The notes beneath the pieces are model-generated. The model searched no databases. It was not told the origin of the DNA and worked only from the letters and a program-made list of their open reading frames with translations. The translations under genes and the position numbers were made by a program. A DNA stretch of 64,000 nt from Ferranicluibacter rubi (GTDB taxonomy: Bacteria; Pseudomonadota; Alphaproteobacteria; Rhizobiales; Rhizobiaceae): positions 434,001-498,000 of the forward strand of contig NZ_JAANCM010000003.1 of NCBI RefSeq assembly GCF_011603255.1. Direction: 5' to 3'. Below are positions 1 to 64,000 of this stretch, one piece after another; positions within the stretch are counted from its first letter, which is position 1; each line of letters begins with the position of its first letter.

Positions 1-318
1 GTGGCGAAGCGGAAAAATCTCATCTCCCGATCCCTTCAACGGACATAAGTTGACCTCAACTCTCAGCTTCACCCCGTGGCGTCAACGGTAAAGCAACACC
101 ACCCCGGAAAGTGGGGATAGTTAGCCATCGGATTCTACAAAACCGGTGGATTCGACAATACTCGATAAAATGCCTCCAGTTATAGGAAGGCGGGGACGAA
201 CACGCAGTCGAGCGACCTGGACGCCGAGATATCACGCTGACGCGCGGTGCGAACCCACTCGGAAATACCGACCGGCCCTGCCGGCCGCCCTCGCGTCACG
301 TCAATCTGGATACTGCAC
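1..318. other. Intergenic region upstream of the TonB receptor
   Basis: No convincing coding sequence was found. The only recognisable element is a TGA-N9-TCA iron-box-like motif at 51-65. I looked for a cobalamin riboswitch B12 box and saw none. The left edge of the window may cut an upstream gene, but no reading frame supports one. Confidence 0.5.
51..65 (+). promoter_or_regulatory. RirA-type iron-responsive operator (TGA-N9-TCA)
   Basis: The sequence is TGA, nine bases, TCA. This is the core of the iron-responsive operator bound by RirA in rhizobia. It lies about 250 bp upstream of the siderophore receptor start, which is far for a promoter-proximal operator. The motif is short and could be chance, but the same pattern precedes the iron-type ABC importer at 19.7 kb. 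Confidence 0.35.
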
Positions 319-2451
319 ATGGACATCGATAGAACACGCACCCACCGGAGGCTCGCGCCGCTTTCCCGCCGGAGCGCCATCCTTCTCGGCTGCACCGCAC
401 TGGTCGCCCTGTCGCCGGCGATTGCGTCTGCCCAGGATGCGGCGAGCGGCGCGACGGCGCTCGAAACCATTGTCGTCCAGGGCGGGTCGAGCGGAACCGT
501 GCTCAACACGGACAATGATTCGCAATCCATCGTCGCGACCGAAACGACCGCCACCGGCAAGCTGCCGACAGACATCCTGAAGGCACCGGCCTCGGTCTCC
601 GTCATTACCTCGAAGGAGATCGAGCAGCGCGGCGCCGATACCGTCGAGCAGGTGGTGCAGTACACGGCCGGCGTGGTTACCGATTTCTACGGCTCGGACG
701 ATCGCTACGACTATTTCGACATTCGCGGCTTCACGCCCTACACCTATCGCGACGGGCTGGCGATCGGCCGGACCTTTGCCGGCACGCGCGAGGAGCCTTA
801 CGCCTATGAGCGGATCGAGGTGCTCAAAGGTGCCAGCTCCTCCGGCTTCGGCGCGGCCGAGCCGGGCGGATCGGTCAACTACGTGACCAAGACACCAAAG
901 CGGGAGCGTTTCGGCGAGGTCTACGGCACCGGCGGCTCGTTCGCGCACAAGGAACTCGGCTTCGACTTCGGCGACAACCTGACCGGCGACGACACGCTGT
1001 CCTACCGCCTCACGGGCAAGTTCCAGCGCGCCGATGCCGAATACGACTATTCCCAGGACGACGAGAACTTCATCATGGGCGGCCTGACCTGGCGCCCGGA
1101 TGCGGCCACGAACCTGACCGTCGTCTTCGATCATCTCGACAAGGACGGCGTTCCCGGCAGCGGCGGCCATCCGCTGGGGACGGATTTCGACCGGGACACG
1201 TTCTTCGGCGAGCCGGACTATTATTTCAGCGAAACGAACCGCAACAGCTATAGCGTCATGTTCGACCATGACTTCGGCAACGGCCTGAGCTTCGGTTCCA
1301 ACGCACGCTACAGCAACCTGAACGACGGGTTCGGCAGCGCCTATATCGGGGGAACGCCGACGGACGGCTCGACCACAGCGAGCCGCTACTTCTTCGGCAG
1401 TGACAAGTCGTCCGAGCAGTTCATCATCGATGCGAACCTCGTCTACGAGACCCGCACCGACACCGTCGAGAGCCGGACGCTGTTCGGCACCGAGTATAAC
1501 AAATTCGAGTCCGACACAGACAATTTCTACACATCGGCGCCATCGATCGACTGGGAGAACCCGATCTATTCCGGCGGCCCAGGCAGCCTCTCTCCTTATT
1601 CCAGCGTCAACAACGACCAGAAGACGGCCGCCGTCTATCTGCAGCAGGACCTGACCTTCTTCGACAAGCTGACTGTCAGCGTCGGCCTGCGCAACGACTG
1701 GCTGGATCTCAGCGAAACGGATCTCCTCGCCGGCTCCACGGCTTCGGGCAACCATAGCGAATTCACCAAGCGCATCGGTGCGAGCTACAAGATCACCGAG
1801 GAACTGGCGCCCTACATCAGCTATGCGGAATCCGCGGCACCGCCCGCCTCCGGCGCGGACCCGACGACCGGCAAGCAGTACGAGCTCGGCATCAAGTACC
1901 GGCCCGAAGCCTTCCCCGCGCTCATCACCGCATCCGTCTACGACCTGACCAAGGGCAACATCACCGTCTACGATCAGGTGACCTACCTGCCGCAGACGGT
2001 GGAAAAGGTGCGGCATCGCGGCTTCGAACTGGAGGCTAAGGCGGAAGTCACGGATCAGATCGATATCATCGCGGCCTATAGCTACATCGACTCCAAGATC
2101 GACGAACCCGGCGGCGACAATGACGGCAACCGGCTGATGCGGGTTCCCAAGCACCTCGCCTCGATCTGGGGCACTTACACGCTGGCGGGACAAGGCGCGC
2201 GCGGCGACATGACCTTCGGCGTCGGTGCACGCTACCTCGACTCTTACTATACCGACATCGGCAATACGGCGTCGTCGGAAAGTGCCGTCGTGTTCGACGT
2301 GGCCTACACCTACAAAGTCCAGGAGAACACGACGTTCCAGCTGAACGTCAACAATGTGTTCGACGAGAAGCACATCGCGAGCACGGATTCGGGCGCCGTC
2401 TACTACAATCCGGGCCGAAAGCTGATGGCGACGCTTCGCCAGACGTGGTGA
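319..2451 (+). CDS. TonB-dependent siderophore receptor
   Basis: Outer-membrane receptor of about 710 aa that would import a ferric siderophore using TonB energy. The ATG at 319 gives a signal peptide with a basic N-region (RTRTHRR, RR), a hydrophobic core and a cleavage site near IASAQD. A plug domain follows (around residues 85-200, with APASVSVITSKE and GADTVEQVV), then a beta-barrel in which aromatic and acidic residues alternate, ending in the aromatic C-terminus RQTW expected of outer-membrane proteins. An upstream in-frame ATG at 247 would precede the signal peptide with an implausible arginine-rich stretch. The convergent AraC regulator next door resembles FoxR/PchR-type siderophore regulators, so a ferrioxamine-type (FoxA-like) ligand is possible but not shown. 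Confidence 0.9.
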   Translation: MDIDRTRTHRRLAPLSRRSAILLGCTALVALSPAIASAQDAASGATALETIVVQGGSSGTVLNTDNDSQSIVATETTATGKLPTDILKAPASVSVITSKEIEQRGADTVEQVVQYTAGVVTDFYGSDDRYDYFDIRGFTPYTYRDGLAIGRTFAGTREEPYAYERIEVLKGASSSGFGAAEPGGSVNYVTKTPKRERFGEVYGTGGSFAHKELGFDFGDNLTGDDTLSYRLTGKFQRADAEYDYSQDDENFIMGGLTWRPDAATNLTVVFDHLDKDGVPGSGGHPLGTDFDRDTFFGEPDYYFSETNRNSYSVMFDHDFGNGLSFGSNARYSNLNDGFGSAYIGGTPTDGSTTASRYFFGSDKSSEQFIIDANLVYETRTDTVESRTLFGTEYNKFESDTDNFYTSAPSIDWENPIYSGGPGSLSPYSSVNNDQKTAAVYLQQDLTFFDKLTVSVGLRNDWLDLSETDLLAGSTASGNHSEFTKRIGASYKITEELAPYISYAESAAPPASGADPTTGKQYELGIKYRPEAFPALITASVYDLTKGNITVYDQVTYLPQTVEKVRHRGFELEAKAEVTDQIDIIAAYSYIDSKIDEPGGDNDGNRLMRVPKHLASIWGTYTLAGQGARGDMTFGVGARYLDSYYTDIGNTASSESAVVFDVAYTYKVQENTTFQLNVNNVFDEKHIASTDSGAVYYNPGRKLMATLRQTW

Positions 2452-2476
2452 CCTAACAGCTCGGACGCCGCCGCCT

Positions 2477-2498
2477 GCCCGCCCAGCGTGAGGCGGGC
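2477..2498. terminator. Hairpin between convergent genes
   Basis: Perfect 7-bp inverted repeat (GCCCGCC / GGCGGGC, 8-nt loop) in the 48-bp gap between the ends of the convergent receptor and AraC genes. There is no T-run on either strand, so bidirectional terminator function is inferred from position. Confidence 0.45.
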
Positions 2499-2499
2499 G

Positions 2500-3474
2500 T
2501 TACAAGGCCCGAAACTGTTGCAGACGCCGCCACGCAGCCGGCGTCTCGCCCTCCACCTGCCGGAACACTTTGGTCAGGTGCGCCTGGTCGGAGAAGCCAA
2601 GTTGCGCCGCAATGCTGGCCACCGGCAGGTCGCCCTTGCCGAGCATCTGCTTGGCCTGTTCGATGCGCTTGCAGAGCTGCCATTGCAGCGGCGTCTGGCC
2701 GGTCGTTTTCTTGAAGACGCTTGAGAACCAGCTTTCCGAGAGGCCGACGGTTGCGGCCATGTCGGCAACCGACATGCGATAGCCGCCGACCTTGTCCACA
2801 TGCACGAGCAGTTTGTTCATCTGCGCCTGCGTCAGGCGGCCTCCAGCCCTCTGGTCGGCTTCAGCCGGAATATCGAGCAGCCCCGCCACGATGCTGCCGA
2901 CGAGGCTCTCGGCGTAGACGGCATGTTTGGTCGGAGACCGGATCTCGGTTGCAAGCAGCCGCGCGAGCGCGTCGATACCGGCGATATCGTGAAGTTCGGC
3001 CGGACGACGAAGCGCCGCCTGCGCGCAGGAACTGCCGACCGACGGCGCGAGGTAGCGAAGAATCCGGTCCTTGTGCAGATGAAGATTGAGATGGCTGAAG
3101 CGGTGCGCGCTCCGGCTCGTCGTCCACATCGGCATGCCTGCCGGCACATAGACGGCACGCGGCATAGCGCGCGCGTTGCGGGTAAAATCATCGCTGCGGT
3201 TGGAAATGCGCACGTTCGGCGAAACGTCGTTGAAGAAGAACATGATGCGCGGATCGTCCGCCAGATAATAGCCGCTCGCCCCGGCCTGGCTTTCCGCCTC
3301 CCAGAGCACCGTCACCATGCCATCCAGCTGCCGCCACTGCACCGGAGCCGAAACGGTAATCCCGTCCGTCTTCCACGACATCGTATGCCAGAAGCTCATG
3401 ATGAAATGCCCGCTTGCTTGAAACCCGTTCATCGGCTTGCAGATCGACAAACCCGCGATGCCATCGAATGCCAC
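2500..3474 (-). CDS. AraC-family transcriptional regulator, siderophore-locus type
   Basis: A 324-aa AraC/XylS-family regulator. The last ~100 residues carry two helix-turn-helix motifs (MSVADMAATVGLSESWFSSVF, then VASIAAQLGFSDQAHLTKVFR) and the family ending. The N-terminal ~200 residues have no strong motif and would form the sensing domain. It lies convergent with the TonB receptor and 48 bp from it, the usual layout for FoxR/PchR-type regulators that activate a receptor gene when its siderophore is present. The frame opens with GTG at 3474. An ATG at 3432 gives a 310-aa protein and is equally possible, as neither has a good ribosome site. Confidence 0.85.
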   Translation of the reverse strand: MAFDGIAGLSICKPMNGFQASGHFIMSFWHTMSWKTDGITVSAPVQWRQLDGMVTVLWEAESQAGASGYYLADDPRIMFFFNDVSPNVRISNRSDDFTRNARAMPRAVYVPAGMPMWTTSRSAHRFSHLNLHLHKDRILRYLAPSVGSSCAQAALRRPAELHDIAGIDALARLLATEIRSPTKHAVYAESLVGSIVAGLLDIPAEADQRAGGRLTQAQMNKLLVHVDKVGGYRMSVADMAATVGLSESWFSSVFKKTTGQTPLQWQLCKRIEQAKQMLGKGDLPVASIAAQLGFSDQAHLTKVFRQVEGETPAAWRRLQQFRAL

Positions 3475-3563
3475 GCTAAGCTGACGGTTTTTGTCAGATT
3501 TACCGGATCAAGACAAGGGCGTCGTCGTCGGCAGCCATCGTCTCGAATATTGACGCGTGCCGA

Positions 3564-3593
3564 TTGACAAAAAGATTATGGTCGTAATACAAA
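3564..3593 (+). promoter_or_regulatory. Predicted sigma-70 promoter
   Basis: A perfect -35 hexamer TTGACA (3564-3569) lies 18 bp from a TACAAA -10-like hexamer (3588-3593), in the divergent gap between the AraC regulator and the hydrolase. It reads towards the hydrolase. The predicted transcription start falls at the palindrome beginning at 3601. Confidence 0.4.
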
Positions 3594-3600
3594 GATATCA

Positions 3601-3617
3601 ATGATGACGATCATCAT
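3601..3617. promoter_or_regulatory. Operator-like palindrome downstream of the promoter
   Basis: Perfect 7-bp inverted repeat ATGATGA-CGA-TCATCAT. It sits just after the predicted -10 element, where a repressor would block transcription of the alpha/beta hydrolase. The binding protein is unknown; no TetR, MarR or similar gene adjoins it, and the AraC regulator at 2500-3474 is the nearest candidate. Confidence 0.4.
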
Positions 3618-3693
3618 ATTTAAGGCGTCGCAAGCATCAGGACTATCCCCGCTGCCGCGCAGCTGCCACCGATCAGGAACCGAGAAGACGCAC

Positions 3694-4557
3694 ATGACCG
3701 AAGCCCGCACGTTGCACATCAGCAAAATCTCGTGGAAAGACGCGCCGACGAAAAGCGTCGATATCGCAGGCACCACCTTCGTCTACCGGCAGCTTGGCGG
3801 TGGCGCGGATGTTCCCTTGGTCATGCTCAATCACTGGGGCGCAACGTTGGACAATTTCGACCCTCGCATCGTCGATGGCCTCGCCGCAACGCGCACCGTG
3901 ATTGCCTATAACTATCGCGGTGTCGGGGCCTCCGGTGGCAAGGCGCCGCTGACGATTGGCGAAATGGCGGAGGATGCCATTGCCTTCATCCGCGCGCTGG
4001 GTCTCGGTACCGTCGATATTCTCGGCTTTTCGCTCGGCGGGTTCGTCGCACAGGACGTCGCCCTGAAGGCGCCGCATCTCGTCCGCAAGCTCATCCTCAC
4101 CGGCACCGGCCCCGCGGGCGGAGAGGGTATCAGCAAGGTGGGCGCCGTCTCGCGGATCCCAATCCTGAAGGGGATGCTGACCTTTCGCGATCCGAAGTAC
4201 TATCTCTTCTTCACCTCGACCGCGAACGGCCGCAGAGCGGCGAGCGCTTTTCTCGACCGGCTGAAGGAGCGCAAGGCGGATCGGGACAAGCCGATTGCCT
4301 TAGGCGCGTTCCTTCGCCAGCTGAAGGCGATCAAGGCATGGGGCCTGCAGAGGCCACAGGATCTCTCTGCAATCCGCCAGCCCGTGCTCGTCGCCAATGG
4401 CGATCAGGATAAGATGGTGCCCACGGTCAACTCGAAAGATCTCGCCAGACGCATCCCCAATGCGGACCTCGTGATCTATGACGATGCCGGGCATGGCGGC
4501 ATCTTCCAGTATCACGAAGCCTTCGTCGCACGGGCGCTGGCGTTCCTCGCAAAATAG
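3694..4557 (+). CDS. Alpha/beta hydrolase
   Basis: A 287-aa alpha/beta-hydrolase-fold enzyme. The nucleophile elbow GFSLGG is visible, as are an aspartate in NGDQDKMVP and a histidine in DDAGHGG near the C-terminus, which complete the Ser-Asp-His triad. The N-terminal FVYRQLGGG and LNHWGATLDNFDP segments match the oxyanion-hole region of epoxide-hydrolase or haloperoxidase-like members. There is no signal peptide, so it is cytoplasmic. The ATG at 3694 (MTEARTLH) is preferred over the upstream ATG at 3601, which lies inside the operator-like palindrome. The substrate cannot be inferred. Confidence 0.85.
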   Translation: MTEARTLHISKISWKDAPTKSVDIAGTTFVYRQLGGGADVPLVMLNHWGATLDNFDPRIVDGLAATRTVIAYNYRGVGASGGKAPLTIGEMAEDAIAFIRALGLGTVDILGFSLGGFVAQDVALKAPHLVRKLILTGTGPAGGEGISKVGAVSRIPILKGMLTFRDPKYYLFFTSTANGRRAASAFLDRLKERKADRDKPIALGAFLRQLKAIKAWGLQRPQDLSAIRQPVLVANGDQDKMVPTVNSKDLARRIPNADLVIYDDAGHGGIFQYHEAFVARALAFLAK

Positions 4558-4663
4558 GCAAGCAGCGCCCGCACCGCTCGATTGTCGGGCAGCGCTTCGG
4601 CGGAAATGCTGCCGTATTCTGCTTCTTTCATGAAAAGCTTGGACAATTCTGCTTTCGCGGATA

Positions 4664-4680
4664 GGTTAGTATAGCTAACC
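4664..4680. promoter_or_regulatory. Palindrome abutting the ribosome-binding site
   Basis: Perfect 6-bp inverted repeat GGTTAG-TATAG-CTAACC immediately before the AAGGAGG of the next gene. In RNA it would form a short hairpin touching the Shine-Dalgarno sequence; as DNA it could be an operator. Confidence 0.35.
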
Positions 4681-4692
4681 AAGGAGGCAAAA

Positions 4693-4893
4693 TTGAACCG
4701 CAACACCATTATCGCAGCCGTCGTCGCTGTCATCGTCGTCATCGTTCTCTGGAGCGTCCTGCGCACGCCTGAGCCGGCTCCGGCACCGCCCGTCACGCCG
4801 CCGGCAGCTTCGACCCCTGCTCCCGCACCGACAACGACACCGCCGGCCACCACCACGCCGGCTCCGGCACCTGCAACACCGCCGGCAAACTAA
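4693..4893 (+). CDS. Small single-pass membrane protein with Pro/Ala/Thr-rich tail
   Basis: A 66-aa protein: MNRN, one transmembrane helix (residues ~5-23, IIAAVVAVIVVIVLWSV), then a tail made almost only of Pro, Ala and Thr. The start is TTG, but a near-perfect AAGGAGG sits about 5 bp upstream and an 11-bp hairpin follows the stop codon, so this is a complete transcription unit. It belongs with the small membrane proteins common in Rhizobiaceae, and the 58-aa protein at 48865 has the same layout. Function unknown. The opposite-strand frame (4512-4856) is a glycine/valine-rich shadow. Confidence 0.7.
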   Translation: MNRNTIIAAVVAVIVVIVLWSVLRTPEPAPAPPVTPPAASTPAPAPTTTPPATTTPAPAPATPPAN

Positions 4894-4900
4894 TCTTCAA

Positions 4901-4929
4901 GGCGGCCGCTTCACCTGCAAGCGGCCGCC
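4901..4929 (+). terminator. Terminator hairpin after the small membrane gene
   Basis: Perfect 11-bp stem GGCGGCCGCTT / AAGCGGCCGCC with a 7-nt loop, 8 bp after the stop codon. No T-run follows, which is common for the hairpins in this window. Confidence 0.6.
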
Positions 4930-5151
4930 GACAAACTTGCCACGCCGGTCGCGATCGAGGCATCAGAACCTTGCTGCGCCGGCGTCTGGCGATTCCGAGC
5001 CTGTCAGCTCGTGGCATCATCGTCATCCTATTCCGGCGCCAGACCGTCGACTGAAGTTCGACCTTGCCGTTTCCTTTCGCCGCGCGACGCCTACATCGAT
5101 CAGCATGGACCAAAGGCACGGCCATGCACAGGCGCGGGATCAGAAGCTGAG

Positions 5152-7218
5152 ATGACATTACCTATCAAAGACGATATCGAGAACCTCGTATCCTCCTCCA
5201 TGCTGCATCAGGCGCGACAGTTTGCCGAGAATTACGGTGGACAAGGGAGGTTCTGGCAAAGGCCTTATGCCGAGCCGCGCCCACGCTCGGCCTCCGCCTT
5301 CGCCTCGGTCTGGTTCACCGCCTACCCGCCTTCCGTCATCACGCGGGAAGGAGACTCGGTGCTGAAGACGCTGGGCGACCCCCAGCTCTGGTCGGCCCTC
5401 TCTTCCATCGGCGTGCGCGGTATCCATGTCGGCCCCACGAAAAGATCGGGTGGCCTGAAGGATGGCGCCTACACGCCGACCATCGACGGCAACTTCGACC
5501 GCATCGGCTTCGACATCGACCCGGCCTTCGGCACGACGGAAGAGTTCGTGGCCATCAGCCGCATGGCTGCCGCCTTCAACGCGATCGTCATCGATGACGT
5601 CATCCCCTCCCACACCGGCAAGGGCGCGGACTTCCGGCTCGCCGAGATGAAGGTTGGCTCCTATCCCGGCCTCTACCACATGGTGGAGATCCCCGAGGAG
5701 GAATGGTCGCATCTGCCCGAGGTGGCAGAGGGGCGCGACGCCGTGAACCTGGGCACGGAAGCGGTCGATTACCTCAAGGAAAAGGGCTTCATCGTCGGCC
5801 AACTCCAGCGCGTCATCTTCTTCGAGCCGGGCGTGAAGGAAACCGACTGGAGCGCGACGGCGCCGGTGGAAGGCGTGGACGGCAAGCTGCGCCGCTGGGT
5901 CTACCTCCATTATTTCAAGGAGGGGCAGCCGAGCCTCAACTGGCTCGACCCGACCTTTGCGGCCCAGCAGATGATCATCGGCGACGCCCTGCACTCCATC
6001 GACCAGCTCGGCGCCCGCGGTCTCCGTCTGGATGCCAACGGCTTCCTCGGCGTCGAGCGCCGGCTGGACGGCCCCGCCTGGTCAGAGAGCCATCCGCTAT
6101 CGCTGACGGGCAACGCCCTGCTGGCCGGGATGGTGCGCAAGGCGGGTGGCTTCTCGTTCCAGGAGCTCAACCTGACGGTGGACGATATCGCCGCGATGTC
6201 GAAGGGCGGTGCCGATCTATCCTATGACTTTATCACCCGCCCGGCCTATCACCATGCGCTCCTGACCGGGAATACCGAGTGGCTGCGCATGATGCTGCGC
6301 ACCGTGCACGAGTTCGGCATCGATCCCGCATCCCTTATCCACGCCCTCCAGAACCATGACGAGCTGACGACGGAGCTTGTGCATTTCTGGACGCTGCATG
6401 CGGATGACATCTACAGTTTCAGCGGCCAGACCTGGCAGGGCCGGACGTTGCGCATGCACCTGCGCGACGTGATCCGCGAGCGGCTATCCGGCGCGAACGC
6501 CCCCTACAACCTGCCCTTCGTCACGAACGGTATCGCCTGCACCACTGCCAGCGTGATCACGGCTGCCCTCAACATCGCCGATCTCGACACGATCGACGAC
6601 GATACGGTGAAGCTCATCCGCAAGATCCATCTGCTGCTCGTCATGTACAACGCGTTCCAGCCCGGCATCTTCGCTTTGTCCGGCTGGGATCTGGTCGGCG
6701 CCCTGCCGGTCAGCCCCGATGACGTGCAGCATCTGATGGGAGACGGCGATACCCGGTGGATCGAGCGCGGCGCCTACGACCTCACGGGTCAGTCGGATGC
6801 CGCGCAATCCGCCGAGGGCATTCCACGCGCCCGCGCACTCTACGGCCCGGTGACGGAGCAGCTGACGCAACCGGACTCCTTTGCCAGCCAGCTGAAGCGG
6901 CTCCTTGCCGTCCGGGAAGCCTATGGCTTTGCCGCCAGCCGGCAAGTGTTGATCCCCGATACGACGGCACTGGGACTTCTCGTGATGGTGCACGAGCTGC
7001 CCGACGGGCGCGGCACGCAGGTGACCGCGCTGAACTTTGGCGACACGGCGCTGGAAGAGGTGATCGTGCTGCCAAACGTCACGCCCGGCCCGGTGGTCGA
7101 CATGATCGGCGAAACGATCGAAGGCGACCTTCAGGAAGACGGAGCGCTGACGATCAACCTCGAACCCTATGAGGGTCTGGCGCTTCGCATCGTGGGAACA
7201 CTGCCCGTTCTGGCTTGA
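5152..7218 (+). CDS. GH13 trehalose-synthase-like enzyme (maltose alpha-D-glucosyltransferase family)
   Basis: A 688-aa glycoside hydrolase family 13 protein, probably isomerising or transferring alpha-glucosyl units (maltose to trehalose, or related). The catalytic signatures are intact: RLDANGF with the nucleophile Asp near residue 293, FQELNL with the acid/base Glu near 338, and QNHDE with the third Asp near 402. The N-terminal barrel segments ([20 protein letters not shown]) fit the TreS-like branch rather than secreted amylases, and there is no signal peptide. The ATG at 5152 is preferred; the in-frame ATG at 5011 adds a low-complexity leader. It stands alone, convergent with a diguanylate cyclase gene. 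No treYZ or glgE partner is nearby. Confidence 0.8.
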
Positions 7219-7248
7219 CCGGGGTTGTGATTGATCCGACCGGTCTTA

Positions 7249-7284
7249 GAGAGCGCCGCGTCAATCGTGACGCACGGCGCTCTC
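7249..7284. terminator. Long bidirectional terminator hairpin
   Basis: GAGAGCGCCG pairs with CGGCGCTCTC, and an inner CGTCA pairs with TGACG around an ATCG loop: about 15 bp with a 2-nt bulge. It lies between the convergent GH13 and diguanylate cyclase genes and overlaps the cyclase stop codon. Confidence 0.6.
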
Positions 7285-8670
7285 GTCGCGGATGGTCCGT
7301 AACGGGAAGGCTTGACGGTCGAAGCCGACCCCGTCTTTCCCCGAGGCTTTCACGCGGTACAGGAACGTATCCGCATGCGCGATCATGCCGTCGAGTTCAC
7401 TGTTGACCACAGCCCATACGCCACCGATGCTTGCGCGCACATCGACCAGGACATCCGCGTCTGTGCCAGGGTCGCGCAACGAGAACGGTGCGCGCATCGT
7501 GCCGACCATGCGGTTGGCGACGGTGACGCCCGTTTCCCTGTCGCCGGCGATGACGACGACGAACTCGTCCCCGCCCACCCGACTTACGAGATCATCGCCC
7601 CGGACGCACGACATCAACCGGTTGGCGGCTTCTTGAAGGACGGTGTCGCCGGCTGCATGGCCGTAGCGGTCGTTCACCTGCTTGAACCCATCAAGGTCGA
7701 TCACCAGAACGGCATAGCCGGATGAAGAGCCCATCTGCGGGAAGCGCGCCTCAAGGCCACGCCGGTTCAACAGCCCGGTCAGGCTATCCGTCTGCGAATT
7801 GCGCTGCAGGCGCTCGATCTGGCGATGCTCCTCGGTAAAATCGATCGCCATACCCACGATCTTCAGCGGCCGGCCATCCGCGTCCCGCAACAGGCGACGA
7901 TCACAACGCATCCACCGCTCTCCGGCAATGGTGTTCAACCTGTATTCGGCAACGTTCTGGTCGATCGTACCCTCGATCAAGGGCGTGAGGTCAGCGGCGG
8001 CCATATCCAGACGACTGATCTTGCCGAGATACGCCTCGAGGTCGAGCCGCGCGGCATCCGGGCCGTCGATGTAGTGCGCAAGACGATCGGATGTTTCAAA
8101 GGTTCGGGCGGGAATATCGAGCTGCCAGAACCCGCCTCTGACGGCTTCCAGTGCCAGTTCCAGCTGTGCCGCACGTTCGGCAAGCTGCCGCTCCGCATCC
8201 TTCGCCTGGGTAATGTCTTCCACCTGCGTGATGAACCGAACAACCTCTCCTTCGCCATCCCGCATGGCGGCGACGTGAATTCGAACATGAAGCGGCGCCT
8301 TATCCGGGCGAATGTAACGCTTTTCGATCGTGTAGCCGTCTCGCCGCCGCGCCAGGACTTCGTTGAAAAGGCGCACATCGGCTTCAAGATCGTCGGGATG
8401 GGTGAAATCTGCGAACGCGACGCCGTTGAGATTCTCGGGCGAGATGCCGATCATCCGGGAGAACGCCTTGTTCCCCCGCACGATACGACCCTGCGTATCC
8501 ACAAGCGCCATGCCGATGGGCGCATGGCGAAAGGCGAAGTCGAACAAGGCAAGGCGGGATTCCGCATTTTCCTCCAACGCTTCCATCATGGCTCTTCGCT
8601 TCGCGGCTCGTATGGAAAACCTGCGCAGAAACGATACCGGGCGGAGAACAGAGTGCTGATCATGATCCAT
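7261..8670 (-). CDS. PAS-GGDEF diguanylate cyclase
   Basis: A 469-aa cytoplasmic protein that makes cyclic di-GMP from two GTP. It has a PAS domain at roughly residues 35-150 (FRHAPIGMALVD, then FTHPDDLEAD and a PAC-type FITQVEDIT), a second PAS-like region at ~165-290, and a GGDEF domain at ~300-460. The active site GGDEF is intact, and RGDD lies five residues upstream, so the RxxD product-inhibition site is present. There is no EAL domain and no transmembrane segment. The ATG at 8670 lies inside the end of the upstream small gene (8660-8896), so the two are translationally coupled. Its product could feed the PilZ domain of BcsA encoded at 50.6-52.8 kb. Confidence 0.88.
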   Translation of the reverse strand: MDHDQHSVLRPVSFLRRFSIRAAKRRAMMEALEENAESRLALFDFAFRHAPIGMALVDTQGRIVRGNKAFSRMIGISPENLNGVAFADFTHPDDLEADVRLFNEVLARRRDGYTIEKRYIRPDKAPLHVRIHVAAMRDGEGEVVRFITQVEDITQAKDAERQLAERAAQLELALEAVRGGFWQLDIPARTFETSDRLAHYIDGPDAARLDLEAYLGKISRLDMAAADLTPLIEGTIDQNVAEYRLNTIAGERWMRCDRRLLRDADGRPLKIVGMAIDFTEEHRQIERLQRNSQTDSLTGLLNRRGLEARFPQMGSSSGYAVLVIDLDGFKQVNDRYGHAAGDTVLQEAANRLMSCVRGDDLVSRVGGDEFVVVIAGDRETGVTVANRMVGTMRAPFSLRDPGTDADVLVDVRASIGGVWAVVNSELDGMIAHADTFLYRVKASGKDGVGFDRQAFPLRTIRDESAVRHD

Positions 8671-8896
8671 CAATGTCGAAACGTTCGATGACGGCATCGA
8701 GTTGCACGGGAAAAGGCACTGGCCCATCAGCTCCGCCCAAAACGGTTCCCAGCCGCTGCGCGCGCAGCCGCTCCGTCTTCTGTCGCCGCTCCTCATCTTG
8801 CCGGCGCTGCATTTCCTTAACGGCTTGCTTCGTCGCCGTAATATCACCCAAAGCACCAGCTCCGCGCGTACGCCGCTTCTTCATCATGTCGTCCAT
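8660..8896 (-). CDS. Small charged protein overlapping the diguanylate cyclase start
   Basis: A 78-aa hydrophilic protein beginning MDDMMKKRRTRG, with a strongly charged, probably coiled-coil middle (KEMQRRQDEERRQKTERLRAQR). The ATG at 8896 is chosen because GGAGG lies about 5 bp upstream; longer starts at 8914 or 8941 lack this. It overlaps the downstream cyclase by 11 bp, so it is probably co-translated with it. I do not recognise the family. The tight coupling suggests a regulatory or structural partner of the cyclase, which is inference. Confidence 0.6.
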   Translation of the reverse strand: MDDMMKKRRTRGAGALGDITATKQAVKEMQRRQDEERRQKTERLRAQRLGTVLGGADGPVPFPVQLDAVIERFDIDGS

Positions 8897-9460
8897 ATCG
8901 ACCTCCGTCGTCATGAGAAGATGGAGATTGGCCGCCGCCACAGGAATTCAAGTTATAAGAAGTCTAGACAGACGAATATTGCGCAGATTTGAAAATCAAT
9001 ATTCGAAGAATCGACATTTTATGAGATATTATCTCTATTCGAAAAAATGAATATTCAGATATTCCAATTTTTACTGGAATTCAAAACCCAATTTCTAGGG
9101 GTGAATACTTCACTGCGTTCTTTGCCTGTACAATCCAACGTAGCACCCGCGAGACGCGGTCTTCTGCGTCAAGGCTCGCAGACACCCTTTTAAGGTGTGA
9201 TATGCCTTGTCGGCACAACGGCTCGGCGGAGAAGATCAGACGTCAACCGAAGACCATCCCAAGCCGGCAACGGGTCGGAAGCCTGGCTGCTGTCCATTCG
9301 CAAGACCTGACTGGCCGGCAGCGCCCGTCGTCAATGGCACGTCCGGTTCACGTTTCGATATAATCCGTCACGTTAAATGACTTTCCATTGCGGCCAACTC
9401 CGTTCATGGGATCATCAACGACTGTTGCGAACTGCGCGCAACGACCCACGACCTGAAGAC
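8897..9460. other. Long intergenic region with an AT-rich block
   Basis: No gene was found in about 560 bp. The part at 8950-9110 is much more AT-rich than its surroundings and repeats short ATATTC/GAATAT-type words and palindromes such as GAGATATTATCTC. Such blocks can be promoters or binding regions for MucR/Ros-type silencers. The remainder (9110-9460) has normal composition and no clear RNA element. Confidence 0.45.
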
Positions 9461-10849
9461 ATGACCATGAAAAAGCCGATCGCACTGGAAAGCATCGCCG
9501 AGAACACGCTGTTTCGGAAGGGCGATATCTTCGTTCTCTTCGGAGAGCTGTTTGGGCGCGGCTACGCGACGGGGCTTCTCGATCAGGTGCGCAAGGCCGG
9601 CATGCAGATCGTCGGCATCACGGTCGGTCGGCGTGACGAGAACAACGCGTTGCGACCTCTGACGCAGGAAGAGCTTTCGGCAGCCGAGGAACGTCTGGGC
9701 GGCAAGATCATCAATGTGCCGCTGATGGCGGGCTTCGATCTCGACGGCCCGGACGGCGGCCCGACGCCGACGGATCTTCTGGCCGAGATGACGCTCCAGA
9801 CCTGGCAGGATGCCAAGATCGACTGGGACCACATCGAAACCTGCAAGACCATTGCGACGGACCGGTTCAAAACGGCGCTGGCGCAGGTCATGGCAACGCT
9901 CGACGGCATGATCCCCGATGGTCGCAACGTGTTCTTCGCGCATACGATGGCCGGCGGCATTCCGAAGGCGAAGGTTCTGCTCGTCGTCGCCAACAGGATC
10001 TACAAGGGCACCGGCGCCCGTCACATGTCGTCGCAGACCCTGCTCGACAGCGACATGGGCAAGCTGATTCTGCAGAATTTCGACGAAGTCTCGGCCAACA
10101 CCTTCCGCCATCTCATCGACGCCAGCGCAGCCATCCGCACGCGGGTCGAGGCATCCGGCAGCGCAGTGCGCTACACGGCCTATGGCTATCACGGCACCGG
10201 AATTCTGATCGGTGACGAATATCGCTGGCAGACCTATACGAATTACACGCAGGGCTTCGCCAAGATGCGCCTGGAGGCCATCGCGTCCGAAGCCTGGGAT
10301 GCAGGGGTGAAGGCGACCGTCTACAACTGCCCGGAAATTCGCACGAATTCCTCCGACGTCTTCACCGGCATCGAGCTTCCCCTGATCCCCCTTCTGCTCG
10401 CTCTCAAGAAAGAGAACGGCGGACGTTGGGCCGACGAACAGTGGGAAGCATGCGAGGCATTGCTTGCCGATGGTCGGACGGTCACGGATGTCCTGCGCCG
10501 GATCACTGAGCTTCAGGCAAGCGCCGTCATGGTGCCGTTCTACGACTTCAACGCCTGGCCGATGCCCAACAGCCAGGCTCAGGCGGATCTCACCATCGGC
10601 ACGTCCAACGACATCACCGCGATGCACCGCGACGGCAAGGCCCTGATCAGCGACCTTCTGAGCACGCTGGTGGTCGAAGCAACCGGCCGGCTCATCTTCG
10701 GCGCGACATCGGCTCCTTCCGGTCCAGTGCGCTGGATCCACCACGATCTCGTCGCCCGCTGCCTGAATGCCGCGCATGGCGATACCGGGACCGTGCAGCA
10801 GACAACGCAGAGCCAGCCGGAGACGGAAAAGCTGAACAAGGTTGCTTGA
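9461..10849 (+). CDS. Conserved 462-aa protein, possibly FabMG-type enoyl-ACP reductase
   Basis: A 462-aa soluble protein beginning MTMKKPIALES (ATG at 9461; the longer frame from 9377 has an unlikely leader). The N-terminus reads KGDIFVLFGELFGRGYATGLLDQVRKAGMQIVG in short blocks that suggest a Rossmann-like alpha/beta start, followed by TVGRRD. A YGYHGTG motif lies in the middle. From memory this resembles proteins labelled enoyl-ACP reductase FabMG family, which would reduce the enoyl intermediate in fatty-acid synthesis and could tolerate triclosan. I could not check this, and no fatty-acid genes adjoin it. It is a real, well-formed gene; the function is uncertain. Confidence 0.5.
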   Translation: MTMKKPIALESIAENTLFRKGDIFVLFGELFGRGYATGLLDQVRKAGMQIVGITVGRRDENNALRPLTQEELSAAEERLGGKIINVPLMAGFDLDGPDGGPTPTDLLAEMTLQTWQDAKIDWDHIETCKTIATDRFKTALAQVMATLDGMIPDGRNVFFAHTMAGGIPKAKVLLVVANRIYKGTGARHMSSQTLLDSDMGKLILQNFDEVSANTFRHLIDASAAIRTRVEASGSAVRYTAYGYHGTGILIGDEYRWQTYTNYTQGFAKMRLEAIASEAWDAGVKATVYNCPEIRTNSSDVFTGIELPLIPLLLALKKENGGRWADEQWEACEALLADGRTVTDVLRRITELQASAVMVPFYDFNAWPMPNSQAQADLTIGTSNDITAMHRDGKALISDLLSTLVVEATGRLIFGATSAPSGPVRWIHHDLVARCLNAAHGDTGTVQQTTQSQPETEKLNKVA

Positions 10850-10870
10850 TCGAACCGGCAATGCCGACGT

Positions 10871-12931
10871 CTATCGCTCGGTTGAAGGCTGCGACGTTTC
10901 GTGTGCAGATCTGGCGATCATGGCCATGGTCTCGCTAAAAAGTGGCATCAGATATTTCGCCCCTGTCAGGGAGAGATGATCGCCGTCGCGGTAGAGGATG
11001 CCGCTTTCGGCGACGGGATGGCATCGTGTCTTGTCGCAGAGCGACACGAACGGATCGACGGTTGAGGATCCCGTTTCCCGAGCAACCTCGGAAAGCATGT
11101 CGCGAGCGAGCTTTTGGCGCTGCAGCGTGTAGGTGAGCGGCAAGCTCAGATCCCCGTTTTCCCCCGTCATTTTCGCCCGCGCCAGCGCCTCTGGCACCTT
11201 CACGCCCATTTCCGGAACGTCCTGCACGAGGATGACGCGCGTTCCCTGTTTCGTAAACGTCGCGATCGTCGCCTTGAGGCTGTCGCGGACTGGTGCCGAC
11301 CAGTCGGGAAGAACGAGCGCTTCAGAGGCGTTGAAGAACACGCCCTCCTCCGGCAGTTCGGTGCGGTGGACATATTTCGGCCAGTAGCCGACCATGAAGA
11401 CGTAAGGAAACCGCTGTTTTTCGATCAGGCTCATGATTGCAGCGTTGGTTTCCACGCATCGCGCGACGATATGATCCGGTCCGAAAACAGCCCCCGGAAT
11501 GGGCGGGCACGAGGCCCGCCCGACAAAGAGACCCGAGATATCAGCCTTTCGTGCGGCCTCGCCGATGGCCGGCGCGATGGCAGCAGCGTGCGAATCGCCC
11601 CAGACGAGAAACTTTGGCGGGCCGGCAGACGGCGAGCCCAAGGGGCAGAGATCTCCATCCCGAATGGACTGCGGATGCAGGCCATCCCCATTGCTGTTCG
11701 CAAAGCACTTCGGCGCGAAGAACGGGCTCTGGTCATAGGTTGCCGAATAAACGGCATAGACATCCGCGGGCAGGCGCTGAGGCAGTCCATCATATCGTGT
11801 GACGACAAAGCCAAACGCGGCCGCTGCAGCCATGCTGCCCCCCATCAACGACAGGACCAGCCCGCGCGACGTGAAGACGGCGGCGTAGCGGGCAGGCTGC
11901 TCGATGAAGCGCCATGACAGGATGGCGCAGACGAAGGACAGAGCGACGACGATGAGGGTGTCGGCCAGCGTCAGACCATGCCCGGTCTCGTACCGGTAGA
12001 AGACGATGACCGGCCAGTGCCAGAGATACAGCGAGTAGGAGATGCGGCCGATGAAGACGGCGACGCCATTGGTCAGAAGACGAGCGGGGAACCAGCTTTG
12101 CGACCCTGCATGGATGACGAGAGCCGCACCAAGGACGGGAATGGCCGCGAAGGGCCCGGGAAACGGCGTGGAGTCGGAATAGAGAAAGATCGCAGCCAGA
12201 ATGGCGGCAAGTCCGGCCATGCCGAGCCCCGCCGCCATTCGCGCGCTGTAGTCAGGGCGGGGAGCAAAGGCGAACAGCGCGCCGATCAGCAGTTCCCAGA
12301 CGCGGAAATGCAGGAGGAAGAAGGCTTTCTCTGGCGAATGTGTGGTCGCCCACAGGCAGGCGACGAACGAGACCAGGATAAGACCGCCCGTGATGTGCAG
12401 GATGAACTTGCGGGCGAAGGTGAAGGCGAGAAACAGCGAGATTGGGAACAGAATGTAGAACTGCTCCTCCATGGACAGAGACCATGTGTGCAGCAGCGGC
12501 TTCATCTCGGCGGAAATATCGAAATAGCCGCTCTCCTGCCGGAAGAGAACATTGGCCGTGAAAAGCGCGGCCGCGCGCACGCTGTCGCCGAAGTAGCGGA
12601 ACTCCTCCGGCATCAGCCGGAACCAGGCAATGACGGCCGTGACGGCCATCATCGTGAACAGGGCGGGAATGATCCGCCGGATCCGACGGATGTAGAAGGC
12701 GGAGAAGGAGAACGTGCCCGCGACGAGATCGGACAGGATGATCCTTGCCATGAAGTAGCCGGAGAGGACGAAGAACACATCCACCCCGACGAAGCCGCCG
12801 CCAAAGACAGACACATCGGCGTGGAAGAGAAGCACGGGCAGGATGGCGAGCGCCCGCAGCCCGTCGAGGTCGGGGCGATAGTCGAGATGCCTGGCACTCA
12901 TTACACGTTCCGATCCGACCGACGTGGTCAT
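10871..12931 (-). CDS. OafA/YrhL-type membrane acyltransferase with SGNH domain
   Basis: A 686-aa acyltransferase-3 family protein that would O-acetylate a surface or periplasmic polysaccharide. It opens with the family signature YRPDLDGLRALAILPVLLFH and GGFVGVDVFFVLSGYF (catalytic-site region), then about ten transmembrane helices to residue ~360 and the WSLSMEEQFYILFP motif. A periplasmic SGNH-hydrolase-like domain follows, with GDSH near residue 443 and DGDHLS near the C-terminus. It heads the surface-glycan region and is divergent from the GT29-like gene at 13171. Confidence 0.9.
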   Translation of the reverse strand: MTTSVGSERVMSARHLDYRPDLDGLRALAILPVLLFHADVSVFGGGFVGVDVFFVLSGYFMARIILSDLVAGTFSFSAFYIRRIRRIIPALFTMMAVTAVIAWFRLMPEEFRYFGDSVRAAALFTANVLFRQESGYFDISAEMKPLLHTWSLSMEEQFYILFPISLFLAFTFARKFILHITGGLILVSFVACLWATTHSPEKAFFLLHFRVWELLIGALFAFAPRPDYSARMAAGLGMAGLAAILAAIFLYSDSTPFPGPFAAIPVLGAALVIHAGSQSWFPARLLTNGVAVFIGRISYSLYLWHWPVIVFYRYETGHGLTLADTLIVVALSFVCAILSWRFIEQPARYAAVFTSRGLVLSLMGGSMAAAAAFGFVVTRYDGLPQRLPADVYAVYSATYDQSPFFAPKCFANSNGDGLHPQSIRDGDLCPLGSPSAGPPKFLVWGDSHAAAIAPAIGEAARKADISGLFVGRASCPPIPGAVFGPDHIVARCVETNAAIMSLIEKQRFPYVFMVGYWPKYVHRTELPEEGVFFNASEALVLPDWSAPVRDSLKATIATFTKQGTRVILVQDVPEMGVKVPEALARAKMTGENGDLSLPLTYTLQRQKLARDMLSEVARETGSSTVDPFVSLCDKTRCHPVAESGILYRDGDHLSLTGAKYLMPLFSETMAMIARSAHETSQPSTER

Positions 12932-13170
12932 GGTCTTATCCCCCGTCTCGGCGTCTGTGCGCTTCCTGCACAGAACGACGAAAAGAAACCGGCCCTGAAC
13001 GAGCCCATCGTCATTTCGAGCCGCCCCATAGCCGCCCGGGCGCTTTGCTGTCGATCCCTGCTTACAAAAAACAGCATGACATCCTGATCTGTCCGAGGCG
13101 CATCCGTGTCCTATGTTGTGCGAGCATGACGGATGCCGATGGACATTCCCGCAGAGGGAAGAGCGGCAAA

Positions 13171-13947
13171 ATGAGACTTTATCGTGGTGCCCCTGGAACG
13201 GCCCGCGACTTCATGGGTGAGGCCAAGATGGATACGGAAGAGCTGCAGGCACTGAGAGAAACCCATCGCCGCTGGCTCACCAAGCTCAAGATCCTCGACA
13301 AGCCTTGGCTGGTTCTGGGATCCGCGCCCCATCCGACGCTACCCCCTGACATCGTCGCACACTGCGCCCGCATGGACGTGAACAATGCGGGCAAGACCGC
13401 CAACATGCTTGGGCTCCCTGCAGCAGACGTCACCTTCCGCAAGCGCAAGAAGTCCTGGGAGGAACATCCCGACGTGCGCACGCGGGGACTTTTGTGGCTG
13501 CACACGCGCCCACTCTGGGTCATGCGACTGAAATTGCTGATGAAACCCAGCGTTCGCTATCACAGCCTCATGCGGGCGACGAAGGAGGAGCGCGAGGCGA
13601 TCGTCGAGCACATGTGCGGCGGCCTGCCGGGAGATATCGGCGAGACCGGCCATGTCACGAACGGCGTCGCCGCGCTCTGTTACGCGCTCTTCGTGGGCGT
13701 TCCCTCGGTAACGCTGGCCGGATTCTCGCTCACGGTCATGGGCCATTCCTATAACGAGAAGGGCAGCACCCGGCGACAGATCGCCGAAGACACCTATGTG
13801 CTGTCGAAACTCCGGGAACGCCCCGATGTCTTCACGACGGAACAGGGGCTGTCCGACTCCATCGGCATTCGGCACGTCTACGGCCTTCAGGATATTCTCG
13901 AAATACCAAGAGCTGACTGTTCGCGCTCGCTGACTGGAAGGCACTGA
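13171..13947 (+). CDS. GT29-like putative glycosyltransferase (first of three)
   Basis: A 258-aa soluble protein. An N-terminal LVLGSAPHPTLP segment (near residue 47) is followed, about 115 residues later, by TNGVAALCYAL, then VTLAGFS and GHSYNE. This order resembles the L, S and VS sialylmotifs of GT29 sialyltransferases, and the same pattern recurs in the protein at 18848. It would transfer a sugar, possibly from a CMP-activated donor; this is inference. The start is uncertain: ATG 13171 is chosen, 13228 has a closer GAGG, and upstream starts reach 13045. It sits between the acyltransferase and other glycosyltransferase genes. Confidence 0.55.
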   Translation: MRLYRGAPGTARDFMGEAKMDTEELQALRETHRRWLTKLKILDKPWLVLGSAPHPTLPPDIVAHCARMDVNNAGKTANMLGLPAADVTFRKRKKSWEEHPDVRTRGLLWLHTRPLWVMRLKLLMKPSVRYHSLMRATKEEREAIVEHMCGGLPGDIGETGHVTNGVAALCYALFVGVPSVTLAGFSLTVMGHSYNEKGSTRRQIAEDTYVLSKLRERPDVFTTEQGLSDSIGIRHVYGLQDILEIPRADCSRSLTGRH

Positions 13948-14144
13948 TGTCGAAACTGACGTAGGGTTGCAGCTTATGCAAGCCGCTGATATCCAATCCA
14001 GACGGCCAAAACGAACCATGCCGCCCGGTAGAACCCCAAAAGGGGACCGACGGCATGCATGGGAATACGCCGCAGGATCGCCGGCATCGACCGGACGACA
14101 CGTCCTGCAGCGTGATGGAAACGCACCTGAGGAATGAGAGAGAT

Positions 14145-14828
14145 ATGACCGAAATTGCCAATGTCTTCATCGGTTTCGATACCAAGGAAGTTGCCGCATA
14201 TCACGTTCTTTGCCAGAGCATTTTGGAGAAGAGCTCCATCCCCGTCGCGTTCACGCCGATCGTGCTGAGCAATGTCAGCAACATCTTCACCCGCGAGCGC
14301 AATGCGCTGCAATCCACCGAGTTCTCGTTCTCGCGCTTTCTCGTGCCTTACCTCAGCAACTTCGAGGGCTGGTCGCTCTTTGCCGATTGCGACATGCTGA
14401 TGCGCACCGACATTGCCAAACTTTGGGAACTGAAGGACGACCGTTACGCAGCCATGTGCGTCAAGCACAACTATGTGCCGAAGGTCGAAACGAAGTTTCT
14501 CGGTCAGGTGCAGACGAAATATGAGAAGAAGAACTGGTCGAGCGTCATCCTGTTCAACAACGCCAAGTGCCGCAAACTGGATCTCGACTACGTCAACACG
14601 GCCACGGGCCTCGAGCTTCACCAGTTCAAGTGGCTGGAATCCGAGGAGCTGATCGGCGAACTGCCGCCGGCCTGGAACTGGCTGGTCAACGAGTACGAGC
14701 ACAGCGAAGACGCCTCGCTGGTCCACTTCACCGATGGCGGCCCCTACTTCGAGGAATACAAGAACGACGACTATTCGGAAGAGTGGTTCGCCACGCGCGA
14801 GCGCATGCTTCACGTTCAGCAGCGTTGA
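14145..14828 (+). CDS. GT8-like glycosyltransferase
   Basis: A 227-aa protein with a nucleotide-sugar-transferase (GT-A) fold. The N-terminus IANVFIGFDTKEVAAYHV is typical of the FIGYDxRE-type start of GT8-like and LPS-associated transferases. DCDM (LFADCDMLM) is the DxD metal and nucleotide-sugar binding motif, and HFTDGGP is a late motif. The ATG at 14145 is preferred; a longer frame opens at 14055. A 12-bp hairpin follows the gene. Donor and acceptor are unknown; context suggests surface glycan assembly. Confidence 0.75.
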   Translation: MTEIANVFIGFDTKEVAAYHVLCQSILEKSSIPVAFTPIVLSNVSNIFTRERNALQSTEFSFSRFLVPYLSNFEGWSLFADCDMLMRTDIAKLWELKDDRYAAMCVKHNYVPKVETKFLGQVQTKYEKKNWSSVILFNNAKCRKLDLDYVNTATGLELHQFKWLESEELIGELPPAWNWLVNEYEHSEDASLVHFTDGGPYFEEYKNDDYSEEWFATRERMLHVQQR

Positions 14829-14836
14829 TCTTACTC

Positions 14837-14871
14837 GATACGGCAGGCTGCCCTTCGCGGCCTGCCGTATC
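14837..14871 (+). terminator. Terminator hairpin after the GT8-like gene
   Basis: Perfect 12-bp stem GATACGGCAGGC / GCCTGCCGTATC with an 11-nt loop, 8 bp past the stop codon. Confidence 0.65.
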
Positions 14872-15011
14872 AATGCACCGGCCGCCGGCCGCGATGCATG
14901 TCATTTCAGCACCCCCCTTAAAGATGGACCGCGATTGCTGTAGGGAGTGGCGCATGAGCCGCTCGATGGACGTAAGGTCGCAGCGCTGCAGGGTCCGCAA
15001 GGGGTCGAGAT

Positions 15012-15851
15012 ATGACGTCGAAAGTTTTGGAAGCCAGCGGTGGCGTGAAGCAGATCATCTGCATCAACTGGGGCACGAAGTACGGCCCACCCTTCATCAA
15101 CCGGCTTTATGCCATGGTGGAGCGCAACATTACCCCGCCCTTCACCTTCACCTGTTTTACCGACAACCGTGAAGGCATCCGCCCGGAGGTCGACTGCGAG
15201 GATCTTCCCGAACTCGACGTCGTGATGCCGGTCAACTCGCGTGGAATCTGGCCGAAGGCGCGGCTGTGGAGCAAGACGCTCGGAAATCTCAAGGGCGCCG
15301 TGCTGTTCCTCGATCTCGATCTGGTGATCGTGTCGTCCCTCGACGATTTTTTCACGGTTGGGGGACCGGACGATATCGTCATGGCGAAGAACCAGACCAC
15401 GCCGTTCGAGCGACTGGGACAGACCTCCCTGTTTCGCTATCCCGTCGGCAAGCTGTTGCCTATCCAGGAGAAGTTCCGCGCCAATCCGCAGAAGGTGGCC
15501 GATGAATATCGCTACGAACAGCGTTTCGTCACCAAGAACGCGCCCGGCGGCGTTAAATTCTTCCCGAGACGGTGGGTCCTGCATTTTCGCCAGGACTGCC
15601 GGCGACCGTTCCCGCTGAATTACGCCCTACCGCCGAAACTGCCGAAGTCGGCCCGTGTCGTGATCTTTCCGCGCGGCCTGCTTCCCCAGCACGCCTTCGA
15701 AGGCAAGTATGGCGAGAAGCAACCGGTGATGAAGCCGGCGGCCTATTTCAAGGCGGTTGTGACAGGCAAGATACGCCGTCACACGCTCTTCAGCGACCTG
15801 CGGCACTACATCAAGCCCGCCCTCTGGGTCGGCGACCATTGGCGGGAATAG
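15012..15851 (+). CDS. Glycosyltransferase of the nucleotide-diphospho-sugar transferase superfamily
   Basis: A 279-aa protein. The N-terminus KQIICINWGTKYGPPFINRLYAM and CFTDN resemble the start of GT-A transferases that act on lipid-linked or LPS glycans. LFLDLDLVIV carries the DxD motif, and the middle has HFRQDCRRPF and a conserved FPRG segment. No transmembrane helix is evident. It reads in the same direction as the GT8-like gene but is separated from it by a terminator hairpin, so it probably has its own promoter. Substrates unknown. Confidence 0.75.
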   Translation: MTSKVLEASGGVKQIICINWGTKYGPPFINRLYAMVERNITPPFTFTCFTDNREGIRPEVDCEDLPELDVVMPVNSRGIWPKARLWSKTLGNLKGAVLFLDLDLVIVSSLDDFFTVGGPDDIVMAKNQTTPFERLGQTSLFRYPVGKLLPIQEKFRANPQKVADEYRYEQRFVTKNAPGGVKFFPRRWVLHFRQDCRRPFPLNYALPPKLPKSARVVIFPRGLLPQHAFEGKYGEKQPVMKPAAYFKAVVTGKIRRHTLFSDLRHYIKPALWVGDHWRE

Positions 15852-15874
15852 GCATCTCGCGACCGCTTGATTGC

Positions 15875-16891
15875 TCAGATCTGCCGCTTCACGCTCACGA
15901 CCGGGCCGCGCGAACCTGGGTTCTGCCGATCTGACAGAGCCTGGGCGACGATCGCCCCGATGCGCTTGGTCTCATTCAGCGGCTCGTAGGTATAGGGTGC
16001 CAGCTCTCCCGCGAAGGCCTTGGTCAGCTTCAAGGTCTCGCGAAGGTCGCGATGATAGGTCTCGAATTTCGAGAGCCGCTCGCCGGGAACGGGCGTGAGG
16101 TCGAGTGTGTAGACGGGCTTTCCCGTCACCAGCGCCTCGCAGGGCATGGTAATCGAATCTTTCCCGATCAGAAACGCATCCGCAGCGGCCATGAACTCAA
16201 GGTAAGGATTATCGCCCGTCCGGTCCCAGACGGCGACGTTGGCAGACCGCAGCCTCAAAGCCGCCTGCAGCGTTTCATCGCTCGATCTTCGGGAGACGGA
16301 AATCACGATCTTCCATCCCGCAGCTTCCAGACCGCGCACGGCATCCTGAATCGCCAGATGGCACCGGTCATCATAGACATAAGCGCCGTTGGAGCCGCCA
16401 AGAAAGACGGCGGCCACCCGGTCTTGGGGCGCCGCATACTTCGTCCTGCTACCGGCATGTGCCGCCAGTCTTTCGGGTGTGATCTGATGCGGAACACCGA
16501 CCATCTTGTGCACATGGTCGATGCCATCAAGCTCCGGCACCCAGTCGTGCCGCGACACGAAGACGAGATCGTAGCCATCGACACGCGGGCGCTGCAGGTG
16601 CACGGCGAGCGGCCGACCGCCAAAGGCGCTCTTGATGGCGAGCACGGGCTCTTCCGCCCGAAAGCCGCAGGATACCATGAAGGCAGGCTCGCTCTCGCGC
16701 ACCGAGAAGAGGCGCGGACGAAACCATTTGCGCCAGCCTCGTGGCCGCGTCACGATCTTGACGGCGGGATCGGGATCGATCTCTTTGGCGATGCCGAGGC
16801 ACTGCGTCAGCGTGCCCGCCTTCTCCTCCGTGACGGCCCAAGCCTTCGGCGCGGGGTGCGAGCTTTGGGGGCTCTCAGGATGCTCGGTCAT
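15875..16891 (-). CDS. ELM1/GtrOC1-family putative glycosyltransferase
   Basis: A 338-aa protein of the family named after plant mitochondrial fission protein ELM1, whose bacterial members have a GT-B-like fold. Visible motifs: VTEEKAGTLTQCLGIA near the N-terminus, VFLGGSNGAYVYDD mid-protein (a GGSN glycine-rich loop), and FLIGKDSITMPCEALVTGKPVYTLDL in the C-terminal half, which resembles a nucleotide-sugar binding region with SxxxxEA. The ATG at 16891 overlaps the end of the upstream GT92-like gene by 17 bp, so the pair is translationally coupled. Confidence 0.75.
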   Translation of the reverse strand: MTEHPESPQSSHPAPKAWAVTEEKAGTLTQCLGIAKEIDPDPAVKIVTRPRGWRKWFRPRLFSVRESEPAFMVSCGFRAEEPVLAIKSAFGGRPLAVHLQRPRVDGYDLVFVSRHDWVPELDGIDHVHKMVGVPHQITPERLAAHAGSRTKYAAPQDRVAAVFLGGSNGAYVYDDRCHLAIQDAVRGLEAAGWKIVISVSRRSSDETLQAALRLRSANVAVWDRTGDNPYLEFMAAADAFLIGKDSITMPCEALVTGKPVYTLDLTPVPGERLSKFETYHRDLRETLKLTKAFAGELAPYTYEPLNETKRIGAIVAQALSDRQNPGSRGPVVSVKRQI

Positions 16892-17873
16892 GCGTCCGCT
16901 CCGACCGGATCGCGGACGACCCGAGATCGATCTTGTTCTGTTCGATGAAGGCGACCATGCTGCGGTCCTCGACCACGTCATGCTCGATATAGCGCGCGGT
17001 CTCCGCGACCTTGCGGATGTACTTCTCCGTGGTGTCGTCGAACGACCAGCCGCGCGCCACCTTCTCGGAAAGCTCCTCTGCCGACTTCAGGTAATAGTGA
17101 TTGAGCTGGAGGTACTCGGCCGAGTAGAACGCCTCCGCCTTTCGGTCCCGCACGGAAGAGACGACACCGGCATCGTTGGATGTCCGATCGCCGAACTCTT
17201 TCGTGCGGAAGCGGTGCACGCTGACGCCGGTTACGCGCGTGGGATCGACGATACACTTGAAATTGCTGGCATTCGCATCCTCCCGCTCCGGGTGGGCGAC
17301 CCGCGCTGTATAGCTGAGGCAGACCGGCCCTTTCGGCCGGGCCCGGTGCCCACCATGCCCAAACATGTGCCAGGGCAGGGAAATGTTCGGAAACCCCTTG
17401 GCGTGCCGCAATGCGTCTTCCAGCGTGCCATCCCGCCGCGGAAGGAGGAATTCGTCGACATCGATGAAGGCCATCCAGTCGTAGCGCCCGCCGAAGTTAA
17501 GCAGCGCATGTGCGAAGGCGATGGCCTGACCGTTCAGCACCACCGACGTACCCTCGTCGCGCATGCGCATGATCCAGGGAACGATCGTCAGGGCCTTCGC
17601 GGACAACAGCGAGCGCAGAATGTCCATCGTACCGTCCGTCGAGCCATCATCGTAGATATGAAAGTGCCGAACGCCGATCGCCCTGTGAAAGCGGACCCAC
17701 TCCTCGATATAAGGTGCCTCGTTCTTGACGCAGGCCATGATGGCGATACCGTGCCGATCGGCCTGCGACACCGGCGGCACGATGACGAGTTCCCGCGTGA
17801 AACTCCGTTTGCTCTTCCATCCGAACATATTGTAAGAACCCGATAACAACAGGACCGGGCCGGGCCCGTTCAC
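16875..17873 (-). CDS. GT92/DUF23-type glycosyltransferase
   Basis: A 332-aa protein. IAIMACVKNEAPYIEEWVRFHRAIGV and HIYDDGSTDGT are the hallmark opening of GT92/GT2-like transferases. FIDVDEFLLP is the DxD-type metal site, and a late LNHYYLKSAEE resembles the conserved NHY of this group. The start is ATG 17873 or ATG 17828 (MFGWKSK); neither has a clear ribosome site. It is the first gene of a two-gene unit with the ELM1-like gene and is divergent from the GT29-like gene at 17953. Confidence 0.8.
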   Translation of the reverse strand: MNGPGPVLLLSGSYNMFGWKSKRSFTRELVIVPPVSQADRHGIAIMACVKNEAPYIEEWVRFHRAIGVRHFHIYDDGSTDGTMDILRSLLSAKALTIVPWIMRMRDEGTSVVLNGQAIAFAHALLNFGGRYDWMAFIDVDEFLLPRRDGTLEDALRHAKGFPNISLPWHMFGHGGHRARPKGPVCLSYTARVAHPEREDANASNFKCIVDPTRVTGVSVHRFRTKEFGDRTSNDAGVVSSVRDRKAEAFYSAEYLQLNHYYLKSAEELSEKVARGWSFDDTTEKYIRKVAETARYIEHDVVEDRSMVAFIEQNKIDLGSSAIRSERTHDRAS

Positions 17874-17952
17874 ATGGCCTTACTATCATCCCTGGCCGTG
17901 ATTCAACAGCGTCCGTTCCGATGAACACGGTTTCACCGGATATCGTCTGAAA

Positions 17953-18810
17953 GTGGCATATCTTATGGATTTTCCCGGGGATCATGACGTACAGCCGGTG
18001 GCCGCAACGACATCGGGCCTGACATCCGAACAGGCGTGGAAAGCGTTCTTCTCCCGGTTTCCGTACATCATCCTTGTCGCCAACAGCGAACAGGTCGATG
18101 TCGCCGCGCTCCAGAAAGCCTATCCGGCAGACTCCCTCTTCGTTTTCTTCAACAAGGCTTACAAAGTTCTCCGGCAACCGTTCGCCGGCCATTGCATGCT
18201 CGTGTCACGCGCACAGCCGCGTGGCGCGAACATCGTCTACCGCGGAGAGGTCGAGCGGGTTCTCGGGCTCTTTGCGCCTTCGACGTTCTGCGGCATCACC
18301 AATATTCGCCTTGCCGATACCGAGACGCCGAACACGCAGGCCGATTACGGTGGGGCTGCCACCGGTCATCTGGATCTGACGGAACTTTGCCGGGAGATCT
18401 ATCCCCCCGACAAGCTCCCGACCTCCGGCTTCGCACTCGCATACTGGCTTCTGGAACAACGCGTTCCGGTCAAGGTCGTGCTCGCGGGCTTCTCCGCCAA
18501 GAGAAGCGAGACATGGCGCGTCGTGGCGGTGCACGACTGGACGTTCGAGCAGGTGTGCCTGAAGGTCTTTGCGCAGGCCGGTAAACTCTCGCTCCATGAG
18601 GCCGACCTCACCAATCCCTATGCAAAGCTCGCTGCGCGTTTTCCGGAAATCCCGCCAAGCGATATTTCCTTCACCGTTGCCGATGTTCTCTCGCAACGCC
18701 TTGGGAATACCGATGCGCAGGTGGACAAACTCATCTCCCTGACCGGTGTGTTGAAGTCGGCCGACCTTTTCCTGCGCAATCTCCGCCCCAAGTTCCTGAA
18801 GAAGCGGTGA
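17953..18810 (+). CDS. GT29 (sialyltransferase)-like protein (second of three)
   Basis: A 285-aa soluble protein. The segment PTSGFALAYWLL with VKVVLAGFS near residues 155-175 closely resembles sialylmotif S of GT29 sialyltransferases. AVHDWTFEQ near residue 193 fits the VS motif (His, a few residues, Glu). FPYIILVANSEQVD near residue 35 occupies the place of motif L. The start is GTG 17953, or ATG 17965 twelve bases later. Donor and acceptor are unknown; CMP-linked sugars are the family's donor. It precedes the gene at 18848 by 37 bp and is probably co-transcribed with it. Confidence 0.6.
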   Translation: MAYLMDFPGDHDVQPVAATTSGLTSEQAWKAFFSRFPYIILVANSEQVDVAALQKAYPADSLFVFFNKAYKVLRQPFAGHCMLVSRAQPRGANIVYRGEVERVLGLFAPSTFCGITNIRLADTETPNTQADYGGAATGHLDLTELCREIYPPDKLPTSGFALAYWLLEQRVPVKVVLAGFSAKRSETWRVVAVHDWTFEQVCLKVFAQAGKLSLHEADLTNPYAKLAARFPEIPPSDISFTVADVLSQRLGNTDAQVDKLISLTGVLKSADLFLRNLRPKFLKKR

Positions 18811-18847
18811 CGCACCTGTCCGTGGCAAGCAGCATGAAGGCGCTTCG

Positions 18848-19609
18848 ATGACGAACGTAAAAAGGTGGCTCACCCAGACGCGCCAGCGCCTCCACAGGTC
18901 GCTAAAGTTCCGGCTGAGCCGCCCCCTGCCGCCGGCCTGCACCCATGTCTTCACGGGTCCCGTCGTCGTCGTCGGGTCCGCGCCGGTCATCCACAAGCCG
19001 GATGGTTGGAACGGTGATTTCAGCGTCATCACGATCAACGGGTCACAATCCGCCATTCGCGCCTGGGGGGTGGATGTGCCCGATATCACATTCATGATGT
19101 TCAATCAGGTCGAGGGCACGACCACGAACGCCCAGGAGGTCCGCCGTGTGCTGTCGGGGCAGCGGACCCGCAGCCTCTACGTTCTCCTCTGGCGCAAGAA
19201 CGCGCGGCAGCGGCTGGTGCAGGGCCTGAAGGCTTTCAACTACGGCTATGACGACCTCGTCATCGTCGATCGCTACGAGCGCATGGCACTGCTCAAGCGC
19301 ATGACCGGGCGCAATAACACGGAAGTGCGGACCGAGGACAAATGCTCGAACGGGCTCAACGCCGTTCTCTTCGCCCTCCACCACGGCGCGCCGCAGGTCA
19401 TCATCACGGGCATCAACCCGAATTCCACCGGGCACTCCTACAACCAGACCGGTCTCGCCCGCGCGCATGTGCAGATGGACAAGACCATCATCGAGCAGCT
19501 GCTCGCGGAAGGACGGCCCCTCTTTACTGCCGATCCGCAGGTGTCGCGCGACCTGAACATCCCGTTGTGGACGGGGGAAACCAAGGCGCCCGCTGTTTCG
19601 AAAACCTGA
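18848..19609 (+). CDS. GT29-like putative glycosyltransferase (third of three)
   Basis: A 253-aa protein with a basic N-terminus (KRWLTQTRQRLHRSLKFR). VVVVGSAP near residue 41, CSNGLNAVLFAL near 166, VIITGINPNS and GHSYNQ near 195 reproduce the motif order and spacing of the protein at 13171, so the two are paralogues. The SNG...GHSY pair is where GT29 proteins have motifs S and VS. It lies 37 bp after the GT29-like gene at 17953. The role in glycan assembly is inferred. Confidence 0.55.
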   Translation: MTNVKRWLTQTRQRLHRSLKFRLSRPLPPACTHVFTGPVVVVGSAPVIHKPDGWNGDFSVITINGSQSAIRAWGVDVPDITFMMFNQVEGTTTNAQEVRRVLSGQRTRSLYVLLWRKNARQRLVQGLKAFNYGYDDLVIVDRYERMALLKRMTGRNNTEVRTEDKCSNGLNAVLFALHHGAPQVIITGINPNSTGHSYNQTGLARAHVQMDKTIIEQLLAEGRPLFTADPQVSRDLNIPLWTGETKAPAVSKT

Positions 19610-19642
19610 CCGGAGGGGGTGCGACAAAAACGCCCCCATACT

Positions 19643-19657
19643 TGATTGACCGGCTCA
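19643..19657 (+). promoter_or_regulatory. RirA-type iron-responsive operator (TGA-N9-TCA)
   Basis: TGA, nine bases, TCA, located 120 bp upstream of the binding-protein start. In rhizobia this core is bound by the iron-sulfur repressor RirA when iron is plentiful. A matching site precedes the TonB receptor at the left end of the window. Confidence 0.45.
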
Positions 19658-19776
19658 TCTTTATCCTTTAGCAACAGCGCATCGACCATAGACAGCCAAT
19701 TGGTCGGGGCGTGGCGGGGGAGTGCATGCGGGAGGAAGACGGCTCGAGCAACCGTTTTTCGAAGGAATTCATACCC

Positions 19777-20931
19777 ATGCGCCTCCTCAGATCAGCCGTA
19801 TTGACTGCGGCCTTTGTCGCATCCGCCTGGACGGCCCTTTCCGTCGGCACGGCCGGCGCCACCGATTATCCCCTTGTCGTCAAAGACCTTTCCGGCCGCG
19901 AAATCACGATCCCGTCCGAGCCGAAGCGCATCGTCGTGCAGGACGGCCGTGATCTCTTCGCGCTGGCGCTGCTCGATCGTGCCGATCCCTTCGCGCGCGT
20001 CGTTGCTTGGAACAACATTCTCTCCCGTTCCGACCCGGCATCATGGGCGGTCTTCCAGAAGCAATGGCCGGAAAGCTCGGCAAAGCTGATCGATATGAAA
20101 TTCGGCGACGAGGGCCAGGTCAACCTCGAACAGGTCGCTGCCACCAAGCCCGACCTGCTTGTGTTCCAGACCCGCGTGCGGCAGGCGCTCGACGATGCGG
20201 ATCTCTTCAACCGGCTGGCAAAGCTCGGTATTCCGATCATCCTCATCGATACCGAACTTGAACCGACCGTCAACGCTCCGAAGACCGTCGACCTTCTCGG
20301 CAAGGTGCTGAACCGCGAGACGGAAGCCAAGGAATTCACCGATTTCTACGCCGAGCGCCTTGCGAAGGTGCAGGCCGGTTTTGCGGGTGCCGAAAAGCCG
20401 AAGGTCTTCGTGGAAGCCAAGGCCGGACAGAAGGGTCTCGACTCCTGCTGCTTCACGCATGGCGACGTCTACTGGGGCAAGATCGTCGCGGATGCCGGCG
20501 GCATCAACATCGGCACACAACTGGTCAAGGGCCGCACCGGAGACGTGACGACCGAAACACTGATCGCCGAGAAGCCGGATGTCTTCCTGATGACGGGCTC
20601 GCCGTTCTCGAACGAGGGTTCGGTATCGCCCGCCTTCGGCCTCAACGCCGACAAGGCGGCCATCGAGACATCGCTTCGCACACTGTCCGAGCGCAAGGGC
20701 TTCTCCTACATCAAGGCCGTCGAAGAAAACCGCGTCGTCGGCCTCTACCACCAGCTTTATGCCAGCGCCTGGAACATCTACGCCGTCGAATATCTCGCCA
20801 AGGCCTTCTATCCCGAACGCTTCGCCGATCTCGACCCGGATGCGGACCTTGCAACGATCATCGGAAGCTTCACGGGTCTTCCCAAGGGCCTGACGACGGT
20901 CTATGGGGCGAAAGCCGCGCCGGCCAAGTAA
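19777..20931 (+). CDS. Periplasmic binding protein of an iron-siderophore/cobalamin-type ABC importer
   Basis: A 384-aa class III (FecB/FepB/BtuF-like) substrate-binding protein. The ATG at 19777 gives a clear signal peptide (MRLLRSAVLTAAFVASAWTALSVGTAGA). DLSGREITIPSEPKRIV and LEQVAATKPDLLVFQT are typical of the first lobe, and RVVGLYHQLYAS of the second. CCFTHGDVYWGKI is an unusual Cys-Cys segment near the inter-lobe region. It heads a run with the permease and ATPase genes. The RirA-type box favours iron, while the downstream bluB favours a corrinoid link. Confidence 0.85.
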   Translation: MRLLRSAVLTAAFVASAWTALSVGTAGATDYPLVVKDLSGREITIPSEPKRIVVQDGRDLFALALLDRADPFARVVAWNNILSRSDPASWAVFQKQWPESSAKLIDMKFGDEGQVNLEQVAATKPDLLVFQTRVRQALDDADLFNRLAKLGIPIILIDTELEPTVNAPKTVDLLGKVLNRETEAKEFTDFYAERLAKVQAGFAGAEKPKVFVEAKAGQKGLDSCCFTHGDVYWGKIVADAGGINIGTQLVKGRTGDVTTETLIAEKPDVFLMTGSPFSNEGSVSPAFGLNADKAAIETSLRTLSERKGFSYIKAVEENRVVGLYHQLYASAWNIYAVEYLAKAFYPERFADLDPDADLATIIGSFTGLPKGLTTVYGAKAAPAK

Positions 20932-20956
20932 GCGGCTGCGGAAGACCAACATTGCC

Positions 20957-20979
20957 GACGGGCCGCCAAGCGGCCCGTC
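20957..20979 (+). terminator. Intercistronic hairpin between binding protein and permease
   Basis: Perfect 10-bp stem GACGGGCCGC / GCGGCCCGTC with a 3-nt loop. It lies inside the transporter operon, not at its end, and probably stabilises the upstream message or attenuates read-through so that binding protein exceeds permease. Confidence 0.6.
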
Positions 20980-21039
20980 ATCACGATAGACGATCCCTGT
21001 GTCGATAGACGCACGGATCGAAACGCGGCAGAGAAAGAT

Positions 21040-22122
21040 TTGGCATTACCCCTGACGGAAACCGCAGCGCCGGAGAGCGCCGAGGCCCATTACGGCGCTT
21101 CGGTGACGCGACGTGTGCTGATCATCGCCGCGCTCCTCCTCGTGCTCGCCTGCGCCTTCATCGCAGATATCGCCATCGGCTCGGGAACGCTCTCGCTCGC
21201 CGACGTTGCGAACGTACTGCTGTCGCCCTCGACGGCGGATGCGAGCAGTCGGTTCGTCGTCTGGGAACTGCGCATGCCGATGACCTTGATGGCGCTGGTA
21301 ACGGGGATCTCCCTGTCGCTCTCCGGCCTCCTCATGCAGACGATCCTCGACAACCCGCTGGCCGAACCCTTCACGCTCGGCGTCTCTTCAGCCGCGGGTT
21401 TCGGTGCGGCACTGTCGCTCGGCTTCTCCGTTTCGCTCACATCCGCCATGCCGTGGATGCCGCCTGAACTGCTGACGGCGGCAAATGCCTTCCTGTTCGG
21501 GCTTCTGGCAACAGGCCTCGTCCTTGCGCTCACGCGCGGCGGCACGAGCGTCCAGGCGATCACGCTTCTCGGCATTGCCCTCCACTTCGTCTTTTCCTCG
21601 CTCCTGTCGCTTGTCCAGTACATGGCGAGCGTCGATCAGCTGCAGAGCATCGTCTTCTGGCTGATGGGCTCCCTGCAGCGCGCGACCTGGCTAAAGGTGT
21701 CGATCGCGGGCGGGCTCTGTGCCATCGCGCTGCCCATCGTTCTTCTCAATGCCTGGGCGCTGACGACCATCCGCTCCTTCGGCGAAGAGGCCATCGTCTT
21801 CGGGGTGCGGGTCAGGGCACTGAGGATCGTCATGCTGACCATCTCGGCGCTGCTCGCCGGCGCCGTCACAGCCGTCGTCGGCATTATCGGGTTCATCGGG
21901 CTTATCGGCCCGCATGTCGCCAGACTGCTGGTGGGTGAGGATCATCGCTTCACGATCGCCGCAACGGTGGCGGTGGGCGGCGTCTTTGCCGTTCTCGCCT
22001 CGCTCGCGACCAAGGTGATCGTGCCGGGCGCGGTGCTGCCGCTCAGCATGGTGACGTCGCTGACCGGTCTGCCCTTCTTCATCTTCCTCGTTCTGCGTCA
22101 GTCGCGGAGCCCGAGCGCATGA
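21040..22122 (+). CDS. FecCD-type permease of the metal/siderophore importer
   Basis: A 360-aa integral membrane protein of the FecCD/BtuC family with about ten transmembrane helices. Diagnostic segments are LRMPMTLMALVTGISLSLSGLLMQTILDNPLAEP near the first helices and GFIGLIGPHVARLLVGEDHR towards the C-terminus. The start is TTG at 21040 with a weak GAGAAAG upstream; no better ATG precedes the first helix. Its stop overlaps the ATPase start (ATGA), so the two are translationally coupled. Confidence 0.88.
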   Translation: MALPLTETAAPESAEAHYGASVTRRVLIIAALLLVLACAFIADIAIGSGTLSLADVANVLLSPSTADASSRFVVWELRMPMTLMALVTGISLSLSGLLMQTILDNPLAEPFTLGVSSAAGFGAALSLGFSVSLTSAMPWMPPELLTAANAFLFGLLATGLVLALTRGGTSVQAITLLGIALHFVFSSLLSLVQYMASVDQLQSIVFWLMGSLQRATWLKVSIAGGLCAIALPIVLLNAWALTTIRSFGEEAIVFGVRVRALRIVMLTISALLAGAVTAVVGIIGFIGLIGPHVARLLVGEDHRFTIAATVAVGGVFAVLASLATKVIVPGAVLPLSMVTSLTGLPFFIFLVLRQSRSPSA

Positions 22123-22919
22123 GCTTCTCTGTCGAAAACTACAGCGTCACCATCGGCGCCCGCCGCGTGGTGCAAGACGTGTCCTTCGACGCCAAGCCCG
22201 GCCGTATACTGGCCGTTCTCGGACCGAACGGCGCCGGCAAATCGACATTGCTGAAAGGCTTTTGCAGCATGCGGCGCGGCGACGGCAGTGTTCGCCTCGA
22301 TCATGCCGACCTCCTCGCCATGCGCCCGATCGATCGGGCGCGACTGGTCGGCTATGTCGCGCAGGATCTGGCCCAACTCGATGTCGCCCTGGATGTGTTT
22401 GAGTTGTTGCTTCTCGCCCAGAGCGGGGGACGACGCTCGTGGCGAGCCCCGCCCGAGGCGTTTCGCCGTGCGGAAGAGACGCTGGAGACGCTCGGCCTGT
22501 CGCGCTTTGCCCGCTGCCGCCCCAGCCAGCTTTCCGGCGGAGAGCGGCAGATGATCGGTCTCGCGCTTGCGCTCGTGCGCCGCCCGCGCCTGCTTCTGCT
22601 CGACGAGCCGACCTCCGCACTCGATCTCTCCAATCAGTTGCAGATCCTCGATGCCGTCGCCGAGCATACGCGCAGCCACGATGTGGTGACGCTCGCTGTC
22701 CTCCACGATCTCAATCTCGCCACCCGCTATGCCGATGAGGTTCTCCTGCTGAAGAACGGCCGTGTGCACACATCGGGTACGACGGAAGCGGTCATGGACC
22801 CGGCGACGATCTCGGACGTCTATGGCGTCGATTGTTATCCCCTGCCCGTGCCGGGAACGCGGTTCACCGCGCTGTATCCGGTTTCGCGAACGCCGCGGAT
22901 GCAGCCGACAGCAAAATAG
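22119..22919 (+). CDS. ATP-binding protein of the metal/siderophore importer
   Basis: A 266-aa ABC ATPase of the FecE/BtuD type. Walker A GPNGAGKS is near residue 34, the Q-loop region reads GYVAQDLAQ, the ABC signature LSGGE is near residue 137, Walker B is LLLLDEPTS, and the switch histidine is in VLHDLN. It starts within the permease stop codon. The complete set is binding protein, one permease (working as a dimer) and one ATPase. Confidence 0.9.
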   Translation: MSFSVENYSVTIGARRVVQDVSFDAKPGRILAVLGPNGAGKSTLLKGFCSMRRGDGSVRLDHADLLAMRPIDRARLVGYVAQDLAQLDVALDVFELLLLAQSGGRRSWRAPPEAFRRAEETLETLGLSRFARCRPSQLSGGERQMIGLALALVRRPRLLLLDEPTSALDLSNQLQILDAVAEHTRSHDVVTLAVLHDLNLATRYADEVLLLKNGRVHTSGTTEAVMDPATISDVYGVDCYPLPVPGTRFTALYPVSRTPRMQPTAK

Positions 22920-23039
22920 CGCCAATAAGCTTTTCCTCATAGATACGTGTGTCATCTGGCGCTCGCCGATCGTCACCTGCTATGCAGCCGGCGATCCGTC
23001 GCGTACCCATGCGCGCTCGATGCCGAAGGGATGTGGCCG

Positions 23040-23681
23040 ATGCCGCAGGGAAAAACATTCGATGCCGGTTTCCGCGCGGAGCTGACGCAGCTCCTGACCT
23101 GGCGCCGCGATGTGCGCCAGTTCCGTACCGATCCACTTCCCGCAGGAACGGTCGAGCGCCTTGTCCAAGCGGCCGGTCTCGCACCCTCCGTCGGCCTCAG
23201 CCAGCCCTGGCGTTTCGTCTTCGTGGAGGATGTCGGGCGACGGGCAACGGTGCGTCACGTGTTCGAGACCTGCAACGCAACCGCACTTGCGGGCTATTCC
23301 GGTGAAAAGGCCGAGCAATATGCAAGATTGAAGCTGGCGGGCCTCGACGACGCGCCCTGCCAGTTCGCTGTCTTTTGCGATCGCTCGGTATTGCAGGGCC
23401 ATGGGCTGGGGCGCCTTACCATGCCGGAAACGCTCGATTATTCGGTGGTGCTTGCGGTTCACACGCTGTGGCTTGCCGCCCGCGCCGAAGGGCTCGGGCT
23501 CGGCTGGCTGTCGATCCTCGATCCGGCCGGCGTCGTAGCCGTGCTCGACGTGCCCGAGAGTTGGCATTTCATCGGCTACTTCTGTCTCGGCTACCCCACC
23601 GCCGAGGACGACACACCGGCGCTGGAGCGGGCGGGCTGGGAGCAACGCTGCGACCCGGAAAGTGTGATCGTCAGGCGTTAG
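23040..23681 (+). CDS. bluB: 5,6-dimethylbenzimidazole synthase BluB
   Basis: A 213-aa flavin-destructase of the nitroreductase fold that fragments reduced FMN with oxygen to give 5,6-dimethylbenzimidazole, the lower ligand of cobalamin. The N-terminus LLTWRRDVRQFRTDPLP and APSVGLSQPWRFV are diagnostic for BluB rather than general nitroreductases. The Asp of RRD (residue 24) and the Ser of GWLSILD (near 158) are the likely equivalents of the catalytic pair known from Sinorhizobium meliloti. The ATG at 23040 matches the family start. It lies 120 bp after the ABC ATPase gene in the same direction. No cobalamin riboswitch is visible before it. Confidence 0.9.
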   Translation: MPQGKTFDAGFRAELTQLLTWRRDVRQFRTDPLPAGTVERLVQAAGLAPSVGLSQPWRFVFVEDVGRRATVRHVFETCNATALAGYSGEKAEQYARLKLAGLDDAPCQFAVFCDRSVLQGHGLGRLTMPETLDYSVVLAVHTLWLAARAEGLGLGWLSILDPAGVVAVLDVPESWHFIGYFCLGYPTAEDDTPALERAGWEQRCDPESVIVRR

Positions 23682-23704
23682 GCTGAAAATGCGGGACAGA
23701 CGTT

Positions 23705-23737
23705 CGCAACGCGCATTCCCTCTGGCTGCGCGTTGCG
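23705..23737. terminator. Bidirectional terminator hairpin
   Basis: Perfect 11-bp stem CGCAACGCGCA / TGCGCGTTGCG with an 11-nt loop, between the convergent ends of bluB and the dCache chemoreceptor. Confidence 0.65.
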
Positions 23738-23752
23738 ATGGTCTCCGTGTGA

Positions 23753-25849
23753 TCAGGCAGCCCGGCGCGAGGCTGGCTGGTACCGCGCCGCGGCGCTCTC
23801 TTCGCCCAAATCGAACTGTGCGAGAAGCGTGTTCAGCGCGGCCGCTTCGCCGGCAAGGCCGTGGCTTGCCGCGGTCTGCTCCTCGACCATAGCGGCATTC
23901 TGCTGGGTGCCCTGGTCCATGGTGTTGACGGCAGTATTGATCTCCTGAAGTCCGGTCGATTGCTCGCGGCTTGCCGTAACGATCGCTGCGATATGCGCGT
24001 TGATCTCCTGCACCTGACCGGCGATCGCCTGAAGCGACTGCCCGGTTTCGCCAACCAGCGACACGCCTGCGCGCACCTGTCCGCTCGAGGTGTTGATCAG
24101 CGCCTTGATTTCCTTGGCGGCCTTTGCAGAGCGCTGTGCCAGTTCGCGCACTTCCTGCGCCACCACCGCAAAGCCCTTGCCCGCCTCGCCGGCACGCGCC
24201 GCCTCGACGCCTGCGTTGAGGGCAAGCAGGTTCGTCTGGAAGGCGATGTCGTCGATCACGCCGATGATGTTGCCGATCTCGTTGGAGGATGTCTCGATCC
24301 CCTGCATGGCGCTGACGGCCTTGCCGACGATCTCGCCGGAGGTTTCCGCACCGGCACGGGCGCGAGCGACGAGCTGGCCGACTTCCTCGGCACGACGCGC
24401 ACTGTCGCGCACCGTGGTGGTGATTTCTTCCAGCGCGGCCGCGGTTTCCTCGACGGAGGCGGCCTGCTGCTCCGTGCGACGGGCGAGATCGTCCGCGGCA
24501 TGGCGAATCTCGCTCGCACCGGCATCGATGGCGCGGGCATTGCTGCCCACGGCTCGCATCGCATCATGCAGCTTTGAGACGGCATGGTTGAAGTCGGCGC
24601 GGAGCCGGTCGAGATGGAGGACGAAGGGCGTGGAGATGCGATAACCGAGGTCACCGTCCGCAAGCCGGCCGAGCCCTGTGGCAAGCGCCTCGACGGCGTG
24701 CTGGATGTCCGCGGTCTCCTGGGCCTTCGTGGCCTCCCGCTCGCGCTGCTCGCGCGCCGATAGCGAACGCCCGCTTTCGGCTTCGGTTTCCAGGCGCGCC
24801 CGGTCGATGGCATTGGTGCGGAACACGGCGACGGCAGCAGCCATGGAACCGATCTGGTCGCGGCGCTCCTGTCCCGGAATGTCGGTCTTCAGATCGCCCG
24901 ATGCCAGCTCTTCCATGGCGCGGGTCATGTCGGTGACCGGACGGATGACGAGGCGGCTGAGAAGGCTCGCCAGGAAGACGATCATGGCGCCGACCGCAAG
25001 AAGCGTCGCGATGGTCGCGGCAATGCGGAAATGGTCGATGGCGGAATAAACCTGGTCGGCATCGACGGCAAAGCCGACATACCATTCGACCGTGGGAAGG
25101 CCGGCGACGGGCACGAAGCTCACGAGCATCGGCTTGCCGTTCGCTTCCGTCTCCATGATACCGCTGCCGATCGTGGGTGTCGCAGCCGGAAAGGCATCGG
25201 CAAGCGTCTTCGTCACCAGCTTGGCATCGGGATGCACGAGGATCTGGCCCGACTTGTTGACGAGGAAGGCGAAACCGCCAGCTCCGGCATCGATCGACTG
25301 GATCATCGAGACCAGCGTCTTCAGCGAGAAGTCGCTGCCGGCAACGCCGGTCAGCGCACCGTTCTTCATCACGGGCACAGCCGCACTGATGATCAGATCG
25401 CCGGTGGAAGCGTCGAAATAGGGGTCCGTGAGAACATCGCCCTTCGCCTTCACCGCATCCTGATACCAGGGACGCTGGCGCGGATCGTAACCGGCCGGCA
25501 GGTTCGTCACCGGCCATGTGGTAAAGGTGCCTGCCTCGTCGCCGATATAGGTGCTCATGAACTCCTTGACGAGAACATCGTTTTTCAGGACGGCGAGAAG
25601 AGCGGTCTTATCAGGGGCATTGGCGGCGGCATCGGCCACCATCGCCGTCAGGGTGACGCGGCCGTTCAGCCAGTTCGCCACGCTCTGTGCGGCCTGCTTT
25701 CCAGAGAAGGCGATATTCTCTTCGACGGCATGCGTCGTCGTGCTCCGCTGCAGCGTGTCGATGTAGAAGGAGAAGCCGGCAAAGGCGGCGGCAACGACGA
25801 CCGACGCGGCCACCAGAATGCGCGTCATCAAATTGGATGTCTTGGGCAC
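23753..25849 (-). CDS. Methyl-accepting chemotaxis protein with dCache sensor
   Basis: A 698-aa chemoreceptor. TM1 at residues ~10-30 is followed by a periplasmic double-Cache ligand-binding region (~35-285, with [13 protein letters not shown] and [21 protein letters not shown] typical of dCache_1), TM2 around 280-310, a HAMP domain ([18 protein letters not shown]), and a cytoplasmic signalling domain whose hairpin tip reads [24 protein letters not shown]. It lacks a CheR-tether pentapeptide at the C-terminus. Its upstream region contains a 14-bp perfect inverted repeat and a CtrA-type box. The ligand is unknown; dCache often binds amino acids or other small polar molecules. Confidence 0.92.
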
Positions 25850-25912
25850 AGGGTTTTTCCTAGATCGTCGGGCGCAATCGCGAGGTAGGGTTGTCGGCCA
25901 GCTGGGCGGCCA

Positions 25913-25944
25913 CCGTTACCTGTCGGCGTGCCGACAGGTAACGG
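25913..25944. repeat. 14-bp perfect inverted repeat in the chemoreceptor leader
   Basis: CCGTTACCTGTCGG - CGTG - CCGACAGGTAACGG, 64-95 bp upstream of the chemoreceptor ATG. It is not at a gene end, so a terminator is unlikely unless it attenuates the leader transcript. It could be a dimer-binding operator or a structured 5' leader. Confidence 0.6.
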
Positions 25945-26057
25945 GAGCGTATCGCGGTGAATGTGGAACATGCCGTTTTCGGCGAACGCAGGCACGCGTC
26001 ATGCGGCCAGACAAGAGACGCGGTTGCTCTTCATCGATGGAAACTACCGGCGCTAGA

Positions 26058-26072
26058 TTAAGTGGCCGTTAA
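26058..26072. promoter_or_regulatory. CtrA-type box (TTAA-N7-TTAA)
   Basis: TTAA, seven bases, TTAA. It is about 210 bp upstream of the dCache chemoreceptor and lacks the final C of the full TTAA-N7-TTAAC consensus. CtrA controls motility and chemotaxis genes in many alphaproteobacteria. Confidence 0.4.
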
Positions 26073-26108
26073 AGTTCCCCTCCATGTTCAAGGGTATCTC
26101 AAACGCCA

Positions 26109-26125
26109 TTAGACCTGATGTCTAA
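26109..26125. terminator. Hairpin at the end of the dehydrogenase fragment
   Basis: TTAGAC-CTGAT-GTCTAA, flanked by GCC and GGC that could extend the stem. It overlaps the stop codon of the short-chain dehydrogenase remnant on the minus strand. Confidence 0.35.
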
Positions 26126-26247
26126 GGCAACCTTGGCGCCCACGGGGTTTTGCGGCAGAGGATCCGATATCCGTCCCGCGCGAACGCAAAGACCACAGCT
26201 TTGCCGATCCGGGATCCGGCTACGGTGACAATTGCGACAAGCTTCAT
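26122..26247 (-). pseudogene. Short-chain dehydrogenase N-terminal remnant
   Basis: A 41-codon frame starting MKLVAIVTVAGSRIGKAV and AFARDGYRIL. It follows the first strand, cofactor loop, helix and second strand of an SDR (typical VTGAGSGIGxAV...A..GYRV), but two glycines of the TGxxxGxG cofactor motif are replaced (V and R), and it ends after PWAPRLP where SDRs run for about 250 residues. An AGAAGAAG lies just upstream. It is best read as the decayed stub of a deleted dehydrogenase; a genuine small protein is less likely. Confidence 0.5.
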
Positions 26248-26379
26248 GTATCGTCTTCTTCTAAGCCTTCGTCTCAGTGTAACCGACAGCGGCGACGCAA
26301 CGCTGGTGCTGTGAACGCGCGGAACCAAGGCCTGTGCGCAGGGTTTGGCCAACATCATCATCCCCGAGGAGACATGCAT

Positions 26380-26667
26380 ATGACCTTCCGCCTTATCGGC
26401 ATCCTTGCCGTTGGCCTGTCGCTCGCAGCCTGCACAACGGCCTCGACCGCGCTGGAGCCGATCCCCGGCAGCCTGATCTACAACGGCCAGCCGCGGACGA
26501 AGCTGACGAAATCGCCCATCGGCTCCACCTTCACGCACCGCTTCCTCGATCCGCGAGGCGACCGCTATCTGGAAACCTACCAGATTCAGGAAGACCGCAG
26601 CGTCAAGCTCATCGCCCGGCGCAAGCTCAATATCTTCGTTGGTTTGGGCAACGACCGGGATTACTGA
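26380..26667 (+). CDS. Small outer-membrane-type lipoprotein
   Basis: A 95-aa lipoprotein. MTFRLIGILAVGLSLAAC is a lipoprotein signal with lipobox LAAC, cleaved before Cys18. The mature part has IYNGQPRTKLTKSPIGSTFTHRF and VGLGNDRDY and no recognised domain. Two ATGs lie 6 bp apart; 26380 is chosen because GAGGAG is 8 bp upstream, while 26374 is only 2 bp from it. Its neighbours are the SDR remnant and the YdeP-like gene, both on the other strand. Function unknown. Confidence 0.75.
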   Translation: MTFRLIGILAVGLSLAACTTASTALEPIPGSLIYNGQPRTKLTKSPIGSTFTHRFLDPRGDRYLETYQIQEDRSVKLIARRKLNIFVGLGNDRDY

Positions 26668-26765
26668 GGCTTAGAAGGTTCCAAAGTCGTCGTCCGAGCG
26701 GCGGCATCCGACCCTCAGGCTGGGGCATCGGCGGTCGGCATGACTTCGGACACCTCCGGCCAACT

Positions 26766-29066
26766 TCAAGCAGACATGGCCGGCTGCGCCCGGGTGATGA
26801 CCACGGGCACAGATTTGGCAGCCGGCGTGTTGCTCCGCGTGTCCCTATGCGACAGGGACAACAGTCCATTCGTCTCGGGGTAATAGGCTGCACAGCAGCC
26901 TTGCGGGACGTCGTAGGCGACGACCTTGAAGCCGCCTGCCCGCCGCTCGATGCCATCGGCGGCGACGGCGGCGAAATCGACGACCGTCCCCTCCGACACC
27001 TCGAGCGCCGCCATGTCCTTCTCGTTCATGAAGACCACCATCCGGTCTCCGGATATGCCGCGATACCGGTCGTTGTTGGAATAGATCGTCGTGTTGAACT
27101 GGTCGTGGCTGCGCAGCGTCATCAGCTGAAGGTGCGGCCGCTGTGGCGCATCTTCGTTCTGGTCCTTCAGGTCGGGATTAAACAGGAAGTTTGCCTTGCC
27201 CGTCGGCGTCGCCCAGCGCCGCTCGCTCGCGCCGTTCGGCAGGCGGAAGCCACCGGGCTTGCCGATGCGGATATTGTAGTCGCGGAACTGCTCGGGAAGC
27301 ACCGCCTCGATCTTGTCGCGGATGCGGTCGTAATCGCCAACGAGGCCGTCCCAGTCGATCGATGCCCGATCCGCGACGGTGGCCTTGGCAAGGTTCGCGA
27401 CGATCCAGGGCTCGGAGCGGCAATGCTCGCTCGCCGGCACTAGGCGTCCCGTAGAACCATGCACCATCGAGAAGCTGTCCTCGACCGTCACCGTCTGGGC
27501 CACGCCTTGCTGCAGATCGAGTTCGGTCCGGCCGAGCGCCGGGAGGATATAGGCCTGCTTGCCATGGATCAGGTGGCTGCGGTTAAGCTTCGTCGCGATA
27601 TGCACCGTGAGCCCGATCTCAGGCACCTTCTCCGCGATCCGCTCGATATCCGGGATCGCACGGAAGAAATTGCCGCCGAGCGCCAGAAACGCATCGACGT
27701 CGCCGCGAAGGATCGCCTCGCAGCACTCAGCCGTATCGTGACCATGCTCGCGCGGGCTGACGAAGCCGAAGGCTGCGTCCAGTTGCGAGAGAAAATCCTC
27801 CGTCGGTGTCTTGTTGATCCCAACCGTGCGGTCGCCCTGAACATTCGAATGTCCGCGAATGGGGCACGCACCCGCGCCGAGACGGCCGATATTTCCGCGC
27901 AGGAACAACAGGTTGAGGATCTGCTGCAGGGCATCGCCGCCGTGCTTGTGCTGGGTGATGCCCATGCCCCAGCAGGCGATGACCCGCTCGGCCTTCATAT
28001 AGATGTCTGCGGCCTGCTCGAGCTGCTCGCGGCGTAGCGCCGTGTAATGCTCGATCTCGTCCCAGCCAAGCTTGCGGATGAAGTCGGCAAAGGCGCCAAA
28101 GCCCGCCGTGTGCTCTTCCAGAAACGCGGTATCGAGGATCCGCTTGCCCCCGGACGCGAGCGCCGCATCGTCGGCCGCGATCACCGCCTTGCAGATGCCC
28201 TGCATGGCCATGATGTCGCCGCCGGTGCGCAGCTGGAAATAGTTGGAGCTGATCGCCTGGCCCCTGCCCGTCAACATCTCGACCGGACTCTGCGGGTCGG
28301 TGAACCGCAGCAGCGCCCGCTCCTTCAGCGGGTTGAAGGTGACGATCGGCACGCCGCGCTTGGCCATGTCGTGCAGATAGGTCATCATCCGCGGGCTGTT
28401 CGTGCCGGGGTTCTGGCCGATGATGAAGAGCGCGTCGCAGTGTTCCCAGTCCTCCAGCGTCACCGTGCCCTTGCCGATGCCGATGCTTTCCGGCAGCGCG
28501 ACCGTCGTCGTCGCGTGGCACATATCCGAGCAATCGGGGAAATTGTTCGTGCCGAGAAGCCGGCCGTGAAGCTGCCAGAGGAAAGCCGCCTCGTTCGAGG
28601 CTCGCCCGGATGTGTAGAACTCGACGCGCTTCGGATCGAGGTTGCGCAGCGTGCCCCCGATTTCGGCCAGTGCGACCGACCAGTCCACCGGTTGATAGGT
28701 GTCCGTTGCAGCGTCATAGCGCATCGGATGCGTGAGGCGGCCATGCGCCTCCAGCTCATGATCGCTCCAGGCCTTCAGGTCCTCGACCCGGTTTGCCGCG
28801 GAGAAATCCGGTCCTGTCCGCTTCTTCGTCGCCTCCCAGGCAACGGCCTTGGCACCGTTTTCGCAATATTCGGCGAAATGCGGCTTTTCCGGATCCGGCC
28901 AGGCGCAGCTCGGGCAATCGAAGCCGCCGGGCTTGTTCATCGACAAAAGCGCACGATTGCCCTTCAGGAGAATCTGCTGCTTGCTCAGATGCTGCTCGAC
29001 CGCATTCAGTGCTCCCCACCCGCCTGCCGGTGGTTGTTGTGGCGCTGCCTTGCGTCCGTCAGCCAT
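26766..29066 (-). CDS. FdhF/YdeP-family molybdopterin oxidoreductase
   Basis: A 766-aa molybdenum-bisMGD oxidoreductase of the formate-dehydrogenase-alpha-like YdeP branch. The N-terminus contains GGFDCPSCAWPDP, a Cys-x-x-Cys pair characteristic of this branch. The cofactor-binding core has FYTSGRASNEAAFLWQL, CSDMCHATT, IGQNPGTNSPRM and GACPIRGHSNVQGDRTVG. The C-terminal cap includes QFNTTIYSNNDRYRGI. No Tat signal is present, so it is cytoplasmic, and no electron-transfer subunit or fdhD is adjacent. The substrate is unknown; E. coli YdeP is linked to acid resistance. Confidence 0.88.
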   Translation of the reverse strand: MADGRKAAPQQPPAGGWGALNAVEQHLSKQQILLKGNRALLSMNKPGGFDCPSCAWPDPEKPHFAEYCENGAKAVAWEATKKRTGPDFSAANRVEDLKAWSDHELEAHGRLTHPMRYDAATDTYQPVDWSVALAEIGGTLRNLDPKRVEFYTSGRASNEAAFLWQLHGRLLGTNNFPDCSDMCHATTTVALPESIGIGKGTVTLEDWEHCDALFIIGQNPGTNSPRMMTYLHDMAKRGVPIVTFNPLKERALLRFTDPQSPVEMLTGRGQAISSNYFQLRTGGDIMAMQGICKAVIAADDAALASGGKRILDTAFLEEHTAGFGAFADFIRKLGWDEIEHYTALRREQLEQAADIYMKAERVIACWGMGITQHKHGGDALQQILNLLFLRGNIGRLGAGACPIRGHSNVQGDRTVGINKTPTEDFLSQLDAAFGFVSPREHGHDTAECCEAILRGDVDAFLALGGNFFRAIPDIERIAEKVPEIGLTVHIATKLNRSHLIHGKQAYILPALGRTELDLQQGVAQTVTVEDSFSMVHGSTGRLVPASEHCRSEPWIVANLAKATVADRASIDWDGLVGDYDRIRDKIEAVLPEQFRDYNIRIGKPGGFRLPNGASERRWATPTGKANFLFNPDLKDQNEDAPQRPHLQLMTLRSHDQFNTTIYSNNDRYRGISGDRMVVFMNEKDMAALEVSEGTVVDFAAVAADGIERRAGGFKVVAYDVPQGCCAAYYPETNGLLSLSHRDTRSNTPAAKSVPVVITRAQPAMSA

Positions 29067-29595
29067 CTGTCTCTCCTCATTGTCCGCACGGAGAAATCCC
29101 GCCGAACTCTCATCGTCTCATGATGTTCACAGGTGCATAGCCACTTGCGCATATGCAACCTGAAGTCTGGTGCCGCATTTTGCATTCCCTCGCTCGATCG
29201 GCAACCGCCAATATTCGAAGGACAAGAGATACCGTCTGTCACATCTGTCATACGCATACCAAGCCTCCGAGATCTTGCTATTCAGATATGCGTTACCGTC
29301 GCCGGTGACCGGGAAGTCGCTTCTGCCTGTTGGTACCTCGGCGGACGTTTACTGTTTTTTACTATTCCCTGAGAGTCGGTTAAGCCGCCTGCTGCATGAT
29401 CCAGCCACGTTGGAAATGGAGCATGACAATGATTGGCCGCTCATCGACGATGACAACCGTGATGAGACCCATTCAGTTCTAAAATTAGAATATCTTATAT
29501 TTATTATATAGCTTTAAGATCTATTTCCGTAAAAAAGTGCCTTTACAGAATGCTCCGGCTCAGAACGACACGGCTGCGGATCCTGTGGAACAGGC
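29067..29595. other. Intergenic region of about 530 bp
   Basis: No convincing gene. The stretch at 29475-29530 is very AT-rich and includes a perfect palindrome (29477-29490). Short frames here lack ribosome sites. The region would contain the promoter of the YdeP-like gene on the minus strand. Confidence 0.5.
29477..29490. promoter_or_regulatory. Palindrome TTCTAA-AA-TTAGAA
   Basis: Perfect 6-bp arms with a 2-bp spacer in an AT-rich block, about 410 bp upstream of the YdeP-like gene and 106 bp past the FAD oxidoreductase stop. It resembles a dimer-binding operator. The words also occur in Irr-type iron boxes, but in the opposite order, so no regulator is assigned. Confidence 0.3.
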
Positions 29596-30708
29596 TTATA
29601 GATCGCTTGCAGCACACAATGATCTGCCCGGCGTTTCCGCGATCGATCTGGCAATTTTCGTCGCTTCGCGCTCGGTTTCGCGAAAGAATGACGTGAGACT
29701 GGGGGTCAAACCCATGTGCCACAGCCCGGGAGTGCTACCGACAGGCTCGCCCGTCAGAGCGGACGTGCCGTAGCCGGTCGCAACGATCACCATGTCCGGC
29801 GTCAAGCGGGTCTCATCCTCAAGGATAACAGCGTCGCGTTCAAAGGAGCGTACGCCACGAACGACGGTGATCTGCCCGCTTCGGATCGCGGCCATCGCGC
29901 CGTCATCTACGGGAATGGCGATCTTGTCGTTGACGAGCCGTGTGGCGGCATCGTGTGAACCCTTGGGAAAGCCAAGCCGCGACAGATTGCCGAAAGCAAG
30001 ATGCTGCGTCGCTGCGATCATGCGATCGACGAGCGGCGTCGGTAGCGCCTGCATGAGGGGAGACAGCCGATGGACCGCAAACCGAAACAGCCGCTTTGGA
30101 AGAATGGAGGGGCCGCGGCGCACGGAGAACCAGACGGGGCCGGTCTTTACCCGGCTGAGATGATTGAGGACGTCGAAGCCTGAATTTCCGCCACCAACGA
30201 CAAGGACGGATCGCCCGGCATAGTCCTGAGCGTTCCCGAAATCGGCGGCATGCCGAACGTCGCCATCGTAGTGCTCCAGCCCATCCCATGCGGGAAGCTG
30301 CTTCTCCGTGTCACGTCCCACGGCCATGATGACATGCGCCGCGTGAAATTCGCCGGCCTCGGAAACGATCCTGAAAGAACCGCCGTCTTCACGCGTGACG
30401 GAGGACACCGTGACACCGTGCCGAATGTCGAAGGCGTGCTCCCGCGCGAACGCCTGCAGGTGTCGCACGACGGCATCGCGCTTCGGAAAGGCCCCGGCTC
30501 CCTTGGGGTAACGGGCGCCTGGAAGCGTTGAGAGATCGCGGTGGGTGTTGAGCGTCAATTGCGGGTGACGCCGCTGCCAGGAAACCCCGATCTCAGGCTC
30601 CTGCTCCAGGATGATGGCGGAGATCCCATGCTGCCGCATAACGTAGGCCGCCGTCAGGCCCGCCAGCCCCGCGCCGATGATCATCACATCATGGACATTT
30701 GTCGACAA
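29596..30708 (-). CDS. FAD-dependent oxidoreductase (flavin monooxygenase-like)
   Basis: A 370-aa flavoprotein. An N-terminal FAD-binding GAGLAG motif lies at residues ~12-17, followed by ILEQEPEIGVSWQRRHPQL, and a second Rossmann NAD(P)H motif VVGGGNSGFD near residue 170. VATGYGTS near the C-terminus is the ATG motif of this superfamily. The layout matches flavin-containing monooxygenases and YpdA/CzcO-like proteins. No transmembrane segments. It is divergent from the DUF2156 gene. Substrate unknown. Confidence 0.85.
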   Translation of the reverse strand: MSTNVHDVMIIGAGLAGLTAAYVMRQHGISAIILEQEPEIGVSWQRRHPQLTLNTHRDLSTLPGARYPKGAGAFPKRDAVVRHLQAFAREHAFDIRHGVTVSSVTREDGGSFRIVSEAGEFHAAHVIMAVGRDTEKQLPAWDGLEHYDGDVRHAADFGNAQDYAGRSVLVVGGGNSGFDVLNHLSRVKTGPVWFSVRRGPSILPKRLFRFAVHRLSPLMQALPTPLVDRMIAATQHLAFGNLSRLGFPKGSHDAATRLVNDKIAIPVDDGAMAAIRSGQITVVRGVRSFERDAVILEDETRLTPDMVIVATGYGTSALTGEPVGSTPGLWHMGLTPSLTSFFRETEREATKIARSIAETPGRSLCAASDL

Positions 30709-30858
30709 AATCAGCTTCTTTCCTACGCTTTTCGAAGTCTAGGGATTGTGCGCGGCGGCGACAAGCTGGCAATGTCCGAAGCGGTTGGGTAAGCGCATAT
30801 TTGCGAATGGCATGACCACCTTCTTAACCGCCTGATTGCCTTTCCGGAGCCAAGCTGA

Positions 30859-31899
30859 ATGCCAAGCCTACGCAAGTGGATGGACGCGATTCTGGATGCG
30901 CGCCTTTCCAAGCTGCCCGCTGCCGACCTCGATGCACAGGCACGACTCGACCTTCTAAGAAAGCACGGCGATTTCTCGCTCGCCTATTCGACCTATGCCC
31001 AGCCCGATCTCCGGTATTTCGGTGATGCGGACGGTTACATCGCTTACGCAACCAAGATGGGGCACACTTTCGTGCTCGGCGATCCGGTTGCCGATCCGGC
31101 GCGTCGGGCCGACTATATCAGGCGTTTCGTTGCCGCCGCAAACGCACCCTGCTTCGTGCAGACCTCGCGCGAAACCGCGGCCGTCCTCGAAACGCTCGGC
31201 TATCGTATCAACCACATGGGCATCGATACCCGCCTGTCACTCGACACACATTCCTTCGCGGGCAAGCGGAACGAGACGATCCGCTATTCCGAGCGGTGGC
31301 TCCTGAAGAAGAATTACCGGCTGATCGAGTGCGACGGCAGCATAGCGGACGCGAAGAAGGTGCGGGAGATCTCGTCGAACTGGCGCAGCGGCCGCATTGT
31401 CAGCCGCCGGGAGATGCGTTTTCTCAACCGCCCCTTCAGCGTCGAACTCGCCCCGCATATGCGCCGGTTCCTCATCATCGATCCCGCCGGCCATCCGGTT
31501 GCCGTGCTCGATTTCGATCCGATCTTCCGGGCGGGCGACGTCGTCGGCTACACCGTCGCGTTCAAGCGCAAACTGACGGGAACGACGCCCCATGCCGAGA
31601 TCGGCCTGACCAAGTTCGCGACCGACCGCTTTATCGCGGAGGGCCGAGAGGTTGTCACCTTTGGCCTGTCGCCGCTGGCGGCGATCACCGAGAGCGGCTT
31701 TCTCGAAAGCCGGATCTGGCGGAACCTGTTCGAACGCGCCTACCGCTCGAAGAGGATCAACGCCCGGATCTTTAACCTGCAAGGCCAAGCCGCCTTCAAG
31801 CGGCGCTTCCATGGCGAGGAGATCCCCACCTATATCGGCTTCAAGCGCCGCACGCCGCTCGAAATCCTTGCACTCCTGCGCCTGTTGAAAACGTTGTAG
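30859..31899 (+). CDS. Stand-alone phosphatidylglycerol lysyltransferase-type (DUF2156) protein
   Basis: A 346-aa protein covering only the C-terminal catalytic-type domain of MprF/LpiA, a double GNAT fold that moves an aminoacyl group from tRNA to a lipid. Typical segments are FSLAYSTYAQPDLRYF, TFVLGDPV, YRINHMGIDTRLSL and VTFGLSPLA. The usual membrane flippase part (about 14 helices) is absent and there is no transmembrane helix, so it would act at the inner face of the membrane, or it has another acceptor. It ends 9 bp before the convergent bestrophin gene. Confidence 0.75.
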   Translation: MPSLRKWMDAILDARLSKLPAADLDAQARLDLLRKHGDFSLAYSTYAQPDLRYFGDADGYIAYATKMGHTFVLGDPVADPARRADYIRRFVAAANAPCFVQTSRETAAVLETLGYRINHMGIDTRLSLDTHSFAGKRNETIRYSERWLLKKNYRLIECDGSIADAKKVREISSNWRSGRIVSRREMRFLNRPFSVELAPHMRRFLIIDPAGHPVAVLDFDPIFRAGDVVGYTVAFKRKLTGTTPHAEIGLTKFATDRFIAEGREVVTFGLSPLAAITESGFLESRIWRNLFERAYRSKRINARIFNLQGQAAFKRRFHGEEIPTYIGFKRRTPLEILALLRLLKTL

Positions 31900-31908
31900 C
31901 GTCTCTTC

Positions 31909-32808
31909 CTACCAGAGAACATGCTCGACCGGTTGCACCGGCTTCGATCGCCCACCGGCACCGGAGAGATGTTCGAGATCGATCTGGATGGTTCGGCAGA
32001 TCGAGGTAAGCGGCACGTCGTGTTCGCGGTTTTCAAACGGGTCCTGAAGATCGGCCCCGATACGGTCCATGGCGAGCAGCATGAAGCCGACGATGGTGGA
32101 GGCAAGCGGGGTATATATGGTCAGGCTGTCCACCAGGCCGACGGGCAGCAGGATGCAGAAGATGTGGACGAACAGCGTCGGATAGTAATCATATTCGCGC
32201 GGCAACGGCGTGTTCTTGATCCGCTCCATGCCGCCCTGCGCATTGCTCATGTCGACCAGAAGCGTCTCGATCTGCACATTGCGGATGGAGTCCGTCCAGC
32301 CGTTGCGGCGCGCCTCCGCCACCATGCCCGCTGTCCGGTTGAGAATGGCATTCGGCGCATTGCCCACACCTTGCAAAGACTGGATCTCGGCCTCGCCTAG
32401 AAACGGCCGGATCTCATCCGCGTTCGGCTGTCGGCGAAGATGGCATCGCAGCGCGTGCACATAGGCGATCTGGCGGCGCACGAGTTCGCGGCGGAACGCC
32501 TCGCTGCCGTCGCGACTTTCGATCAGATGCCAGACCTCGCGCCCGAAGGACCGCGACGCATTGACCATAGAGCCCCAGAGCGTGCGCGCCTCCCACCAGC
32601 GGTGATAGGCATTGTTGTTGCGGAAGCCGAGGAACAAAGCGAGTGCCGAGCCGAGCAGCGCCATCGGCAAGGTCGGAAGATCGAGCCAGGGATGCGGCAG
32701 ATAGACGTAGGCCAGCGTGACGATGATGTCCCAGACGAACAGCAAGGCCAGCGGCCAGCCGATATAGCCGAGCATCTGGTGGAAACGAGCCGACTCCGGC
32801 AGAACCAT
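31909..32808 (-). CDS. Bestrophin-family (UPF0187) membrane protein
   Basis: A 299-aa protein of the bestrophin-like anion channel family. It shows LFLGFRNNNAYHRWWEARTLWG (the conserved RxNxxYxRWWExR), hydrophobic helices near residues 20-60 and 215-260, and LPLTSICRTIQIDL near the C-terminus, close to the family's DLPL/T-type end. The ATG at 32808 follows AAGGAG at a good distance; an upstream start at 32919 adds a poor leader. Bacterial members form pentameric channels, some cation-selective. Confidence 0.85.
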   Translation of the reverse strand: MVLPESARFHQMLGYIGWPLALLFVWDIIVTLAYVYLPHPWLDLPTLPMALLGSALALFLGFRNNNAYHRWWEARTLWGSMVNASRSFGREVWHLIESRDGSEAFRRELVRRQIAYVHALRCHLRRQPNADEIRPFLGEAEIQSLQGVGNAPNAILNRTAGMVAEARRNGWTDSIRNVQIETLLVDMSNAQGGMERIKNTPLPREYDYYPTLFVHIFCILLPVGLVDSLTIYTPLASTIVGFMLLAMDRIGADLQDPFENREHDVPLTSICRTIQIDLEHLSGAGGRSKPVQPVEHVLW

Positions 32809-32968
32809 TCGGGTGCTCCTTCGAGACTGCTGAACGTCAGCTTCTCTGCATATAAGGTGCAATGCAGCAAGTTCGAGTGCAGCGCACACCCTTTTTCGGG
32901 GGTTGGCAAATCGGCGCATTCAACATCGCGTCGGTCCCGATCAACGATCTACCGAAGTGACCTCGACG

Positions 32969-33202
32969 TCAGCGGGGGCAGACACCGATGTTCGAGCGGC
33001 AGACCCGAGGGCGATAAAGCCGTTCGTAGCCGCCTTCCCGGGCGCGGGTCGCCTGCTTGCGCTGGTGATCCAGCAGAGCCTGCGACGAGCTTGCCGGTCG
33101 TGGCGAAACATCCGTTGCGGGTTGCGGTGTCGAGCAACCCCAAAGCAGGGTAGCCATCCCCAGGAGGATCACCGCCTTTGGTGCGAGAGACCGTCGGCTC
33201 AT
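32969..33202 (-). CDS. Small lipoprotein
   Basis: A 77-aa lipoprotein: MSRRSLAPKAVILLGMATLLWGC, a basic N-region, hydrophobic core and lipobox ending at Cys23, then a short polar tail ending CRSNIGVCPR, with two cysteines that may pair. AAGGAAGG precedes the ATG. It is divergent from the DUF4360-like gene and shares a 250-bp control region with it that holds a TTAA-N7-TTAA box. Function unknown. Confidence 0.65.
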   Translation of the reverse strand: MSRRSLAPKAVILLGMATLLWGCSTPQPATDVSPRPASSSQALLDHQRKQATRAREGGYERLYRPRVCRSNIGVCPR

Positions 33203-33309
33203 TGCATTTCCTTCCTTATCGTCGTCTACCCCCGTAAGCTGGCGCTTCCGACACGGTGCGCGACGATGGCCATGATGCTGCCATTAAATGGCGCGATTTC
33301 GACCGCGTT

Positions 33310-33330
33310 TGATTAAAACTCTCTTAATCA
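33310..33330. promoter_or_regulatory. CtrA-type box inside a 7-bp palindrome
   Basis: TGATTAA-AACTCTC-TTAATCA. The arms are perfect and the core is TTAA-N7-TTAA (33313-33327), the CtrA spacing. It lies between the divergent lipoprotein (111 bp) and DUF4360-like gene (129 bp), so it could control either or both. Confidence 0.45.
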
Positions 33331-33455
33331 CGCCGCTCTACTTCTAACGCCTTCCGATGTGAATCGCAGCCGAACGGATTGCTCAGCGACGGTTCATATT
33401 GGCACATCTATTTTCCTGCCAGGGCTTGATGCTCACATATAAACGAGGAAGTTCA

Positions 33456-34046
33456 ATGAAGAGATTTGGTCTCCTGCTGGCGTCGCTGTTCATCTCGTCC
33501 GCTGCCTACGCCGACGACATTTCCCTCGGCGTACCCGGCTATGGCGGTAGCGGTTGCCCGTCGGACAGCGTCTCCGCCACGATCAGCCCGGACGGCAAGG
33601 CGCTGAGCCTGCTGTTCGACAACTACATCGTCCAGGCCGGCGGTGATACGGGCAAGAACATGGACCGCAAGACCTGCAACGTGGCCATTCCGGTTCACGT
33701 GCCCCAGGGCCGCAGCGTTTCGGTTCTCGCTGTCGATTATCGCGGCTTCAACCAGCTGCCGCGTGGCGCCCGCTCGCAGTTCAACGTCGAATACTTCTTC
33801 GCGGGAACGCGCGGACCGACCTTCGTCAAGACGTTCTCCGGCCCCAGCGAACAGGACTACCTGATCTCCAACAAGATCGTTGCAGATTCCATGATCTGGT
33901 CGGCCTGCGGTGAAGACGTCAACCTGCGGACCAACTCCAGCATCCGCGTGAACACGACGCGCGGCCAGGAAGCCATGGCGACCGTCGATACGCAGGACGT
34001 AAAGGCCGCCATCGTCTATCAGCTGCAGTGGAAGACCTGCCGCTAA
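33456..34046 (+). CDS. Secreted DUF4360-like protein
   Basis: A 196-aa exported protein with signal peptide MKRFGLLLASLFISSAAYA. The mature part starts DDISLGVPGYGGSGCPSDS and continues ATISPDGKALSLLFDNY, KTCNVAIPVHVPQG and VDYRGF, the pattern of the DUF4360 family of secreted beta-rich proteins. Four cysteines (GCPS, KTCN, SACG, KTCR) could form two disulfides. The ATG at 33456 has CGAGGAAG upstream. The next gene encodes a protein with a very similar module joined to a beta-barrel. Confidence 0.75.
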   Translation: MKRFGLLLASLFISSAAYADDISLGVPGYGGSGCPSDSVSATISPDGKALSLLFDNYIVQAGGDTGKNMDRKTCNVAIPVHVPQGRSVSVLAVDYRGFNQLPRGARSQFNVEYFFAGTRGPTFVKTFSGPSEQDYLISNKIVADSMIWSACGEDVNLRTNSSIRVNTTRGQEAMATVDTQDVKAAIVYQLQWKTCR

Positions 34047-34055
34047 CATGATCCG

Positions 34056-34085
34056 GCGCGGGTGGCAGGAGACTGCCGCCCGCGC
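34056..34085 (+). terminator. Hairpin between the two DUF4360-like genes
   Basis: A 13-bp stem GCGCGGGTGGCAG / CTGCCGCCCGCGC (one G-U pair) with a GAGA tetraloop, 10 bp after the stop codon. A terminator or attenuator that would lower expression of the following autotransporter relative to the secreted protein. Confidence 0.55.
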
Positions 34086-34132
34086 TGATTGCTCTTCTTG
34101 CCCGCCTGCCTCCCTGCCCGTGAGAACCGTCC

Positions 34133-35530
34133 ATGCGCCACAGCACATCGTTCGCCCTCTGTCTCCTGAGCATCGCGGCCACAACGCCCGGCCGGGCCGA
34201 TGCCGCAGACGGATGCGCGGACGGGACGTTCTCCAGCGTCACCTCGCCTGACGGCAATGCGACCAGCGTGCTCTTCGACGACTTTTCGGCCACCGCCGGC
34301 GGTGGTGCCGGCACATCGCGCGCGACCAGCACCTGCCAGCTGAACATCCCGGTGACCCGAGCTGATGGCTTCAGCGTCTACGGCGTCGATTATCGCGGAT
34401 TCGTAACGACGGAAGACGGACAGGCCGCGCAGATCGTCACCTTGCAGGACGGCCGCCAGGTTCTGAAGTACCAGGTTGCAGGACCACTGCAGGACGATGT
34501 CGCAACCGGCGGCAAGGTCGGCACGTCGGGCTCCGACACGCTCGGCCTGACGGTCGTCGTGGAAACGACGGCACCGATCGATCCCGACAATCCCGATGCC
34601 AGCCTGCTTCTCGACACGGTCGATATCACGCGCCTCGGCTTCACAACGCTCTCATCGGTCACGGCCTCGACGGACCAGCTGGCGCGCCAGCGACAGGCGA
34701 TTGCCGCAGAGCTCATCGGCACGGCGCAAGGCCTTCTCGGTGAGGGCGAACGCTTCGATGCGGGCAGCGCGATCAGCCTCTTCGGATCGTCCAGCGCGGC
34801 GGCCGGCTTCAAGGGCCGGTGGGAAGCCGGAAGCGGCATCACCGTCCTCGGCGGCGCGGCGATCGTCAATCCCGACGACGACAACGTCTCGGTCGATACG
34901 CTGGCGCTGCTTGCAGGCGCCGTCCGTTACACGACGCCGCAGGCGACGTGGCGCGCCTTCGGCGAAGTCGGCCTCTGGGGCTCGCCGAACGTCACGGCGG
35001 ATCTGTCGCGCCGCTATCTCAACGTCGACAATATCGTTTCCGCCGGCGGTACGGCCGATGGCTCGCTTCTCAGCTCCTACGGACGGATCGGCGCGGTTTT
35101 CGCGCCCGACCAGGCCAACGAGTTCGTGCTTTCGGCTCGCTTCACCAAGGCATGGCTCGACCTCGACGGCTACAGCGAGACGGCGACGGACAGAAACCTC
35201 TTCGCGGCCACCGTCCACGGGGGCACGTCGAGCGAGAACATCGTCAGCGCCGAACTTGCCTGGAGCCACCAGACCGAAGGCCGGCTGGACTACACGCTTT
35301 CCGGCGCCGTCGGCCGCATCTTCGCCGACGACAAGGCCGTTCGTGCTTCCGTCGATTGGGTCGGCGATGTCTCCGGCCGCGCTCGCGACCAGACCTTCGC
35401 CTCAGCCGGCAGCCGCATCGGCGTTCGGCTTGACGACGTCTGGCGCCTGGACACCTCAGTCGCCGCCACCTTCCGCCAGTACGACGATCCCGAGTGGAAC
35501 GTCGGCGCGCAACTGAAGGCCGCGTTCTAG
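34133..35530 (+). CDS. Autotransporter with DUF4360-like passenger and beta-barrel
   Basis: A 465-aa outer-membrane protein. Signal peptide MRHSTSFALCLLSIAATTPGRADA. Residues ~26-150 repeat the preceding protein's module: GCADGTFSSVTSPDGNATSVLFDDF, CQLNIPVTRADGF and VYGVDYRGF. A short linker with a helical QLARQRQAIAAELIG leads into a ~270-residue barrel of alternating strands ending AQLKAAF, a terminal Phe as in outer-membrane barrels. The barrel resembles the autotransporter C-terminal domain. The pairing suggests the free protein and the displayed module interact or act in parallel; that is inference. Confidence 0.7.
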   Translation: MRHSTSFALCLLSIAATTPGRADAADGCADGTFSSVTSPDGNATSVLFDDFSATAGGGAGTSRATSTCQLNIPVTRADGFSVYGVDYRGFVTTEDGQAAQIVTLQDGRQVLKYQVAGPLQDDVATGGKVGTSGSDTLGLTVVVETTAPIDPDNPDASLLLDTVDITRLGFTTLSSVTASTDQLARQRQAIAAELIGTAQGLLGEGERFDAGSAISLFGSSSAAAGFKGRWEAGSGITVLGGAAIVNPDDDNVSVDTLALLAGAVRYTTPQATWRAFGEVGLWGSPNVTADLSRRYLNVDNIVSAGGTADGSLLSSYGRIGAVFAPDQANEFVLSARFTKAWLDLDGYSETATDRNLFAATVHGGTSSENIVSAELAWSHQTEGRLDYTLSGAVGRIFADDKAVRASVDWVGDVSGRARDQTFASAGSRIGVRLDDVWRLDTSVAATFRQYDDPEWNVGAQLKAAF

Positions 35531-35932
35531 TCAAAGTCGGCCCGGCGATTCATGATCGCAGCACGCGCCCGCGTGCTCGCCGCTCTGTATGCGGCCCTCA
35601 ACCCTGTGCGAAGGCCGTTCGTCACGTTTTCCCAGGCTTTGTGACCGACCAGACTACCGTCTCTTCAGCGCAAGCCGGGCGGTCAATCCCTGCCCATCAG
35701 GCAGCAGAAGGGACGCTCTTTCGGGTCAAGCGCTTCCGTTCGAAGAAAGCAAACAGTCGAACCCCATTTCCTCTATCGTATTATTTACCCATTTTTATAT
35801 TATTTTCGTCATTTAAGATATTCTGCGCGAGCACCATAGCCAGTCCTCCCCCTGCCTGATGTTGTTCTCCCGTGCGTTGCTCAGTCGTCTGTCTCACACC
35901 CGCCCTCGGCAAGACATAAAATCAGCGAGCCC
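35531..35932. other. Intergenic region of about 400 bp
   Basis: No convincing gene. The stretch at 35770-35830 is AT-rich and probably contains the promoter of the CHASE3 chemoreceptor-cheW unit. No strong repeat or RNA element was seen. Confidence 0.45.
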
Positions 35933-37885
35933 ATGATGTCCTTCTTCAACAACCTCCAGATTCTCACAAAGATCGCCGCCACTCTCGGCATGTTGATCCT
36001 CATCGGTATGGGGGTCAGCTACTCCAGCTATGCGTCCCTCTCCAAGCTTGAGCAGACAGCGGCGATGACGGACCATACGTATAAGGTCATCGACGCGCTG
36101 AACGGCATCACCGCCAGCATGGTCGATCAGGAGACCGGCATGCGCGGATATCTCGTATCGGCCAACGAGGCATTCCTGGCGCCGCAGAAGGCCGGTGTTG
36201 CTGCCTATGCCGCCGATCTCAAGAACGTTCGAAGCTTGACGTCGGACAACCCTGCGCAGCAGAAGCGCCTGGATACGCTGGAAGCTTTCGTCGCAGACTG
36301 GCACGAGAAAGTCTCCAAGCCGGAACTCGCTTTCATGGCAAACCCGGCGACACGCGACCAGGCGCGCGCCATCGAGACCAACGGTAGCGGCAAGGCCGCG
36401 ATGGATGGCATCCGTGCGACCGTCGCAGAAATGGTCGAGATCGAAGCCGGTCTGCTGGAGGTTCGCGCCGAGGCCGCCGAAGCGGCGGCGGCGTCCGGCC
36501 GCTTCAACAATATCGCCGGCGGTGCCGGCATGCTGCTGATCTCCGTTCTTGCCCTGATCGTTCTGAATATCGGTCTCGTTCGCCCCGTGCGCGGCATGAA
36601 CGATGCCATGCGCCATCTTGCAGCGGGACGAACCGACATCGCGATCCCGGGCAGCGGACGCGCCGACGAAGTCGGCGAGATGTCCGGCGCCGTCGAGGTT
36701 TTCCGTCAGGCGGCCATCGTCAACCGCCAGCTGGAGCAGGACGCCGAAGCCGTCCGTCGGCAGGCCGAAGCCGACCGCGTTCGCCTGACGGCCGAAGCCG
36801 AAGCAGCCGCACAGCAGCGTCTGAACGAGGCCACCTCGGGCCTTGCCAGCGGCCTGAAGCGCTTGGCTGCCGGCGACCTCACCTTCCAACTGAACGAGCC
36901 GTTTTCACCCGATTTCGAGGCCCTGCGCCACGACCTCAACAATGCCGTGAGCCAGCTGGGCGAGACGCTTCGCTCCGTGGCGCAGGCTGCCGGTTCGATC
37001 GATGGCGGCTCGCAGGAGATCAGCCGCGGTGCCGACGACCTGTCCAAGCGCACGGAACAACAGGCCGCTTCGCTCGAAGAAACAGCAGCCGCCCTCGACC
37101 AGATCACGGCCAACGTCTCGAATTCCTCCAAGCGGGCCGACGAAGCACGCGCCGTTGCCGTGCAGGCCAATTCCAGCGCCAGCCAATCGGGCAAGGTGGT
37201 CGCCCAGGCTGTCGACGCCATGGGGAAGATCGAAGCGTCCTCGAACGAGGTCTCCAACATCATCGGCGTCATCGACGAGATCGCCTTCCAGACCAACCTG
37301 CTGGCGCTCAACGCCGGTGTCGAGGCGGCGCGCGCCGGCGATGCGGGCAAGGGCTTTGCCGTTGTCGCCCAGGAAGTGCGGGAACTGGCGCAGCGCTCCG
37401 CCAAGGCGGCAAAGGAAATCAAGGAGCTTATTCGCAATTCGTCCGTCGAAGTCCAGAACGGCGTTCAGCTGGTCAGCGAAACCGGCTTGGCTCTGCAGAC
37501 GATCGAGGGCTACATCATCACGATCAACCAGCACATGGACTCCATCGCCACGTCCGCCCGGGAGCAGTCCGTCGGACTCAGCGAAGTCAACATCGCCGTC
37601 AACCAGATGGATCAGGTGACGCAGCAGAACGCCGCCATGGTCGAGGAAACCAGTGCCGCTGGCGTGACCCTAGCGAGTGAAAGCAACAATCTTCGCCACC
37701 TCATCGGGCAATTCGCTCTCGGTGACACCGGCACACAATCGTCGGCGCTGCGTCACGCGGCGGCAACCATGAAGGTCGCAAACACGCCACGATACGCCAG
37801 CGCACAGCCGGCTGCGCGTCCCCGCAAGGCTGCTGGGGCATCGGCCGGAAACACAGCAGTCAACGATGGATGGAGGGAATTCTGA
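35933..37885 (+). CDS. Methyl-accepting chemotaxis protein with CHASE3 sensor
   Basis: A 650-aa chemoreceptor. TM1 at residues ~12-32; a periplasmic CHASE3-type domain (~40-185) with the signature ASMVDQETGMRGYLVSANEAFL; TM2 at ~195-215; a HAMP domain (RPVRGMNDAMRHLAAGR); and a signalling domain with tip [24 protein letters not shown]. The start is ATG 35933 or the adjacent ATG 35936. The stop codon overlaps the cheW start, so receptor and adaptor are made together. Confidence 0.92.
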   Translation: MMSFFNNLQILTKIAATLGMLILIGMGVSYSSYASLSKLEQTAAMTDHTYKVIDALNGITASMVDQETGMRGYLVSANEAFLAPQKAGVAAYAADLKNVRSLTSDNPAQQKRLDTLEAFVADWHEKVSKPELAFMANPATRDQARAIETNGSGKAAMDGIRATVAEMVEIEAGLLEVRAEAAEAAAASGRFNNIAGGAGMLLISVLALIVLNIGLVRPVRGMNDAMRHLAAGRTDIAIPGSGRADEVGEMSGAVEVFRQAAIVNRQLEQDAEAVRRQAEADRVRLTAEAEAAAQQRLNEATSGLASGLKRLAAGDLTFQLNEPFSPDFEALRHDLNNAVSQLGETLRSVAQAAGSIDGGSQEISRGADDLSKRTEQQAASLEETAAALDQITANVSNSSKRADEARAVAVQANSSASQSGKVVAQAVDAMGKIEASSNEVSNIIGVIDEIAFQTNLLALNAGVEAARAGDAGKGFAVVAQEVRELAQRSAKAAKEIKELIRNSSVEVQNGVQLVSETGLALQTIEGYIITINQHMDSIATSAREQSVGLSEVNIAVNQMDQVTQQNAAMVEETSAAGVTLASESNNLRHLIGQFALGDTGTQSSALRHAAATMKVANTPRYASAQPAARPRKAAGASAGNTAVNDGWREF

Positions 37886-38352
37886 TGCACCATGCGGCGA
37901 ACTCGGCAATGCTGGAAATTATAGCCTTCCGGCTCCACGACCAGGAGTTCTGCGTCCGGACCGTCACCATCCGCGAGATTCGCGGATGGGCGCCCGTGAC
38001 GCCCATTCCCCAGGCTCCCTCGGAAGTCCTCGGTGTCATGAACCTTCGCGGCACGGTCATTCCCGTGATCAACCTCGCGCTCAAGCTCGGCATGTCCGGT
38101 GCCGAACCGACCGAGCGCAGCGCCATCGTCGTCACGGAAGTGCACGGCATGGTCATGGGGCTTCTCGTGGACCAGGTCTCGGATATCCTTATGGTCTCCG
38201 CGGACCTGCTCCAGCCGGTTCCAGACATCACGTCGTCCGGCGCATCGGCCTTTTCCGATGGCATCATCGTCCAGCCAAGCGGCATGATCTGCTTCCTGAA
38301 CCTCGATCGTATGTTCAACAGAAGCGAAGCGGAATTGCTGCTCGCCGCGTAA
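37885..38352 (+). CDS. cheW: Chemotaxis adaptor CheW
   Basis: A 155-aa CheW that couples receptors to the kinase CheA. Typical strands are EIIAFRLHDQEFCVRTVTIREI, VMNLRGTVIPVINLALKLG (the NLRGxxIPVxxL signature) and GLLVDQVSDIL. The start is fixed at ATG 37885 because GGAGGG lies 7 bp upstream and the TGATG junction couples it to the chemoreceptor; an in-frame ATG at 37870 would sit on that ribosome site. No cheA is in the window, so this is a dedicated adaptor for its receptor. Confidence 0.92.
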   Translation: MHHAANSAMLEIIAFRLHDQEFCVRTVTIREIRGWAPVTPIPQAPSEVLGVMNLRGTVIPVINLALKLGMSGAEPTERSAIVVTEVHGMVMGLLVDQVSDILMVSADLLQPVPDITSSGASAFSDGIIVQPSGMICFLNLDRMFNRSEAELLLAA

Positions 38353-38446
38353 GCGGGCTAGACGGTTTTTGTAAGGGGGGCGCCCTTTGCTGGAACGCCG
38401 CTCCGACTGTCGAAAGTCTGCAACACCTACAGGGTAAAGCCCACGT

Positions 38447-38488
38447 CCCGGCACACCTGTGCCGGGCGACCTAGCTGCAAATTTTTTT
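38447..38488 (+). terminator. Hairpin and T-run after cheW
   Basis: CCCGGCAC-ACCT-GTGCCGGG (38447-38466), followed 15 bp later by seven T (38482-38488). The T-run is farther than usual, but this is the only hairpin plus T-run noticed in the window. Confidence 0.5.
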
Positions 38489-38601
38489 AAGTGTTATCAG
38501 CATGTTGGGATAACTGGGCATTCTGAAAGCACTCTTGGCTGTTCGGAAACCGTTTGCCTCGTGTAAGCCACTGAATTCATTGCAGCCTCGGAACCCTTCG
38601 A

Positions 38602-39402
38602 TTGCCATTCCAGATCGCCTCCACGACGCCGACGACCGAAAGTCCCGTTATCGATGCGCGCAATCTCGTCAAGCGGTTCGACGGGATGACAGCGGTCGAC
38701 GGGATGTCGCTGCGGCTGGCGCGCGGCGAGATGGTGGGGCTGATCGGACCGAACGGAGCGGGCAAGACGACGCTCTTCAACCTCATTGCGGGCACGCTGA
38801 AGCCGACATCGGGCGAAATCCGGATCGGCGGGCGCGACGCATCGCAGGACCGGCCGGAGCAGCGGATCGGGCTCGGCATCGGGCGGACATTCCAGATCCC
38901 CAAGCCTTTCCTCGAAATGACCGTGCTTGAGAATGTGCTCGCGGGCGCGCAGCGCCAGGATGGCGAGAAGCTGCTCGCCAATTTCCTGCGCTTTGCCCAT
39001 GTCCGTCGACAGGAAAAGGCAGCAATCGAAAAGGCGCGCGCGCTGCTCGCTTTCGTCACCCTATCGGATCTCGAGCATCAGCCGGCGCGGGTTCTCTCCG
39101 GCGGGCAACGCAAGCTGCTGGAGCTGGCACGCATACTGATGGCGGATCCGACCGCCATTTTGCTCGACGAACCCGCAGCCGGCGTCAATCCGGCGCTGCT
39201 GGAGACCATCATCGAGCGCGTGACGCAGCTGAACGCCGAGGGCACCTCCATTCTTCTGATCGAGCACAACATGGACATGGTTTCGCGTCTCTGCTCACGG
39301 GTCGTCGCCATGGCGCTGGGCAAGCCGCTTGCCGAGGGCACGCCGGCCGAGGTCGCGCGCGATCCCGCCGTGATCGAGGCCTATCTCGGAGCAATGGCAT
39401 GA
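38602..39402 (+). CDS. LivG-type ABC transporter ATPase
   Basis: A 266-aa ATPase of the hydrophobic/branched-chain amino acid (HAAT) or urea type. Walker A GPNGAGKTT is near residue 49, IGRTFQIPKPF is the LivG-like Q-loop, the signature is LSGGQRK, Walker B is ILLDEPAAGVNP, and LIEHNMDMV holds the switch His. The frame begins with TTG at 38602, without a good ribosome site. The gene after it starts inside its stop codon. No binding-protein gene precedes it. Confidence 0.85.
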   Translation: MPFQIASTTPTTESPVIDARNLVKRFDGMTAVDGMSLRLARGEMVGLIGPNGAGKTTLFNLIAGTLKPTSGEIRIGGRDASQDRPEQRIGLGIGRTFQIPKPFLEMTVLENVLAGAQRQDGEKLLANFLRFAHVRRQEKAAIEKARALLAFVTLSDLEHQPARVLSGGQRKLLELARILMADPTAILLDEPAAGVNPALLETIIERVTQLNAEGTSILLIEHNMDMVSRLCSRVVAMALGKPLAEGTPAEVARDPAVIEAYLGAMA

Positions 39403-40163
39403 GCCTCGTCCCCGCTTCGCCGGTCGGTCCGGCGCTCGATATTCATGCGCTCGTCGCCGGCTACGAGCCGGACCTGCCGATCGTCCGTGGCGTGGACCTT
39501 ATCGTTCCCAAGGGCGATTTTCTCGTGCTACTCGGTCCGAACGGTGCCGGGAAATCCACCTTGGTGAAGGCGATCGCCGGCGTCGTACCGATCCATGCCG
39601 GGGCGGTGCTGCTGGGCGGACAGGATATCACCAGCGTTCCCTCCCATCGCAAGATCGCGCGCGGCCTCGCCTTCGTTCCGCAGACCGAGAACATCTTCGC
39701 AACGCTCTCCATCCACGAGAACCTGCAACTCGCCGCAGCCATCCTGCCGAAGCCGGATCGTGCCGGCAGAATTGACGGCCTCTATCGCCGCTTTCCGGAC
39801 CTCGCCCGCCAACCCTCGCGGCTTGCCGGTGCGCTTTCCGGCGGACAGCGCCAGATGCTTGCCGTCGCCCGCGCCCTGATCGTCGATCCCTCCGTTCTCA
39901 TTCTCGACGAGCCCTCCGCCGGCCTGTCGCCGAAGATCGTCGGGGAGGTCTTTGCCATGCTGCAGGATATCAACGCCGATGGCGTCACCATCGTGCTGGT
40001 GGAACAGAATGTGAAGGCGGCATTGGCGATTGCGCGGCGTGCGGTCGTTCTGGTCGAAGGGCGTATCCGGCATGAGGGTCCCGCGGACGGCCTGTTCGGC
40101 GATCCTCTGCTCGCCCGCCTCTACCTCGGCACATCCCACGCAGGGGAGGTCGCCGCGCCATGA
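39399..40163 (+). CDS. LivF-type ABC transporter ATPase
   Basis: A 254-aa second ATPase of the importer. Walker A GPNGAGKS, LAFVPQTENIFATLSIHENL (typical LivF Q-loop), signature LSGGQRQ, Walker B LILDEPSAGLSP, and LVEQNVKAAL replacing the usual H-loop His with Gln, which is normal for LivF. It overlaps both neighbours by ATGA, so the four transporter genes are translationally chained. Confidence 0.88.
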   Translation: MSLVPASPVGPALDIHALVAGYEPDLPIVRGVDLIVPKGDFLVLLGPNGAGKSTLVKAIAGVVPIHAGAVLLGGQDITSVPSHRKIARGLAFVPQTENIFATLSIHENLQLAAAILPKPDRAGRIDGLYRRFPDLARQPSRLAGALSGGQRQMLAVARALIVDPSVLILDEPSAGLSPKIVGEVFAMLQDINADGVTIVLVEQNVKAALAIARRAVVLVEGRIRHEGPADGLFGDPLLARLYLGTSHAGEVAAP

Positions 40164-41071
40164 ACCCGCAATTTCTCATGGACGGCCTCATCGCGGGCGC
40201 GATGATCGGCCTCGGCGCCATCGGCGTGACGCTGACCTATTCCATTCTGCGCTTTGCCAACTTCGGCCATGGCGAACTGCTCTCCTGGGGGGCCTATCTC
40301 GCTCTCGCCGTCAGCGGCGGGCTCGGCCTGCTTTCGACCTCGTTGATGCGGCCGATCGGTCCGTTCTCCTTCGGCTGGTCGCTACCGCTCGCCGCAATCA
40401 TCGCCATTCTTCTGACCGGTCTTCTGGCGCTCGCCGTGGATGCCGTTCTCTTCGGGCGGCTTCGGGCGCGCGGAAGTGCCGTCATCATCCTCGTCATGGC
40501 GAGTTTCGGCGCATCGCTTGCGCTCCGCAGTCTGCTCGAATTCCTCTTCACGTCGAAGCCTGCTTATTTCACCAAGGCCCTGCAGATCGCCATGCCCATG
40601 GGCGCGGGACTGCGGGCAACGCCGGACCAACTTCTCTCGCTCGGCATCGCCCTTCTCGCCGTGCTTGCCGTGCACCTTCTCATGACGCGAACGGATATCG
40701 GTCGCTCCATGCGGGCGGTCAGCGAAAATCCGGCGCTCGCCGGGATCGCGGGTGTCGATGTGCGCCGCGTCATTCGGGTGGTGTGGATGCTCGGCGCGGG
40801 GCTCGCCTGCCTTGCCGGCATCATGACCGGGCTGCTCGTACAGATTCGCCCCTATCTGGGTCACGACCTCCTGCTGCCGCTGTTTGCCGCCGCCATCCTG
40901 GGCGGCATCGGCAGCGTGCCCGGCGCCATGCTCGCCGGCCTCATCGTCGGCCTGTCGGAAGCCGCAGCGGTGCAACTGGTTGGTGCCGAATGGCGGGCGG
41001 CCGTCTCCTTCGTTATTCTGGTGGCGGTGCTCCTCTTCCGGCCGCGCGGTCTCTTCGGGAGACCGGCATGA
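40160..41071 (+). CDS. LivH-type ABC permease
   Basis: A 303-aa permease with about eight transmembrane helices. LIAGAMIGLGAIGVTLTYSILRFANFGHGELLSWGAY is the LivH family opening, followed by MRAVSENPALAGIAGVDVRRVI and LGGIGSVPGAMLAGLIVG. It pairs with the LivM-type permease encoded next, overlapping by 4 bp. Confidence 0.88.
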   Translation: MNPQFLMDGLIAGAMIGLGAIGVTLTYSILRFANFGHGELLSWGAYLALAVSGGLGLLSTSLMRPIGPFSFGWSLPLAAIIAILLTGLLALAVDAVLFGRLRARGSAVIILVMASFGASLALRSLLEFLFTSKPAYFTKALQIAMPMGAGLRATPDQLLSLGIALLAVLAVHLLMTRTDIGRSMRAVSENPALAGIAGVDVRRVIRVVWMLGAGLACLAGIMTGLLVQIRPYLGHDLLLPLFAAAILGGIGSVPGAMLAGLIVGLSEAAAVQLVGAEWRAAVSFVILVAVLLFRPRGLFGRPA

Positions 41072-42057
41072 GCCTCGATCTTCTCGCCTACGCCGCCTTC
41101 TTCCTGACGATGGCACTGACCTATGCCGTCATGTGCCTCGGGCTGAACCTGCAATGGGGCCAGACGGGCCTTTTCAATGTCGGCATCGCCGCATTCGTCG
41201 CGATCGGCGCCTATGTCTCCGCGCTCCTGACGACCCCACCCACACCGGACCGGTTCGGCGGCTTCGACATGCCGATCCTCGTCGGCTGGCTGGGGGGTGC
41301 GGCGGCGGCCGGCCTTGCCGCATGGCTCGTCGGCGCCCTCACGATACGGCTGCGATCCGATTACCTCGCCATCGCGACCTTCGGCGTGGCCGTCTGCGTG
41401 CAGCTCTGCGTGCTCAATCTGCAAGGCCTCACCGGCGGCGCTTTCGGTATCGGCTTCATTCCCCGCCCCTTCTCGCACCTTGCGGGCAATGTGCTTGCCT
41501 TCGGGCTTGCCAATCTGGCCTTGATGGCGGGCCTCGTGGCCGTCCTCTATCTCGCCCTCGAACATCTGGCGAAAAGCCCCTGGGGCCGTGTGCTCCGGGC
41601 GATCCGCGAAGATGAAACCGCTGCGCAGGCGCTTGGCAAGCGACCGATCCGCTTCCGACTGCAGGCCTTCACCATCGGCGGCGCCATCATGGGGCTTGCC
41701 GGCGCAGCGCAGGGTCATTTCATCGGCTTCATCGCGCCCGACAATTACCTGCCGGTTCTGACCTTTCAGGTCTGGGCCATGCTGATCGTCGGCGGCTCGG
41801 GCAACAATCGCGGCGCCATTCTCGGGGCCATCCTCGTCTGGGGGCTGTGGGCTCTCTCGGCCGCAGCCGTGTCGGCCTTCGTACCCCCGGAACAGCAGGC
41901 GCGCGCCGCAGCCTTACAGATCGTCGCGATCGGCGTCGGCCTGTGCGCCATCCTTCTTCTTCGGCCCCGCGGCATTCTGGGCGAGCGCAGCGCGCTCGGC
42001 CCCCGCGGAAAACACGGGCGCAGACCCGGGAGACGTCCAGATGACCGAGCGCCTTGA
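41068..42057 (+). CDS. LivM-type ABC permease
   Basis: A 329-aa permease. LNLQWGQTGLFNVGIAAFVAIGAYVSALL, DYLAIATFGVAVCVQL and GSGNNRGAILGAILVWGL are LivM signatures. The frame extends far upstream as open sequence, but the ATG at 41068, overlapping the livH-like stop, begins the true protein (MSLDLLAYAAFF). Its last 17 bp overlap the AKR-RidA gene, which links the transporter to that enzyme. Confidence 0.88.
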   Translation: MSLDLLAYAAFFLTMALTYAVMCLGLNLQWGQTGLFNVGIAAFVAIGAYVSALLTTPPTPDRFGGFDMPILVGWLGGAAAAGLAAWLVGALTIRLRSDYLAIATFGVAVCVQLCVLNLQGLTGGAFGIGFIPRPFSHLAGNVLAFGLANLALMAGLVAVLYLALEHLAKSPWGRVLRAIREDETAAQALGKRPIRFRLQAFTIGGAIMGLAGAAQGHFIGFIAPDNYLPVLTFQVWAMLIVGGSGNNRGAILGAILVWGLWALSAAAVSAFVPPEQQARAAALQIVAIGVGLCAILLLRPRGILGERSALGPRGKHGRRPGRRPDDRAP

Positions 42058-43501
42058 CCGTATTCGCCTCACCCCGGAGCTGGAGATCAGCCGTCTTGTC
42101 TGCGGCCTCTGGCAGGTCGCCGATATCGAGAAGGACGGCACGACGATCGACCCGGACAAGGGCGCCGACGCCTTGCAGGACTATGCCCGTAACGGCTTCG
42201 ACACATTCGACATGGCCGATCACTATGGCTCAGCCGAACTGATCACCGGCCGTCTCCTGTCGCGGTATCCGAACGAACCACGACCCGTCGCCTTCACGAA
42301 GTGGTGCCCGGAGCCTGGCCCCATGACACGCGATATCGTGCGGCGCGGCATCGAAGAGCGGCTGACCCGGCTCGGCGTCGAGCGCATCGACCTTCTCCAG
42401 TTCCACTGGTGGACGTTCGAGCACCCGGCCTGGCTGGATGCCCTGCACGAGATGCAGCGGCTCAAGGAAGAAGGCCTGATCAGCGCGCTGGGCTTGACGA
42501 ATTTCGACGCAGGCCATCTGGCGCTGGCGCTGTCCGATGGCATCGAGATTGCCACCAATCAGGTTTCCTTTTCGCTGGTCGATCGCCGGGCCGCAGGTGC
42601 GCTGTCGGATCTCTGCGCAAAGCGCAGCGTCAAGCTGCTCGCCTACGGCACGCTGTGCGGCGGGTTTTTGTCCGAGAAATGGCTCGGCAAACCGGAACCG
42701 GATGCGATCCCCGACTGGAGCCGCTCGAAGTACAAGCGCTTCATCGACACAGCCGGCGGCTGGGCCGCATTCCAGGGCATCCTCGAAGCCGCATCGCAGA
42801 TCGCCAAGCGGCATGGCGTGTCGCTGTCGAACGTCGCCAGCCGCTGGGTTCTGGAACATCCGGCCGTTGCCGGCACCATCATCGGCGCACGGCTTGGGGA
42901 AAACGAGCATCGCGGCGACAATCTGAAGGTCTTCGGCTTCGCGCTCGATGCGCAGGACCATGCGGATCTCGATGCGGCTTTCGCCGCCACGCAGCCCATC
43001 CCCGGTGATTGCGGCGATGAGTATCGCAAACCGCCGTTCCTGACCGCATCTGGCGATCTCAGCCACCATCTGAGTGCCATTCCCTCGATCTACACCGCCG
43101 AGCCTGTGCCCGGCCGGCCGGGACGCAGCCGTGTTTCCTCCGGCAGTATCTGGGAGCCCATTGCCGGCTACAGCCGTGCCGTCCGCGTGGGCGATCGCAT
43201 TCACGTCTCCGGCACGACAGCCACGCATGCGGCCGACCGCTGCGTCGCGCCGGGCGATGCGGGCGCGCAGGCCACCTACATCCTCGACAAGATCGCCGCA
43301 TCGATCACCGCGCTCGGCGGGTCAATGGAGGATGTGGTGCGGACGCGGGTCTATCTGCGCGACGCCAGCCAGTGGGAGCCGGTCTCCCGCGCTCACGGCC
43401 GCGTGTTCGGCACTGTCCTGCCCGCCAACACGATGGTGGAGGCGGGCGATCTGATCGGCGATTACGCGGTCGAGATCGAGGCGGAGGCCATCTGCGACTG
43501 A
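42041..43501 (+). CDS. Aldo/keto reductase fused to a RidA-like domain
   Basis: A 486-aa two-domain protein. Residues 1-~325 are an aldo/keto reductase: DTFDMADHYGS carries the Asp and Tyr of the tetrad, AFTKWCP the Lys, and LQFHWWTFEHP the His. Residues ~350-486 are a YjgF/YER057c/RidA domain (RVSSGSIWEPIAGYSRAVRVGDRIHVSGTT in short blocks, then VVRTRVYLRD and VEIEAEAI). The Arg that binds the imine in canonical RidA (E. coli PARS) is Asn here (LPANTMVE), so standard imine hydrolysis is unlikely. It starts inside the livM-like gene, so it probably processes the imported compound. Confidence 0.85.
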   Translation: MTERLDRIRLTPELEISRLVCGLWQVADIEKDGTTIDPDKGADALQDYARNGFDTFDMADHYGSAELITGRLLSRYPNEPRPVAFTKWCPEPGPMTRDIVRRGIEERLTRLGVERIDLLQFHWWTFEHPAWLDALHEMQRLKEEGLISALGLTNFDAGHLALALSDGIEIATNQVSFSLVDRRAAGALSDLCAKRSVKLLAYGTLCGGFLSEKWLGKPEPDAIPDWSRSKYKRFIDTAGGWAAFQGILEAASQIAKRHGVSLSNVASRWVLEHPAVAGTIIGARLGENEHRGDNLKVFGFALDAQDHADLDAAFAATQPIPGDCGDEYRKPPFLTASGDLSHHLSAIPSIYTAEPVPGRPGRSRVSSGSIWEPIAGYSRAVRVGDRIHVSGTTATHAADRCVAPGDAGAQATYILDKIAASITALGGSMEDVVRTRVYLRDASQWEPVSRAHGRVFGTVLPANTMVEAGDLIGDYAVEIEAEAICD

Positions 43502-43517
43502 ACCGCGGACAGCAGCC

Positions 43518-44723
43518 TCAGGCGCGCTTGCGCCCGGGCAGTTTCGGCAGCAGCACCGTGAGCAGGCCGAGCAGCGGCAGATAGGAGCAGAGCCGGTAGA
43601 CGAACTCGATGCCGTAGCGGTCGGCAAAGAGACCGAGGACGGCTGCGCCGATACCGCCGAACCCGAAGGCAAAGCCGAAGAACATGCCGGCGATCAGCCC
43701 TACCCTGCCCGGCACCAGTTCCTGCGCGAAGACCACGATGGCGGAAAATGCGGAGGAGAAGATGAAGCCGATGATGATGACCAGCGCCGAGGTCCAGAAG
43801 AGATCGGCATAGGGCAGTATCAGCGCGAAGGGGATGACGCCGAGGATTGAGAACCAGATGACGACGCGGGCGCCGAACCGATCGCCAATCGGCCCGCCGA
43901 AGAACACGCCGGCTGCGGACGCACCGAGGAACAGGAACAGCATGACCTGCGCATCCTGCACGCCGACACCGAATTTCTCGATCGCGAAGAAGGTGAAGTA
44001 GCTGGAGAGGCTGGCAAGATAGGCGTTCTTCGTCGCGGTGAGCACCGTCAGCACGGCCAGCGTCCACAGCACCTGATTGCGCGGCAGCGGCAGGGCACGA
44101 TCGAGCATGGGCCGACCCGCCGTCGCGCGGCGGTGGCGCAGATACCATGTGCTGACGAAGGACAGCACGATGAAGCCGACGATCGCGATGATCGAGAACC
44201 AGCCGAGCGTCTGCTGCCCGCGCGGGATGACGACGAACGCCGCCAGCAGCGGCCCGATGGCCGTTCCGGCGTTGCCGCCGACCTGAAAGAAGGACTGTGC
44301 AAGCCCGTGCCGCCCGCCGGAGGCGAGCCGGGCAACGCGCGAGGCTTCCGGATGGAAGACGGCGGAACCGACGCCGATGAGGCAGGCGCCGATGACCAGC
44401 ACCTCGAAACTATGCGCGAACGCCAGCGTGAACAGCCCGGCACAGGTGGCGAGCATCGCCGCCGGCAGCGAGAACGGCATGGGCCAACGGTCCGTCACCA
44501 CCCCGACCACCGGCTGCAGCAGCGATGCCGTCACCTGGAATGCGAAGGTCAGAAGCCCGATCTGGACGAAATCCAGCGCATAGTTCGCCTTGATCAAAGG
44601 GTAGAGCGAGGTGAGCAGCGACTGCATGATGTCGTTGAGCATGTGGCAGAAGCTGGCCGCCGCGATAATCGAAAAGGCCATGGTGTCCGCCCGGACCCCG
44701 CCTGGTGTGGTTACGCTCGCCAT
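43518..44723 (-). CDS. MFS exporter, fosmidomycin-resistance (Fsr)-like
   Basis: A 401-aa major facilitator with about 12 helices. FCHMLNDIMQSLLTSLYPLIKANYALDF is the hallmark opening of Fsr-like transporters, and AVFHPEASRVARLASGGRHGLAQSFFQVGGNAG the central signature. The ATG at 44723 follows AGGAGAGG; the longer frame to 44861 has no helix. It is divergent from the AraC regulator at 44836, which probably controls it. The drug or metabolite exported is unknown. Confidence 0.88.
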   Translation of the reverse strand: MASVTTPGGVRADTMAFSIIAAASFCHMLNDIMQSLLTSLYPLIKANYALDFVQIGLLTFAFQVTASLLQPVVGVVTDRWPMPFSLPAAMLATCAGLFTLAFAHSFEVLVIGACLIGVGSAVFHPEASRVARLASGGRHGLAQSFFQVGGNAGTAIGPLLAAFVVIPRGQQTLGWFSIIAIVGFIVLSFVSTWYLRHRRATAGRPMLDRALPLPRNQVLWTLAVLTVLTATKNAYLASLSSYFTFFAIEKFGVGVQDAQVMLFLFLGASAAGVFFGGPIGDRFGARVVIWFSILGVIPFALILPYADLFWTSALVIIIGFIFSSAFSAIVVFAQELVPGRVGLIAGMFFGFAFGFGGIGAAVLGLFADRYGIEFVYRLCSYLPLLGLLTVLLPKLPGRKRA

Positions 44724-44835
44724 GATGGACCTCTCCTGCCCGTTTCGGCGCGCAATGCGCCCGCTCGCTCCTCCTACAGGCCTTGACGCTGGCCTGCCTT
44801 TGCGCTCTGGTCCACTTCTTTCGTGAGTGGGCCAA

Positions 44836-45642
44836 ATGCGTTTTACGGAATTTCCGACCATCGGTGTCGATCTCGATGAGCACCGCCAGAGCCTGAACCG
44901 GATCGATGCGGCGCAGGAGCCGCTCTATGCGATCGGCCGGAGCTACAAGGCCGGCATGCGCAGCCCCATGCACTCGCATCGAAAGACGCAGCTCTGGCAC
45001 GCGCGCCGCGGTGTGGTCGTTGTCGGCACCAGCGACCGGCGATGGATGATACCGCCCGGCCACGGCCTCATCATTCCCGCCGGCCTGGAACACGCATCGG
45101 AGACGATGAGCCCGGTCGAGATGCTGTCGATCTACGTCGATACGCAGCTGGCATTCGTCGAGCGGCCGAAGGTGGTCAACGTCACCACACTCGCAGCGAA
45201 CCTGATGGACGAACTGGTGCGCGATGCGCCGCCTTTTCCAAAGCCGCGGCGGCGGGAGCTGATCATGGATCTGTTGCTGGACGAGATGCAGCAATTGCCC
45301 GAAGTCCCGCTCGGTCTGCCCTTTCCGAACGACCCGCGGCTTGCCGCTGCCTGCCGGGCCTTTCTGGAGGCGCCGCGCGCGGTTGCGAGCATCGATGACT
45401 GGGCCGCAACGCTTGCCATGAGCCGCCGCAGTTTCACGCGCTTCTTCCGCACCCAGACCGGCGTCAGCTTCGTGACGTGGCGCCAGCAGGCCTGCCTTTT
45501 CGCCTCGCTGCCGCGGCTTGCCGCCGGGCACTCGATCACCAGCGTCGCGCTCGATGCGGGCTACGAGAACATCGCCGCCTTCACCACCATGTTCCGCCGA
45601 ATGATGGGCAGCCCGCCGCGGCAATATCTCCTCTCGCGGTGA
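44836..45642 (+). CDS. AraC-family regulator with cupin sensor
   Basis: A 268-aa regulator. The N-terminal cupin-like domain has PMHSHRKTQLWHARRGVVVV and WMIPPGHGLIIPAGLEHAS; the C-terminal half has two helix-turn-helix motifs (IDDWAATLAMSRRSFTRFFR and ITSVALDAGYENIAAFTTMFRRMMG). This is the usual design of the AraC proteins that sit next to Fsr-like exporters, as here, transcribed away from one. ATG 44836 is chosen; GTG at 44827 is possible. Confidence 0.85.
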   Translation: MRFTEFPTIGVDLDEHRQSLNRIDAAQEPLYAIGRSYKAGMRSPMHSHRKTQLWHARRGVVVVGTSDRRWMIPPGHGLIIPAGLEHASETMSPVEMLSIYVDTQLAFVERPKVVNVTTLAANLMDELVRDAPPFPKPRRRELIMDLLLDEMQQLPEVPLGLPFPNDPRLAAACRAFLEAPRAVASIDDWAATLAMSRRSFTRFFRTQTGVSFVTWRQQACLFASLPRLAAGHSITSVALDAGYENIAAFTTMFRRMMGSPPRQYLLSR

Positions 45643-45765
45643 GCGAGCAGTTTGCGCAATCTGGCTGGCAATCTGCTCGGTTCGGCGGGAAATATGACAA
45701 TCATCTGCCGTTTCCGTGAGCATTTGCGGTTGCTACCATCGTCCTCTGCAACGAGGAAACGCCCC

Positions 45766-46815
45766 ATGTCCGCCCTGCCATCTGAAAAGGCCCTGATCCC
45801 CTTCGTCAGCGTCGAGAACATGATGCGCCTCGTGCATCATCTGGGCATCGAGCGCGTCCTTTTTGAACTGACGGACACGATCGAGGACGACTTCCGACGC
45901 TGGGAGGTCTTCGATAAAACCTCCCGGATCGCCTCGCATTCACGGGACGGCGTGATCGAGCTGATGCCGACCTCCGATGGCGAGATCTACGGCTTCAAAT
46001 ATGTGAACGGACACCCGAAGAATATGGCCGCGGGCCTCCAGACGGTGACCGCCTTCGGGCTCTTGGCCGATGTCGCGACGGGCTATCCCGTCCTGCTGAC
46101 GGAAATGACGCTGCTGACGGCACTGCGCACCGCTGCGACCTCCGCCATGGCCGCACGGCATCTCGCCCCGGAGGGCACGCGGGTGATGGCCATGATCGGC
46201 AACGGCGCGCAGGCCGAGTTTCAGGCGCTGGCGATGAAGGCCGTCCTCGGCATCACGGAGATCCGGCTCTACGATATCGACAGCCGCGCGACCGAGAAGA
46301 CCGTCCGCAATCTGACAGGCTCGGGCATCGTGCTGCACGCCTGTGAGAGCGCCGAACAGGCGATCGAAGGCGCTGGCATCATCACCACCTGCACGGCGGA
46401 CAAGCAATATGCGACGATCCTGACCGACAACATGATCGGCAGCGGGGTCCACATCAACGCGATCGGCGGCGATTGTCCGGGAAAGACCGAGCTGCACCGG
46501 GATATCCTGCTGCGCGCCGATACCTTCGTCGAATATCCGCCGCAGACTCGTATCGAGGGCGAGATTCAGCAGATGGCGCCGGATTACCCGGTGACGGAGC
46601 TTTGGAAGGTCGTGCGCGGCGAAGCGCCCGGCCGGCGCGATGCGCGGCAGATCACGCTGTTCGACAGCGTCGGCTTTGCGGTGGAGGATTTCTCTGCGCT
46701 CCGCTATGTCCGCGCGGCGCTGGCGGGTACCGATTTCTTCCAGCAGATCGACATCATCGCAGATCCCGACGATCCACGCGATCTCTTCGGCATGCTCCAG
46801 CGCGCGGCGGCCTGA
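45766..46815 (+). CDS. Ornithine cyclodeaminase family protein
   Basis: A 349-aa NAD-dependent enzyme that would convert ornithine to proline and ammonia, or a related reaction. TEMTLLTALRTAATSAMAARHLAP and the dinucleotide-binding loop MIGNGAQAEFQALA near residue 145 are diagnostic; HINAIGGDCPGKTEL continues the family pattern. The length matches true ornithine cyclodeaminases (about 350 aa) and is longer than mu-crystallin-like members. The ATG at 45766 follows ACGAGGAAAC. The nearby importer and AKR-RidA enzyme suggest amino-acid breakdown in this region. Confidence 0.85.
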   Translation: MSALPSEKALIPFVSVENMMRLVHHLGIERVLFELTDTIEDDFRRWEVFDKTSRIASHSRDGVIELMPTSDGEIYGFKYVNGHPKNMAAGLQTVTAFGLLADVATGYPVLLTEMTLLTALRTAATSAMAARHLAPEGTRVMAMIGNGAQAEFQALAMKAVLGITEIRLYDIDSRATEKTVRNLTGSGIVLHACESAEQAIEGAGIITTCTADKQYATILTDNMIGSGVHINAIGGDCPGKTELHRDILLRADTFVEYPPQTRIEGEIQQMAPDYPVTELWKVVRGEAPGRRDARQITLFDSVGFAVEDFSALRYVRAALAGTDFFQQIDIIADPDDPRDLFGMLQRAAA

Positions 46816-46835
46816 GCCGGCAGCGCGACAGGAGA

Positions 46836-48494
46836 TCAGAAGAAGAAATCGCCCTTGTCGAGATGAGCGAGCTTCACGCCCTTGAGCAGGATGCTGTCGC
46901 CGCCTGTGGCATCGATCATCACATCGTTGCCGACCTGCCGGGCATGGTTCGCCATCAGGTCCTTGAAGCTGGTGATCGCCTTCACGCCGGTCAGGTCGAG
47001 AATATCGTGGGCTTTGCCGCTGGCGACAAAATCCGTGATGACGTCGCGGCCGTCGCCGGTGGCGAACACGAACTGGTCGATGCCGGCACCGCCCGTCAGC
47101 GTATCCGCGCCGCCATGGCCCCAGATCATATCGTTGCCGGCCTTGCCGTCGATCCGGTTGTCGGCACCATTGCCGTGGATCTGGTTCGCCAGCGCATTGC
47201 CGGTCGCGTTCACCGCCGCCGTCCCGCCCAGCGTGAGGAACTCAAAATTGTCGGCCAGCGCGTAGCTGACGCTGGAGATGACGAGATCGTTGCCGGCATT
47301 CTTGGCTTCGACCAGCAGAGTGCGCGCGTTGTCGATGACATACGTGTCGTGGCCCGCACCACCCGCGACCTTGCCCATGACGGTACCGCCACGACCATCG
47401 AAATAGTCGTTGCCGCCGCCCAGGAGCACATCGCCCTTGATCGTGCCGCCGTTCGTCAGCGACTGCTGGCCATCGCCGCCCTTGAACGCAAGACCGGACA
47501 CCGCGGAAAGAACGCCGCTATTGTTGAAGCTGGCGTGATCCGCCTTGGTGAAATCGACAGCGCTGCCCTTGGAGGCGGAAATCGTGCCACTATTGGCGCC
47601 GCGCGCCGCGTCACCGACGACGGCGATCCCGATGGCACCGCTCATCGTGCCCAGATTGTTGACGATCACGCCACTGGCGGTGACGTTGACAGCCGTGCCA
47701 CCGACCGCGATCGTCTTGCTGTTCGTCACGGTGCCGTTCGCGCCGGAAAGCGCGACACCATCGACGCTTGCCTGCAGAGCCCCGGAGTTCGTGACGACGG
47801 CATTCTTGCCCTTTGCGACGATAGCGCTGGCGCCGCTGCCGACCGTGCCGTTATTGGTGATGATCTCTGAGACACCGCTTGCCACGATGCCATTGCCGCG
47901 CGCGCCGATCGATCCATTGTTGGTCACGGTCGAGGCCATTCCGTCAATCACAATGCCGGCGGCAGTGGCAGACGAGATGTCCTTGTTGTTCGTCATGGCC
48001 ACGCGGTCGCCGGAAAGCTTCACGGCATCCGTCTGTCCGGCCATCCGGCCGTTGTTGACGACCATGGCCGCGGCACCCGCCACAGAGACAGCGCTGCCGG
48101 CCGCCGACGAAATCGTGCCCTCGTTGGCGACATTCGCTTTGCTGCCGATCACGTTGACGCCGGCCTGCTTGCCGGAAATACCACCGCGATTGACGATATC
48201 CATGCCGACAGCCGTCGCCGATATGCCGAAGGCCCCCGCGACGATCGATCCGGTCTCCGAGACGACGACGGACCCCTTGAGCTCTCCCGCATTGGCCGCG
48301 CCGAACGTCACGCCGGACACACCGGCCGAGATCGTCCCATCAACCACGACGGCGCGCTCCTTTGCGAGACCGGACGCAACGATGCCGCTTTCGGTAACCG
48401 AAATGGTCACGTCTTTGACGAGCACCAGCGTGGTGTCGGCTTCGGTGAAGCTGACACTGGTCTTCGTGTTGTTCGTAAGGAACGTCATGGCCAT
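46836..48494 (-). CDS. Secreted beta-solenoid protein with C-terminal RTX calcium-binding region
   Basis: A 552-aa protein with no N-terminal signal peptide. Residues ~20-360 are built from irregular ~20-residue repeats with an N(N/S)G core (VTNNGSI, ITNNGTV, VTNSGAL, VNNGRM), expected to form a beta-solenoid as in adhesins. The C-terminal third has RTX-like nonapeptides (GNGADNRIDGKAGNDMIWGHGGADTLTGGAGID) and a final hydrophobic motif, as in type I secretion substrates. Start: ATG 48494 or 48488. It lies near the cellulose genes and may be a surface adhesin. No type I secretion genes are in the window. Confidence 0.8.
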   Translation of the reverse strand: MAMTFLTNNTKTSVSFTEADTTLVLVKDVTISVTESGIVASGLAKERAVVVDGTISAGVSGVTFGAANAGELKGSVVVSETGSIVAGAFGISATAVGMDIVNRGGISGKQAGVNVIGSKANVANEGTISSAAGSAVSVAGAAAMVVNNGRMAGQTDAVKLSGDRVAMTNNKDISSATAAGIVIDGMASTVTNNGSIGARGNGIVASGVSEIITNNGTVGSGASAIVAKGKNAVVTNSGALQASVDGVALSGANGTVTNSKTIAVGGTAVNVTASGVIVNNLGTMSGAIGIAVVGDAARGANSGTISASKGSAVDFTKADHASFNNSGVLSAVSGLAFKGGDGQQSLTNGGTIKGDVLLGGGNDYFDGRGGTVMGKVAGGAGHDTYVIDNARTLLVEAKNAGNDLVISSVSYALADNFEFLTLGGTAAVNATGNALANQIHGNGADNRIDGKAGNDMIWGHGGADTLTGGAGIDQFVFATGDGRDVITDFVASGKAHDILDLTGVKAITSFKDLMANHARQVGNDVMIDATGGDSILLKGVKLAHLDKGDFFF

Positions 48495-48695
48495 GGGCGG
48501 CACGCTATCACTGCTGTGGGTTGATTGCCTCTTACACGATAAGCATGCGGAAATCGACTAGCGATACACCCGACTGGCCTCTGATGCCGTCGGTTCTGCG
48601 ATAAATACGCAACATGCTTAACGCACGAAGGACCCTCTCTTAGCCAAACGCTGACGTCGAGGGGAACTTACGACTCGCGGACGTCTTTACGCGGT

Positions 48696-48848
48696 ATGAG
48701 AGTTCGCACTGGAAACCAATCCGTCATCGTGGTCGTCGTCGTGTCGGTCGTCTGCATCCTGTTCGTCTACGCCGCTTCAACGCGTGTCGAGGATGCGTCG
48801 GGCCGGGTCGATCCGAAGGCGAGCATGCTGGCACCCGGCAAGAGCTAA
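48696..48848 (+). CDS. 50-aa single-pass membrane protein
   Basis: A short frame: MRVRTGNQS, then a strong hydrophobic helix (VIVVVVVSVVCILFVYAA), then STRVEDASGRVDPKASMLAPGKS. It is followed after 16 bp by another small membrane protein gene in the same direction, with which it probably forms a unit. No strong ribosome site is visible (CGCGGT precedes the ATG). The ideal N-in membrane profile and position argue that it is real. Function unknown. Confidence 0.5.
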   Translation: MRVRTGNQSVIVVVVVSVVCILFVYAASTRVEDASGRVDPKASMLAPGKS

Positions 48849-48864
48849 AAGAGGCAGAGATAAC

Positions 48865-49041
48865 ATGGCGTTGAACCGAACAGCCCTGAGCATCGCCATC
48901 CTTGTTGTCACTGTGATCGCGATCGGCTGGTTGATCATGAGCCCATCGCAGAATGACCCGGCCGGAGGGACAGCCGGCACGCCATCCGCTCAGAGCCCGA
49001 CGACACCGAACAATCCCGGGCCGACCACAGGCGCGCAGTAG
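48865..49041 (+). CDS. 58-aa membrane protein with Pro/Thr/Gly-rich tail
   Basis: MALNRTALS, a transmembrane helix (IAILVVTVIAIGWLIM), then a tail rich in Pro, Thr, Gly and Ser (PSQNDPAGGTAGTPSAQ). The layout repeats that of the 66-aa protein at 4693. The ATG at 48865 has GAGGCAGAG upstream. An upstream in-frame ATG at 48784 would overlap the preceding small gene and adds a basic leader. Function unknown. Confidence 0.65.
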   Translation: MALNRTALSIAILVVTVIAIGWLIMSPSQNDPAGGTAGTPSAQSPTTPNNPGPTTGAQ

Positions 49042-49368
49042 CGCATCGTCATTCCCATGGGCCCATGGGCGACATTTCTCAAGCCGAGCGGCTCACGAGG
49101 TGGTGTCCGTAATCCATAAAGCAGACACGGTGAACCGTCGCCATCCTGCCGTATATCCCGACAGTGATTCGCGACGGAGGATGCTTCCGCGGTGCTTTTG
49201 GAAACTTCAGTCGGCACGAAACGTATCGGCCAAGCCACGGAAACACCAAAAACGGTCAACTGCAGCGCACAAATAGGAAAGTGTTAGCGAAGATTAACTG
49301 TACGTTAACCATGCGAGCGAGAAATGAGGTGGAAGAACCCTGATTCCATCACTGGATGCACGCCGCCC
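49042..49368. other. Control region of the cellulose operon
   Basis: About 330 bp without a convincing gene. It holds a full CtrA-type TTAA-N7-TTAAC site at 49294-49309, close to the bcsN start. No other repeat or RNA element is clear. Confidence 0.5.
49294..49309 (+). promoter_or_regulatory. CtrA-type box upstream of bcsN
   Basis: TTAA-CTGTACG-TTAAC, an exact match to the CtrA consensus TTAA-N7-TTAAC. It lies 60 bp before the chosen bcsN start, in the right place to control transcription of the cellulose operon. Confidence 0.55.
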
Positions 49369-50523
49369 ATGTTTCATACAGCTCTCGCAATTGCAGGAAG
49401 AACCGCCATGCAGGGCGCGTTTCTGGCCTTGGGCGCCTCGGCACTTTCCGGTTGCACGCAGACGGGCGGCCTGAAACTGACCTCGGCGCCGACCGAAGTC
49501 GCGGCCGAAAAGGCGCTGGCTTTTCCGCCGCCCGGCGGCCCGGCGATCGTCAGCGTGATCGAGCGCAACTTCTCCAACGCCGTCCAGCAGGACATCATCC
49601 TGAGCACCGATGCCCGTAGTCGCGGCCAGAATTACATTCAGGTGCGCTATTTCGGCCCCGCGTCCACGCCGTTCGCCGGCGCGTCGCGCCTGTCGACCGG
49701 GCTGATGACAACGGCCCAGGCTGTGGGCGAGATGCGGTCGGAGTTCCCGACCATCCGCATGAGCATTTCCCCGAGCTTCGTTCAGAACAATTACGGCGCT
49801 TTCGCCTATGCTTACGGGACCAATCCAGGTTCCGGCGATGCATGCCTCTACGGTTGGCAGCAAATCAAGGCACCTGATAATTACGTGCGCACGTTCCACT
49901 ATCTCGGCAGAATCCAGACCCGCGTCCGCTTCTGCCAGACCGGTGCGTCTCGCGACGAACTGCTGTCGATGATGTACCATTATACGCTGACAGGCGCCTT
50001 CGACAGCGTCGGTTGGAATCCCTATGGCAACGTTCCGCCTCTCGACCCCACGGTCGGGCAGCTTGGCCGGCCGATCTATGCTGCAGGCGCCGGCGCCCGG
50101 CTTCAGCCCCCGACACCCGCACCTGTCGCTCCGGTCCGCCCGGCCATTCGGAGCCTCGAGAGCCAGAACACGCGACCTGCGGCCCCGCGCGTCGAGACCG
50201 TCAGGCCGATCGTTCCCGCCGTCGCCATCCCCGCGCCGAACATGGTCACGCGCTCGCCTCTGGCAAGGACGGGCCAGCCCACCGGGGCTGATATCGAACC
50301 ACAGACGCTGCCGGGCCCCTCGCGCCTGCCGGGTCCGACCACGACACCCGCGACGGCGCCTGCACCCGGATCACAAACCCCGCAGGCACCGAGACCGACG
50401 AGCCAGTTGCAGCAGCAGGGCCTGACCCGCGTATCGAGCGCTTCCCCGTTGCCGGCCCGACCCATCATTCCGGCCGTTCCCTGCACGATCTCCCCCACCA
50501 GCTCCTGTGCGGGAGACATGTAA
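49369..50523 (+). CDS. bcsN: Cellulose biosynthesis protein BcsN
   Basis: A 384-aa lipoprotein that heads the cellulose operon, as in Rhizobiaceae class III bcs operons. The signal ends in a lipobox ALSGC; the following ~200 residues (AIVSVIERNFSNAVQQDIILSTDARSRGQNYIQVRYFGP in short blocks; ACLYGWQQI; RTRVRFCQTGASRDELL) match BcsN. The C-terminal ~140 residues are Pro/Ala/Thr-rich. Possible starts are ATG 49324, 49369 and 49408; the last has AGGAAG upstream, while 49369 adds the basic residue a signal needs. Its exact role in cellulose export is unknown. Confidence 0.8.
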   Translation: MFHTALAIAGRTAMQGAFLALGASALSGCTQTGGLKLTSAPTEVAAEKALAFPPPGGPAIVSVIERNFSNAVQQDIILSTDARSRGQNYIQVRYFGPASTPFAGASRLSTGLMTTAQAVGEMRSEFPTIRMSISPSFVQNNYGAFAYAYGTNPGSGDACLYGWQQIKAPDNYVRTFHYLGRIQTRVRFCQTGASRDELLSMMYHYTLTGAFDSVGWNPYGNVPPLDPTVGQLGRPIYAAGAGARLQPPTPAPVAPVRPAIRSLESQNTRPAAPRVETVRPIVPAVAIPAPNMVTRSPLARTGQPTGADIEPQTLPGPSRLPGPTTTPATAPAPGSQTPQAPRPTSQLQQQGLTRVSSASPLPARPIIPAVPCTISPTSSCAGDM

Positions 50524-50569
50524 ACCATGAGCCATATCCAGCTGCATTCGGGACAAGGAAACTAGGATC

Positions 50570-52765
50570 ATGGTCAAGGCGCTCATCGTCATTGCATGGA
50601 TCTGCATGTCGATCGTCATCGTGGCGATCACGACGCTGCCGGTCAGCCTCCAGACGCATCTGGTTGCCGCCTTCCTCTGCATGGCGCTGCTTGCCGTGCT
50701 GAAGGTGCTGAAGGCGGAAGGCAACTGGCGCCTGATCGGGCTCGGCTTCGGCACGGCCATCGTTCTGCGCTATGTCTACTGGCGCACCACCAGCACGCTG
50801 CCGCCGGTCAACCAGCTCGAAAACTTCATTCCCGGCTTCCTGCTGTATCTCGCTGAAATGTACAGCGTCGCGATGCTGGCGCTCAGCCTCTTCATCGTCT
50901 CCATGCCGCTTCCCCCGAACCGGCCCCGCCCGGGCTCGGCGGATTATGCGCCATCCGTCGACGTCTTCATTCCGACCTACAACGAAGACGCGGATATGCT
51001 GGCCAACACGCTCGCCGCCGCCAAGAACATGGACTACCCGCCGGAAAAGCTGACCGTCTGGCTTCTGGACGATGGCGGCACCCTGCAGAAGCGGAACGCG
51101 GCCAGCATTCCGGACGCGCAAGCCGCCCAGCGCCGCCACGAGGAGCTGAAGGAACTCTGCCGCAACCTCGATGCCAATTATCTCACGCGCGACCGCAACG
51201 AACATGCCAAGGCCGGCAATCTGAACAATGGCATGCGCCAGTCCCAAGGCGACCTCATCACCGTCTTCGACGCCGACCATGCGCCGGCGCGCGACTTCCT
51301 GCGCGAGACTGTGGGGTATTTCGAGGAGGATCCGCGCCTCTTCCTCGTGCAAACGCCGCACTTCTTCCTCAATCCCGACCCGATCGAGCGCAACCTGAAA
51401 ACCTTCAACAAGATGCCGAGCGAGAACGAGATGTTCTATGGCATCATCCAGCGCGGTCTCGACAAGTGGAACGCCGCGTTCTTCTGCGGTTCGGCAGCGG
51501 TGCTCAACCGGCGCGCGCTCGAAGACACCAACGGCTTCAGCGGCATCAGCATCACCGAGGACTGCGAAACGGCGCTTGCGCTCCACGCCCGCGGCTGGAA
51601 CAGCGTCTATGTGGACAAGCCGCTGATCGCCGGGCTCCAGCCCGCCACCTTCGCAAGCTTCATCGGCCAGCGCAGCCGCTGGGCGCAGGGCATGATGCAG
51701 ATCCTCATGTTCCGCATGCCGCTGTTCAAGCGCGGTCTGAGCATGCCGCAACGTCTTTGCTACATGTCCTCGACGCTCTTCTGGCTGTTCCCGTTCCCCC
51801 GCACGGTCTTCCTGTTTGCGCCACTGTTCTACATCTTCTTCGATCTGGAGATCTTCGTCGGCTCCGGCGGCGAGTTCCTGGCCTATACGACCACCTACAT
51901 GCTCGTGAACCTGCTCATGCAGAACTATCTCTACGGCCGCTTCCGCTGGCCTTGGATCTCAGAACTTTATGAATATGTGCAGACGGTGCACCTGCTGCCC
52001 GCCGTCATTTCGGTCATCTTCAACCCGTCGAAGCCCACGTTCAAGGTGACGGCAAAGGACGAGTCGATCAGCGACAACCGTCTTTCGGAGATTAGCCGGC
52101 CGTTCTTCGTCATCTTCGGCGTGCTGCTCATCGCCACCGTCATGTCGTTCTACAAGATCTATGCCGAGCCCTACAAATCCGACGTGACGCTGGTCGTCGC
52201 CGGCTGGAACCTGTTGAACCTCCTCTTCGCCGGCTGCGCGCTGGGCGTGGTGTCGGAACGGCGCGAAAAGTCGTCGTCCCGGCGGGTCAACGTCAAACGG
52301 CGGTGCGAATTCCGCGTGGGCGACCAGTGGTTCCCGGGCGTCATCGAAAACGTCTCGGTCAACGGTCTTCTCGTCCACGTCTACGATCGCTCCATGCAGC
52401 CGCTGACGGTGGGGGCTATGGAGGAGATCCGCGTCGAGACGTTCAGCCCGGGCGCGCCGTCCTCCATGCCGGTCAAGATCGTGCGTAGTGGCCGGGGCGA
52501 CGGCTTCGTGCTCGTCGGCTGCACGTTCGCGCCGCGCGAACCGCAGGAACGGCGGCTGCTTGCCGATATCATCTTTGCGAATTCTGCACAGTGGACGGAG
52601 TTCCAGATGGGCCGGCGGCGCAATCCCGGCCTTATCCGTGGCACGATCAGCTTCTTCGCCATTGCGCTCTACCAGACCAATCGCGGCCTCTTCTACTTCT
52701 TCCGCAGCCTTGGTGGCGCGAAGGAAGCAGCGGCCCCCGTCAAGAAGGAGGCAGCGAGACCATGA
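50570..52765 (+). CDS. bcsA: Cellulose synthase catalytic subunit BcsA
   Basis: A 731-aa inner-membrane synthase that polymerises UDP-glucose into beta-1,4-glucan and threads it across the membrane. GT2 motifs are complete: DDGG near residue 166, DAD near 234, TED near 328 and QRSRWAQG near 366. Several transmembrane helices lie before (~1-110) and after (~385-560) the catalytic domain. The C-terminal PilZ domain (SSRRVNVKRR and NVSVNG) binds cyclic di-GMP, which activates the enzyme. It lies 46 bp after bcsN, and its stop overlaps the bcsB start. Confidence 0.95.
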   Translation: MVKALIVIAWICMSIVIVAITTLPVSLQTHLVAAFLCMALLAVLKVLKAEGNWRLIGLGFGTAIVLRYVYWRTTSTLPPVNQLENFIPGFLLYLAEMYSVAMLALSLFIVSMPLPPNRPRPGSADYAPSVDVFIPTYNEDADMLANTLAAAKNMDYPPEKLTVWLLDDGGTLQKRNAASIPDAQAAQRRHEELKELCRNLDANYLTRDRNEHAKAGNLNNGMRQSQGDLITVFDADHAPARDFLRETVGYFEEDPRLFLVQTPHFFLNPDPIERNLKTFNKMPSENEMFYGIIQRGLDKWNAAFFCGSAAVLNRRALEDTNGFSGISITEDCETALALHARGWNSVYVDKPLIAGLQPATFASFIGQRSRWAQGMMQILMFRMPLFKRGLSMPQRLCYMSSTLFWLFPFPRTVFLFAPLFYIFFDLEIFVGSGGEFLAYTTTYMLVNLLMQNYLYGRFRWPWISELYEYVQTVHLLPAVISVIFNPSKPTFKVTAKDESISDNRLSEISRPFFVIFGVLLIATVMSFYKIYAEPYKSDVTLVVAGWNLLNLLFAGCALGVVSERREKSSSRRVNVKRRCEFRVGDQWFPGVIENVSVNGLLVHVYDRSMQPLTVGAMEEIRVETFSPGAPSSMPVKIVRSGRGDGFVLVGCTFAPREPQERRLLADIIFANSAQWTEFQMGRRRNPGLIRGTISFFAIALYQTNRGLFYFFRSLGGAKEAAAPVKKEAARP

Positions 52766-55254
52766 AGCCCTTCGTTATCGCCTGCACGCTCGCCCTCCTC
52801 GCACCGTCGCAGCTCCTCGCTCAGACCACTCCCTTCGACATGTCTCGCGAGCGGCCGGCAACCCCGGCTCAGCCGGCACCGTCGCCCGCCCCGGGCCAGC
52901 CGCCGGCGCAAGTTCCGGCGCAAGCACAGCCGCCCGCAGCGGCACCCGAGGCACGCCCACAGCAACCAGCAACGCAGCCGGCGCCCTTCCAGGTCTCGCC
53001 CGGAGCGCCCACACGCCCGGCGCCCCAGCCAACACGGCCAACGCCGGCCACACCGACGGCTCCCCCGCAGGCCGAGGCGAAACCGCGTGTCCAGACAGCT
53101 TCCGACACGGACGCCAGCCGCCGCTACATCCTGCCGTTCGGCAAGCTCAGCCTCTCCGGCGAGGCCGACCGGCGGACATGGACGATCTATGTGACGCCCG
53201 AACAGGCGAGCGCTGCCACGGCCATCACCATCGGCTACCAGAACTCCATCGTCGTCGCACCGGAGGCCTCCACCTTCTCTGTCGAGCTCAACGGCAGCGT
53301 CATCGGCCAGGTGCCGGTCGCCTCGGCCGATGCGGTCAGCGATCTCGTGCTGCCGCTTCCGGCCGGCGCGCTGCAGGCCGGCGCGAACGTCGTGCGCCTC
53401 GCCACGCAACAGCGCCACCGCACCGATTGCAGCATTCAGTCGACCTATGATCTCTGGACCAATATCGACCCGAGCCGGACATATCTGACCTTCAACGCAC
53501 CGGTCGGCAATCGCTTCTCCAGCATCGACGATATCCCGGCCGTTGGCCTCGACGCCACGGGTGCGACGACGATCGACATCATTGCGCCGGCACTGACGAA
53601 CCCGAGCCGGTCGAACATGCTGCTGCGTCTCGCACAGGCTCTGGCCTTGCGCGTGCAGATGCCGAACCAGACCGTTGCCTTCCACGCGACCATGCCCACG
53701 GCACCGGTCGCAGGCACCCTGACCGTGCTGGTCGGCACGCAGCTTGAGATCGAGGGCCTGATCCCGGCTTTGCCGGCAGGCACCGCGGTCGGTCCGACCG
53801 TAACGTTTGCGCCTGCCGCAATGCCCGGCTTGAGCACCCTTGTCGTTACCGGCCCGACGGCCGAAGCTCTCCGACAGGCGGTGGAAACCCTGGCAAGCCC
53901 TCTCGACACGGCGCCGGGCACCTCGCGCACCACCTTCTCCACCAAGGCGTGGAACACGCCGGATGCGCCGATCCTCGTCGGCGAGACGCGCATGCCGCTC
54001 TCGCAACTCGGCATCACCACCAGCGAGTTCTCGGGTCGCCGGTTCCGTACGGAGTTCATGCTTGGCGTTCCCGCGGACTTCTACGCCAGCGCCTATGGCG
54101 ATGCCGTGATCCTGCTCGATGCCGGCTATGCCGCGTCGGTCCTGCCGGGCAGCCGCATCGACGTCTATGTCAATGGCAATATCGCCACCACCACGCCACT
54201 CTCCACGGCCGGTGGCGGCATCCTCAGCCATCTCCCGATCACCGTGACGCTGCGCCACTTCGTGCCCGGCGTGAACCGGATCTCGATCGAAGCCGTGCTG
54301 CTGACGGAAGACGACGACGCTTGCGCCACAGGCACGCCGGCGCAGACCACGCCGCGCTTCGCGCTCTTCGACACCACCGAATTCCACATGCCGGATTTCG
54401 CGCGGATCGACAGCAGCCCCAGCCTTGCGGCCACATCCTCGACGGGCCAGCCCTATCGTCGGGCCGAACAGCCGACGGCGCTCTATCTCGACCGCCTCGA
54501 TCCCGAGACGCTGTCGGCCGCAGCCACCCTCGTCGGGCGCCTCGCCGTTGCCGCGGGCAACCCGCTCGCGCTGGAAACCGTAGCCTCCCCGGCGGCTCTC
54601 GGCGATCGCAACGCCTTGATCGTCGGCACGATGTCGCAGCTTCCCCCGCCCTTGCTGACCCAGATGCAGATCGGTGCGGCGCCCGCCAACTGGGGCACAC
54701 ACCATGCGGGCGGGCCGGCAAACGGCGACAGCGGCACCCTGTTCGAGGAATGGCGCCACAAGGTTTCCGGTGGCAGCTGGCTCGGTCAGGGGTCTCGTCT
54801 CGAAGCCTGGCTGAAGAGCGATCTCGACCTGTCGATGGACTCGCTACGCTTCCTGCCCGGCGAGGAAGAGAATTTCTCTCCGGCAGACGACGTCAGTTTC
54901 ATGATCGCCCAGGGCCGCAGCCCGTCGGGCGCCGGCACATGGACGCTTGCAACCGGGCCAACGCCGGCAAGTCTTCAGACCGGCATGAGCGCCATGGTGC
55001 AAGAGGCGCGCTGGAATGGCATCGAAGGCCGGATCACGACCTTCGAGGAGGCGACCGGAAACGTGGCGATGGTACCGGTGCACGACCTGCATCTGAACCC
55101 GACGCAACCCTTCTCGATCGCCAACTGGCGCCTGATCGCGGCAAACTGGCTGTCGACCAACATCCTCTTCTTCGCCGTGATGTTCATCGCCGGCTTCGCC
55201 CTTCTCGGCATCATCACCACGCTGATGCTGCGCCTCCTGGGGCGCAGCCGATGA
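52762..55254 (+). CDS. bcsB: Cellulose synthase regulatory subunit BcsB
   Basis: An 830-aa periplasmic partner of BcsA. Signal peptide MKPFVIACTLALLAPSQLLA; a long Pro/Gln/Ala-rich linker (residues ~30-115); two carbohydrate-binding plus flavodoxin-like units (SFSVELNGSVIGQVPV, RTDCSIQSTYDLWTNIDPSRTY, VLPGSRIDVYVNGN); and a single C-terminal transmembrane helix (ILFFAVMFIAGFALLGIITTLML in parts) that anchors it beside BcsA. The ATG at 52762 overlaps the bcsA stop by 4 bp. The unusually long proline-rich linker is a notable detail. Confidence 0.93.
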   Translation: MKPFVIACTLALLAPSQLLAQTTPFDMSRERPATPAQPAPSPAPGQPPAQVPAQAQPPAAAPEARPQQPATQPAPFQVSPGAPTRPAPQPTRPTPATPTAPPQAEAKPRVQTASDTDASRRYILPFGKLSLSGEADRRTWTIYVTPEQASAATAITIGYQNSIVVAPEASTFSVELNGSVIGQVPVASADAVSDLVLPLPAGALQAGANVVRLATQQRHRTDCSIQSTYDLWTNIDPSRTYLTFNAPVGNRFSSIDDIPAVGLDATGATTIDIIAPALTNPSRSNMLLRLAQALALRVQMPNQTVAFHATMPTAPVAGTLTVLVGTQLEIEGLIPALPAGTAVGPTVTFAPAAMPGLSTLVVTGPTAEALRQAVETLASPLDTAPGTSRTTFSTKAWNTPDAPILVGETRMPLSQLGITTSEFSGRRFRTEFMLGVPADFYASAYGDAVILLDAGYAASVLPGSRIDVYVNGNIATTTPLSTAGGGILSHLPITVTLRHFVPGVNRISIEAVLLTEDDDACATGTPAQTTPRFALFDTTEFHMPDFARIDSSPSLAATSSTGQPYRRAEQPTALYLDRLDPETLSAAATLVGRLAVAAGNPLALETVASPAALGDRNALIVGTMSQLPPPLLTQMQIGAAPANWGTHHAGGPANGDSGTLFEEWRHKVSGGSWLGQGSRLEAWLKSDLDLSMDSLRFLPGEEENFSPADDVSFMIAQGRSPSGAGTWTLATGPTPASLQTGMSAMVQEARWNGIEGRITTFEEATGNVAMVPVHDLHLNPTQPFSIANWRLIAANWLSTNILFFAVMFIAGFALLGIITTLMLRLLGRSR

Positions 55255-55330
55255 GGACGACAAGCGGCTCCGCATCGACGCACGCCCCCCGGGCGTTCTC
55301 TCTTCCTCGGACAGTTCACCGGGAGTTCCC

Positions 55331-57715
55331 ATGACAACCGCCCGCATCCTGCTTTTCTCGACGCTGGCCGCAGCAACCGCAACGGCGATCTATTACGGCC
55401 CCGCTCTGCTGCCCGAGAGAGAACTGACGACCGGCACGATCGCCGCCCCGCCCGCCGTCGACGAGAAAGGCAACCGGCTGAGCCTGGTGCCGCCGAGCCC
55501 GACCGTGCGCCGTGGCGACCGGCGACCGGCCGACCTATCGCAGGCGCTTCCGCCTGCCGTTCCCGCCGCAGATACTGAGACTGCGACCGAGGCCACCACA
55601 CCGGATATGTCCGGGGAAGCGGCAGCGGAGCCGGAGCTGCAAGGCGCCGAACCCGTGATCAAGGCGCAGTTGCAATCGCAACCGCCTGTGCCCGCACAAA
55701 CCCAACCCACTGCGCCCGCGGCCCCTGCAGCATCCGCGCCGCCGAAGCCGACCGTGGATGAAGGGGCGCTCCGCTACTTCGCGCGTCTGGGCGACACCGT
55801 GCGCCTACAGGCCGAGATCGCACGCCTGCGCACGCTCTATCCCGACTGGGAACCTCCGGCCGATCCGCTCGCCGTGCCGCAGAATGTCGATACGCAGCTG
55901 GAAGCCATGTGGGCGCTTTATGGACAGACGCGCTATGCAGAGGTGCGCAAGGCCATCACCGAGAGACAGGCGCGCGAACCCGGCTGGCAGCCGCCGGAAA
56001 ATCTTCTGTCGATGCTGGCGCTCGGTGAAGCCCGTCAGCGTCTCGTCAACGCCTCCAACCTCCAGCAGTTTCCGACCGTCATCGACGTCGCCGCGGAAAC
56101 GCCGCAGCTTCTCGTCTGCAGCGAAATCGACATTCTCTGGCGCCTCGCGGAGGCCTTCGCAAAAACCGACCGGCAGCAGCGGTCGTTGGATGCCTATACC
56201 TATATCCTCTCCAGCTGCACCGAGGGCCCCGACCGGCTGGCGACCTTGCAGAAGGCTGCATCCCTGCTGCCGCGCCCGATGGTCGAGCAGTTGCTGACGC
56301 AGGAAAAGACCGATCCGTCCGGCAAGGGCGAATTCGAGCCCGTGAAGGACGATCTGGCCCGCCAGTTCGTCGCCGCCGCCGGCGAAGATCCAAAGCTCAC
56401 CGTTCCCCCGGCCTATCTGACCCGGCTGGAGCGCGTCTCCGAAGTGGGTGGTAAAGCCTCCGACGCGCTGCTGCTTGGCTGGTACTACGTGCGCCGCAAC
56501 GGTGCCGAACAGGCGGAAACCTGGTTCCGGCGGGCACGGACGGCAGAAGATTCCGCAGCAGCGTCGCAGGGCCTCGCCCTGACGCTGATCGCACGCAACA
56601 ATCCGGGTGAGGCTGAAGCCACGCTCTATCCCTGGCGGGATACGTCCGACGACACGCGCGCTACCTATCTCGCCGCCGCCTCGAACCTCCTGGCCCTCGA
56701 CCCGCCCATCGTGATCGCAGCGGACGTGCTGCAACGCATGGCGCAGGAAGCGATGCGCTCCCGCAATGCCGACGTCGCCCAGCAGTTCGGCTGGTACGCC
56801 CGCGCCTTCGAACAGCCGCAGCTCGCGCTGCAATGGTTCTCGACCTCGCTGACCTGGAAGCCCGATACCGAAGCCTCTGCCTATGGGCTTGCGATCACCG
56901 CAAATCAGCTTGGCATGACGAACGATGTCGCGCGAATCCAGAGACAATGGGCCGGACGTTCCCCGCGGATCGCCATGCTCGGCGAAGAAGAAGACCCGAA
57001 CCAGCCTCAGCGCATGGCGCAAGCCGGAACGGTGGCCGATGAACCCGTTCGCGAGACATCGCGGTCACCCGCGCGGCAGCCCGCGCGGACCGTATCTGCG
57101 CAGACGAGCGCCGAGCCGGCAGCGCCGGTGCGCCAACGCACCGCTCGTGCTGTCCCTGCCAATCGTGGCGCGGCGCCGACATCCGGCCGAGGCTGCAGCA
57201 CCTTCGGCGACGCTTCCGGACTTTCGGCCGGTGAAGCGCTGCGGCGCGGCTGGTGCCTGATGGAGTTGAACCGGCCACTCGAAGCCGTTCACCATTTCGA
57301 CGCAGCGATCCGCACCGGCGACACGCGCATCCGCAGCGAAGCCGCTTACGGCCAGAGCCTTGCCTATCTGCGTCAGGGCCTGACCGACAAAGCTTCCGTT
57401 GCCGCGACGCGTGGACCGATGGATGCGCAGAAGGCGACGGAACTGCAGATCGCCCTCCTCTCCAACCGCGCTTTGGTTGCTTTCGACCAGAAGCGGTTTT
57501 CAGAGGCCCTGATCCTCCTCGACCGCCGCGCGCAACTGGCACCCGAACGCATCGATCTGATGGTGCTGCGCGGTTACGCCCTTCTCGGGCTGAACCGCTA
57601 TGGCCAAGCGATCCGGACCTTCGAAACACTGGCGGCGACCGGCGATCAGGAGGCCATTCGCGGTCTTGCCAACGCCCGCGCGGCAACACCGTCCGCCATC
57701 GCGACGAGGAACTGA
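55331..57715 (+). CDS. TPR-rich periplasmic protein of the cellulose operon (BcsK-like)
   Basis: A 794-aa protein. An N-terminal signal or anchor helix (ARILLFSTLAAATATAIYYGPALL) is followed by a Pro/Ala-rich segment to residue ~140 and then many degenerate tetratricopeptide repeats, clearest at the end (SEAAYGQSLAYLRQGL, NRALVAFDQKRFSEALILLDR, LRGYALLGLNRYGQAIRTFETLA). Class III bcs operons carry a TPR gene, bcsK, at this position; the assignment is by context. It could align the glucan with peptidoglycan or an outer-membrane exit. No bcsZ endoglucanase lies between it and bcsB. Confidence 0.75.
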   Translation: MTTARILLFSTLAAATATAIYYGPALLPERELTTGTIAAPPAVDEKGNRLSLVPPSPTVRRGDRRPADLSQALPPAVPAADTETATEATTPDMSGEAAAEPELQGAEPVIKAQLQSQPPVPAQTQPTAPAAPAASAPPKPTVDEGALRYFARLGDTVRLQAEIARLRTLYPDWEPPADPLAVPQNVDTQLEAMWALYGQTRYAEVRKAITERQAREPGWQPPENLLSMLALGEARQRLVNASNLQQFPTVIDVAAETPQLLVCSEIDILWRLAEAFAKTDRQQRSLDAYTYILSSCTEGPDRLATLQKAASLLPRPMVEQLLTQEKTDPSGKGEFEPVKDDLARQFVAAAGEDPKLTVPPAYLTRLERVSEVGGKASDALLLGWYYVRRNGAEQAETWFRRARTAEDSAAASQGLALTLIARNNPGEAEATLYPWRDTSDDTRATYLAAASNLLALDPPIVIAADVLQRMAQEAMRSRNADVAQQFGWYARAFEQPQLALQWFSTSLTWKPDTEASAYGLAITANQLGMTNDVARIQRQWAGRSPRIAMLGEEEDPNQPQRMAQAGTVADEPVRETSRSPARQPARTVSAQTSAEPAAPVRQRTARAVPANRGAAPTSGRGCSTFGDASGLSAGEALRRGWCLMELNRPLEAVHHFDAAIRTGDTRIRSEAAYGQSLAYLRQGLTDKASVAATRGPMDAQKATELQIALLSNRALVAFDQKRFSEALILLDRRAQLAPERIDLMVLRGYALLGLNRYGQAIRTFETLAATGDQEAIRGLANARAATPSAIATRN

Positions 57716-57742
57716 GGTCCGAGGCAAAAGGTAACGCGTTTC

Positions 57743-57779
57743 AGCGAAGGCCTTGGGGTAGGTTCCCAAGGCCTTCGCT
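57743..57779. terminator. Bidirectional terminator of the cellulose operon
   Basis: Perfect 15-bp stem AGCGAAGGCCTTGGG / CCCAAGGCCTTCGCT with a 7-nt loop, then GGTTTTC. It lies between the convergent TPR gene and L,D-transpeptidase gene. It is the longest perfect stem found in the window. Confidence 0.8.
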
Positions 57780-57811
57780 GGTTTTCAAGACCCTTCAGGT
57801 CTCTGTTGCCG

Positions 57812-58519
57812 TTACTGCCGCACGACGATCCGGGCGCCTTCCGGCACGCGATCGTAGAGATCGATGATATCCTGGTTGATGAAGCGAACGCAGCCGGAAG
57901 ATTGAGCCTTGCCAATGGAGCGCCAGTCCGGGTTGCCGTGCAGGCGGTAGAGCGTGTCCTGCCCGTTCTGGAAAATGTAGAGTGCGCGGGCGCCCAGCGG
58001 ATTGGTGATGCCCGGTGCTTGGCCGCCATTGCCGATGGAGTAGCGGGCAAGCTTCGGCTGACGGGCGACCATCTCGTCGGGCGGCGTCCAGCGCGGCCAT
58101 TTCTTGCGCCACTGGATGACGCCTTCGCCCTGCCAGGCAAAGCCATCCTTGCCGATGCTGACACCGTACCGCATCGCGGTACCGCCTTTCTCCACTAGAT
58201 AGAGATAACGGGCCTTGGTATCCACGACGACGGTGCCGGGCGCTTCACCCGTGGGATCGATGACGCGCTGACGGTAGAAGCGCTGCGGGATGTTCTTGTA
58301 GGGAATGGCTGGAAGGCTGAAGCCTTCATCCGTGCGGGCCGCGTAGATGACGGCGGGATCGGGCTGTTCGCCGTCATAGGTCTTCGGCACGATTGCGTTG
58401 ACGACGGGTTCGAAGAACGTGCCGATGCCCTGCGTGGAGCAGCCAGTGAGAAACGTCGCGGAAGCGACACCTGCGCATCCGAGAAAGCGTCGGCGCGAAA
58501 GCGAAACGATGGTCGTCAT
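57812..58519 (-). CDS. L,D-transpeptidase (YkuD family) lipoprotein
   Basis: A 235-aa enzyme that makes 3-3 peptidoglycan cross-links or attaches proteins to peptidoglycan. The N-terminus SRRRFLGCAGVASATFLTGC combines a twin-arginine-like motif with a lipobox. The YkuD domain covers ~90-235, with VVVDTKARYLYLVEKGG, the GITNPLGARALYIF block, HGNPDW and the catalytic SSGCVRF (Cys near residue 208). It is convergent with the cellulose operon and separated from it by a strong terminator. Confidence 0.9.
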   Translation of the reverse strand: MTTIVSLSRRRFLGCAGVASATFLTGCSTQGIGTFFEPVVNAIVPKTYDGEQPDPAVIYAARTDEGFSLPAIPYKNIPQRFYRQRVIDPTGEAPGTVVVDTKARYLYLVEKGGTAMRYGVSIGKDGFAWQGEGVIQWRKKWPRWTPPDEMVARQPKLARYSIGNGGQAPGITNPLGARALYIFQNGQDTLYRLHGNPDWRSIGKAQSSGCVRFINQDIIDLYDRVPEGARIVVRQ

Positions 58520-58670
58520 CGTGGAGCCTTGAAGTTGGACAGGCGCGGGGCGCCTCTGTCTGAGGTGAAAGCAATGGAATGTATGGAGGAAAGACGGATT
58601 CGATGAAGGCCGGGCTTTGAAAAGCTCGACCCTTCGTCAGAAGACTACAGCGAAGACCTTGAGGAAGTCT

Positions 58671-59120
58671 TCAGCCGACAAAAAGCGTCAATTCGGGCGG
58701 CACGATCGCCAGATCGCCACGCCTGCGGGCAATCGCGTAGGTCAAGGCGCCGCGCACGGCTTCCGGGCTGACAGGCTTCTTCAGGACACCCATGGTGCCG
58801 GGCACGCCGGTGCCGAGCATTTCCGGGTCCGCCGTGGTGAAGATAACGGTGACATCGTGATCTTCGGCCAGGATGCGCCCGATCTCCGGACCGCTCGGCC
58901 CGTCGGCAAGGTTCACATCGACGAAGGCGATGGCGGCAAGGCTGCCGATCTGCAAGGCATGCTTCCTGCGGCTCGCGAAGCCGACGACGCCGGCATTCAG
59001 CCCCGCGGCCGAGACGGCATCTTCCAGATCGAGTGCGAGAAGGAGGTGATCTTCGATGATCACGACGGGATAGTCGATGATCGGACGGCTCTGCCACCGG
59101 CGGACTGTGTTCTCGGTCAT
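58671..59120 (-). CDS. Single-domain response regulator
   Basis: A 149-aa CheY-like receiver with no output domain. VVIIEDHLLLALDLEDAV gives the acidic pair, AFVDVNLADG the phospho-acceptor Asp, VIFTTADP the conserved Thr, and GVLKKPVSPEAV the Lys. It presumably works by protein contact or as a phosphate sink. The ATG at 59120 is chosen; longer starts at 59141 or 59183 are possible. A full CtrA-type box lies 96 bp upstream. No histidine kinase is adjacent. Confidence 0.85.
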   Translation of the reverse strand: MTENTVRRWQSRPIIDYPVVIIEDHLLLALDLEDAVSAAGLNAGVVGFASRRKHALQIGSLAAIAFVDVNLADGPSGPEIGRILAEDHDVTVIFTTADPEMLGTGVPGTMGVLKKPVSPEAVRGALTYAIARRRGDLAIVPPELTLFVG

Positions 59121-59215
59121 GACGCTATACCCATTCGACATTGAGACTGCAGCTGAAATGGCCGGAACAAGATTTTGTTCCAAATTTTATTTAAATGCGC
59201 GCACTATTGCAGGTG

Positions 59216-59231
59216 TTAACAAAGTATTAAC
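59216..59231 (+). promoter_or_regulatory. CtrA-type box between the response regulator and ugpB
   Basis: TTAA-CAAAGTA-TTAAC, an exact consensus match. It is 96 bp upstream of the response-regulator start (minus strand) and 195 bp upstream of ugpB, so the regulator gene is the likelier target. Confidence 0.55.
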
Positions 59232-59343
59232 CGAGAAAACCACGCCGCCCTTCCAAACTGTACTACACAGGCAGCAAAGCAGCATGATCGTGTAGGAGGC
59301 CCGATTGGCGGTTGCCGCCCGGACAAAAGCCCGGCATATGTAA

Positions 59344-59361
59344 CTGTCTCGTGACGGTCGA
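59344..59361 (+). promoter_or_regulatory. Pho-box-like direct repeat upstream of ugpB
   Basis: CTGTCTC-GTGA-CGGTCGA has the two 7-mer, 4-bp-spacer layout of PhoB sites (CTGTCAT repeats 11 bp apart), with mismatches in the second half. It ends 64 bp upstream of ugpB. The ugp operons of Sinorhizobium and E. coli are known to respond to phosphate through PhoB. Confidence 0.35.
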
Positions 59362-59425
59362 GGAGGATCGTCATGCTGATATCGCGGAGCGGCACGTCCT
59401 GCTTCGCCAAAACGGGAGGACGTTC

Positions 59426-60748
59426 ATGTTCAAGACAATCCTGAAGGCATCGACCCTGAAGGCGACAGCAGCCGCGCTTGCTTTGTCGGCTACCGGACCT
59501 TTGGCCGCGTCTGCGGCGACCGATCTGCAATGGTGGCATGCGATGACCGGTGCGAACAACGAGGTCGTCAACCAGCTCGCCAAGGAATTCAACGAAAGCC
59601 AGAGCGAATACACCATCACGCCCGTGTTCAAGGGCACCTATCCGGAAACGCTGAACGCCGGCATCGCTGCCTTTCGCTCCAAGCAGCCGCCGGCGATCAT
59701 TCAGGTGTTCGACGCTGGTAGCGGTGTGATGATGGGGGCCGAGGGTGCGATCATGCCCGCGGCAGACGTGCTGCAGAAGGGTGGCTTCACCTTCGACAAG
59801 TCGCAATATCTCGCCGGCATCGCGGCCTATTATTCCAAGCCGGACGGCACGATGTTGTCCTTCCCCTACAACTCGTCCTCGCCGATCCTTTACTACAACA
59901 AGGATATCTTCGCGAAGGCTGGGCTTGACGCCGAAGCGCCACCAAAGACATGGCCTGAAGTGTTCGAGGCCGCAAAGAAGATCAAGGCGAGCGGTGCCGC
60001 ATCCTGTGGCTTCACATCGACCTGGCTCACCTGGATCCAGACCGAAAATCTGGCTGCCTGGAACAACGTCGCCTATGGCACCAACGAGAACGGGCTCGGC
60101 GGCAGCGACGTGAAGCTTGAGTTCAACGCCCCGCTCTTCGTTGAGCATTTCCAGGCCATTGCCGATCTCGCAAAAGACGGCACCTTCCGCTATGGGGGCC
60201 GCACATCCGAAGCCAAGCAGCTCTTCATGTCGGGCGAATGCGCGATCCTGACGGAATCCTCCGGTGGTCTCGGTGATATCGTCAAGTCGGGCGTGAAATA
60301 CGGCATCGGCCAGCTGCCCTATTACGAGGGCCATGGACCGCAGAACACGATCCCCGGCGGCGCGAGCCTCTGGGTCTTCGGCGGCAAGAGCGATGCGGAA
60401 TATGCGGGCATCGCCCAGTTCTTCAATTTCCTGTCTCAGACGAAGACCCAGGCACGTCTGCATCAGGTCTCGGGTTATATGCCGGTGACCAATGCTGCCT
60501 ATGAGGAAACCAAGAAGTCCGGCTTCTACGACAAGAACCCCGGCCGCGAGACGCCGATCCTGCAGATGATGGGCAAGGCGCCGACCGAGAACTCCAAAGG
60601 TGTCCGCCTCGTCAACCTGCCGCAGGTCCGCGACATCATGAACGAGGAGTTCGAATCGATGCTCGCCGGCAAGCAGGATGCGAAGGCCGCCCTCGACAAG
60701 GCTGTCGAGCGGGGCAATGCGGCGATTGCCGAAGCCATCGGCAACTGA
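59426..60748 (+). CDS. ugpB: Glycerol-3-phosphate ABC transporter binding protein UgpB
   Basis: A 440-aa periplasmic binding protein for sn-glycerol-3-phosphate and glycerophosphodiesters. Signal peptide to about LAASA (residue 30). The mature start TDLQWWHAMTGANNEVVNQLAKEFN is the UgpB signature, with FPYNSSSPILYYNKD, GAASCGFTSTWLTWIQTENL and GGASLWVFGGK further on. The ATG at 59426 has GGGAGGA upstream. It is the first gene of ugpBAEC, with a 14-bp hairpin before ugpA. Confidence 0.93.
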   Translation: MFKTILKASTLKATAAALALSATGPLAASAATDLQWWHAMTGANNEVVNQLAKEFNESQSEYTITPVFKGTYPETLNAGIAAFRSKQPPAIIQVFDAGSGVMMGAEGAIMPAADVLQKGGFTFDKSQYLAGIAAYYSKPDGTMLSFPYNSSSPILYYNKDIFAKAGLDAEAPPKTWPEVFEAAKKIKASGAASCGFTSTWLTWIQTENLAAWNNVAYGTNENGLGGSDVKLEFNAPLFVEHFQAIADLAKDGTFRYGGRTSEAKQLFMSGECAILTESSGGLGDIVKSGVKYGIGQLPYYEGHGPQNTIPGGASLWVFGGKSDAEYAGIAQFFNFLSQTKTQARLHQVSGYMPVTNAAYEETKKSGFYDKNPGRETPILQMMGKAPTENSKGVRLVNLPQVRDIMNEEFESMLAGKQDAKAALDKAVERGNAAIAEAIGN

Positions 60749-60760
60749 TCCGCACCTGAC

Positions 60761-60796
60761 CGTATCGCCGGCCCCGCTTCACGGGCCGGCGATACG
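60761..60796 (+). terminator. Intercistronic hairpin between ugpB and ugpA
   Basis: Perfect 14-bp stem CGTATCGCCGGCCC / GGGCCGGCGATACG with an 8-nt loop. As in the importer at 20 kb, it separates the binding-protein gene from the membrane genes and would set their relative expression. Confidence 0.7.
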
Positions 60797-60823
60797 CTTG
60801 CCTGCCGTTCCGAGGAGCACCCG

Positions 60824-61705
60824 GTGCACAACGTCGCCTTCCCCAACAAGATTCTTCCCTACCTGCTGGTCGCCCCGCAGATCATCCTCACGGTCATTTT
60901 CTTCTTCTGGCCGGCAAGTCAGGCGCTCTATCAATCCGTCATGCGCGAGGACCCGTTCGGCCTGAAGAGCGGCTTCGTCGGCCTTGCCAATTTCCGCGCC
61001 GTGCTCTCGGACCCGAATTATATCCACGCGCTGCAGGTCACCGTGGTCTTCAGCATTCTCACAGCACTTGTCTCCATGGGCGTGGCGCTGCTGTTGGCGA
61101 CCGCAGCCGATAAGGTCGTCCGCGGACAGACCTTCTATCGCACCCTGCTGATCTGGCCTTATGCCGTGGCGCCGGCCGTCGCGGGCATGCTCTGGCTCTT
61201 CATGTTCAACCCGGCCATGGGCACGTTTGCCTATCTGCTGCGCCGGAACGGTTTCGGCTGGGATCCGCTGTTGAACGGTGATCAGGCCATGGGGCTCGTC
61301 GTCGTCGCTGCCGCCTGGAAGCAGATCAGCTACAATTTCCTGTTCTTCGTCGCCGGGCTGCAGGCCATTCCGAAATCGCTCATCGAAGCGGCGTCGATCG
61401 ATGGAGCGCGCGGTGCGCGGCGGTTCTGGACGATCGTCTTCCCGCTGCTGGCGCCGACCACCTTCTTCCTGCTGGTCGTCAACACCGTCTACGCGTTCTT
61501 CGACACCTTCGGCATCATCCATTCCGTCACCGGCGGCGGGCCGGCAAAGGCCACGGAAACGCTGGTCTACAAGGTCTACAATGACGGCTTCGTCAATCTG
61601 AACCTCGGCTCCTCGGCGGCCCAGTCCGTCATCCTCATGGTCATCGTGATCGCGTTGACGGCGTTCCAGTTCCGCTTCGTCGAGAAGCGCGTGCATTATG
61701 GTTGA
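60824..61705 (+). CDS. ugpA: Glycerol-3-phosphate ABC permease UgpA
   Basis: A 293-aa inner-membrane permease with six transmembrane helices. [23 protein letters not shown] is the UgpA opening, and the EAA loop reads [26 protein letters not shown]. The start is GTG at 60824, supported by GAGGAG about 8 bp upstream. It pairs with UgpE. Confidence 0.93.
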
Positions 61706-61714
61706 GGCCCCGAG

Positions 61715-62562
61715 ATGATCGAAAAACGCCCCATCGCCAATCTCGTCGGCCACTTTATCCTGATCCTTGGGATCATCGTCGTCGCCTTCCCGATCTATTA
61801 TACGTTCATCGCCTCCACGGCGACGTCGGAGGCCATCATCCGCCCGCCGATGTCGCTGCTACCGGGCGGTCATTTCGTCGAAAACTACACGGAGGCCATG
61901 ACCGGCGGCGTCGAGCGCGTCGTCGGCGTCAGCCTGGAACGGCTGCTGTTCAACTCGTTCGTGGTGGCCGTGGCGATCGCGGTCGGCAAGATCGTCATTT
62001 CGTTCCTATCGGCTTTCGCGATCGTCTTCTTCCGCTTTCCGTTCCGCATGGCCTTCTTCTGGATGATCTTCGTCACGCTGATGCTGCCGGTCGAGGTCCG
62101 CATCCTGCCGACCTACAAGGTCATCGTCGATCTCGGGCTTATCGATACCTATGCGGGCCTGACCTTGCCCCTGATGGCCTCAGCAACAGCCACATTCCTC
62201 TTCCGCCAGTTCTTCCTGACCATTCCGGGCGAACTGGTGGAAGCCGCGCGCATCGACAATGCCGGCCCGTTCCGCTTCATGCGGGATATCCTGCTGCCGC
62301 TGTCGAGCACCAACATCGCCGCCTTGTTCGTCATCCTGTTCATCTATGGCTGGACGCAATATCTCTGGCCGCTGCTCGTCACCAATGATGCGAAGATGAA
62401 CACCGTCATCATCGGCCTGCGGCGCATGGTGGATTTCACCGATGCCTCGACGCCGTGGAACTATGTGATGGTCACGGCGATCCTTGCGATCATTCCCCCC
62501 ATTCTCGTCGTGGTGCTGATGCAGCGCTGGTTCGTCAAAGGTCTCGTGGAGACGGAAAAATA

Positions 62563-62563
<1 letters not shown>
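61715..62563 (+). CDS. ugpE: Glycerol-3-phosphate ABC permease UgpE
   Basis: A 282-aa permease with six helices. [35 protein letters not shown] is the UgpE start, and the EAA loop reads [22 protein letters not shown]. It begins 9 bp after ugpA; the ugpC start overlaps its stop codon by one base. Confidence 0.93.
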
Positions 62564-63612
<1,049 letters not shown>

Positions 63613-63620
63613 GCCGCCGT

Positions 63621-64000
63621 TTAGCCGATACGGGAGAATGCGGCCAAGACGGTTCGCTCCGACTGGGTGAGGTACACTTCCAGCATGTCTGCTGCCGCCT
63701 GCGTCCGGCCGGCTTCCAAGTGCTCCAGAATGGCCGCATTCAGATCGATATAGGGGGCGTGGAGAAGCTCGGGATCGTCGAGCAGGCCAAAGCTCAGCCG
63801 AAGTTCGGCGGCGATTTGGGCGTAGAACGCGTTCAGCCGCTGGCTGTCCGCCAAATCGACGATGGCGGCGTGGAACACCATGTTCTGGCTGCCCACCATG
63901 CCCCATGCCTTCTCACCGCGTGCGATCCGCGCGGCCTCCACAGCGGCCCGCATTCGGGCGACGGCGGGGTGGTGCGGATAGGCCTTGGCCAGCGCCTGAC
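63621..64000 (-). CDS. GntR/FadR-type regulator, C-terminal part (cut by the window)
   Basis: The frame runs off the right edge of the window, so only the last ~125 residues are present. ALAKAYPHHPAVARM, GSQNMVFHAAIVDLADSQRL and LEAGRTQAAADMLEVYLTQSERTV match the all-helical FCD ligand-binding domain of FadR-subfamily GntR regulators; the helix-turn-helix lies outside the window. It is convergent with ugpC, 8 bp away. Confidence 0.75.
   Translation of the reverse strand, partial: QALAKAYPHHPAVARMRAAVEAARIARGEKAWGMVGSQNMVFHAAIVDLADSQRLNAFYAQIAAELRLSFGLLDDPELLHAPYIDLNAAILEHLEAGRTQAAADMLEVYLTQSERTVLAAFSRIG

What the first reader, a model, noticed from the sequence alone, without database searches (positions are those of the whole stretch)
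33456..35530. A DUF4360-like secreted protein beside an autotransporter carrying the same module
The two adjacent genes encode proteins whose N-terminal modules align by eye (SPDG-A-SLLFDNY against SPDG-A-SVLFDDF; IPV...VDYRGF in both). The first ends after the module; the second joins it to a ~270-residue beta-barrel ending in Phe. A free secreted copy next to a surface-anchored copy suggests a two-part surface system such as a receptor and its ligand, an immunity-like pair or a matrix anchor. I know of no described system of this form. The hairpin between the genes and the CtrA-type palindrome upstream suggest differential and cell-cycle-linked expression.
Basis: partly seen in the sequence, partly recalled or inferred. 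Interest (0 to 1): 0.75.

Follow-up and report, generated by a model that had tools for sequence, protein, structure and literature searches.

The report
Free protein paired with surface-anchored twin
Some soil bacteria of the Rhizobium group carry two neighbouring genes, one for a free secreted-type protein and one for a related protein built onto an outer-membrane anchor, and the two were found together in every carrier examined, which suggests an undescribed two-part surface system whose job is not yet known.

Summary

The genes are tightly linked. All 16 loci found by a P2 scan have P1 directly upstream. Every alphaproteobacterial genome or plasmid found with P1 also has P2, though P1 is frameshifted in one. 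Solo DUF4360 genes occur on Nostoc and Streptomyces plasmids. P1 and P2 form separate clades that diverge in parallel. An exact CtrA-type site lies about 145 bp upstream of P1 in 15 of 23 loci, and a hairpin stronger than shuffles separates the genes in 17 of 20. P1 is more constrained and more codon-biased than P2.

Best reading: P2 displays a DUF4360 sandwich on the cell surface, and P1 is its more abundant soluble partner in a surface or matrix assembly. That P1 binds P2 or crosses the outer membrane is inferred. My literature searches found no description of this pair. New variant built from known parts.

The parts
33313..33327 (.). CtrA-type site TTAA-N7-TTAA, 143 bp upstream of the P1 start codon
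   Evidence: present in 11 of 17 loci, in L032 and L059, and in L033 and L060 but not L058 and L062: 15 of 23
33381..33396 (+). Promoter-region block GCTCAGNNANGGTTCA, similar in Rhizobium-type and Shinella loci; role unknown
   Evidence: alignment; two exact copies in the genome, the other inside an ORF
33456..34046 (+). P1: soluble DUF4360 protein, 196 aa, signal-peptide-like N-terminus, four conserved Cys, no lipobox-like Cys (by eye)
34053..34088 (+). Intergenic GC-rich hairpin (attenuator- or terminator-like, 7 T in the 14 nt after it)
34133..35530 (+). P2: DUF4360 autotransporter, 465 aa
34208..34645 (+). P2 passenger: DUF4360 beta-sandwich, residues 26-171, one of the two Cys pairs kept (C28, C68)
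34649..34735 (+). P2 alpha-helix, residues 173-201, expected inside the barrel pore
34769..35527 (+). P2 12-stranded translocator barrel, residues 213-465, terminal Phe

Best explanation
A two-gene surface system. P2 is a type Va autotransporter that anchors in the outer membrane and displays a compact DUF4360 beta-sandwich on the cell surface. P1 is the untethered, probably more strongly expressed version of the same sandwich. The two act together: P1 associates with the P2 passenger and builds or decorates a surface layer, adhesive or extracellular matrix contact, with P2 as its cell-bound attachment point. Transcription starts from a promoter carrying a CtrA-type site upstream of P1. The hairpin after P1 keeps P2 at a lower dose. 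Supported by computation: module homology, folds, barrel type, linkage, conserved promoter site and hairpin, stronger constraint and codon bias of P1. Inferred: surface display, P1 crossing the outer membrane, P1-P2 contact, the adhesive or matrix role, CtrA binding, co-transcription, and that the hairpin lowers P2 expression.
Confidence: 0.45

Rival explanations
1. P1 is a periplasmic helper of P2: it binds the passenger or barrel before translocation (escort or quality control) and never leaves the cell.
For: Signal-peptide-like N-terminus and no visible outer-membrane exit route. P1 is encoded first and has higher codon bias. Close linkage.
Against: Solo P1-like genes without a P2 match exist on Nostoc and Streptomyces plasmids and DUF4360 proteins in Bdellovibrio (PMC10792529), so the fold does not need an autotransporter client. 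Passengers such as that of EstA are not known to need a homologous escort (recalled).
Confidence: 0.2
2. Two paralogous effectors from a tandem duplication that bind the same kind of external target (glycan, plant, fungal or bacterial surface) independently, one released and one displayed, without contacting each other.
For: Tandem DUF4360 genes without a barrel also occur (G1151; a further tandem copy in the Bauldia loci). Fungal members are secreted and change in expression in a fruiting-body mutant, five up and one down (PMC10949477, passage); one is in a table of genes that respond to mechanical damage (PMC4704728, passage).
Against: Both genes are kept side by side in all carriers seen, at differing genomic places, which points to joint function.
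Confidence: 0.25
3. An immunity- or recognition-type pair in which P1 neutralises or blocks the P2 passenger (self versus non-self).
For: Adjacent homologous genes, with the displayed partner evolving faster.
Against: P1 is identical in three species of the genus and nearly so in others, and P2 is under purifying selection too: dN/dS at most 0.28 even in the passenger. No toxin domain was found by Pfam.
Confidence: 0.04

Closest known systems
DUF4360 family (PF14273); Bdellovibrio bacteriovorus Bd1399 (PDB 8OKH)
   Different: Bd1399 is a free protein of a predator and no barrel is described with it. P2 fuses the module to an autotransporter and lacks the second Cys pair.
Type Va autotransporters with a compact passenger, best match EstA of Pseudomonas aeruginosa (3KVN)
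   Same: Signal-peptide-like N-terminus, small passenger joined directly to a pore helix, 12-strand barrel, terminal Phe.
   Different: EstA carries a GDSL-type esterase (recalled). P2 carries a DUF4360 sandwich and has a free homologue next door.
Curli CsgA/CsgB (recalled analogue)
   Same: Two homologous neighbours, one an abundant free subunit and one the cell-bound nucleator.
   Different: CsgA and CsgB are amyloid repeats exported by CsgG. Here a globular sandwich is anchored through its own barrel. No homology is claimed.
Two-partner secretion (type Vb)
   Same: Two adjacent genes, one with an outer-membrane barrel.
   Different: TpsB has POTRA domains and a 16-strand barrel and secretes TpsA (recalled). 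P2 has a 12-strand barrel with its own passenger, and no POTRA match was found.

Membership tests
DUF4360 (PF14273), P1 | Pfam score above the gathering cut-off over the full profile | tested here: met
   166.8 bits against 27; profile 3-178 of 178
DUF4360 (PF14273), P1 | Elongated beta-sandwich of the 8OKH type | tested here: met
DUF4360 (PF14273), P1 | Two conserved Cys pairs | tested here: met
   Cys at 34, 74, 151, 195, present in 20 of 20 P1 orthologues; disulfides themselves not shown
DUF4360 (PF14273), P2 passenger | Pfam score above the gathering cut-off | tested here: met
   52.8 bits against 27 over 26-103; a PF14273 match at E 1 or better in 17 of 17 orthologues scanned
DUF4360 (PF14273), P2 passenger | Second half of the domain and second Cys pair | tested here: inconclusive
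   Profile alignment covers the second half and the model has strands through 171, but the second Cys pair is absent in 20 of 20; the passenger was not folded or searched alone
Type Va autotransporter, P2 | 12-strand barrel with N-terminal pore helix | tested here: met
Type Va autotransporter, P2 | N-terminal signal peptide, passenger and barrel in one chain, terminal aromatic residue | tested here: met
   Sequence by eye, no signal-peptide program run; terminal Phe in 19 of 20 orthologues, Leu in one
Type Va autotransporter, P2 | Match to the Pfam or NCBIfam autotransporter barrel profiles | tested here: inconclusive
   No match for the window protein; among 17 orthologues only weak barrel hits (PorV 4, OprB 2, OMP_b-brl 1). 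The profiles may not reach this clade
Type Va autotransporter, P2 | Passenger exposed at the cell surface | not testable with these tools
   Needs protease shaving or antibody labelling
Two-partner secretion (type Vb) | POTRA domains and 16-strand TpsB barrel | tested here: not met
   12 strands in the model and an N-terminal DUF4360 module in place of POTRA
CtrA regulon | Exact TTAA-N7-TTAA site upstream, conserved between species | tested here: met
   15 of 23 loci at near-constant distance; absent as an exact site in 8
CtrA regulon | CtrA binding and CtrA-dependent expression | not testable with these tools
   Needs ChIP or a CtrA-depletion transcriptome

The most novel reading that the evidence does not exclude
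P2 is a membrane-anchored nucleator and P1 the major subunit of a DUF4360 surface assembly that grows outward by edge-to-edge sheet contacts of the kind seen in the Bd1399 crystal dimer. It would be a curli-like division of labour built from a globular sandwich and an autotransporter, switched with the CtrA motile-to-sessile programme.
Probability: 0.15. Interest if true: 0.78.

Novelty: new variant of a known kind. Interest (0 to 1): 0.5.

Why it matters
DUF4360 proteins are secreted by plant- and mushroom-associated fungi and occur in Bdellovibrio, Nostoc and Streptomyces, and none of the passages I saw assigns them a molecular function. A two-gene set in Rhizobiaceae, with one copy fixed to an outer-membrane barrel, gives a tractable handle: the displayed and free copies can be deleted or labelled separately, and the tethered copy shows where the fold is meant to work. 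If the two bind each other it would be an undescribed way to decorate the rhizobial surface, possibly under cell-cycle control.

Tried and rejected

Limits of the counts: the loci were found with P2, so they show that P2 implies P1; the reverse rests and 35/36. Eight of the loci are the same contigs as genomes (judged by equal contig length). The genome samples are draws from larger groups and missed carriers found elsewhere (Pararhizobium, Mesorhizobium). Two of the five plasmid records have the same length (348572) and may be one plasmid. The 20-locus set has one row per genome; L060, L062 and L033 (G005) were left out of it and checked for the CtrA site. The P1 start in L048 is unresolved: a 177-residue stretch was used, and its CtrA distance assumes an aligned start. 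In one search the L060 site prints at -86 because I gave a start 57 bases too far upstream; against the annotated start it is at -143. In one search the P2 of L032 was displaced by an antisense ORF, so the P1/P2 cluster shows 20 of 21 sources. The hairpin shuffles use a coarser scan; L032 was no stronger than shuffles (17 of 50 as low), L054 was weak, L058 has no intergenic space; the other 17 had at most 3 of 50 shuffles as low. The reference set is six genes judged by eye to be EF-Tu and ribosomal proteins, and the same weights were used for other species. An earlier version with a mixed reference set gave P1 above P2 in 14 of 15.

Full report
WHAT IS THERE. Two genes lie head to tail on the + strand. 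P1 (33456-34046) encodes 196 residues with a signal-peptide-like N-terminus; P2 (34133-35530) encodes 465 residues. P1 matches DUF4360 (PF14273) along its whole length, E 5.4e-49. P2 matches it at its N-terminus, E 5.4e-14. BLASTP of P1 against P2 gives E 1e-14. In the window's genome a search with the first 148 residues of P1 returns only these two genes.

LINKAGE. PF14273 was searched in whole genomes. In the genus 7 of 7 genomes have exactly two matches, side by side. In the family 7 of 297 genomes (2 of 109 genera) match, each with the adjacent pair; 5 of these 7 are. In the order 3 of 397 match, one being the window's own. The two others (Bauldia MAGs by the records) have a P1-like gene, P1 and P2 in a row, plus further solo copies elsewhere; in one of them the P2 module was below the Pfam search's threshold and was found by BLAST. 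In the class sample 1 of 385 matches, the window's own genome. In the phylum sample 2 of 398 match: the own genome, and G1151, which has two tandem solo genes and no fused ORF in the stretch listed. A scan of named genomes with the P2 alignment returned 16 loci: Rhizobium-type, Shinella, Bauldia and one contig labelled Klebsiella. All 16 have P1 directly upstream on the same strand. Among plasmid records, P1 finds 14 and P2 finds 5; the 5 are the alphaproteobacterial ones, and the other 9 (Nostoc 4, Streptomyces or Streptantibioticus 5) have P1-like genes only. In one of the five, Rhizobium sp. 32-5/1, P1 matches in two different frames, so it is frameshifted or mis-sequenced, while P2 is open. 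Flanking genes differ between the three genera whose annotation I read, and the pair is the only cluster that spans the loci. The pair thus behaves as a unit, on large contigs and on megaplasmids.

HISTORY. In a tree of 47 DUF4360 modules the 20 P1 and 20 P2 sequences each need a single change of label, with support 100/99 (the program warns of long branches). P1 and P2 distances correlate over 190 pairs (r 0.88). P2 is on average 2.3 times more diverged (0.484 against 0.211). One old split followed by co-inheritance is the simplest reading. Within the genus P1 has lower dN/dS than whole P2, and lower than its passenger, in 15 of 15 pairs; the barrel alone is lower than P1 in 2 of 15. P1's dS is 0.40 to 0.77 of P2's in the same 15 pairs. 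Codon bias of P1 exceeds that of P2 in 19 of 20 loci, and P1 ranks above all 22 window genes compared. These fit a more highly expressed P1.

CONTROL REGION. TTAA-N7-TTAA, a published CtrA-binding motif (PMC11527210, passages), lies at 33313-33327. It occurs 142-149 bp upstream of P1 in 11 of 17 loci, also in L032 and L059, and in L033 and L060 but not in L058 and L062: 15 of 23. It is absent as an exact site in the Shinella curvata group (three loci), L054, the two Bauldia loci, L058 and L062. The window has 4 exact sites against 0.03 in shuffles. But the genome has 40 against 18 for the reversed pattern, so a single site would mean little; the constant position across species is the argument, and part of that may be shared ancestry of the promoter. 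Between the genes 18 of 20 loci have a predicted hairpin of -17 kcal/mol or stronger. Against 50 shuffles of each intergenic stretch, 17 hold up (at most 3 of 50 as low), L032 does not, L054 is weak and L058 has no gap. The hairpin sequences differ between groups. This fits partial termination or mRNA stabilisation after P1, but a strong T-run follows the stem in few loci.

MECHANISM. Steps supported here: homology, folds, anchor type, pairing, conserved control signals. Steps inferred: display of the P2 passenger outside the cell, P1 reaching the same place, and P1-P2 contact. The crystal dimer of Bd1399, whose authors call its physiological relevance unclear, shows that DUF4360 sandwiches can join edge to edge into one sheet. 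Unequal expression of a free copy and an anchored copy of one fold is the layout expected of a surface assembly with an anchor or nucleator. S. meliloti CtrA directly activates chemoreceptor and pilus genes (PMC4433202, passages), and another CtrA-type site in this window lies just before the cellulose gene bcsN, so a role in attachment or matrix is plausible. The main weakness is the missing outer-membrane exit for P1; the periplasmic-helper rival remains open.

KNOWN OR NEW. Each part belongs to a known family or fold. I found no description of a DUF4360 autotransporter or of the free-plus-anchored pair in the searches; the library holds only open-licence PMC papers. I rate it a new variant of a known kind.

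Noticed in passing
window 26058, 49294, 59216: Three further exact TTAA-N7-TTAA sites: near the start of a dCache chemoreceptor (23753-25849, -), just before the cellulose gene bcsN (49324-50523), and before a solute-binding protein (59312-60748). Functions from Pfam.
   Followed up: partly
window 49324-57715: Cellulose synthesis cluster (BcsN, a PilZ-bearing cellulose synthase, a TPR protein) with an RTX-repeat protein encoded nearby at 46836-48503 on the other strand.
   Followed up: no
Tandem DUF4360 genes may be a wider habit; Bd2850/Bd2851 have consecutive locus numbers too.
   Followed up: partly
L037 9707-10717, L038 8227-9099, L039, L040, L041: Bauldia-type genomes have a second P1-like gene upstream of P1 and further solo DUF4360 genes elsewhere; the L039 module falls with the P2 side of the tree on a long branch.
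   Followed up: partly
L062 5258-5844: In Rhizobium sp. 32-5/1 P1 matches in two overlapping pieces in different frames, so the gene is frameshifted or mis-sequenced; P2 beside it is open.
   Followed up: partly
window 33381-33396: Block GCTCAGNNANGGTTCA between the CtrA site and P1 is similar from Rhizobium-type to Shinella loci but has only one other exact copy in the genome.
   Followed up: partly
L054: A contig labelled Klebsiella pneumoniae MAG carries a clear alphaproteobacterial-type P1/P2 pair (68% and 39% identity); the label looks wrong.
   Followed up: no
L061 4899-5507: A Nostoc plasmid carries a solo DUF4360 gene 43% identical to P1, next to a class A beta-lactamase gene as annotated.
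   Followed up: no
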